Assembly: GCA_025054775.1 (NCBI GenBank)
Contig: JANWZA010000043.1
Location: 1 to 33,667 of the forward strand
From: Microscillaceae bacterium
Lineage (GTDB): Bacteria; Bacteroidota; Bacteroidia; Cytophagales; Microscillaceae
Direction of reading: 5' to 3'
Length of the DNA: 33,667 nucleotides
The notes under the pieces are model-generated. The model saw only the letters and a list, made by a program, of their open reading frames with translations, was not told the DNA's origin and did not search any database. Positions 1 through 33,667 of this stretch are shown here, one piece after another. Numbering within the stretch: position 1 is the stretch's first letter; each line of letters opens with the position of its first letter. A program made the position numbers and the translations under genes.

Positions 1-141
1 GTTTCCAGAGTTTAAGGATAGTGAGAAGTGGGAATTAATGCAAATCAATGATATTCTAATTGCAGAAAGTTCATCACTAATACTTAATAAACTTAACTCA
101 AAGAAAAGTGGATATGCTGTTTATGGAGCCGAGGGTATCAT
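1..141. repeat. Left arm of exact 141-base terminal inverted repeat
   Basis: Bases 1-141 are the exact reverse complement of 33527-33667. The first mismatch is at base 142 (c, against t at the same place in the other copy). The repeat lies inside an hsdS-like sequence and runs off the window edge, so its true length is unknown. Confidence 0.97.
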
Positions 142-538
142 CAGATATATTGATACTTTTCAACACAAAGAACCATATATTTCAATAGTATAAGATGAAG
201 AAGGGATAGATCGTTTGAATTTTTGCGAAGGTGAAACATCGGTTTAGGAACTTTTATTAGCCCTAAAATCAAAAGATGAAAATAAATACCACTTAGATTA
301 GGTTGTATTATCTGCTAAATACAATTGATTTCACTTCATATGTAAAAGGTTCAAGCGTTCCCCATATTTTTACAAGAACCAAAATATTAGAGTTCCTATC
401 CCAGCTGAACAACAAAAAATTGCTTCCTGTTTTTCCTTATTAGAAGATTTAATTATCGCCCAAACCCAAAAAATAGAATTATTGCAACAACACAAAAAAG
501 GGTTATTACAGAGGTTATTTCCACAAATGAATGAATAA
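2..538 (+). pseudogene. hsdS: hsdS relic (type I restriction specificity subunit), 5' part off the window
   Basis: The frame starting at base 2 reads FPEFKDSEKWELMQINDIL, the usual entry into the second target-recognition domain of HsdS. It stops at a TAA at 191-193. Beyond that, family-like stretches (NFCEG, LLALKSKDENKYHLD) continue across further stops (tag at about 244) and frameshifts. The last ~45 codons are again good HsdS: PAEQQKIASCFSLLEDLII, then a coiled tail ending LLQRLFPQMNE with TAA at 536-538. HsdS normally gives DNA-sequence specificity to the HsdRMS complex. No hsdM or hsdR is in the window, and this copy cannot make a complete protein. It is homologous to the relic at the right end but carries different lesions, so the two decayed separately. 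Confidence 0.85.
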
Positions 539-650
539 CACAATATTTTATAGAAATCTTAGGCAGAGAGAGTATTCAGTGGATTTACCCCCCTCTTTGT
601 AAACAGAATGAACAAAAAAAAAATAAATTCTAAAAACTTCAACAAAACGT

Positions 651-683
651 TTTGAAAGAAATATGAAAATATGTGTAATTTTG
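651..683 (+). promoter_or_regulatory. lepB promoter, Bacteroidota -33/-7 type
   Basis: TTTG at 651-654, a 21-base spacer, then TAATTTTG at 676-683. This matches the TTTG / TAnnTTTG pattern of the Bacteroidota primary sigma factor. It overlaps an upstream in-frame ATG at 671, which rules that start out and supports the ATG at 746. Confidence 0.75.
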
Positions 684-745
684 CACCAATTTTAGGCACA
701 AATAGCATAATCATATCTAATTTTTTATTGCTTGTTTTACTTAAA

Positions 746-1981
746 ATGCAAACAAACAAAAATACCCCTACAGCCATTACCCAAGAAGTTACTCAAAATA
801 CTGCTCAATTAAATTCTAAACCTGCTAAGAAGAAAAAAAGCGTTTTCCGTGAATGGCTTGATGCTATTATCTTTGCCGTTATTGCCGCTACGCTTATCCG
901 TTGGCTCTTTTTAGAAGCCTTTACTATACCTACTCCGTCTATGGAGAAATCACTTTTAGTAGGGGATTTCCTGTTTGTGAGCAAAGTCCATTATGGTGCG
1001 CGCACACCTAAAACTCTCCTGCAACTCCCCCTTACCCACCAAACCATTTGGTTCACCAAAATTCCCTCTTATTTGGAATGGATACAATTGCCTTACGGAA
1101 GGCTCACTTTTCCTCCTTTCGCTTGGACAACTATCAAAAATGGCGATGTAGTAGTGTTCAATTATCCCGTACCTGAACGGCAAGGCGAAACAGAAAAATT
1201 CAACTACTACCCTACCGACTTGAAAACAAACTACATTAAACGTTGTGTGGGTATTGCAGGGGATAGCCTAGAAATTAAAGACATGAAAGTATTTATCAAC
1301 GGTAAGCCTTTCAAAAATCACCCGCAAACCCAACAAGAGTATAAAATAGTAAGCACAACTAGTATTAACGAAAAAATTTTTAAGCGACTGGATATTACAG
1401 ACATAGTCCTAGCAAATCGCCAAGAAGATGATAAATTTTTTACCTATTACGCACACCTTACTCCTGAAAAAGCACAAGAACTCAAAAAAATGGAGTTCAT
1501 TAAAGAGGTTACCATAGACATGATGCCCAAAGGTATGCCTGACAGAACTACCTTCCCGAGCCGAGCCGCAGGGCTTTTTCCTGATGACGAGGTAGCAGAT
1601 TATACCCAAACCTTCTCTTGGAACAAAGATAACTTCGGTCCTTTACTTATCCCTAAAAAGGGGATGACCATAAAACTTACCAAAGAAAATGCAATTCTTT
1701 ATGAATACGTTATCAAAAAATACGAGGGCAACAAAAACGTAAAATTTGAGAACGGTAAAATTAGCATCAATGGAAAGGTATTAGATAAATACACCTTTAA
1801 GCAAAACTACTATTTTATGATGGGGGATAACCGCCACAACTCCCAGGACTCACGCTTTTGGGGCTTTGTTCCCGAAGACCACATAGTAGGTAAAGCCGCT
1901 TTTATTTGGCTCTCCTTGGATGCTAAGGAAAGCTGGCTGAAAAAAATCCGTTGGAATAGATTTTTCAAAGGGATAGAATAA
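746..1981 (+). CDS. lepB: Signal peptidase I
   Basis: Membrane-bound serine protease that removes signal peptides from exported proteins. 411 aa from the ATG at 746. An in-frame ATG at 671 lies upstream of the -7 box and cannot be used. A basic N-terminal stretch (residues 26-31) precedes one membrane helix (about 40-57). Box B, IPTPSMEKSLLVGD, puts the nucleophile at Ser65. The general base is Lys165 in NYIKRCVGIAGDSLEI. Near the C-terminus GDNRHNSQDSRFWGFVPEDH is the family box E. About 150 residues between the Lys box and box E are an insertion relative to the E. coli enzyme, as is common in Bacteroidota. murB follows after 13 bases, so the two are probably cotranscribed. Confidence 0.95.
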   Translation: MQTNKNTPTAITQEVTQNTAQLNSKPAKKKKSVFREWLDAIIFAVIAATLIRWLFLEAFTIPTPSMEKSLLVGDFLFVSKVHYGARTPKTLLQLPLTHQTIWFTKIPSYLEWIQLPYGRLTFPPFAWTTIKNGDVVVFNYPVPERQGETEKFNYYPTDLKTNYIKRCVGIAGDSLEIKDMKVFINGKPFKNHPQTQQEYKIVSTTSINEKIFKRLDITDIVLANRQEDDKFFTYYAHLTPEKAQELKKMEFIKEVTIDMMPKGMPDRTTFPSRAAGLFPDDEVADYTQTFSWNKDNFGPLLIPKKGMTIKLTKENAILYEYVIKKYEGNKNVKFENGKISINGKVLDKYTFKQNYYFMMGDNRHNSQDSRFWGFVPEDHIVGKAAFIWLSLDAKESWLKKIRWNRFFKGIE

Positions 1982-1994
1982 GCCCCTTACCTCT

Positions 1995-3005
1995 ATGCAA
2001 ATTTTTGAAAATCACAGCCTTTTGCACTACAATACATTTCATGTAGATGCTTCTGCCCGCTATTTGATTGAAGTTGAAACGGAAGCTGAATTATTAGCGG
2101 TATTGCATCAATTCCAAAAAGAGAAAAAACTGATTTTAGGCGGTGGAAGTAATATTTTGTTTACCCAAGATTTTGAGGGAGTAGTTATCAAAGTTAACAT
2201 AACTGGCATAAAAATTATTCGCGAGAACTCTAATTTTATTGAAGTGGAAGTTTCAGCAGGCGAAAATTGGCATCAATTCGTGCTATGGGCAGTGCAACAA
2301 GGCTATGGAGGTATTGAAAATTTAGCTCTGATTCCTGGGAATGTGGGTGCTTCGGTAATTCAAAATATTGGGGCATACGGGGTAGAGGTGAAAGAGACAG
2401 TAGAGTATGTAAAAGCTATACGGATGGTTGATTTTCAAAACATAACGCTTAATCACTCGGATTGCAAGTTTGGCTATCGCGATAGCATTTTTAAGCATGA
2501 ATTGAAAAATCAACTCGTTATTACCAAAGTAGGTTTTCGTTTGAGTAAACAGCCTAAACTAAATACAAGTTATGCCGATGTACAAAAGTGGTTACTTGAA
2601 AAAAATATTACCGAACCCACTTTACAAACCATAGTCGAAGCCGTAATGGAGATTCGGCAGGCAAAATTGCCTAATCCTTCTGAATTAGGTAATGCAGGGA
2701 GTTTTTTCAAAAATCCGATTATTAGCTGCACCCATTTTGAGCGTTGGGCAAAGAATTATCAGAAAGTACCTCATTTTCAAGTAGATACCAACTTTGTTAA
2801 AGTGCCTGCGGGTTGGCTCATAGAGCAATGCGGTTGGAAAGGTAAGCAAATAGGTTGCGTGGGTGTGTACCCTAAACAAGCCCTTGTACTTACAAATTTA
2901 GGCAATGCACAAGGTAAAGAAATATACGAAGTAGCCCAACAAATCCAAGCAAGCGTTTCAAAAAAATTTGATATTTGGTTAGAAACCGAAGTAAATGTTT
3001 TGTAA
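1995..3005 (+). CDS. murB: UDP-N-acetylenolpyruvoylglucosamine reductase
   Basis: FAD enzyme that reduces UDP-GlcNAc-enolpyruvate to UDP-MurNAc with NADPH in peptidoglycan synthesis; cytoplasmic. 336 aa, close to the 342 of E. coli MurB. FAD-binding features: ILGGGSNILF (47-56) and IPGNVGASVIQNIGAYG (113-129). FGYRDSIFK lies at 159-167. The proton-donor serine is Ser236 in LGNAGSFFKNP, and the C-terminal catalytic glutamate is Glu332 in LETEVNVL. The retained C-terminal domain is that of the E. coli-like type I enzyme. It starts 13 bases after lepB and is probably read from the lepB promoter. It is outside any visible division/wall cluster. Confidence 0.95.
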   Translation: MQIFENHSLLHYNTFHVDASARYLIEVETEAELLAVLHQFQKEKKLILGGGSNILFTQDFEGVVIKVNITGIKIIRENSNFIEVEVSAGENWHQFVLWAVQQGYGGIENLALIPGNVGASVIQNIGAYGVEVKETVEYVKAIRMVDFQNITLNHSDCKFGYRDSIFKHELKNQLVITKVGFRLSKQPKLNTSYADVQKWLLEKNITEPTLQTIVEAVMEIRQAKLPNPSELGNAGSFFKNPIISCTHFERWAKNYQKVPHFQVDTNFVKVPAGWLIEQCGWKGKQIGCVGVYPKQALVLTNLGNAQGKEIYEVAQQIQASVSKKFDIWLETEVNVL

Positions 3006-3082
3006 TGTTTATTAGCCTTTCGCTTTTTATTAGCTTAGGCTAAAAATTCATTTAGCTTTATTTATTAAATCCTGCTAAAAAT

Positions 3083-3114
3083 TTTGGAGTATAGCTTTTT
3101 TTTTTATAGCTTTG
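3083..3114 (+). promoter_or_regulatory. adk promoter, -33/-7 type
   Basis: TTTG 3083-3086, 20-base spacer, TAGCTTTG 3107-3114. A TTG codon at 3084 that would extend adk lies in the -33 element, so the ATG at 3165 is the start. Confidence 0.75.
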
Positions 3115-3164
3115 TTGGTATTAATTTACCTCAAATACTTACAAAAAAAACTATACCTTTAAGT

Positions 3165-3743
3165 ATGTTAAACCTACTCTTATTCGGACCTCCTGGTTCA
3201 GGAAAAGGCACACAAAGTCAAAAAATTATTGAAAAATATCAACTTTTTCACTTCTCTACGGGTGATGTTCTTCGTAGACACCGCAAAGAAGGAACAGAAT
3301 TAGGCAAACAAGCACAAGAATACATTACAGCAGGAAAACTAGTCCCTGACTCGCTAATTATAGATTTAGTAAAAACTACTTTGCGCGAGAATACTCAAGT
3401 AAAAGGTTATATTTTTGACGGTTTTCCGCGTACTGTAGCCCAAGCTCAAGCTTTGGATGAACTAATGAAAGAGCAGAACTCGGCTATCAGTGGTATGATT
3501 TCACTACTTGTTCCTGATGATGAGTTGAGAGCAAGGCTCAAAAAGCGAGCCATAGAAGAGAATCGTCCTGACGATCAAGATGAAAAGGTGATCAATACCC
3601 GTATAGAAACCTACAAGAACGAAACTTTGCCTGTAGCTGATTACTATAAAGCACAAGGCAAATTATATGAATTGAATGGTGTGGGAGATATTGAAGCAAT
3701 TTTTCAATCAATTTGTCAAGTTATTGACTCCATGCCACAATAG
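3165..3743 (+). CDS. adk: Adenylate kinase
   Basis: Cytoplasmic enzyme interconverting ATP + AMP and 2 ADP. 192 aa from the ATG at 3165; 27 codons upstream are open from a TTG but overlap the promoter and resemble nothing. The P-loop GPPGSGKGTQ is at residues 7-16, followed by the AMP-site region (HFSTGDVLRR) and GYIFDGFPRT. The lid region (LKKRAIEENRPDDQDEKV) is short and has no zinc cysteines, the short-lid form. It has its own promoter after murB and converges on the SGNH gene, 39 bases away. Confidence 0.95.
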   Translation: MLNLLLFGPPGSGKGTQSQKIIEKYQLFHFSTGDVLRRHRKEGTELGKQAQEYITAGKLVPDSLIIDLVKTTLRENTQVKGYIFDGFPRTVAQAQALDELMKEQNSAISGMISLLVPDDELRARLKKRAIEENRPDDQDEKVINTRIETYKNETLPVADYYKAQGKLYELNGVGDIEAIFQSICQVIDSMPQ

Positions 3744-3782
3744 GTAATCCTATACTTTTCAAGGTTTTATTGTTAGGGAAGG

Positions 3783-4553
3783 TTACCGTTTTGCTACTTC
3801 ATTTGGCAGTTTAGGTGGTTTTCGCATCATAATTCGGTATTTGGATTTGTGCATTATCCAACTAGAAATGGTATCTGCCCAAATTTTAGCTGCTTCCCAT
3901 GTGGGGTGTGCTCCGTCTCTAGCTCGTTCAAATTTAAGGTATTTAGAAAGAAAAAAGCGATCTTTGCCAATGTTCTTTTCTATTAGCTGGTTAATACCTG
4001 TATCCTCTGCCCAGTTAGGTGGTCCAATCCAAACCATTTTAGTATTGCCTGCTTGCTGAATAATATTTTGAATGTTAGGCTCGCGCTCTTGGATATTACG
4101 AATAAATAATTCGTTAGAACCTGTGGTAAAAATGACAAAAGTAGGCTGGTATTTTTTTATCAATTTGCGAAGGCTATCTTTCTCACTCCAAGAGAGGGTA
4201 GTAGAGCTATACCACGTAACGGTTTTGAGTTGGTGTCCATTATATTGTGCATATTTTTGAAAAGCGAACATTAGCCCTTCGGTCATAGAGTCGCCTGTAA
4301 GCAAAATATTTTGCTTAGTAGTATCGATTTGCCGAATGGAGTCGCGTTTCATATCAGCAATAAAATCGTTAAGTTGTTTTTGTAGCATCTCTTGTAGAAA
4401 AGGCTTTTTTTGAGGAGGCATAAAAAATGCTTTGATAGGGGCTTTTTTCAATTTAAGCGATATTTCAAGAGGAGTCTCTACCCATGAGTAGAGCGTAAGC
4501 CAAAAGAAACTAACATATAAAATAGCTAAAACTTGATGTGTAGGCTTAGACAT
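3783..4553 (-). CDS. SGNH/GDSL-type hydrolase, membrane-anchored
   Basis: 256 aa. A hydrophobic N-terminal segment (about 8-24) should place the enzyme outside the inner membrane. The catalytic domain starts at residue 83: ILLTGDSMTEG gives the nucleophile Ser89, FTTGSNE gives the block III Asn147, and DGAHPT gives Asp213 and His216, completing the SGNH set. The family includes esterases and O-acyl esterases acting on lipids, polysaccharides or peptidoglycan; the substrate cannot be told from this sequence. It converges on adk, and the lipoprotein gene lies upstream on the same strand with a 77-base gap. DUF459-like is a possible narrower label. Confidence 0.8.
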   Translation of the reverse strand: MSKPTHQVLAILYVSFFWLTLYSWVETPLEISLKLKKAPIKAFFMPPQKKPFLQEMLQKQLNDFIADMKRDSIRQIDTTKQNILLTGDSMTEGLMFAFQKYAQYNGHQLKTVTWYSSTTLSWSEKDSLRKLIKKYQPTFVIFTTGSNELFIRNIQEREPNIQNIIQQAGNTKMVWIGPPNWAEDTGINQLIEKNIGKDRFFLSKYLKFERARDGAHPTWEAAKIWADTISSWIMHKSKYRIMMRKPPKLPNEVAKR

Positions 4554-4630
4554 AACTGCTCGATTTTCAAAAAGTTAAAACACTTTCCAATTTTTTAATT
4601 CTTGGAAAGTGTGATTGTAAACATAAAGAT

Positions 4631-5113
4631 TTATTTTGCAGGTTCGTAAGTTTCTATATTCTCGTCTTCGGTTACAAACTTGTTGTCGGTGAGTTCCTTT
4701 ATTGCTGATTTTTCTCTGCCGTCTTTCAAGGTAGTGGCTTCGGGGCCTGTTTTGTGAATAAGCGTGAAGGTTTTCTTGTCTGCTGAAAGTTCCCAGTTAC
4801 CTGTGGCAACTTCTTTGCCTGCAAAAAACTCAACAAAGGTACCATCTTCCTTTAGTTCAAGAAAAGCGTTGTCAATATTTTCTTCTTTTTTGCCATCTTT
4901 ATGTACGATACTTTTCAAAGCCCATTTCTTGACTAACATTTTCACTTCGGCTACGTTCATATCTGGCTTTGAGGAGGCAGATTCTTTCTTTTCCTCTTGG
5001 CTTTCTTTGGTTTCTTGTTTAGCTTCTTCTTGTTTCTCCTCGTTTTTTTTACTACCACAAGCTACGGCAAAGCTAAATATACATGCAACTAAAAAGATGT
5101 TGAATATTTTCAT
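4631..5113 (-). CDS. Lipoprotein with lipocalin-like domain
   Basis: 160 aa. The N-terminus is a lipoprotein signal with lipobox FAVAC (Cys19), followed by a Lys/Glu-rich linker to about residue 50. The remainder resembles the short Bacteroidota lipocalin-like domains: a Trp-containing first strand (KKWALKSIVHKDG), an AFLELKEDGTFVEFF strand pair, GNWELSADKKTFTLI, and a final strand. That suggests a small beta-barrel attached to the outer or inner membrane. Ligand and role are unknown. A -7 box (TAACTTTG) lies about 47 bases upstream. Confidence 0.7.
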   Translation of the reverse strand: MKIFNIFLVACIFSFAVACGSKKNEEKQEEAKQETKESQEEKKESASSKPDMNVAEVKMLVKKWALKSIVHKDGKKEENIDNAFLELKEDGTFVEFFAGKEVATGNWELSADKKTFTLIHKTGPEATTLKDGREKSAIKELTDNKFVTEDENIETYEPAK

Positions 5114-5159
5114 AAATTTTTAGGAATTTGAAATGATAAAATTGTACTAATTAAGCATG

Positions 5160-5167
5160 CAAAGTTA
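5160..5167 (-). promoter_or_regulatory. -7 box of lipoprotein promoter
   Basis: Minus-strand TAACTTTG matches TAnnTTTG. The element about 21 bases upstream (GTTTA) is only a partial -33 match. Confidence 0.5.
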
Positions 5168-5307
5168 ATGATTTTTTGCAAAACATTCTAAACTGTTCGC
5201 TTAAAGAAGATACAAAACAAAAGCCCCAAAGTTTGGAAAAAAACCACTTCGTAAAGTAATCAATAAAGGCAGGCAGCTCTTGCAAAAAGTTTTGCTTAAA
5301 GTTTTGT

Positions 5308-5984
5308 TTAATTTTTCAAACTCTCATCTAAAATCCACTGCAAAAACACATAAAACACGGTGCGGTTCGGTAAAAATTAAAAGTACATAAATAATTGGAG
5401 TTTTTATCTTCTAATTTCAAAAAGCACCACAAGAAAGCATTAGTTACAAACCACACATAATATTTCGGGGAGTGCCTTCCATTTTGTTATACAAGATAGC
5501 GGCATATATTGATGCACCGCATTGTGCCAACCCTTTTTCTATTTTTCCATCTTTTGCCTCTACTAAACAAAAAATAGGAGCTGTAATTTCTATTTTTTGG
5601 GTCTTTAAAGATAAAATAAAACCACAATAACCTTTTAAGTTTTTTTGATTGGGAATATTCAATTCATAACCTGAAAAAAAGCTAAACCTATTGGGTTTTG
5701 TCTACGCATTCCTTAATAATTAGGTACGATAATGCTTTCTGATTTGGCTTTTTTGATAATTAACGCTTCCTGTGAGGCTTCTTTTAAGGCAAATATTTAA
5801 GAATTCTGTTATACTCGGAAGAGATAAATTAGTTGGTAACCACTCAGTTATTAAATCATTAATTCCTAATTCTTTACGCAAATCCTCTAACTTCTTGAAT
5901 TTACTTATATGCCAAGTTTTAGGATTATTTTCAAAAGAGGGTATTGCATCTAAGACCAGAGGTTCTATTAGAATGTACTTGAAG
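5308..5984 (-). pseudogene. Decayed VEAK-motif (PD-(D/E)XK-like) conserved protein gene
   Basis: Only one 72-codon ATG frame survives (5444-5662), but translated pieces in all three minus-strand frames join into one protein of about 225 residues: EPLVLDAIPSFENNPKTWHI from about 5975; then, after a frameshift near 5785, LKEASQEALIIKKAKSESII; then FSFFSGYELNIPNQKNL; then PIFCLVEAKDGKIEKGLAQC; then VTNAFLWCFLKLEDKN near 5400-5440; and finally LQWILDESLKN with TAA at 5308-5310. The D..(V)EAK..GLxQC arrangement resembles a family common in cyanobacteria and Bacteroidota that looks like a PD-(D/E)XK nuclease fold (from memory). The expected acidic residue before the EAK is Gly here (YCGFIL). No start codon is visible; the 5' end abuts the stop of the subtilase. 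Confidence 0.65.
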
Positions 5985-5986
5985 CT

Positions 5987-6991
5987 TTATTTTGAAATTA
6001 AATATTTTTTGGCAAACAAATCCTCCTTTATTTCCCTAAACTTTTTACCTTTTGCTAATTCTTGGGCTATGTAAGCTGTAACTACGGGAGCGGCAAAAGA
6101 TGTTCCCTCCATAGGTACGGCACGATACGGTGCGATAGGCAACTTATCATAGATTGCAGTGGCATAAACCTTTACTTTCTCCCCGTAGTTAGAAAAATGT
6201 GCCTTTTTGGTTCCGCTCTTGTCTAATCCACCGACGGTGATTGTATTAGGCAAGTCAATAACAGCAGGAACGACAAAGAGGCTGTCTATGTTGGCATTTT
6301 CATTACCTGCTGCTATAACGAACATAATCTGAGGATTTTCCTTGAATATATTGTAGAGAGTTCGGTGGAAAAGTTGTGTCCAATAGCACATTTTTTGATA
6401 ATTTTCAGGGCTGTAAATTTCTAAATCTTTCAAAAACTTTTCAAAGAAAGCGGGGAAGGCAGTCCAACTAATATTAACTACTCGGACTTTATGCCGCTTA
6501 AAATATTCTACTGAGGTACGAAACATTTTATCCAGCAGAGCCATATCTGTCTCGGGTTTCCCTAGTAGACGCTCCTGCAAATTTTTTTTCCAAAGCGGCT
6601 CGTTCAATCTATCTACATATTTCAAAAAACCTACTCCTACTAACTCTACGTTAGGGTTATTTCTCACTACGATATTAGCAACAGCTGTGCCGTGAAAATA
6701 ACGCAGGAGAACCTTATTTTCTGTATCATAATCAGGAGTATAGTTATGGTTGGTGGGCTGTTCCCAGTAGTCAAATCCGATACCATAAACATCATCTACA
6801 AAACCGTTGCCGTCATCGTCTTTGCCATTAGGCTGTTCCTTTGTGTTTATCCATACATTTTCTTGGGGCAGGGTACGCATATCATACAACTCCCATACAC
6901 TTACTCGTATTTTTTTAGGAGACTTTTGAGGCGAATAACAAGAAATACCAATTAAGCAAAGATAGACAAAAACATGCTGTTTTTTTATCAT
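5987..6991 (-). CDS. Subtilisin-like (S8) serine protease, atypical Asp site
   Basis: 334 aa, exported. The N-terminus is a signal peptide with a possible but weak lipobox (GISC, Cys18). The family Ca-site-like motif GKDDDGNGFVDDVYG (56-70) is typical of Bacteroidota S8 proteases. The catalytic histidine is His100 in YFHGTAVANIV, the oxyanion Asn is 230 in VIAAGN, and the nucleophile is Ser298 in MEGTSFAAPVV. The usual D-[ST]-G motif of the first catalytic residue is absent: the matching strand reads IRVSVWELYD, with Glu34 where Asp is expected (or Asp37 if the loop shifts). Activity is therefore uncertain. It diverges from the exported protein at 7158 and is followed by the broken VEAK-family gene. 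Confidence 0.85.
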   Translation of the reverse strand: MIKKQHVFVYLCLIGISCYSPQKSPKKIRVSVWELYDMRTLPQENVWINTKEQPNGKDDDGNGFVDDVYGIGFDYWEQPTNHNYTPDYDTENKVLLRYFHGTAVANIVVRNNPNVELVGVGFLKYVDRLNEPLWKKNLQERLLGKPETDMALLDKMFRTSVEYFKRHKVRVVNISWTAFPAFFEKFLKDLEIYSPENYQKMCYWTQLFHRTLYNIFKENPQIMFVIAAGNENANIDSLFVVPAVIDLPNTITVGGLDKSGTKKAHFSNYGEKVKVYATAIYDKLPIAPYRAVPMEGTSFAAPVVTAYIAQELAKGKKFREIKEDLFAKKYLISK

Positions 6992-7102
6992 ATTCTACCT
7001 TTTTTATGATTAGAATTTAATTCTGAAAGCTAAAAAGTGCAAAGAAACAAAATACAAAGTAAGTATTTTTAACGCAAAAAAACTTTTTTCTAAAAAAAAA
7101 TG

Positions 7103-7110
7103 TATCTTTG
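7103..7110 (+). promoter_or_regulatory. -7 box for the exported protein at 7158
   Basis: TATCTTTG matches TAnnTTTG. The -33 position is T-rich (CTTTTTTC) without a clean TTTG. The start codon lies 47 bases downstream. Confidence 0.5.
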
Positions 7111-7157
7111 CAAGAGTTTATTCAACAAAAACAAAGCTAACTTATCCTTTTTTTCAT

Positions 7158-7568
7158 ATGAAAAATATACTTTGGATTTTCACTTTCTTGTTGTGCTTAC
7201 TGATAGGCACAAGCTATGCACAAGCCCAAGACATTACAGAGCTTGACAAAAACGAAAGCGAGGCGAAACTACTTAAAAACCCTAAAGACTTGGTAGCTAA
7301 CTTTATCGTAGGGGCTTATTACTATAACAAAGCTACCGAAATAGAGAAAGAGATTGCGAAAGCTTCCTTTAGCAGCTATATAGAGGCGGGTAAAAACAAG
7401 TTAGAAGAGTTACGTGCTATGTTGAAAAAAGCCTTGCCTTACTTGGAAAATGCCTATTTCGCAAGCAATAAATCCGAACCTAAAATTGCCGAAGCTCTAG
7501 AAGACATCTATTTTCATTTGGGCATGAAGAAAAAACCTGAGGACGTAAACGGGTTTAACTCTTTCTAA
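7158..7568 (+). CDS. Small exported helical (TPR-like) protein
   Basis: 136 aa. A clear signal peptide (hydrophobic 4-18, likely cleavage after SYA at 21) is followed by an all-helical mature part with TPR-like spacing (NPKDLVANFIVGAYYYNKA; KALPYLENAYFAS; KIAEALEDIYFHLGM). Function unknown; proteins of this kind are common in the Bacteroidota periplasm. It has its own -7 box and is closed by a good terminator at 7623-7646, so it is probably monocistronic. Confidence 0.7.
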   Translation: MKNILWIFTFLLCLLIGTSYAQAQDITELDKNESEAKLLKNPKDLVANFIVGAYYYNKATEIEKEIAKASFSSYIEAGKNKLEELRAMLKKALPYLENAYFASNKSEPKIAEALEDIYFHLGMKKKPEDVNGFNSF

Positions 7569-7622
7569 AAAAGAACATAAAATATAGCAAATGTTAGAAA
7601 GAGATAGGTAATTCTGTTATAG

Positions 7623-7646
7623 AGGCTACATAAAGGTAGCCTTTTT
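7623..7646 (+). terminator. Rho-independent terminator
   Basis: Stem AGGCTAC (7623-7629), 6-base loop, GTAGCCT (7636-7642), followed by TTTTT. It ends the transcript of the exported protein before the ftsZ promoter. Confidence 0.8.
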
Positions 7647-7749
7647 CATTTTATATAATACTGGAAGTTTTTTTTAGAAAAAATAAAAAAAAAAATTTTG
7701 CATTTTAAGATTAAATTGCTAATATAGAGCAAATTTCAATATAAACACT

Positions 7750-7757
7750 TAACTTTG
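7750..7757 (+). promoter_or_regulatory. -7 box for ftsZ
   Basis: TAACTTTG, a perfect TAnnTTTG match, 74 bases before the ftsZ ATG. No clear TTTG at the -33 distance. Confidence 0.45.
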
Positions 7758-7831
7758 TGTTTAGTTTCTATAAGTTTTTATTAACTTTACCTTAAAGCGG
7801 TATTGCCTGTGCAACAGATATTATTAGAAAT

Positions 7832-9472
7832 ATGGAACAGTATACCAATAAAAATGACCTCAACATACTGCCTAAGTCAATTATTAAAGTAATAGGTGTA
7901 GGGGGTGGTGGTAGCAATGCAGTAAACTATATGTTCAATCGCGGTATTCGTGATGTAGAGTTTATTGTGTGCAATACCGACGTGCAAGCCCTTAACATGA
8001 GTGCTGTACCTACCAAATTACAGATTGGTGCAAAACTTACCGAGGGGCTAGGGGCTGGGGCTAATCCTGAAGTAGGACGTGAGGCTGCCTTAGAAAGTCG
8101 TGAGCAGATTCGCGAACTTTTAAGCCATAATACCAAAATGCTCTTTATTACAGCAGGAATGGGAGGTGGTACAGGTACAGGTGCGGCTCCTGTTATTGCA
8201 GAAATATCCCGCGAATTAGGGATTTTAACAATTGCTATCGTTACAGCCCCGTTTAGCTTTGAAGGTCCCAAAAAGCGAAAGCATGCCATTGAAGGGATAG
8301 AGCGCCTAAAAGAGCATTGTGATGCCATTTTGGTTATCCCCAATGATAAGCTACGCGAAATATATGGCACACTCAAGATGAGCGAAGCTTTTGCTCAAGC
8401 TGATAACGTGCTTACCACCGCTGCCAAGAGCATAGCTGAAATTATTACCGTGCCTGGAAATATCAACGTAGATTTTGAAGATGTAAAAACCGTCATGAAA
8501 AATGCGGGTGCCGTAGTAATGGGCTCATCTAAAACTGAAGGTGAAGGACGCGCGCTACGCGCTATTCAAGAGGCACTCAACTCTCCCCTTCTCAATGTAA
8601 AAGATGTATACGGCGCGCAAAAGGTACTACTATGTATTACCTACGGCGATAAAAACGAACCTTCTATGGATGAAATAAGTGAAATTACTAACTATATTTC
8701 AGAAAAAGTAGGGCAAGAAGCAGATACTATTTTTGGAACCTCAATTGACCCATCGCTAGGAAGTGCTCTACGAGTTACGATTATCGTGGCAGGTTTTCAA
8801 GATACTTCCATACAAAATCTCGAAAAAAAGCCTAATGCTCAGTTGGGAGTACAAGCCACTACAACTCAACGAAATAACATAGCACAAAATCAAGGAATAG
8901 AAAATTTGGCAAGAGAGTTTGCCTCTATCTTATCAGAACACAAGCCTGAAGTAAATTCCCATACCTTCCCTTCTACCCAGCCTGAGCAGAAACCAACTAA
9001 CAAGGAAACAGAAAGTACTTATACAAATAGTAACGAAGAGAGAAGTATTACTTTTGAAATTCATTCTAAACCTACCCAATTGCATCAAAATAAAACTCAC
9101 GCTAGCGAAGAGGCTGAGCCAAGCAATACCTCTAAAAATGTAACTGAAGCTAAACAAGCCGAACGCATAGTCTATAACCTTGACGATGATACTATAAAAG
9201 AACGATTTGATATGCTCTCATTATCGCCTGACAGCTATGAAACTAAGCGTGAAGAGTTAATTAGACAAACTAACGAACGCATAGATAAGCTACGCAAGCT
9301 AAGTCGTAATTTTGAAAGTGAAAATAATTACAAGGAAAAGATAGAAATTCCTGCTTATCTTCGCCGAAATGTAAAAATAAATGATGGTAATAGCACCGAG
9401 AATAGCGTTAAGTTTAATCTTGACGAGGATAAACCTTACAACAATAACCGTTTTTTTAATGAAAACGAATAA
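7832..9472 (+). CDS. ftsZ: Cell division protein FtsZ
   Basis: Tubulin-like GTPase that forms the division ring at midcell. 546 aa, much longer than the 383 of E. coli because of the tail. The GTPase domain (about 15-330) has GVGGGGSNAVNYM (22-34), the tubulin signature GGGTGTG (111-117) and NVDFEDVKTVM. A disordered Thr/Asn/Glu/Gln-rich linker (about 335-455) follows, then a charged helix (about 455-500). The C-terminal FtsA-binding-type peptide IPAYLRRNVKI lies at about 505-515. A further ~30-residue acidic/Asn-rich tail comes after that peptide. ftsA, ftsQ and murC are not adjacent; the gene appears to stand alone between two hairpins. Confidence 0.97.
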   Translation: MEQYTNKNDLNILPKSIIKVIGVGGGGSNAVNYMFNRGIRDVEFIVCNTDVQALNMSAVPTKLQIGAKLTEGLGAGANPEVGREAALESREQIRELLSHNTKMLFITAGMGGGTGTGAAPVIAEISRELGILTIAIVTAPFSFEGPKKRKHAIEGIERLKEHCDAILVIPNDKLREIYGTLKMSEAFAQADNVLTTAAKSIAEIITVPGNINVDFEDVKTVMKNAGAVVMGSSKTEGEGRALRAIQEALNSPLLNVKDVYGAQKVLLCITYGDKNEPSMDEISEITNYISEKVGQEADTIFGTSIDPSLGSALRVTIIVAGFQDTSIQNLEKKPNAQLGVQATTTQRNNIAQNQGIENLAREFASILSEHKPEVNSHTFPSTQPEQKPTNKETESTYTNSNEERSITFEIHSKPTQLHQNKTHASEEAEPSNTSKNVTEAKQAERIVYNLDDDTIKERFDMLSLSPDSYETKREELIRQTNERIDKLRKLSRNFESENNYKEKIEIPAYLRRNVKINDGNSTENSVKFNLDEDKPYNNNRFFNENE

Positions 9473-9503
9473 GGCCATCTGCTTGTGAGCAACGTAGCCT
9501 TAT
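9469..9503. terminator. Two-tier hairpin between convergent ftsZ and hsp20
   Basis: ATAAGGC (9469-9475) pairs with GCCTTAT (9497-9503), and inside it TGCT (9480-9483) pairs with AGCA (9488-9491) around a TGTG loop. The ftsZ stop codon lies in the 5' arm. There is no strong T-run on either side. Its place between convergent genes suggests a shared terminator, but this is inference. Confidence 0.45.
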
Positions 9504-9526
9504 GTATATTTGAAAATAAAGTACAG

Positions 9527-10018
9527 CTAAACAATTCTAATTTCGCGAACTTGTTTGGGCTTTTCTGTTTCCTTTTTGAGAATAGTAACTTCTAAAATTC
9601 CATCTTCATATTTAGCTGATACTTCGTTGGCATCAGCAGTTGAAGGAAGTTTAAAGTTTCGCTGAAAGTTGGTATAATCAAATTCACGCCTCTTGTAAAC
9701 CCAGTCTTCTGAGTGTGCTTCTGTTTTAGTTTGATAACTTATTCGCAAGCTTGAGTCATCTAATAATTGAATACTAAAATTTTCTTTATTCAAACCTGCT
9801 GCTGCTACTTGAATGATAAAACTCTCAGGAGTTTCTATCAAATTAGTAGGTGGAACGTTTGTACTTGGCTTTTCGGCTTCGGGTTCTTGCTTCCATTGCC
9901 AGTCTTTACCTTTGAAATTTCTAAATTCTTTTTCAAAGTCAAAACTACCTTGAATTATGTTATCAATAAAATCTTGTATTATTTTTTTGAAGGTCTCTTT
10001 ATCAAAACTACCTATCAT
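9527..10018 (-). CDS. Small heat-shock protein, Hsp20/alpha-crystallin family
   Basis: ATP-independent holdase chaperone, cytoplasmic. About 163 aa from the ATG at 10018. An in-frame ATG at 10057 would add 13 mostly hydrophobic residues, which is unlikely for a cytosolic Hsp20 but not excluded. The N-terminal ~60 residues are helical and Trp/Lys/Glu-rich. The alpha-crystallin domain starts at about PPTNLIETPESFIIQVAAAG and contains AGLNKENFSIQLLDDSSLRI, REFDYTNFQRNFKLP and the signature AKYEDGILEVTILKKE. The C-terminal IRIV is an I-x-V/I-type tail that binds neighbouring subunits. It converges on ftsZ. Confidence 0.88.
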   Translation of the reverse strand: MIGSFDKETFKKIIQDFIDNIIQGSFDFEKEFRNFKGKDWQWKQEPEAEKPSTNVPPTNLIETPESFIIQVAAAGLNKENFSIQLLDDSSLRISYQTKTEAHSEDWVYKRREFDYTNFQRNFKLPSTADANEVSAKYEDGILEVTILKKETEKPKQVREIRIV

Positions 10019-10150
10019 AATTGTAGAAATAAGAAAGGTTACTAATATACTTTGCATAAATAAGTACTAATTCAGTTTATTTTCTTACATTCCTTTTTCA
10101 AATATTTTCACGGATTTTTTTACTTACTTAATATCAACTACTTTACAGGT

Positions 10151-10711
10151 TTACCTACGTCCTGTGGGAAATCGCATACGATAATCCACTTTTACATCTC
10201 CTTTGCTAATCCGATTCAATTTATTGCGAAGGAGTGTACGTTTGAATGGTGAAAGATGGTCTGTAAATAAAATTCCTTCGATATGATCGTATTCATGCTG
10301 AATGACACGGGCAGGTAAACCGTCAAAAATTTCAGTAAATTCATTCCAGTCAGTATCAAAGTAATGGATAGTAATGCGTTGAGGTCTAAATACTTCCTCA
10401 CGTATGGTAGGAATACTCAGGCACCCTTCTTCGAAGGCCCACTTCTCGCCCTCCTCGTTCAAGAGGGTGGGATTTACGAATACCTTTTTGTAGCCTGTTA
10501 AACTTTCATCCATTTTATCAGCATCAATTACAAATAAGCGTAAACTCAACCCAATTTGTGGTGCTGCCAACCCTACACCATTAGCATAGTACATGGTTTC
10601 ATACATGTCTTCTACTAATTTTTTAAGGTTGAGCGAACTGTCATTTTTATCAATCTCTTTGGCTCGTTTTTTCAACACGGGGTCTCCATAAGCCACAATT
10701 GGATAAATCAT
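10151..10711 (-). CDS. def: Peptide deformylase
   Basis: Metalloenzyme that removes the formyl group from N-terminal Met of nascent proteins. 186 aa. All three motifs are present: GVGLAAPQIG (45-54), EGCLSIP (95-101, metal Cys97), and QHEYDHIEGILF (138-149: His139 and His143 bind metal, Glu140 is catalytic). The first codons MIYPIVAYGDPVL fit the family N-terminus. It lies between DUF2911 and hsp20 on the same strand with gaps of 72 and about 130 bases. The usual fmt or RuvX-like partners are not adjacent. Confidence 0.97.
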   Translation of the reverse strand: MIYPIVAYGDPVLKKRAKEIDKNDSSLNLKKLVEDMYETMYYANGVGLAAPQIGLSLRLFVIDADKMDESLTGYKKVFVNPTLLNEEGEKWAFEEGCLSIPTIREEVFRPQRITIHYFDTDWNEFTEIFDGLPARVIQHEYDHIEGILFTDHLSPFKRTLLRNKLNRISKGDVKVDYRMRFPTGRR

Positions 10712-10783
10712 ATTTTAATCAAAAATAGGTGAATAGTAATGAAATTGATTAGAGTTAGAAGGAGGCAGCTACCTTAAAATTAC

Positions 10784-11356
10784 TTAATCTACAAAAACAA
10801 AAGGAACTACTACTTTGGTTCTATCCCAATTGAGGGACATGTTCAGCCCTTTTGGGGTTTCATCAAACAAGATAGTAAAGGCTTCATACTCGTCTTCTGA
10901 AACCTGGGGTGGAACCTTTACTACTAGTACATTTTTATCCTTATACTCTTCATACTTGTAAGCCCCCCACTGTCCTAATTCAGCATTAAAAATAATTGTC
11001 CATTCGGTTTCATTAGGAATAGAGAAAAGTGTATAAGTACCCGCTTTTAGAAGTTTATCTTTTATCTTAACATCGCGTGTGAGTGTTATTTCAGTAGCTT
11101 CATTGGCTCCTGTTCGCCACACCTCATCGTAAGGTATCAAGTTGCCAAAAATAACTCGCCCTTTTTTATGAGGTTGCCCATAGACTACTTTTACATATAT
11201 CTTCTCACTTTTATAGAAACTTAACGTGAGCGGACTTGATTTAGGTTTGGGTGGTGGAATCACCCTTTGGCATATGCTTTTACTAATGGGCAAGAACAAT
11301 AAAAATATACCTATGAAAAAATTTTGTGCAATTTTTGCAAAATTCATAGTTTGCAT
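10784..11356 (-). CDS. Exported DUF2911 protein
   Basis: 190 aa (or 187 from a second ATG at 11347). The signal peptide has a hydrophobic core at about 10-25, with likely cleavage after SKSICQ. The mature protein begins Pro-rich (RVIPPPKPKSSP) and then has the DUF2911 pattern: VKVVYGQPHKKGR, a strand pair ending LIPYDEVWRTGANEATEI, LKAGTYTLFSIPNETEW, the AELGQWGAY loop and a final LNWDRTKVVVPF. The domain is widespread in Bacteroidota, predicted beta-rich and extracytoplasmic. Its biochemical role is not known to me. Confidence 0.8.
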   Translation of the reverse strand: MQTMNFAKIAQNFFIGIFLLFLPISKSICQRVIPPPKPKSSPLTLSFYKSEKIYVKVVYGQPHKKGRVIFGNLIPYDEVWRTGANEATEITLTRDVKIKDKLLKAGTYTLFSIPNETEWTIIFNAELGQWGAYKYEEYKDKNVLVVKVPPQVSEDEYEAFTILFDETPKGLNMSLNWDRTKVVVPFVFVD

Positions 11357-11417
11357 GATTATATGATTATTTTTTTGGTATTTTCAATAAAGCAAATGCA
11401 AAGGAGACAATAAGTGC

Positions 11418-11425
11418 CAAAACTA
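11418..11425 (-). promoter_or_regulatory. -7 box for the DUF2911 gene
   Basis: Minus-strand TAGTTTTG matches TAnnTTTG about 60 bases upstream of the start; the -33 site is T-rich only. Confidence 0.45.
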
Positions 11426-11547
11426 AAATAATCAAATAATTAAAAAAACATAAGCACGTGATAAACAACTAGTTAAACTAGGTATTCTGTAGCTTAATTT
11501 TCTTTAATTCATTTTAATTCATTTTAGTGCAAATATGCAAATTTTTT

Positions 11548-12015
11548 ATGGCAAAGATGGAAAAAATGAGCTTTGATAAAATTTTTATGAACCTTGCCCG
11601 CGATCTTGCTACGCGCTCTCATTGCGTGAAGATACAGGTAGGAGCAGTACTTGCCAAAGATACGCGTATTATTTCAATTGGCTACAACGGTCCTCCCCCT
11701 AAAACACATAACTGCGATGAGGATTTCCCACTCACAGGTTGCCCACGCGACAGCCGCGGTAGCTGTTCACTCGCCTTGCATGCCGAGGAGAATGCTATTC
11801 TGTATGCCGTAAAAAATGGGGCTAACCTAAAAGGTGCTACGTTATATGTAACACTCTCACCTTGCTTGCCTTGCGCCCGCATTATTTATAGTATGGAGAT
11901 TGCCAAAGTAGTTTATCTCAATTCTTATGCAGAGTATAAACAACTTCCCACAGATGAAGGTTTGGATTTTTTGCAAAAATTTGGTGTAGAGGTTGTTAAA
12001 TATCAAGAAAATTGA
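11548..12015 (+). CDS. Deoxycytidylate (dCMP) deaminase family protein
   Basis: Zinc enzyme converting dCMP to dUMP for dTTP supply. 155 aa from the ATG at 11548. The frame is open further to a GTG at 11527, and ATGs at 11557 and 11566 are equally possible; homologues begin near FDKIFMNLA. The cytidine-deaminase zinc site is complete: HAE (His78, Glu80) and PCLPC (Cys106, Cys109). The dCMP-deaminase-type insert GYNGPPPKTHNCDEDFPLTG and CPRDSRGSCSLALHAEEN precede it. The late-competence ComEB family shares this domain. gldF follows 92 bases later from its own -7 box. Confidence 0.9.
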   Translation: MAKMEKMSFDKIFMNLARDLATRSHCVKIQVGAVLAKDTRIISIGYNGPPPKTHNCDEDFPLTGCPRDSRGSCSLALHAEENAILYAVKNGANLKGATLYVTLSPCLPCARIIYSMEIAKVVYLNSYAEYKQLPTDEGLDFLQKFGVEVVKYQEN

Positions 12016-12067
12016 CCCTTTACAAGAGGATAAGCCTTTTGAGAAATATAATTTGTACAAAAATATG

Positions 12068-12075
12068 TATTTTTG
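12068..12075 (+). promoter_or_regulatory. -7 box for the gldF operon
   Basis: TATTTTTG matches TAnnTTTG, 32 bases before the gldF ATG. The nearest TTTTG upstream (12037-12041) is 26 bases away, longer than the usual spacer. Confidence 0.45.
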
Positions 12076-12107
12076 CACCAAGTAATCTACTATAGTCAAA
12101 ACAAGCA

Positions 12108-12833
12108 ATGTTTGCTATATTCAAAAAAGAAGTACGTAGCTTTCTTAGCTCTTTGATTGGCTACTTAGTTATGATAGTTTTCCTACTAGGAACAGGCTTG
12201 TTTATGTGGTTTTTTCCACAAACGAATGTTTTAGATTTAGGCTTTGCCGATTTGGAAACACTTTTTACGCTTGCTCCATATATTTATCTTTTTCTTATTC
12301 CTGCTATTACAATGCGTACTTTTGCTGAAGAACGCAAAACAGGTACAATAGAGTTTTTGCTTACACGTCCACTAAGCGAGTGGGATATTTTATTGGGTAA
12401 ATATTTTGCAAGTTTGTTTTTAGTATTTTTTACACTTTTACCTACGCTGATTTATTACTATTCTGTGTATGAATTAGGCAATCCAAGAGGAAATATTGAT
12501 ACGGCAGGTACATTTGGCTCTTATTTAGGCTTAATTTTTTTGGGGGCGGTCTTTACAGCTATTGGTATCTTTGCTTCTAGCCTCACAGAGAACCAAATTG
12601 TTGCTTTTATTCTTGCTTTGGTGCTATGTTTTTTGCTTTATGAAGGCTTCACTTTATTTGCTAACGTGAGCCAAGCTAGCGACTGGGCTTATTTTATTAC
12701 ACAATTAGGCATTGATTATCACTATAATTTTATACGAAAAGGACTAATAGACTCACGAAATATTTTATATTTTTTGAGTGTGATTTACCTTATGCTTTTA
12801 TTCACCAAAGCTAAAATCAAACAAAGAAAATAA
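12108..12833 (+). CDS. gldF: Gliding-motility ABC transporter permease GldF
   Basis: ABC-2-type integral membrane permease. 241 aa, the length of Flavobacterium GldF. A short cytoplasmic N-terminus (MFAIFKKEVRSF) precedes six or so helices. Family-typical stretches: TLAPYIYLFLIPAITMRTFA with EERKTGTIEFLLTRPLS after it, ILLGKYFASLFL, GNPRGNIDTAGTFGSYLGL, SLTENQIVAFI and the final FIRKGLIDSRNILYFLSVI. In gliding Bacteroidota it works with GldG and the ATPase GldA. Here gldG does not follow, and gldA is not in the window. The LRR gene starts 29 bases downstream. A plain ABC-2 permease of another export system is the alternative. Confidence 0.85.
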   Translation: MFAIFKKEVRSFLSSLIGYLVMIVFLLGTGLFMWFFPQTNVLDLGFADLETLFTLAPYIYLFLIPAITMRTFAEERKTGTIEFLLTRPLSEWDILLGKYFASLFLVFFTLLPTLIYYYSVYELGNPRGNIDTAGTFGSYLGLIFLGAVFTAIGIFASSLTENQIVAFILALVLCFLLYEGFTLFANVSQASDWAYFITQLGIDYHYNFIRKGLIDSRNILYFLSVIYLMLLFTKAKIKQRK

Positions 12834-12862
12834 AATTTTCTAACTTAAAATCACAAAAAAAA

Positions 12863-13939
12863 ATGCATACATTAGCCTGGTTTCTGCTTTGCCTTCTACT
12901 AACTACTAACGTGCTTTTAGCACAAAAAAATAAAAACAAAACCAAAGATAAAACCACCACTACAAGTAAAGATACTACACAAGCTTTTGCTCCCCTTGCC
13001 ATAGCAGGGCAACCACTCAAACCCGAAGTTTTGAAAGAGCAACGCGTCTTTAATACACTTAAACAAGCCCTTCAAAAGCCCGATAGTGTGTTTATTTTAG
13101 ATTTTCCACCTGCCTGTTGCAAAACTTTCCCTAAGGAAATTGCTCAATTGCGTTACCTTCAAATATTAGTTATAGGAAGCACTTACCTTACTTCAGTTGC
13201 TCCTGAAGTTGGTACTTTGAAAAATTTACAAATACTAGACTTACGAAACAACGAACTTACAGACCTACCCGCAGAACTAGAAAACAACAAGATCTTAGAG
13301 CAAATTAACCTTGAAAGTAATAGGTTTACTACTATTCCTGCCGTACTCTTTAAGTTACCTAATCTCAAATCTTTGAACTTAAAAATGAATAGATTTAGGC
13401 AAATTCCCGCTAGTATAGGAGGCTTGATACAATTAGAACAACTAAATCTCTCAGGAAATTTACTAATGCAATTACCTTCAGAAATAGCTAACTTGACCAA
13501 GCTGAAAAGCCTTATTTTGCAATTTAATCGGCTTGCTAAGTTCCCTGAGGTAATTTTTTCTCTTAAAAATTTAGAAGAGTTAGACCTTACTTACAACGGA
13601 ATTTCAACTATTCCCTCTCAAATTGCAAGCCTTGTAAACCTAAAAATCTTAAACTTACAACGTAATAAATTAACTAACTTACCCACTGAATTTGCCCAAC
13701 TCAAAGGCTTAAAACAACTTAATTTGGCCGAAAATTTATTCACGAACATACCTATTGAAATTTCTACTTTGCCCGATTTAGAGGTGATTGATTTGAGCAA
13801 TAATAAACTAACCTCAGTACCCGTACAACTTTCCCAACTCAAAAAATTAAAAGAATTGAACCTAAAAGGCAATAATTTTAGCCCTGACGAAATAAATAAA
13901 GTTAAAAATTTGCTCAAAAATGTAAATGTCTCTTTCTGA
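12863..13939 (+). CDS. Exported leucine-rich-repeat protein
   Basis: 358 aa. A signal peptide (hydrophobic 3-19, cleavage near LLAQ) is followed by a Lys/Thr-rich linker to about residue 40. From about 95 to the end there are some eleven consecutive 23-residue LRRs of the LxxLxLxxNxLxxLPxxIxx type (for example LKNLQILDLRNNELTDLP and LPDLEVIDLSNNKLTSVP). A run this regular forms a solenoid used for protein binding. The pre-repeat piece PPACCKTFPKEIAQL may be a cap. It sits 29 bases after gldF and 9 bases before the next gene, so it belongs to the same transcript. Its partner is unknown. Confidence 0.85.
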   Translation: MHTLAWFLLCLLLTTNVLLAQKNKNKTKDKTTTTSKDTTQAFAPLAIAGQPLKPEVLKEQRVFNTLKQALQKPDSVFILDFPPACCKTFPKEIAQLRYLQILVIGSTYLTSVAPEVGTLKNLQILDLRNNELTDLPAELENNKILEQINLESNRFTTIPAVLFKLPNLKSLNLKMNRFRQIPASIGGLIQLEQLNLSGNLLMQLPSEIANLTKLKSLILQFNRLAKFPEVIFSLKNLEELDLTYNGISTIPSQIASLVNLKILNLQRNKLTNLPTEFAQLKGLKQLNLAENLFTNIPIEISTLPDLEVIDLSNNKLTSVPVQLSQLKKLKELNLKGNNFSPDEINKVKNLLKNVNVSF

Positions 13940-13948
13940 TTTTTCCTT

Positions 13949-16117
13949 ATGGAGATAGCCCAACTCCAAGCCTATCTATACCGCAGGAGTTTGCTCAAAA
14001 TTAGCCTTTTTGTCTGCTTTTTAGCTACACACGCAAGCGTAATGGCATGGCTTATGGACTATGGCTTTGAGCAAGTAGCCGAAGAGAAAATTATTCTTAT
14101 TACAGGGTTGGCTTATTTTTTTCTACTGATACCTTGTTTCAAAAACTACTTTACTTACCTCAATAACTTTTTAATTAGCGATGCCCTTTTACCTCTTTAT
14201 GCACTCTTTTTTTTACTCTTCTGCTCCTCGTTAGGTATTTATTTTTGGAAGGTAAGTAGCTTTTTAGGCTACATCTTATTCATATTTTTTTTGGGAGTTT
14301 TCTTTAAGGAATATTGGCAGAGTTATCATTTGGGTTATCTATTGGTATTTACTTTTTTTGCTTTGTGGGCAAGTCATATTGGTTGGGCTTATGCTGCTTC
14401 TCCTACCCTTTTAGTTAATTTAGCCACGATAGAAGTTCACAAATTAGACCCTTTTTATCATTTTTCTATGGCAGAAATGATAAAAAATTTTGGCTATCCC
14501 AGTACTGGTTTTGATGGAGTACCTTTTATGTATTACCACTGGGGAAGTCATTTTTTGTTTGCTAACTTAAGCCAATTTCTTAAAATAAGTGTAGTAGAAA
14601 GTTATTTCCTCACTTATCCCATCTTTTTTATTCCTTTGTTTTTTTATACTTTTTTGTTGTTTATCTTGCAAATCCGCAACTATACAGGTATAAATTACAA
14701 GTACCCAAAACGTGATTTTGGGTTTAGTTTTTGGTTTGTTTTCCTGTGTATTTTTTTACAAGTTTTCAAACATTTATATTCAGGTGGACTATTAGGCTTC
14801 AATTTTTTAACCTCCGAGTCGCTTACCATATCGCTTAGCTTAATGCTAATCTTGCTAAATACCTCGCTTACCTTTTGGCAAAATAAAACTCAAAACTGGC
14901 ACAAAAACGAATACTTTTTCCTGTTTATTTTTTTACCATTATCTCTCGCACTAATAGGTTGGTTTAAGGTTTCTACTATGTTTGTGGTAGCAGGTTGGAT
15001 TGCTTTTGTGTTTTTTAGGCTTAAACTTTTTGCTCAATGGCAATATTGGCTAAGCGGATTTTTAAGTACTTCGGCTTTTGTTATGTGCTACTTATTCACT
15101 GTAGAAACTGATTTTTTAGGCTCAAAAAGCTATGGTTATGAAGGGAAAATTAGTTGGTTTCACTTCTACCGACATACGCATTCATTTGAATATTTTAACT
15201 TTTTTGGACTTTATTTTTTATGGTTTTATCTTTTTTGCAGTTTATATTTTTTGAAAAATCAACTTTGGAAGTGGAATAAATTAAAAATTTCTTGGCAAAA
15301 GAACCAAACTTTTCCCTTGGAGTTTGCTACAGTAACCATAATAATTGGTATTATTCCATCACTTTTTTTGTATTTAAGTGGTGGCAACGCAATGTACTTT
15401 ATGTGTATACAAATATTTATTTCTGCAGCTTTTCTATTAGCATTTTTACCAAGTTTTGAGTTCAAATATTTGCCTAAAATACATCTTACTCTTCAAAAAT
15501 CCTTAAAGTTTTTATTCATTATCGGGGCATTTTTGCTTATGTACATAAATGTACGAGAGGTGGTTTATAGAGCAATTGAGCAAAGTATAAAAAGCAAAAA
15601 ACAACTTTTAGCTAATGACAAAACCTTTGAAAAAATACAAAAGGAATTTCAAGAAATTTACTTTACAAAGTCTTTATCTAACGATAAAGTGTATCAATAT
15701 GTAGAATTTATTATGCTTAATCCTGACTTAAAACCATTTTTGGAAAAGAATGAAAGATATCATTTCTTACAAAAATTAGTACAGATTAACCAAAAATATT
15801 CCAAAGCAGACAAGCAAAAGACATTAGTTTATTTGGACTACAGCCAAGAGAAGAATTTAAATTTTCAGCTACCTTGCTATGTACTTCCTTTCATTATTCC
15901 GAGTTTTTCGGGTTTTGCTCAAATCAATGGTATGCTTTTGCATTGTCCTTTTGGGGCTTATGGATATGAGTATTATACTCCAAGAATTAAAGGTATTGTC
16001 AATGCAGAAAAGATATACTCACCTAAAGAAATTTTGCAAAAAGCAAAGGAAAAGGGCTTTTCACAAGTGCTGTATTGGAATAGAAGTAAACAAAATTTTG
16101 ACCTAATTACACAATAA
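13949..16117 (+). CDS. Large polytopic membrane protein, possibly GT-C-like
   Basis: 722 aa with about a dozen hydrophobic segments from residue 17 to about 545, then a ~175-residue soluble C-terminal part (Lys/Glu-rich helix, then LNFQLPCYVLPFIIPSFSGF and a mixed domain). I do not recognise a named family. Between two early helices a conserved-looking loop carries HKLDPFYHFSMAEMIKNFG (164-182) and VPFMYYHWGSHFLFA (191-205): acidic and histidine residues in a large extracytoplasmic loop, reminiscent of GT-C membrane glycosyltransferases using polyprenyl-linked sugars. That is inference from topology only. It is very rich in Phe, Leu and Trp. It starts 9 bases after the LRR gene and ends 3 bases before the PAP2 gene. 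Confidence 0.75.
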   Translation: MEIAQLQAYLYRRSLLKISLFVCFLATHASVMAWLMDYGFEQVAEEKIILITGLAYFFLLIPCFKNYFTYLNNFLISDALLPLYALFFLLFCSSLGIYFWKVSSFLGYILFIFFLGVFFKEYWQSYHLGYLLVFTFFALWASHIGWAYAASPTLLVNLATIEVHKLDPFYHFSMAEMIKNFGYPSTGFDGVPFMYYHWGSHFLFANLSQFLKISVVESYFLTYPIFFIPLFFYTFLLFILQIRNYTGINYKYPKRDFGFSFWFVFLCIFLQVFKHLYSGGLLGFNFLTSESLTISLSLMLILLNTSLTFWQNKTQNWHKNEYFFLFIFLPLSLALIGWFKVSTMFVVAGWIAFVFFRLKLFAQWQYWLSGFLSTSAFVMCYLFTVETDFLGSKSYGYEGKISWFHFYRHTHSFEYFNFFGLYFLWFYLFCSLYFLKNQLWKWNKLKISWQKNQTFPLEFATVTIIIGIIPSLFLYLSGGNAMYFMCIQIFISAAFLLAFLPSFEFKYLPKIHLTLQKSLKFLFIIGAFLLMYINVREVVYRAIEQSIKSKKQLLANDKTFEKIQKEFQEIYFTKSLSNDKVYQYVEFIMLNPDLKPFLEKNERYHFLQKLVQINQKYSKADKQKTLVYLDYSQEKNLNFQLPCYVLPFIIPSFSGFAQINGMLLHCPFGAYGYEYYTPRIKGIVNAEKIYSPKEILQKAKEKGFSQVLYWNRSKQNFDLITQ

Positions 16118-16120
16118 CTT

Positions 16121-17587
16121 ATGCAAAAATTGAAACTTCTTCAAACATCGGTAGGCATATTTTTGCTTATTGCGATCATAGGGACTTGCGTAGAAAATAC
16201 AGAAAAACATATCTACCTTCCTACTATAAAACGAGATTATGTAGGTCTTACATTCGGATCTTTGGCTATTATTTTAGCTTTTTGGTGCATACAAACCCCA
16301 TTTTTTAAGCAGAGAAATTACCTTTTAGCAGAACAATTTATACGCTATCCTCTTTGGATTTCATTAATCTTAGGCCTAATTAGCATAGCTATCTTGAGCC
16401 GAAAAGCAAGTTTTTTTTGGCTAATTTTACCTATTTTATTGTTTACTATTCTCACTTATTTAGCTTATAGATACGAAAAAATTAAAGAAAATACGTACAA
16501 AACTTGGCTCTCTCTGCCCCTAAATAATGACCAAAAACCTACATGGAATACACGCATTACAAGCTATATTTTGGTATTTGTTTCTTGGATTTTACTCTAT
16601 GAATTAGTTATTTATAGAGGGCTTTTACCTAATTCTCTGGATACTTATTTTTCCTTTGAGTATGAGTGGAAAGTGGTAGAATGGGCAGAGATTTTTTACA
16701 TTTCTGCATACCTTTATCCTGTGATTATACCATTGGTTTTGCGTAAAAATTATGATTTAAGGCAATTTGTAATAGCGGGTATGCTTTTAGTAAGTATAGG
16801 TATTTTTTTACAAATGTGCTTGCCTTTTATAGCTACTCCTCGTCCTTTTGAGCCACAAACTTTCTGGGGAGAACTTTTAGCTTGGGAACGTAAAAAAGAT
16901 GGATTGGTAGCGGCTTTACCTTCATATCATGTAGCTTGGGCATTCTTTGCAGCGTACTTTTATGAAAAAAGTATCCCACGTTTTACTTTCTTTTTTTATG
17001 CTTGGGCTGTACTTATTAGTTTAAGTTGTATGGCTGTGGGCATGCATTCTTTGGTGGATGTACTAACAGGAATATTACTCGTTTTGGCTTGTGTAAACTA
17101 TGATTTTTGGAAAATACATGCTCAAAAATGGCATAAATTAGTGCTAAAAAAACGATGGTATAGCTCATTTTTAGACAATACCTTAAACAATTATTTCCTA
17201 TATTTACAATTGTTTTTAGTAGCTACTGGGCTAATTTTTAGCATTTTTTGGGAGGATTTTTTTTGGAATTTTTGGCTAAAAATAAACCTTTTACTAGCAT
17301 TTTTGCAATTATTTTTACTCACTTTTACCTATCAAAACGAGGCAACTCGCTGGTGGGATTTACTACATCATGGATTACATCTTCCACTAGTTTTGTTGCT
17401 TTATGTGCTTTATTTTTATCAGATTTATAGTCCAGTCATTTTAGCTATTTACTTCATAGGCAAGGCATTACTATTATTTTTGAATAACCACACCTATAAA
17501 AAGATCGCTCTGCAACATGTATCCACATATTATAAAGCGAGGGTAGGTTTATTGTATTTATTAGGCGTTTTTTGTTTACTTTGCTAA
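16121..17587 (+). CDS. PAP2/Aur1-type membrane phosphatase or phosphotransferase
   Basis: 488 aa, about ten or more helices. The middle has the phosphatidic-acid-phosphatase signature: ATPRPFEP (Arg241-Pro242), ALPSYHVAWAF (Ser268, His270) and SCMAVGMHSLVDVLTG (Ser302, His309, Asp313). The PSxH and HxxxD parts are intact. The position that is Arg in the canonical SRxxxxxHxxxD is Cys303 here, as in looser Aur1/IPC-synthase-like members. Likely substrates are lipid phosphates or phospholipid head groups outside the membrane. A helical extension of ~170 residues follows the domain. Last gene of the gldF run; it converges on phoH with 9 bases between stops. Confidence 0.8.
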   Translation: MQKLKLLQTSVGIFLLIAIIGTCVENTEKHIYLPTIKRDYVGLTFGSLAIILAFWCIQTPFFKQRNYLLAEQFIRYPLWISLILGLISIAILSRKASFFWLILPILLFTILTYLAYRYEKIKENTYKTWLSLPLNNDQKPTWNTRITSYILVFVSWILLYELVIYRGLLPNSLDTYFSFEYEWKVVEWAEIFYISAYLYPVIIPLVLRKNYDLRQFVIAGMLLVSIGIFLQMCLPFIATPRPFEPQTFWGELLAWERKKDGLVAALPSYHVAWAFFAAYFYEKSIPRFTFFFYAWAVLISLSCMAVGMHSLVDVLTGILLVLACVNYDFWKIHAQKWHKLVLKKRWYSSFLDNTLNNYFLYLQLFLVATGLIFSIFWEDFFWNFWLKINLLLAFLQLFLLTFTYQNEATRWWDLLHHGLHLPLVLLLYVLYFYQIYSPVILAIYFIGKALLLFLNNHTYKKIALQHVSTYYKARVGLLYLLGVFCLLC

Positions 17588-17596
17588 AATTTTACT

Positions 17597-18592
17597 TTAT
17601 TTTGCTCGTTTTTCTTCTTTTCTAATTTGCTTTTTTTGCTCTACTTCATTGTATTTTTCATAGGCTTGAATAATCTTTTTCACTAATCTGTGCCTTACTA
17701 CATCTTGCGTAGTGAGATTTACAAAGGCAATACCCTCTACTCCTTTGAGAATATTCATGGTTTCAATTAGCCCCGATTTTTGCCGCGCTGGTAAGTCTAT
17801 TTGTGAGGTGTCGCCTGTAATAATCATTTTAGAGTCAGTACCCATGCGCGTTAGAAACATTTTCATTTGCATAGGGGTGGTATTTTGGGCTTCGTCCAAT
17901 AAGATAAAGGCATTGGACAAAGTTCGGCCACGCATGTAAGCTAGAGGGGCAATTTCAATAATACGATTTTCTTGGTAAAATTTCAACTTTTCAGGTGTAA
18001 TCATTTCGTCAAGAGCATCGTAGATAGGGCGAAGGTAAGGATCTACTTTTTCTTTCATATCACCTGGTAGGAAGCCTAAATTTTCACCCGCTTCTACGGC
18101 AGGACGCGTAATAATAATTTTTTTTACTTGCTTATTCCGCAAAGCTCGCACTGCTAAGGCAACTGAAATGAAGGTTTTACCTGTTCCTGAGGGACCGAGA
18201 GCAAACACAATGTCATTATTTTCAGAAGCTTTTACAAGTTCCTGTTGGGTAGGAGTTTTGGCTTTAATGTTACTTCCATTTCTTGCACCATAGAGTAATA
18301 TATCTTGTCCAATTTCTTCGGCAACCGAGTCAATGGGTTTATCTGATTGCACGTAGAAACTTACTTGCTCTTGGGTAACCTTTCCAAATTTGTGGTAATG
18401 TTCTAATAAAGCATTGATAATTTCATTAATTTTTACAATCTCGGGGCTGGATCCCTGAATACGCAATTCACTTCCGCGTGAAATAATTTTGCTTTTAGGG
18501 AACGCTGCAGCCAGTTCTTTGATATTAGTGTTTTCTACACCTAAAAAATCTACTAAGGAAACGTCCTCTAATTGAATAATTTTTTCTATCAA
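17597..18592 (-). CDS. phoH: PhoH-like P-loop ATPase
   Basis: 331 aa, TTG start (18590-18592); the resulting N-terminus MIEKIIQLEDVSLVDFLGVE fits the family. The N-terminal ~65 residues form a KH-like domain (FPKSKIISRGSELRIQG). The ATPase core follows: Walker A GPSGTGKT (133-140), ITRPAVEAGENLGFLPGD (161-178), Walker B FILLDEAQNTTPMQM (229-243, DEAQ 233-236) and MIITGDTSQIDLP. The protein is cytoplasmic and related to E. coli YbeZ, which acts with the RNase YbeY in ribosome/RNA handling; ybeY is not next to it. A full promoter lies upstream at 18644-18675. Confidence 0.93.
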   Translation of the reverse strand: MIEKIIQLEDVSLVDFLGVENTNIKELAAAFPKSKIISRGSELRIQGSSPEIVKINEIINALLEHYHKFGKVTQEQVSFYVQSDKPIDSVAEEIGQDILLYGARNGSNIKAKTPTQQELVKASENNDIVFALGPSGTGKTFISVALAVRALRNKQVKKIIITRPAVEAGENLGFLPGDMKEKVDPYLRPIYDALDEMITPEKLKFYQENRIIEIAPLAYMRGRTLSNAFILLDEAQNTTPMQMKMFLTRMGTDSKMIITGDTSQIDLPARQKSGLIETMNILKGVEGIAFVNLTTQDVVRHRLVKKIIQAYEKYNEVEQKKQIRKEEKRAK

Positions 18593-18643
18593 ATGCAGTA
18601 AAAAAGGTTTAAGTGAAAAGATACGTTACCAACAAATTTGCCT

Positions 18644-18675
18644 CAAATATAATAAATTTTTATGAAAAAACCAAA
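18644..18675 (-). promoter_or_regulatory. phoH promoter, -33/-7 type
   Basis: On the minus strand TTTG (18672-18675), 20-base spacer, TATATTTG (18644-18651). Predicted transcription start about 45 bases before the TTG start codon. Confidence 0.75.
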
Positions 18676-18726
18676 AAAATAGAAGTTTTGTTGTTCTGTT
18701 TTAGAAAAAAATGTAACTATTTAGTA

Positions 18727-18734
18727 TATCTTTG
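18727..18734 (+). promoter_or_regulatory. -7 box heading the 18741-18960 intergenic transcript
   Basis: TATCTTTG on the plus strand matches TAnnTTTG. The upstream element is weak (GTTTTA at about 18699-18704, spacer about 22). No protein-coding gene follows, which points to an RNA gene. Confidence 0.5.
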
Positions 18735-18740
18735 GGTACA

Positions 18741-18960
18741 AAACAAACTCATATTTGCAATTATACCGAGTTAGGCTCCAAAAAATGCCTTAGGAATTGA
18801 AAAGGCAAACTCTTACGAGCTTGGTACGAAGCACCGAAACGTAAGTGAAGCTCTATCAAATTTGCTTTTTCACCTCCTTCGCTTATGGCTTAAGGGGCAG
18901 AAGGAACACCCAAAAGAACTGTATCAATCAATTTGCTATGGTATATCGTAGGGTAGGTTA
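18741..18960 (+). ncRNA. Candidate structured non-coding RNA (~185-220 nt)
   Basis: The region between phoH and the DUF4919 gene has no coding frame but follows a -7 box and folds well. A closing helix pairs 18762-18768 with 18939-18945. A 12-pair helix joins 18798-18809 to 18861-18872 (one G-U). Inside it 18812-18817 pairs with 18840-18845 and 18819-18822 with 18829-18832 around GGTACG. GAGCTT at 18817-18822 can pair instead with AAGCTC at 18848-18853, giving an alternative or pseudoknotted form. A second hairpin joins 18876-18880 to 18900-18904, with an inner 18882-18885/18891-18894. Size and long-hairpin shape recall 6S RNA, but no diagnostic motif was recognised. Both ends are approximate. 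The rest of the gap (18961-19112) shows only AT-rich sequence. Confidence 0.45.
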
Positions 18961-19112
18961 TTAATTATTCTAACTAATTATTTTGATTTTCAAGGATTTA
19001 ATTCTCTTGAAATAAAAAAATACCTGTTCTTTGGTTATAAGTGAACATAAAAAAATGTAAGGCTTTTATCCAAAAATCGACAGGGGTTTATCAAACGGGG
19101 TAGGTGTTGTAG

Positions 19113-19814
19113 CTATCGTTTAGGTAATCCAATCTTGTAAGGTAAGGTAACATTGAAATAAACAGGAAATTCACGCCTTCCATCTTCTGAACGGGCAATA
19201 TGTACATCGTAATAATTACCTTGATAACCATTAAAACTTTTACTTAATGATTTAAGATTGAAACGATATAGTACTGCCTCGGCATCTTTAGGGCTTATTA
19301 CATGCATTGCATTTTCATAACTTCTTCCCTCACCAGAGGTAAAAATAGCATCAAGGACGATTTGATAACGGCGAATATGCTTTTGTGTGTTGAGAGTATC
19401 TAGTCGCATGCTTGTAATTACCCCTTTGGCAACATTTCCAAACATAGAAAGCGGATTAAGATGTAGAAGAGAATCAGCTAACACTTCTGCCTTATAGAGC
19501 AGTTGCTTATCTATTAAACGATAGAGGCTATCTTCCAAAATCCTATGCCTGTAAGGGTTGTACTCGGGGCGTGCTGCAAAGCCATAATATAGAAACAGAA
19601 TTTCTTTTTTTGTCAGGCGAGCTGTATCGTTGTAATATTTTTGCAAGAGTTTAGGATAGTAGAAAGGGCTTTGAGGATCGTTCACTTCGTCAGCAATATC
19701 AGAGTAGGTATATCCTGCAACTTGGTAGCCTGCAATGGTTTGCCCACGTATTAGTAATGGTGATAAAAGTAAAAATGTTAAACAAGAAAAGTATTTGAAA
19801 AAATTTGGACACAT
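19113..19814 (-). CDS. Exported DUF4919 protein
   Basis: 233 aa. Signal peptide with hydrophobic core about 9-22, cleavage near IRGQ. The mature protein carries the DUF4919 pattern: DPQSPFYYPKLLQKYYNDTARLTKKEILFLYYGFA, NPYRHRILEDSLYRLI, a helical middle, then VLDAIFTSGEGRSYENAMHVISPKDAEAVL and the final FPVYFNVTLPYK. Known only as a Bacteroidota family of secreted or periplasmic proteins; no function assigned. It stands alone between glyA and the candidate RNA. Confidence 0.75.
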   Translation of the reverse strand: MCPNFFKYFSCLTFLLLSPLLIRGQTIAGYQVAGYTYSDIADEVNDPQSPFYYPKLLQKYYNDTARLTKKEILFLYYGFAARPEYNPYRHRILEDSLYRLIDKQLLYKAEVLADSLLHLNPLSMFGNVAKGVITSMRLDTLNTQKHIRRYQIVLDAIFTSGEGRSYENAMHVISPKDAEAVLYRFNLKSLSKSFNGYQGNYYDVHIARSEDGRREFPVYFNVTLPYKIGLPKR

Positions 19815-20098
19815 AAGCTGGAATATAAAATTAGGCTTCTCACAAAAATCATTTTACTCTAAACGCAAAAACGAGGTTTTAGTTGTTTTTTTGGTTTTTA
19901 TACAATTTGAAAGGGGCATGGGCAGAGGCGTCCTTACTAAGAGAAAAAACTTTGAAGAATATTCGCTTTGCAACGAGGAGTTTGTGAACAGAAGAATTTT
20001 TACAAAAATTAGCTATGTTAGCCATAAGAATTAAAAGTTATAAGTGAAAATCTCTTTTGTTCACAAACTCTAATTAGGAGGTTTACTCAACTTATACC

Positions 20099-21385
20099 TT
20101 ACATTTTGAATAATGGTAATTCTTTCATTTTTGCATTTACTTTTTTGCGAATATCTTGTATAAGAGTTTCGTTATTATGGTTTGTAAGAATGGCATCAAT
20201 CCAGTCAGCAATGATAGGCATATCTGTTTCTGTCAATCCGCGTGTAGTAATGGCAGCTGTACCAATTCGCATACCAGAGGTAATAAAAGGTGATTTATCA
20301 TCAAAAGGCACCATATTTTTGTTAATGGTAATATCGGCTTTAATGAGTGTACTTTCAGCTAATTTACCTGTAAGGTTTTTGGAACGCAGGTCAATAAGCA
20401 TGAGGTGATTGTCAGTTCCATTAGAAATGACTTTGTAGCCACGTTCTATAAAGGCTTGAGCCAAGGTTCGGGCATTTTTTTGCACTTGGCGTGTATATTG
20501 GTGGTATTCCTCGCTTAAGGCTTCATGATAGGCAACGGCTTTGGCTGCGATAACGTGTTCTAAAGGTCCTCCTTGTATACCAGGAAAGACAGCCATATCT
20601 AACAAGTTAGACATCATTTTGAGGTTGCCCTTATTATCTCTTTGTCCGAAAGGGTTTTCAAAGTCATATCGCATCATAATCATACCACCGCGGGGTCCGC
20701 GTAGGGTTTTGTGTGTGGTAGTAGTAACGATATGGCAATGTTCTAGAGGGTCGTTGAGTAGTCCTGTGGCAATTAGTCCTGAGGGATGTGAAATATCAGC
20801 TAAAAGCAAAGCTCCTACTGAGTCTGCTATTTGTCGTAAGCGGGCATAGTCCCAATCGCGTGAATAAGCTGAAGCTCCGCAGATAATCATTTTAGGTTTC
20901 TCTTGGTGTGCAATTTGCTCTACCTTGTCCCAGTTGATAAGTCCTGTTTCTGGTTCTACTCCATAGAAGGAGGATTTATAGATTTTTCCTGAAAAGTTTA
21001 CAGGGGAGCCGTGGGTGAGGTGTCCGCCGTGTGAGAGGTCAAAACCTAAAATCTTATCTCCTGGTTGGAGGCAGGCTAAAAATACTGCGGCATTAGCTTG
21101 GGCTCCAGAGTGTGGTTGCACGTTTACCCACGTAGCTTTGAAGAGTTCTTTGGCACGGTCTATGGCAAGTTGTTCAATTTCATCTATAATTTCACAGCCA
21201 CCGTAGTATCGTTTTTTGGGCAATCCTTCAGCATACTTATTTGTAAGAACGCTACCCATGGCTTGCATTACCTGCTCGGAGACGAAGTTTTCGGAGGCAA
21301 TTAGTTCTATGCCATGTAGTTGGCGTTGTTTTTCACGCGCAATCAGGTCAAAAACTTGAACATCTTGGATTTGTGTACGAACCAT
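20099..21385 (-). CDS. glyA: Serine hydroxymethyltransferase
   Basis: PLP enzyme moving a one-carbon unit from serine to tetrahydrofolate and giving glycine; cytoplasmic. 428 aa, normal length. [11 protein letters not shown] (26-36) and [18 protein letters not shown] (51-68) form the substrate and folate site. The [16 protein letters not shown] region (193-208) holds the PLP-ring aspartate (Asp197) and a His. [14 protein letters not shown] places the Schiff-base lysine at Lys226. A -7 box lies about 70 bases upstream, and rfbC diverges from it. Confidence 0.97.
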
Positions 21386-21453
21386 ACAAAGCGTTGAGAA
21401 AGGAATGAATAATATAATAAAGTTTTGTGAACTTAATTAAAAATCGAATTTTG

Positions 21454-21461
21454 CAAATATA
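21454..21461 (-). promoter_or_regulatory. -7 box for glyA
   Basis: Minus-strand TATATTTG, a perfect TAnnTTTG match; no clear TTTG at the -33 distance. Confidence 0.45.
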
Positions 21462-21595
21462 CAATTTTTTGCGGGTTTGTGTATAATTGTGCATACGAAA
21501 TTTAGGAAATCTTGAACTTACTTGAATTATAATGTTTTTTCTGCTATCTTGCAAAAGTTTTTCGTATCTTATGTAAATTATCTTTTTGAATAGCT

Positions 21596-22162
21596 ATGCC
21601 TTTTGTTCCTACACCTTTGGAGGGTGTTTTTGTATTTGAGCCTCATGTGTTTGAAGATGAGCGTGGTTACTTTTATGAAAGTTTTAATCAAAAAGTTTTT
21701 GAAGAGGCAACGGGCATAACGCGTCCTTTTGTGCAAGATAATCATTCTTTTTCGTATTATGGCGTAATGCGTGGCTTGCATTGTCAGAAGCCTCCTTTTG
21801 AGCAAGCAAAATTAGTAAGAGTACTTTCAGGGGAGGTTCTTGATGTTATTGTGGATTTGCGTCCTAATTCACCTACTTTTGCTCAAACTTATAGCATCGT
21901 GCTTTCAGCACAAAACCGAAAGCAACTCTACATACCGCGAGGTTTTGCTCATGGTTTTGTCGTTTTGAGCCGTGAAGGAGCAGAGTTTGCCTATAAATGC
22001 GATAACTTTTACGCTCCTAAGCACGAGTCAGGTATTATCTACAATGATACTAAACTAAACATTGATTGGCAAGTACCTTCGCATTTGATAAAAGTATCAA
22101 GCAAAGATTTACAATTGAAGACTTTTGAAGAAATGATAGCTGACTATCAAGCGGCTTATTAG
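21596..22162 (+). CDS. rfbC: dTDP-4-dehydrorhamnose 3,5-epimerase
   Basis: Third enzyme of dTDP-L-rhamnose synthesis; cupin-fold dimer, cytoplasmic. 188 aa. Motifs: FEDERGYFYESFNQKVFEE (19-37), FVQDNHSFSYYGVMRGLHCQ (45-64; catalytic His62), LVRVLSGEVLDVIVDLR, YIPRGFAHGFVVLS (112-125; His119) and EFAYKCDNFYAP (130-141), with Tyr133 or Tyr139 as the likely acid. rfbA, rfbB and rfbD are not adjacent, so the rhamnose pathway is split in this genome or the enzyme serves another nucleotide-sugar route. It converges on the Lrp gene with one base between stops. Confidence 0.92.
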   Translation: MPFVPTPLEGVFVFEPHVFEDERGYFYESFNQKVFEEATGITRPFVQDNHSFSYYGVMRGLHCQKPPFEQAKLVRVLSGEVLDVIVDLRPNSPTFAQTYSIVLSAQNRKQLYIPRGFAHGFVVLSREGAEFAYKCDNFYAPKHESGIIYNDTKLNIDWQVPSHLIKVSSKDLQLKTFEEMIADYQAAY

Positions 22163-22163
22163 C

Positions 22164-22670
22164 TCAAGCTAATTTGTTTGTATTTACTTCTACCTTTTCT
22201 ACGGGCAAGAGTAATAGGCGATTGAGCGGCTCTTCTAACGAAATAAACGTCTCGGTGCGTTGTATGCCTGTTACTTTCTGTATTTTGTCGTGCAATACAT
22301 CTCTTAAATGTTGAGTATCTCGGCAAATAACTTTGGCAAAAATGCTGTAATTGCCGGTAGTATAGTTCATACTAACAATTTCGGGAATATTTTTAAGTTC
22401 CTGAATGACCTCGTCATAGAGCGAACTTTTGTCTAAATAAATCCCTAAAAAAGCAGTAATGTCCCACCCTAGGGCATGATAATCTACTATAAGTTGTGAG
22501 CCTCTTACAATACCCAAATCAGTCATTTTTTTCATTCGGATATGAATAGTACCACTGGAAAGGTCTAATTTTTTGGCAATTTCAGTATAAGGAGTAGTGG
22601 CATCGGTCATCAAAAAATGTAAAATTTTAAGATCTATCTCGTCCAAGTCAGGTAGTCGGTTCTTATGCAT
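22164..22670 (-). CDS. Lrp/AsnC-family transcriptional regulator
   Basis: 168 aa from the ATG at 22670, beginning MHKNRLPDLDEIDLKIL. A further in-frame ATG at 22697 would add nine residues and lies just after the predicted transcription start, so the shorter form is preferred. Winged helix-turn-helix at about 11-60 (TEIAKKLDLSSGTIHIRMKKM); RAM ligand-binding domain at about 68-150 (FLGIYLDKSSLYDEVIQELKNI; MNYTTGNYSIFAKVICRD). These proteins bind DNA as octamers and sense amino acids. It diverges from fumarylacetoacetase across a 210-base region, so control of tyrosine breakdown is a reasonable inference. Confidence 0.9.
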   Translation of the reverse strand: MHKNRLPDLDEIDLKILHFLMTDATTPYTEIAKKLDLSSGTIHIRMKKMTDLGIVRGSQLIVDYHALGWDITAFLGIYLDKSSLYDEVIQELKNIPEIVSMNYTTGNYSIFAKVICRDTQHLRDVLHDKIQKVTGIQRTETFISLEEPLNRLLLLPVEKVEVNTNKLA

Positions 22671-22716
22671 GGGCAAAAAAATCTTGGTTAAGTACAAAAA
22701 AATATTGGCTTATTCG

Positions 22717-22748
22717 CAAATATATTGTATAATGAGTAAAAAAGCAAA
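22717..22748 (-). promoter_or_regulatory. lrp-family gene promoter, -33/-7 type
   Basis: Minus-strand TTTG (22745-22748), 20-base spacer, TATATTTG (22717-22724). The predicted start of transcription (about 22710) leaves ~40 bases before the preferred ATG. Confidence 0.75.
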
Positions 22749-22887
22749 AAATGAGCGAAAATTCTCTGCCAAAATAAGCGTATACACTAAAAAAAGTTTA
22801 GCTAATTTGCAAACCTAAATCTCTCTATGTAGTTTTGTAGGCATTCGAAAACATCTTCAAAGTATTTTACTTATCTCAAAACCGAAT

Positions 22888-22895
22888 TACCTTTG
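22888..22895 (+). promoter_or_regulatory. -7 box for fumarylacetoacetase
   Basis: TACCTTTG matches TAnnTTTG; a TTTT at about 22865-22868 sits at the -33 distance. The box ends only 12 bases before the ATG at 22908, implying a very short leader. It excludes the TTG at 22893 as a start. Confidence 0.5.
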
Positions 22896-22907
22896 TTACA
22901 ATTGCTT

Positions 22908-24188
22908 ATGATACCTGCTAATCACCCTCAACTCCGAAGTTGGATTGAAGTTCCCCAAAATCATGATTTTCCTATTCAAAACTTACCTTTTGGTATTTTT
23001 TCTACCCGAGGCAACCCTAATAACAAACGCGTAGGAGTAGCTATTGGGGATTACGTACTAGATCTGAGTGCCGTAGCTGAGCATGGTTTTTTTAACGATC
23101 TTGTTGAATTGACTGACCTGTCTGTATTTTACGAAAGCTACCTTAATCCCTTTATAGCGCTAGGGCAATCTGCTTGGCGCGCTACAAGGCAACGAATTTC
23201 TGAACTTTTGCAGCACGACAACCCTACTATTCGCGATAATGCAGACCTGCAAAAGGAACTCCTTTTCGCTCAAAAAGAGGTACAAATGCATTTACCTGTT
23301 CAAATTGGAGATTATACCGATTTTTATTCTAGCCTTGAACATGCTACTAATGTTGGAAGCATGTTTCGCCCTGACAATCCGCTCTTTCCTAATTGGAAAC
23401 ATTTGCCCGTAGCTTACCACGGTAGAGCATCAAGTATTGTGGTTTCAGGTACACCTATCCGCAGACCAAAAGGACAGAGTAAACCCGACTATTCCGAACA
23501 ACCTATCTTCGGTGCTTCACGCTCTGTGGATTTTGAGCTAGAAGTAGCTTTTGTAATTGGTAAATCTACCGAATTAGGGCAAAGTATTTCTGTTCAAGAG
23601 GCTGAAAATCACATTTTTGGCTTATTGCTTTTTAACGATTGGTCTGCACGAGATATTCAAAAATGGGAATATATGCCCTTAGGTCCATTTTTGGGTAAAA
23701 ATTTTGCCTCTTCGGTTTCACCTTGGATAGTCACACTTGATGCTTTGGAGCCATTTCGCACTGCCTCGCCTAAGCAAGAGCCTAAAGTGTTGCCTTATTT
23801 ACAATTTGAAGGGGATAAAGCCTTTGATATTCAGCTAGAAGTATGGGTACGTGCTGAAAGCGGAGCAGAGAAGTTGGTCTGCCAATCTAATTTCAAATAT
23901 TTGTACTGGAATATGGCACAACAATTAGCCCATCATACCGTAAATGGGTGTAATGTAAATATTGGTGATTTATGTGCCTCTGGTACGATTAGTGGCAAAG
24001 AACCTAACAGTTTTGGTAGCTTGTTAGAACTCACGTGGGGAGGGAAGAATCCTATTCTTATGCCTGATGGTTCAGAACTTCGCTTTTTGCGGGATGGAGA
24101 CACTGTAATCATGCGAGGTTATGCTCAAAAAAATGGCTTACGCATTGGCTTTGGGGAAGTAGCTAATCAACTTCTACCTGCCTTGTAG
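22908..24188 (+). CDS. fahA: Fumarylacetoacetase
   Basis: Hydrolyses fumarylacetoacetate to fumarate and acetoacetate, the last step of tyrosine/homogentisate breakdown. 426 aa, as in eukaryotic and Bacteroidota FAH. The N-terminal domain starts SWIEVPQNHDFPIQNLPFGIF. The catalytic domain has DYTDFYSSLEHATNVG (Asp138 metal, His145), the GTPIRRPKGQ loop, FELEVAFVIG (Glu210 and Glu212 metal), FNDWSARDIQKWEYMPLGPF (Asp244 metal) and LGKNFA (Lys264), the complete active site. The start is the ATG at 22908, because an upstream TTG lies in the -7 box. The rest of the homogentisate pathway is not in the window. Confidence 0.95.
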   Translation: MIPANHPQLRSWIEVPQNHDFPIQNLPFGIFSTRGNPNNKRVGVAIGDYVLDLSAVAEHGFFNDLVELTDLSVFYESYLNPFIALGQSAWRATRQRISELLQHDNPTIRDNADLQKELLFAQKEVQMHLPVQIGDYTDFYSSLEHATNVGSMFRPDNPLFPNWKHLPVAYHGRASSIVVSGTPIRRPKGQSKPDYSEQPIFGASRSVDFELEVAFVIGKSTELGQSISVQEAENHIFGLLLFNDWSARDIQKWEYMPLGPFLGKNFASSVSPWIVTLDALEPFRTASPKQEPKVLPYLQFEGDKAFDIQLEVWVRAESGAEKLVCQSNFKYLYWNMAQQLAHHTVNGCNVNIGDLCASGTISGKEPNSFGSLLELTWGGKNPILMPDGSELRFLRDGDTVIMRGYAQKNGLRIGFGEVANQLLPAL

Positions 24189-24272
24189 AGTGGCTGAATA
24201 AACCCAGCAGGGAGGTCGTGGTATGGAATAGGTTTTAATTTTAATTTTAACTTGGAATTTAATCTATACTTG

Positions 24273-24289
24273 TTGATTTTCAAAATCAA
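24273..24289. repeat. 17-base palindrome upstream of the NRDE gene
   Basis: TTGATTTT-C-AAAATCAA: perfect 8-base arms around one base, 78 bases before the NRDE start. It could be an operator. Given the AT content, chance cannot be excluded. Confidence 0.35.
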
Positions 24290-24366
24290 ACTTCCATATA
24301 ACTTTTACTCTTTCGAGTTTTTGAGCTTGAAAAGTCTTTTTCTTTGGTTACTCTTGTCAACCGCTT

Positions 24367-25170
24367 ATGTGCCTTTTAGCTTTTGCTTGGAAAATACACC
24401 CTGAATATAAGCTCATTTTTTTAGGTAATAGAGATGAATTTTACAGCCGTAAAACACAAATAGCTCACTATTGGAGAGACAAGCCTCAAATTTTGGCAGG
24501 TAAAGATTTGTCAGGAGGTGGTACATGGTTAGGAGTGAACACAACCCCCCTTCAGCCTAAATTTGCAACTATCACCAATTACAGAGATATAAAAAATATA
24601 AAACCTAATGCTCCTTCGCGTGGAGAGCTTGTGCTTGATTTTTTAGAAAATCAAGATAGCCCTGAGAGCTATATGCAAAAAGTTGCTCAAAAAGCCGCTC
24701 TTTACAATGGTTTTAACTTGTTAGTAAGCGATTGGAACGAAATGTATTATTTTTCTAACTATCAGCACCAAATTCGCCCTTTGGAGAGCGGCTTATATGG
24801 TTTGAGTAACCATTTGCTCAATACACCTTGGTTCAAGGTAGAACGATTAAAACAAAAACTTATGCAACGCATTGAAACCAACGACTTAGAACCTACTACA
24901 CTTTTGAACCTTTTAAATGACACTACCCAACCGCTTTTGGATAGCGAGGTGCAACAAACGGGCTTACCAATAGAAAAAGAGCGTATGCTCTCGCCTATAT
25001 TTATCCAAAGCGCTGACTATGGCACACGCACTTCTTCTGTCGTAATGATAGACTATCACAATAACCTACATTTTGTTGAAAAACAGCATGCTATTCCGCA
25101 GTGGGGCATAGAGGAGAGCATACAAAACTTCCGTTTACACCTTAATACAATTAAGGGCATAGTTAGTTAA
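24367..25170 (+). CDS. NRDE (TANGO2-like) family protein
   Basis: 267 aa. It starts MCLLAF, with the conserved Cys2 expected after Met removal, followed by the name-giving motif FLGNRDEFYSRKT (18-30), GGGTWLGVN (55-63) and NYRD (75-78). Other conserved pieces are NLLVSDWNEMYYFSN, GLYGLSNHLLNTPWFKV and the C-terminal YGTRTSSVVMID. The fold is that of N-terminal-nucleophile hydrolases. The animal homologue TANGO2 is linked to lipid or heme handling; the bacterial role is not settled. It converges on the MFS gene, 40 bases away. Confidence 0.88.
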   Translation: MCLLAFAWKIHPEYKLIFLGNRDEFYSRKTQIAHYWRDKPQILAGKDLSGGGTWLGVNTTPLQPKFATITNYRDIKNIKPNAPSRGELVLDFLENQDSPESYMQKVAQKAALYNGFNLLVSDWNEMYYFSNYQHQIRPLESGLYGLSNHLLNTPWFKVERLKQKLMQRIETNDLEPTTLLNLLNDTTQPLLDSEVQQTGLPIEKERMLSPIFIQSADYGTRTSSVVMIDYHNNLHFVEKQHAIPQWGIEESIQNFRLHLNTIKGIVS

Positions 25171-25210
25171 GCTTCAAAAAGTTAGGCTCTTCTTGAAAGT
25201 TAATAAGATT

Positions 25211-26416
25211 TCAACAACGCAAATTATCCAACTTTTTGCCAAACCTTTTCAAATAAATACTATACAGCCACGCACTGAGTGCAAGTAATGCCGAAAAGCC
25301 AAAAGCATAGATAAAACGGTCAGTTTGGTTAGCATATATCCAACTAGAAATGAGTGAGCCTGTACCGATGCCAATTTCCAGGGCAATGTAAAGTGTAGCC
25401 AAAGCTCTGCCGATAAATGGTCGGGGAGCGAGGTCGATAGTCCAAGCGAAAATGGTGGGAGCGATTGTACCTAAACTCAACCCTAATAAAATCGCCGCTA
25501 CAAAGAACATAATTTTATTGTAGCTAAACGTAAGCGCAAGCATAGCTATTACCAGCATCAATAAACCGTATCGTATTACATAAAAACGCCCGTACTCGTC
25601 AGAGGCACGTCCTGCAAAAATCCGAATCAACAAAGAACTAAAAGTATAGACCATAAAAAATAATCCTTTATTACTAATACCTAAGTGGGTGCTATAATCA
25701 GGGACGAGGGAGAGGGCTGTTCCCATAGAAAATACTGAAAGTACCATCAGTATTGATGGAGTTAGTACTGTAGGTTCGTAAATTTCTGTTCTTTTGATAT
25801 AAAGGATTTTCCAAGAGAAGGGCTGAGGTTCGGCAAGCGATTCGCGAATAAAGAGAAGTACTATTGCTGAAAGCATTGCCATAGCTGCAGCCGTATGAAA
25901 CATCACCTCCCAGCCGTAGTTTTGTGCTAACCAACTGCCTAAACTAGGGGCTAAAGCTGCACCAATATTATTAGCGAAACCTAAATACCCCATAGCCTCT
26001 CCGCGCCTATCAGCAGGAATAATATCAGCCACATAGGAGGTGTGTCCTGTAGGAGCGAAACCTGTGGTAAAGCCATGCAGAAGCCGAAGCCATAAGAAAC
26101 CCGCTACGGTAGTAAGGATAGGATAAAGCAAACTACATACAAAAGCAGTAAGAGTACCAAACATAATGACAGGAATACGTCCTATCGTATCAGCTAATTT
26201 GCCACTGAAAGGGCGCGAGAGTCCTGCAGTAAGTGTAAACAAAGCAATAATTAAGCCTTTGTAGTCTGCTCCACCTAATTGCGTGAGGTAAGCAGGCAGC
26301 TCGGCGATAAGCATAGTAAAACTACAAAATAAAAAAAGCGTACTTAGGCAAACTAGCCAAAATTGCATAGGGTAAATTCGGACAGGAGAAGGCTCTTGCA
26401 AGGTGGTAGTGTTCAT
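25211..26416 (-). CDS. MFS transporter
   Basis: 401 aa, 12 predicted membrane helices in two halves. The first half carries a major-facilitator motif-A loop, GKLADTIGRIPVI, between helices 2 and 3, and a motif-A-like GRASDEYGRFYVI lies at the same place in the second half. ADIIPADRRGEAMGYLGFANNIG (helix 4-5 region) is typical of drug/metabolite exporters. Substrate not predictable. It starts 15 bases after the Ppx/GppA gene and is most likely cotranscribed from that promoter. Confidence 0.9.
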   Translation of the reverse strand: MNTTTLQEPSPVRIYPMQFWLVCLSTLFLFCSFTMLIAELPAYLTQLGGADYKGLIIALFTLTAGLSRPFSGKLADTIGRIPVIMFGTLTAFVCSLLYPILTTVAGFLWLRLLHGFTTGFAPTGHTSYVADIIPADRRGEAMGYLGFANNIGAALAPSLGSWLAQNYGWEVMFHTAAAMAMLSAIVLLFIRESLAEPQPFSWKILYIKRTEIYEPTVLTPSILMVLSVFSMGTALSLVPDYSTHLGISNKGLFFMVYTFSSLLIRIFAGRASDEYGRFYVIRYGLLMLVIAMLALTFSYNKIMFFVAAILLGLSLGTIAPTIFAWTIDLAPRPFIGRALATLYIALEIGIGTGSLISSWIYANQTDRFIYAFGFSALLALSAWLYSIYLKRFGKKLDNLRC

Positions 26417-26431
26417 TTTTTGAAAAATAAA

Positions 26432-27361
26432 CTAAGCTATGCGGTCTTTTTCTACTATTTTATGTAAATTCTTTTGCATTAAATAGTGTAAAATTCCATC
26501 TTTTAGTCCCACTTTAGGGACGAGGATAGTTTTCGCACCTGCCCACTGCATTACTGATAGATAGATGCTAGTAGCAGGTAAAATAGTATCGGCACGGTCA
26601 GGGTTTAGTTTGAGTTTGTTGATTCGCTCTTCCAAACTCATTTTGGCAATATGACCTTGCACAGCCTTAATGTCGGCAACAGGTATAAAATTGCCTTTGC
26701 GTTCTACCAAGCTACTTATCTTATTGATATTTCCACCTGTACCTATAGCGAAAATTTCGGCTTTTTTTACATTATGCAGAGCAATTTGTTCCTTTACCCA
26801 GTCCTGAATAGCTTGCATATTTTCTTGATTTTCAGTGCTATTCGCATTTCGAATAGATCCTACAGGAAAGGATTTGCTATTTACTCTTTGGGTATTGATA
26901 TAGAGGGAGAGTTCAGTACTGCCGCCGCCAACGTCAATATGTAGATAGTTTTTGTCAGCCTCTAACATAGTGCTAATGATAAAACTTAAGTACTCTGCCT
27001 CTTGCGAGCCAGAGATTATCTGAAGGTCTATACCGATTTCTTTTTTTATTTTTTGGACAATTTCCTTTCCGTTGCTTGCCTCTCTAAAAGCTGAAGTAGC
27101 TACGGCAAGCATATCCTCACACTCAAAAAGTTCAATCAATAGTTTAAAACTTAAAAGCAATTTTAGAATTTGGTTTTCTTTTTTAGGGCTAATTGCATAA
27201 AAATCAAAAACATCTTCTCCTAACCGAAGTGGAAAGCGTACATATTCTACTTCTTTAAGCGAATAAATGGGCTTATCTTTGGTAGCAGAATCGTTAATAA
27301 GCACACGACTAATTTGCATTCTGGCTCCATTTGAGCCAACGTCAATTACAGCTAAGTTCAC
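26432..27361 (-). CDS. Ppx/GppA family phosphatase
   Basis: 309 aa, GTG start (27359-27361). Sugar-kinase/actin-like fold made of the two N-terminal domains only, without the HD-type C-terminal extension of E. coli Ppx or GppA. Phosphate loops are LAVIDVGSNGARMQI (3-17) and LHIDVGGGSTELSLY (140-154); SGSQEAEY (117-124) holds the catalytic Glu121. The family removes phosphate from polyphosphate or from pppGpp; which one applies here is not clear. A complete promoter lies at 27428-27458. Confidence 0.9.
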   Translation of the reverse strand: MNLAVIDVGSNGARMQISRVLINDSATKDKPIYSLKEVEYVRFPLRLGEDVFDFYAISPKKENQILKLLLSFKLLIELFECEDMLAVATSAFREASNGKEIVQKIKKEIGIDLQIISGSQEAEYLSFIISTMLEADKNYLHIDVGGGSTELSLYINTQRVNSKSFPVGSIRNANSTENQENMQAIQDWVKEQIALHNVKKAEIFAIGTGGNINKISSLVERKGNFIPVADIKAVQGHIAKMSLEERINKLKLNPDRADTILPATSIYLSVMQWAGAKTILVPKVGLKDGILHYLMQKNLHKIVEKDRIA

Positions 27362-27427
27362 TCTTTTTAAGTTCTAAAGGTTTGAAATTTCGTTAAATAC
27401 CTTTGTGAATTACTGAAACCTTTTTTA

Positions 27428-27458
27428 CAAAAGTATCTTTACTAATTCTTTTTGCAAA
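27428..27458 (-). promoter_or_regulatory. Promoter of the Ppx/GppA-MFS operon
   Basis: Minus-strand TTTG (27455-27458), 19-base spacer, TACTTTTG (27428-27435), about 65 bases upstream of the GTG start. A second TATCTTTG overlaps the -33 element (27455-27462) and may mark another start. Confidence 0.65.
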
Positions 27459-27516
27459 GATATATTTTTTATGGTATATTCTTTTTTAGAATAACTCCCA
27501 AATTTTGCATACGATT

Positions 27517-28587
27517 TTAATCAATCTCAATCACTACATTAGGGGTAAGCGGATGCCCTACGCAAGTAAGTATGTATCCTTGCTCTAATTCTTTGGGGGT
27601 AAGTGCGTCTTCTTCGTCTAATTTTACCTTTCCTTGTATGCATTTGCCCATACAAGCCGTACAAAGGCCGCTTTGGCATGAATAGGGTAATTGAATTCCT
27701 TGTTTAAGAGCGGCTTCTAAAATGGTTTGTGTAGGTTTTACAATTACTTGGTGAGTTAGCCCTTCGTAGTGAATAGTTACCAAAAAATCAGAAGTTGTGG
27801 TCAAAATATTAGTTTGGGATTCAATTCCTTGGGCAGACTCCTCGGGGCTAAGGGCAAAATTTTCTTTGCGTAATTTCTCTTTTGGAATACCTAATTGAAC
27901 AAAACTTTGCTCAATAATTTGCATCATTGGAGCAGGACCACACATAAAATATTCAGTATCACGAATATTCATTTGGGGCAGTTGTGCTAAAAGCTCTTTT
28001 ATCATTTCAGGAGTGAGGTAGCCTGTTGGATATTGCCAGGAGAGACTAGGGGCTTGTTCTAATATGTGTATCATTTGAAAGCGATTAGCATATTGTTGTT
28101 GCCACTGTTCCAAGTCTTGCTTAAAAATAATACTATGGATATTTCTGTTAGCATAAATTAGTGAAACTTTACTCTCCTTTTCTACCAAAAGGACTGATTT
28201 AAGTAATGAAAAAATAGGAGTAATACCGCTACCACCTGCAAAGAAGACAAAATGTCTTTTTTGATGAGCAGAAAGGTCAGTAGTAAAAACGCCCTTAGGA
28301 GGTAGGCTGGTAAGTGTATATCCTTCTTTAAGGGTGTCATTCAAAAAATTAGATACCTTCCCCTCGGCAACGCGTTTTATGGCCACAGAGGGAGGCTCAT
28401 TAGCAAAGGGAGAAGAGCAAAGCGAATAAGCACGCCGAAATTCCTCACCTTCGATATTGAGCAAAAAGGTAAGAAATTGCCCTGCTTTATATGCTAACCT
28501 CTCTTGCTCAGGTTGTTCAAAAATAACTTGAATGGCTTGGTCGGTTTGCGGAATAATTGATTTTACTTTGAGTTGAAGTTTTTGCAT
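27517..28587 (-). CDS. PaaE-type flavin/2Fe-2S reductase
   Basis: 356 aa, three domains: FAD-binding barrel (about 1-100, with FRRAYSLCSSP), NAD(P)H-binding domain (about 105-230, FFAGGSGITPIFSLLKS and EYFMCGPAPMMQIIEQS), and a C-terminal plant-type ferredoxin. The cluster cysteines are Cys304, Cys309, Cys312 and Cys342 (C-x4-C-x2-C-x29-C). This is the architecture of PaaE, the electron-transfer subunit of phenylacetyl-CoA epoxidase. No paaABC genes are adjacent, so it may serve another oxygenase or desaturase. A 12-base inverted repeat lies 18-47 bases upstream of the start. Confidence 0.88.
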   Translation of the reverse strand: MQKLQLKVKSIIPQTDQAIQVIFEQPEQERLAYKAGQFLTFLLNIEGEEFRRAYSLCSSPFANEPPSVAIKRVAEGKVSNFLNDTLKEGYTLTSLPPKGVFTTDLSAHQKRHFVFFAGGSGITPIFSLLKSVLLVEKESKVSLIYANRNIHSIIFKQDLEQWQQQYANRFQMIHILEQAPSLSWQYPTGYLTPEMIKELLAQLPQMNIRDTEYFMCGPAPMMQIIEQSFVQLGIPKEKLRKENFALSPEESAQGIESQTNILTTTSDFLVTIHYEGLTHQVIVKPTQTILEAALKQGIQLPYSCQSGLCTACMGKCIQGKVKLDEEDALTPKELEQGYILTCVGHPLTPNVVIEID

Positions 28588-28604
28588 AGTTCAAAAAAAT
28601 CAAG

Positions 28605-28634
28605 TAAGATAATACATAAAACTGTATTATCTTA
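28605..28634. repeat. Perfect 12-base inverted repeat (terminator or operator)
   Basis: TAAGATAATACA, 6-base spacer, TGTATTATCTTA. On the minus strand it follows the stop of the TerB-like gene and is trailed by a T-run (CTTGATTTTTTTG), as a terminator would be. It also sits 18-47 bases upstream of the PaaE-type start, as an operator would. Confidence 0.6.
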
Positions 28635-28676
28635 ACAGTAAAAGCTAGTGTATTGTTTGAATTCGGAAGATTTTCA

Positions 28677-29765
28677 TTAGCTTTTCAACTGACTAATGGC
28701 TTTGCCCAGAAGCATGGCAAAAATATCAGTAGTACGCTCAAAAGAAAGGAATGGATTTTTGCCTGTTTCTCGCTCAATATCAATACCATTAGAATAAACT
28801 GTAAAGTCTAAAATACGGTTGAGTAAAATAATTTTATCACCTTTTTTACCCTTGAACAAGATCCGTTTGTTTGTAAGGTACATATCTCCTGTGTCTATGG
28901 CTTCCCAGTTGTTGTCTATCTTCTTAACGGCTTCATTTTTGTTGCGCCAGTATAGCCCTTTGGCAATTTTAATACGTAGACTTGATGAGCTATGGATAAT
29001 TTGTTGTGCTTCTTTTACGGGTTCGTACCATATAGCTTGGGTATGGAAATAGCATTTTTCATTGCGTGGGATGTTTATATCTACCACTAATTCAGGCATT
29101 TCATCATTTTCTATTTGCCAATAGAGTTTGTATTTTTCTAAGCTAGACTTGGTAGCACTATCTAGTCTTACTTCTGCATTCAGGTTTTTAGCAATTTTTA
29201 TGAGTTCCTGCTCTTCTTCGGGGGTGAGTTTAGCATCGGCAATAGCATTATTCATAAAGTTACGTATCAACTCTTGCCCACTGGTCTGATAAATTTTTTT
29301 AGCAATACTATCGGGTAGGCGTAAATCATTTTGTAATTTTTCTATAAAAATACGTTCATTCTCGTCTAATTCACCATCGTTAATAACACGTTCTACTTCC
29401 TTGCGGTAAATCTCACCTGCCAGCTCTTCGTGAATTTTAGCTACTTCTTTATCGTTAATTTCTAGAATATATTTCAAATGCTTCAAGTCCTTAAGTTCCT
29501 CTTCTGAAACAAAACGATCTTCTAAACAACTTTTAAGATAGTCCTTATAGAATTGCAATATTTCTTGCTCAAAATCTACTGAAGGATTAACACCGTATTT
29601 AGAGGCAATCAGATGTATTTCTTCTAGTGTAATATCTCGTAGATCCTTTTCTGCTAATAGGTTATTGATTTCGGTAAGAGCATTTTCCTTTGGTTTTTTA
29701 CCGAAGAACTTTTGTACCAAAGAAGGTTTTTTGAACTCCTTTTTGGTATAGATTTTATGTTCCAT
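28677..29765 (-). CDS. TerB-like helical protein with GRAM/PH-like C-terminus
   Basis: 362 aa, no signal or membrane segment. Residues about 82-205 hold three helical units, each with an acidic turn: LEDRFVSEEELKDLKHL, INDGELDENERIFIEKL (DGELDENE 130-137) and IADAKLTPEEEQELIKIA. This resembles the TerB/DUF533-like spacing and related chloroplast-envelope helical repeats. Residues about 293-342 (GDMYLTNKRILFKGKKGDKI; LDFTVYSNGIDIERETGK) look like the GRAM/PH-like domain found in YokE-type proteins, which often contact membranes. No family name is certain. A membrane- or stress-related adaptor is possible, but this is inference. Confidence 0.7.
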   Translation of the reverse strand: MEHKIYTKKEFKKPSLVQKFFGKKPKENALTEINNLLAEKDLRDITLEEIHLIASKYGVNPSVDFEQEILQFYKDYLKSCLEDRFVSEEELKDLKHLKYILEINDKEVAKIHEELAGEIYRKEVERVINDGELDENERIFIEKLQNDLRLPDSIAKKIYQTSGQELIRNFMNNAIADAKLTPEEEQELIKIAKNLNAEVRLDSATKSSLEKYKLYWQIENDEMPELVVDINIPRNEKCYFHTQAIWYEPVKEAQQIIHSSSSLRIKIAKGLYWRNKNEAVKKIDNNWEAIDTGDMYLTNKRILFKGKKGDKIILLNRILDFTVYSNGIDIERETGKNPFLSFERTTDIFAMLLGKAISQLKS

Positions 29766-29918
29766 AGTACTAATGGGAGTTTGGAAATGAATTAAGCAAG
29801 GATAAAGTAGTAAAGTAGTTGAAACTAAAATTTTGCACTAATTTAGTAAATCATTTTCAGAATGGCAATTTTTAGGAGGCTATGCTTAATAAATTTTTGA
29901 AAAATTTTTTGAGAACAA

Positions 29919-30065
29919 ATGGAAGTACATAGGTCAGTACTTTTTGAGGCAATAAGCAAAAAGCGACGCCATTCACAAAATGGAGTGTATGAATTTGCCT
30001 TTGTCTGTTTGCTCGTTTTGCTGATATTCTTACACACTTATTTTCCTGTTATCTGTTCCAAATAA
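29919..30065 (+). CDS. Candidate 48-residue small membrane protein
   Basis: A plus-strand frame beginning MEVHRSVLFEAISKKRRH, followed by a 20-residue hydrophobic segment (FAFVCLLVLLIFLHTYF) and a short tail. It has basic residues before one membrane helix, as expected for a small inner-membrane protein. It overlaps the 3' end of the minus-strand TPR gene by 28 bases. No homologue is recognised and the promoter evidence is weak, so it may be chance. Confidence 0.25.
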   Translation: MEVHRSVLFEAISKKRRHSQNGVYEFAFVCLLVLLIFLHTYFPVICSK

Positions 30066-30757
30066 GCCTTGTATTTTTTTGCGTTCACGTAGTCGGAAGA
30101 GTTGGGATAATTCTTTATCAATTTTTCATACGTGAGGATAGCCGCTTCGTATTTTTTGGCTTGCTCATAGCTTAAAGCGAGTTTCATGAGGTAGATAGGT
30201 GTATGATATTTATTTGGCTTGTAGTCTGCGGCTTTTTTGTAATATTTAATTGCCTCGTTATACTTTTTCAATTCCATGTGGGCATCTCCTAAGAGAGCAT
30301 AGGCACGCCCTTGTAAAAGGAGGTCATTAGACGAAAATTTACGTAGGTTTTCTATGGCTTCCTCAAATTTACCTTCTTTCAAATAAATAACTCCCACGTA
30401 GAAACGTGCCAAGTTAGCCGCTTTTGTCCAAGGATAATCTTGTATAATTTGCTTAAAGCCTAATCGATTACCATCACCATTGAGGGCTTTTTTGAGTGAG
30501 TCCGCTTCAATATAATATTGTGCGGCAAACATCTCTTCTTGAGCTTCTTTTTCTTGCTGTTCTAAGTAATAGTTAAAACCGATGTATGCTAAAGCAACAA
30601 CAGCTATTACTCCTAAAACAATAAAGAATACTTTTCTGTACTTTCGGCTGGTTTCTTGTAATTTGAGGCTGAGCAAATCGGGACTATCGTAAATAGTTTC
30701 AGAGGTAGTGGTAGAATTAGGTTGCTGTGCTTTTATTGTTTTCGTGCTTTTTGCCAT
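30038..30757 (-). CDS. Membrane-anchored TPR protein (YfgM-like)
   Basis: 239 aa. A polar N-terminus (Ser/Thr/Lys-rich, 1-40) precedes one membrane helix (FFIVLGVIAVVALAYIGFNYY, about 44-64) and then an extracytoplasmic helical domain with TPR-type repeats: ARFYVGVIYLKEGKFEEAIENL, GRAYALLGDAHMELKKYNEAIKYYKKAADYKP and MKLALSYEQAKKYEAAILTYEKLIKNYP. It resembles the YfgM/TolA-like TPR proteins of Bacteroidota that help assemble envelope proteins. A -7 box lies about 52 bases upstream. Confidence 0.8.
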   Translation of the reverse strand: MAKSTKTIKAQQPNSTTTSETIYDSPDLLSLKLQETSRKYRKVFFIVLGVIAVVALAYIGFNYYLEQQEKEAQEEMFAAQYYIEADSLKKALNGDGNRLGFKQIIQDYPWTKAANLARFYVGVIYLKEGKFEEAIENLRKFSSNDLLLQGRAYALLGDAHMELKKYNEAIKYYKKAADYKPNKYHTPIYLMKLALSYEQAKKYEAAILTYEKLIKNYPNSSDYVNAKKYKAYLEQITGK

Positions 30758-30808
30758 GTTGTTCTTTGCTTAGAATATGTTTGCAAATTATTATTAGAAT
30801 TTGAAGTG

Positions 30809-30816
30809 CAAAGTTA
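30809..30816 (-). promoter_or_regulatory. -7 box for the TPR gene
   Basis: Minus-strand TAACTTTG matches TAnnTTTG; TTTT occupies the -33 distance. Confidence 0.45.
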
Positions 30817-30952
30817 GTAAAAAAACTTTGCGTATGAAAATGCTCTCTTCTTTTTCTCAAAAGCTTTATTTAACTAGTTGATTTTTAGGTGATTATGTTT
30901 AACTAATTAATTGCCATACATACGCAAACTTTTGGAAAGCGATAGATAATAT

Positions 30953-32884
30953 TTACACTTTTGCCTCCTGTTGAAATTTTTTTATGAATTCCGAAAGGGT
31001 AAAACTACCTAAATCTCCTTGCCCATGCCTACGTACTGAAACGGTGCCTTCGGTTTGCTCTTTTTCACCTATTATCAGCATATAGGGGATTTTTTTTACT
31101 TCGGCATCACGAATTTTGCGTTGCACCTTTTCATCTCGCTCGTCTATCTGTCCTCTAATATCTTGCTCTTGTAAAGTTTGAACAACTTGGTGAGCATATT
31201 CGTGATATTTTTCTGAAATAGGCAACACAGCCACTTGCTCAGGGGCGAGCCATAGTGGAAAGTTACCTGCACAATGCTCGGTAAGTACGGCAATAAATCG
31301 CTCTAATGAGCCAAAGGGAGCGCGGTGAATCATTACGGGGCGATGTTTTTGATTATCTGCTCCAATATATTCTAAATCAAAGCGTTGGGGTAGTTGATAA
31401 TCTACTTGAATAGTACCCAATTGCCACTTTCTGCCCAAAGCATCTTTTACCATAAAATCTAATTTGGGTCCATAGAAGGCGGCTTCACCTAGTTCTATAA
31501 CAGTGTTTAAGCCTTTTTCTTGAGCTACTTCTCTGATTTCATTTTCGGCTCGCTCCCAGTCTTCATCCTTGCCGAAATATTTTTGCTTATTTTCGGGGTC
31601 TCGTAGAGAGATTTGAGCTGTATAATCCTCAAAGCCCAAAGATTTGAACACATAAAGTACTAAATCAATTACTTTAGCAAACTCATCTTTTACCTGGTCT
31701 TGTCGGCAAAAGATATGAGCATCATCTTGGGTAAAACCTCTTACACGGGTTAGACCGTGCAATTCACCACTTTGTTCATAGCGGTATACAGTGCCAAACT
31801 CTGCCAAACGCAAGGGCAATTCCTTGTAAGAGCGGGGCTTGCTTCGGTAAATTTCGCAGTGGTGTGGGCAATTCATAGGCTTGAGCATAAACTCCTCTTG
31901 TTCTGGAGTTTGAATAGGCTGAAAAGAGTCTTTGCCGTATTTTTCCCAGTGTCCTGAAGTTATATACAATTTTTTGCTACCGATGTGCGGCGTAACTACG
32001 GGCAAGTAACCTGCTTTGATTTGGGCTTTTCGTAAAAAGTTTTCTAGTCTTTCACGTAAGAGCGTACCTTTGGGCAACCATAGGGGTAGCCCCATGCCTA
32101 CACGTTCCGAAAAAGTAAATAACTCTAGTTCTTTACCTAACTTGCGGTGGTCGCGCTTTTTAGCTTCTTCTAACAAAGTAAGGTAATCTTTGAGTTCCTT
32201 TTCCTTAGGAAAGGAAATAGCATATACGCGTGTGAGTTGTTTTCTATCGGTTTGCCCTAACCAATAGGCCCCTGCCACATTCATAATTTTTACTGCTTTA
32301 ATAAATCCTGTATTAGGAATGTGAGGGCCTTTGCACAAGTCCGTAAAATTACCTTGAGTATAGAAGGTAATGCTTCCGTCTTCTAATCGTTCTAAAAGTT
32401 CTAATTTGTAGTTATCTCCTTTATTTTTGAAATAAGCTATAGCCTCGGCTTTGCTAATCTCTTGACGTTTGTATTCGCTTTTTGTGCGAGCTAATTCTAA
32501 CATTTTTTGCTCAATAGCTTCAAAATTTTCTTGCGAAAGGATTTTTCCCTCGGGCAACTCAATATCATAATAGAAGCCATTTTCTATGGGAGGACCTATA
32601 CCAAATTTAGTACCTGGATAAAGGGCTTCAATAGCTTCAGCTAAAAGGTGTGCGGAGGAGTGCCAAAAAGTGGATTTGCCTTCCTTATCATTCCACGTAA
32701 GTAATTGAATATGAGCATCCTGCTGAATAGGACGTGTGGCATCTATCACCTCACCATTCACTTTGGCAGCTAATACATTTCGCATCAATCCTTCGCTAAT
32801 ACTTTGGGCAATCTCCAAACCTGTGATACCTGCGGCATACTCACGAATGTTGCCGTCAGGGAAAGTAATTTTAATTTTACTCAT
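30953..32884 (-). CDS. thrS: Threonyl-tRNA synthetase
   Basis: Class II synthetase charging tRNA-Thr. 643 aa, full length (E. coli 642). TGS domain about 1-62. The editing domain has HSSAH (His75, His79) and CKGPH (Cys184, His188), the mischarged-Ser clearing site. The catalytic core has the zinc ligands Cys339 ([10 protein letters not shown]), His390 ([10 protein letters not shown]) and the His of MIHRAPFGS; motif 2 is [18 protein letters not shown] and motif 3 GSLERF. Anticodon-binding domain from [12 protein letters not shown]. infC, rpmI and rplT, often downstream, do not follow: the next gene is the TPR protein 195 bases on. No T-box or leader hairpin was seen. Confidence 0.98.
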
Positions 32885-32959
32885 AAAAAATTTTGAATAA
32901 AAGATAACTTTTGCTCTTTTTCAAAACGCACAAATGTTTTGAATAAGTAAGCACAGATG

Positions 32960-32992
32960 CAAAGGTAATTCTTTTTTAGGTATTATCGCAAA
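32960..32992 (-). promoter_or_regulatory. thrS promoter, -33/-7 type
   Basis: Minus-strand TTTG (32989-32992), 21-base spacer, TACCTTTG (32960-32967). It leaves a leader of about 70 bases. Confidence 0.75.
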
Positions 32993-33017
32993 TAAGTATT
33001 GTCTACCTATTGTTATA

Positions 33018-33053
33018 CCATGAAACTCGCCTAAACTTTTAGAGTTTCATTGG
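33018..33053. repeat. Inverted repeat between thrS promoter and hsdS relic
   Basis: ATGAAACTC (33020-33028) and GAGTTTCAT (33042-33050) pair perfectly around 13 bases, extended by CC/GG across a one-base bulge. It may end transcription coming from the hsdS side. The T-run after it is interrupted. Confidence 0.4.
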
Positions 33054-33151
33054 GATTTGTTTTCTTCTAATTCTAATAAAGAGGGCTGGTCATAAATACT
33101 TATGAATATTCTCTACCTAAGATTTTTATAAAAGAAGTATTTTTATTTGTA

Positions 33152-33667
33152 TCATTCATTCATTTGTGGAAATAACCTCTGTAATAACCCTTTTTTGTGT
33201 TGTTGCAATAATTCTATTTTTTGGGTTTGGGCAGCGATTAAATCATCTAACGAAGAAAGGCAATCAGCGTTTTTTGCTGTTCAGCTGGGCTGGGAACTCC
33301 AGCATTTTGGTTCTTGTAATCAGAAAAATATGTGGAATGCCCGCCCCCTTTACATATGAAGTGAAATCAATTTACTTACCCATCTAAGTTGGTATCTATT
33401 TTTATCTTTTGATTTTAGGGCTAATAAAGTTCCTAAAATTGATGTTTTACCTTCGCAAAAATTCAAATGACCTACCCCTGCCCTATCTTTTATGGTTCTT
33501 TGTGTTGAAAGGTATCAATATATCCAATGATACCCTCGGCTCCATAAACAGCATATCCACTTTTCTTTGAGTTAAGTTTATTAAGTATTAGTGATGAACT
33601 TTCTGCAATTAGAATATCATTGATTTGCATTAATTCCCACTTCTCACTATCCTTAAACTCTGGAAAC
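33152..33667 (-). pseudogene. hsdS: hsdS relic, second inverted copy, 5' part off the window
   Basis: On the minus strand the first 47 codons match the left copy exactly. The frame then stops at TAA 33490-33492, where about 14 bases present in the left copy are missing. Past the deletion an open stretch restores HsdS-like sequence (VGHLNFCEGKTSILGTLLAL), followed by further breaks. The conserved 3' end, 79 bases from GCCCAAACCC to the last codons, is identical to left bases 458-536 and ends at TGA (33152-33154) instead of TAA. It points inward, head-on to the left copy. Short ATG frames on the plus strand here are shadows. Confidence 0.85.
33527..33667. repeat. Right arm of exact 141-base terminal inverted repeat
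   Basis: Reverse complement of 1-141 without a mismatch. Together the arms make the two window ends interchangeable. An imperfect continuation of the same inverted repeat reaches inward to about 33077. Confidence 0.97.

Follow-up and report, generated by a model that had tools for sequence, protein, structure and literature searches.

A 520-base gap between phoH and a DUF4919 gene in a Microscillaceae genome contains what is, with a probability that we put at about three in four, the worn remnant of a dispersed repeat that is non-autonomous, folds as a single strand, and belongs to a new family. The window, that is, the whole 33,667-nucleotide stretch analysed here, had been read before from its letters alone, and the earlier note placed within 18741-18960 a probable structured RNA of this locus, perhaps 6S-like, preceded by a -7 promoter box and with a possible switch. 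Two parts of that account stand: the gap (18593-19112) has no coding frame, there being no ORF of at least 80 aa, and an unannotated element with a folding single strand does sit here, its relatives carrying compensatory changes. The conserved limits are 18786-18913 rather than those originally drawn, and the element is one of about 66 dispersed copies, none having been found at the phoH loci of eight relatives. Structure is thus really present in this stretch, although not as a free-standing gene for 6S or another RNA. The features to which we refer are as follows.

17597-18592, minus strand: phoH, neighbouring gene (PF02562, 316 bits)
18727-18734, plus strand: TATCTTTG, promoter-like, at a frequency equal to chance
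18786-18913, plus strand: degenerate copy of the dispersed structured repeat of about 125 bases (99.8 bits with model R1, 64.0 bits with model R2; the copy belongs to alignment A1, the source of R1, and to the rows of A2, the source of R2)
18787-18791, plus strand: 5' arm of the closing helix P1, here GCCTT, consensus GCGTT (by comparison with the consensus)
18798, paired with 18858, plus strand: position X of helix P2 and its partner, position Y; T-A in the window copy
18798-18809 with 18861-18872, plus strand: 12-pair central helix of the earlier note, drawable, not part of the family structure
18823-18835, plus strand: hairpin hp2, here GGTACGAAGCACC, consensus GGTGC-GAA-GCACC (alignment A2)
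18905-18909, plus strand: 3' arm of P1, here AACAC, consensus AACGC (by comparison with the consensus)
19113-19814, minus strand: DUF4919 gene, neighbouring gene (PF16266, 90 bits)

The element beside phoH and its copies in the source genome

A locus-specific 6S-like RNA gene with a switch is hardly credible. Its helices, namely, the 12-pair helix and the two overlapping 6-pair helices that were to form the switch or a pseudoknot, can be drawn, but relatives preserve them poorly. Among 28 sequences, these three helices are paired in 51%, 67%, and 53% of cells, compared with 94% for the family structure, and the covariation score of the 12-pair helix (0.130; shuffled, 0.099) is far under that of the family structure. 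The earlier note had named a lack of preservation in relatives as a refutation, and for these three helices this is largely what is seen, although the family does preserve a different structure. By folding alone, the stretch 18741-18960 is not clearly above chance (z = -1.23; 23 of 200 shuffled versions fold equally well or better), and the element proper (18786-18913), folded as RNA, gives z = -1.76 on the plus strand and -2.33 on the minus strand. The proposed promoter box, TATCTTTG, exists, but the pattern TAnnTTTG occurs only as often as expected by chance, with 82 occurrences on both strands of the window and two in the gap, where about 1.3 are expected.

The Rfam covariance search that the earlier note had recommended yielded no family at the gathering score in the window; 6S RNA (RF00013 and RF01685) had no match there at that score, nor one at E ≤5 in 18450-19150, a region with a single, chance-level Rfam match (Rhino_CRE, E 4.7). 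Across the element in the window and in 11 other scanned copies (L092, L104, L105, L106, L099, L107, L182, L184, L185, L187, and L191), no Rfam 15 family reached the gathering score; on the scanned copies elsewhere, the sole sub-threshold match was one to MAT2A_A (E 0.48), overlapping the L184 element. The other comparison proposed at the time, that of phoH loci, gave no element at E <0.4 in the eight loci of relatives searched (L332-L338 and the truncated L340, with L339 left out), and the DUF4919 match is absent from all nine phoH loci compared. No match was obtained with a tRNA/tmRNA search of the stretch, with an exact 21-mer against genome_contigs, with the element pattern against viral_contigs, with a Chryseobacterium copy against plasmids, or with a Hymenobacter copy against phages, and blastn of the stretch against phages produced no relatives. 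We recognised no description of the repeat family among the open-access papers found, a scope outside which lies a 2017 set of 224 candidate RNAs.

Searching the source genome and 56 relatives with the stretch (blastn) yielded 13 places, all in the source genome. The covariance model R1, built from an alignment (A1) of these 13 first copies including that of the window, matched this 3.0-Mb genome at about 66 places, whereas the 14 other genomes of the same family, Microscillaceae, gave no match, a difference that argues for a mobile repeat. With the consensus as the query, blastn located 42 places in the source genome, and the more diverse model R2 found 54, three of them outside the 66. Among the 66 are copies at contig ends, for example, #19 and #53, that are possibly one place counted twice; at the ends of contigs C13, C57, C53, C50, and C43, several copies have identical flanks, the assembly is probably broken there by the repeat, and a few copies may have been counted twice.

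The repeat unit is a non-coding sequence of about 125 bases, with aligned copies spanning TGCGTTAGGGATTGAAAGGGC to GGAACGCCCAA. Its ends are sharp, with information content falling to about zero beyond some 15 bases upstream and 4 bases downstream, and the flanks of the copies are runs of A/T. Some flanks resemble one another, or resemble the inverted flank on the other side of another copy; this similarity counts against the preferred reading, and some copies may therefore belong to a longer unit. Among the 66 copies, 59 do not overlap any ORF of at least 90 aa, and the flanking genes are found in all orientations (-+ 17, ++ 15, -- 15, and +- 9, one side being unseen in 10), so that a riboswitch or leader does not fit. 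The sharp ends and the indifference to gene orientation are further arguments for mobility. With many intergenic copies that share common ends and a fold conserved on one strand, this is a dispersed structured intergenic repeat.

A second subfamily in the source genome has GATGCG / GCAG or GGCATGCG / GCACGCC in P2, with compensatory changes in the pair on contig C41. Its copies are at 216-392 (+) and 3058-3170 (-) of L327 (contig C41), an inverted pair that encloses small proteins, and at 257-407 (+) of L328 (contig C53).

The window copy ranks 27th of the 66 by R1 and is 72% identical to the source-genome consensus. Read from the sequence, two of the five pairs of its P1, a helix that covaries in the family, are broken, and 19 of 25 pairs overall are intact, compared with 17.9 expected under random placement of the substitutions (sd 1.8). 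In the source genome as a whole (hp3 excluded from these counts), intact pairs fall with age, from 96% in 21 young copies to 78% in 22 and 68% in 23 copies, and G>A and C>T changes account for 932 of the 1791 substitutions. This loss of pairs with age is also in line with a mobile repeat, whereas the pairs kept in excess of random placement in all three age groups (z 5.5, 2.7, and 3.0) count against it in the case of the old copies. Inherited compensatory alleles can yield such an excess, and the values of 2.7 and 3.0 leave room for selection that may act on old copies. Within this genome, P1 has no excess of compensation (200 of 270 vs 198.5 shuffled), and X-Y is a Watson-Crick pair in 42 of 54 rows. 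We conclude that the window copy is probably an inactive remnant, a dead copy of the family.

A covarying fold shared across the family

The family structure was derived from alignment A2, which consists of 28 rows hand-picked for diversity (the window, 5 others from the source genome, and 22 from elsewhere). The closing helix P1 reads GCGNN/NNCGC and encloses P2, GGG-A-U-X-G-N-A-A-GGG versus CCC-U-G-N-A-Y-A-G-CCC, in which X and Y form a true pair; a replaceable hairpin, hp1, with varying loops, which is missing from Mucilaginibacter; hp2, GUGC-GNA-GCAC; a GC-GAA-GC mini-hairpin; and another replaceable hairpin, hp3. In A2, 94.2% of the cells are paired (82.2% when shuffled), 14 of the 27 pairs have substitutions in both partners, and covariation scores 0.287, compared with 0.093 for shuffled alignments (sd 0.008) and at most 0.057 for slid ones. 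The pairs of hp2 are mostly invariant; the invariance of P2 and hp2 is partly by construction because the scan pattern used to collect copies prescribed letters in one arm or in both arms of these helices, leaving X, Y, and the tested P1 positions open.

At the open positions, X-Y is a Watson-Crick pair in 38 of 38 rows from other genomes, with three pair types, a result matched in 0 of 20,000 permutations, and in P1, 62 of the 76 cells at positions 5 and 6 are paired, compared with 36 shuffled. These tests used 38 of the 39 rows from outside the source genome (one row of genome G015 was left out), with the 3' anchors of 11 rows set by hand; of the 107 sequences entering the anchor alignment, 93 were kept, 12 from the source genome, including that of the window, and two others having no anchor, and L123 and L127 had been dropped from the 38 pattern loci as near-duplicates. 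In the RNAalifold consensus of the 13 first copies, the structure that R1 carries, the inner GGGC has the outer CCC as its partner; given the X-Y covariation, we replaced it with the nested P2. The covariation score and the X-Y pairing argue for the mobile-repeat reading.

Strand and chemistry are less sharply defined. The young copies L210 and L014, on either strand, fold far better than shuffled sequences, with z between -3.4 and -4.3 as RNA and between -3.0 and -5.6 as DNA, and the plus strand has the lower z in four of four copies as DNA, which is not so as RNA. Counts of G-T versus A-C mismatches, disregarding those of one P2 helix that had been indexed one base off, favour neither strand. 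A copy from a metagenome-assembled genome (MAG) labelled Competibacteraceae BA4 folds as RNA no better than shuffled sequences (z -1.42 and -1.50), and the former value is among the points against the preferred reading. The C-GNA-G motif is stable in RNA too. Many hairpins of the element end in this motif, and because GNA loops closed by two or more G-C pairs are described as extraordinarily stable DNA mini-hairpins (PMC4686876), a single-stranded DNA form appears to be slightly favoured over RNA.

Patchy distribution and candidate mobilising enzymes

Unremarkable in itself, the window copy leads to a repeat family found by R2 in 39 of 395 sampled Bacteroidota genomes, the source genome included, and in 22 of 171 genera (up to nine candidates scored per genome). 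Within the order, 13 of 390 genomes searched with blastn match, again counting the source (up to two candidates scored per genome). The distribution across Bacteroidota is patchy. Four copies are present in the genome G103, which belongs to another family; identity to the best counterpart in the source genome is 89-91% for each, and the two phoH genes are 69% identical as DNA; given that a non-coding element is 20 points more alike than this conserved gene, horizontal transfer is indicated. No copies were found in G017 and G036, congeners of G103. Another genome, G015, has 49 matches to a shorter relative of the element, many of them identical in the core. Both the close similarity to the copies in G103, with its element-free congeners, and the multiplication in G015 argue for mobility. 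Among the 19 G015 matches examined together with their flanks, the flanks are mostly shared, so that the unit there is longer.

In G015, the shorter relative lies inside a longer repeat whose left flank contains short internal tandem repeats (L068-L091), and at L057, two inverted elements (1301-1396, minus strand, and 1477-1563, plus strand) are about 80 bases apart in a REP-dimer-like arrangement.

The pattern scan of genome_contigs returned 38 stretches: 13 from Hymenobacter, four from the Bernardetiaceae MAG SKYG123, three from Mucilaginibacter, one each from Chryseobacterium tagetis, a Cyclobacteriaceae MAG, and a Saprospiraceae MAG, 14 from the MAG labelled Competibacteraceae BA4, and one from Prosthecobacter VE4. 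By eye, the ORFs beside the element copy in BA4 (L092 and other JACSSC contigs) are Bacteroidota-like and the VE4 contig (L114) is mixed, so we claim no spread beyond Bacteroidota; the labels or the binning of BA4 and VE4 appear doubtful on the same visual inspection. Aligned copies are 83-140 bases long, and most start with TGCG.

Eight plasmid records of Hymenobacter hold parts of the element, as would suit a mobile repeat, and the gene tables around the element in three of these records, themselves incomplete, list no transposase. At 11 of the 13 Hymenobacter pattern loci (L093, L096, L098, L102, L103, L104, L108, L111, L115, L118, and L123), an M15-like peptidase gene is present (PF13539 in the one tested); where it is closest, in six cases, it follows the element on the same strand at a distance of 44-264 bases. 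The surroundings are prophage-like, with recurrent small membrane proteins, a DUF3799 PDDEXK protein, and a SLOG protein. The context of an M15 peptidase and small membrane proteins was not seen in the six non-Hymenobacter loci examined, with L106 covered in part. An IS110-like gene near the copies of Hymenobacter aerophilus (L102 and L123) was considered and set aside, being in the opposite direction in L102 and seen in that species only.

That the repeat is of the REP type and owed its movement to a RAYT/Y1 transposase since lost from the source genome is in our view quite unlikely. Y1_Tnp is present in 10 of 15 other element-bearing genomes at E ≤0.001 (nine over the cut-off), a RAYT-like protein was found in 25 of 54 genomes searched, and in G234, an element lies downstream of one RAYT-like gene, at a distance of several hundred bases. 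Against this, Y1_Tnp is missing both from the source genome and from G103, G213, G390, G391, and G394; within the available flanks, the element lies near just 2 of 30 RAYT loci (E <0.01) and 1 of 17 Y1_Tnp loci (the matches in L167 and L297 being the same gene); and the element is far longer than REPs and has no GTAG or CGTC tag. With no such gene in the source genome and few RAYT loci near the element, Y1/RAYT transposases are not supported as the mobiliser. In G392, weak model matches beside a RAYT-like gene (L305:2256-2309, plus strand, and 3154-3243, minus strand) read ...ATCCCGACC... and may represent REPs of their own kind that belong to this gene.

Derivation as a MITE from a DDE insertion sequence that has terminal inverted repeats is a still weaker candidate, and we regard it as distinctly improbable. 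The element is dispersed, non-coding, and MITE-sized, P1 provides a short complementary end, some left and right flanks are similar when inverted, and inverted pairs of elements occur 2-3 kb apart in the source genome, all of which would suit such an origin. Yet there are no long inverted repeats beyond P1, whose five pairs are the only ends complementary throughout; by eye, no transposase was recognised among the genes between the inverted pairs; no parental insertion sequence appeared in the stretches read; and a MITE does not need the covarying internal structure. A non-autonomous repeat with a folding single strand remains our preferred reading, although the failure to find either an enzyme or an autonomous relative of the element in these searches counts against it.

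A constant site in Chryseobacterium, and known systems

In Chryseobacterium, the part of the query at the aldehyde dehydrogenase gene was matched by 86 of 98 genomes, and R2 detects the element in 81 of these 86 loci; one of the five others has a visible remnant (L290). In G695, the element starts 11 bases past the stop codon, antisense to the aldehyde dehydrogenase gene, and it is farther away in a few genomes (about 275 bases in G410). In an alignment of 52 of the 81 orthologues (A3), 96.2% of the cells are paired, and covariation reaches 0.233, compared with 0.108 for shuffled alignments and no more than 0.068 for slid ones, whereas the remainder of the gap is mostly unalignable between species. 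A constant position and orientation relative to a gene is thus seen at this one Chryseobacterium locus and is not seen in the source genome. The site looks as if it were selected, or else repeatedly converted from other copies. The same gap (L182:1101-2100) holds a second, different repeat at about L182:1765-1895, for which the corresponding part of the query (about 865-995) has further matches at other places in several Chryseobacterium genomes.

This retention with covariation exceeds what a pure parasite would need and so counts against the mobile-repeat reading. Together with the unalignable surroundings, it suits a functional structured RNA family across Bacteroidota, a 3'-UTR element or a small RNA whose multicopy state would be secondary; we consider this alternative unlikely. 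The orientation of the element to genes is not fixed in the source genome, its distribution is patchy, the mismatch types indicate no single strand, and even at the Chryseobacterium site, it is antisense to the neighbouring gene, while the sequence 5' of the element, in the copies examined by eye, differs between species and has no TAnnTTTG.

The behaviour of the element fits that of a putative non-autonomous mobile repeat. The folded single strand would be recognised by an enzyme acting in trans that moves or copies the element; most inserted copies would be ballast, wearing away chiefly by G>A and C>T; the window copy would be such a remnant, with no role at phoH needed; and occasionally a copy might be recruited, as at the Chryseobacterium aldehyde dehydrogenase gene. 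A broader proposition, to which we give somewhat less than even odds, is that these are a phylum-wide class of selfish elements that fold, combining an invariable core with hairpins that can be exchanged (many capped by C-GNA-G, which suggests folded single-stranded DNA), spread horizontally by an enzyme outside the known Y1/RAYT group and domesticated at least once, at that gene.

The family combines the kind of covariation usual for functional structured RNAs with the behaviour of a mobile repeat, and it raises the questions of which enzyme moves repeats that encode no transposase themselves, and whether a repeat kept at a fixed site, as in Chryseobacterium, acts as a regulator. It also calls for caution, in that an orphan structured RNA read from a single sequence can be a worn repeat, with the visible helices being accidents of decay.

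Several known systems invite comparison. The ERIC sequences of enterobacteria are imperfect palindromes of about 125 bases, non-coding, with many intergenic copies and a patchy distribution between species. Compared with ERIC by description alone, the present element is similar in its length of about 125 bases, intergenic multicopy state, lack of coding capacity, and patchiness, and differs in its host phylum and in its phylum-wide covarying multi-helix core with replaceable hairpins. The 6S-flavo RNA (RF01685) is described as a structured non-coding RNA of Bacteroidetes (PMC2864571), whereas the scanned copies of our element have no Rfam match. STAXI, as presented in the same source, consists of tandem pseudoknots with UUCG loops, which favoured RNA over single-stranded DNA (PMC2864571); in both cases, DNA and RNA are weighed by loop type in a structured motif, but ours occurs as single elements with many GNA loops. 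MITECca01 of Cardinium, also a dispersed non-coding repeat in a Bacteroidota genome, is about 240 bp long, with inverted repeats very similar to those of its parental IS982-family element (PMC9769881); by description, not sequence, it differs from our element, for which no parental insertion sequence was found in the stretches read. REPs are characterised as repeats of 20-40 bp with a GTAG or CGTC tag, the GTAG ones often located by RAYT genes (PMC3733652). They resemble the present element in being dispersed and palindromic, with folded single-stranded DNA as the presumed mobile form (PMC3733652, PMC3116915); unlike the REPs in the former account, the present element is 83-140 bases long, has another end sequence, and lies near RAYT loci in only 2 of 30 cases. 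The element family looks real and undescribed, and it would join the dispersed structured intergenic repeats, which as a kind are already known.
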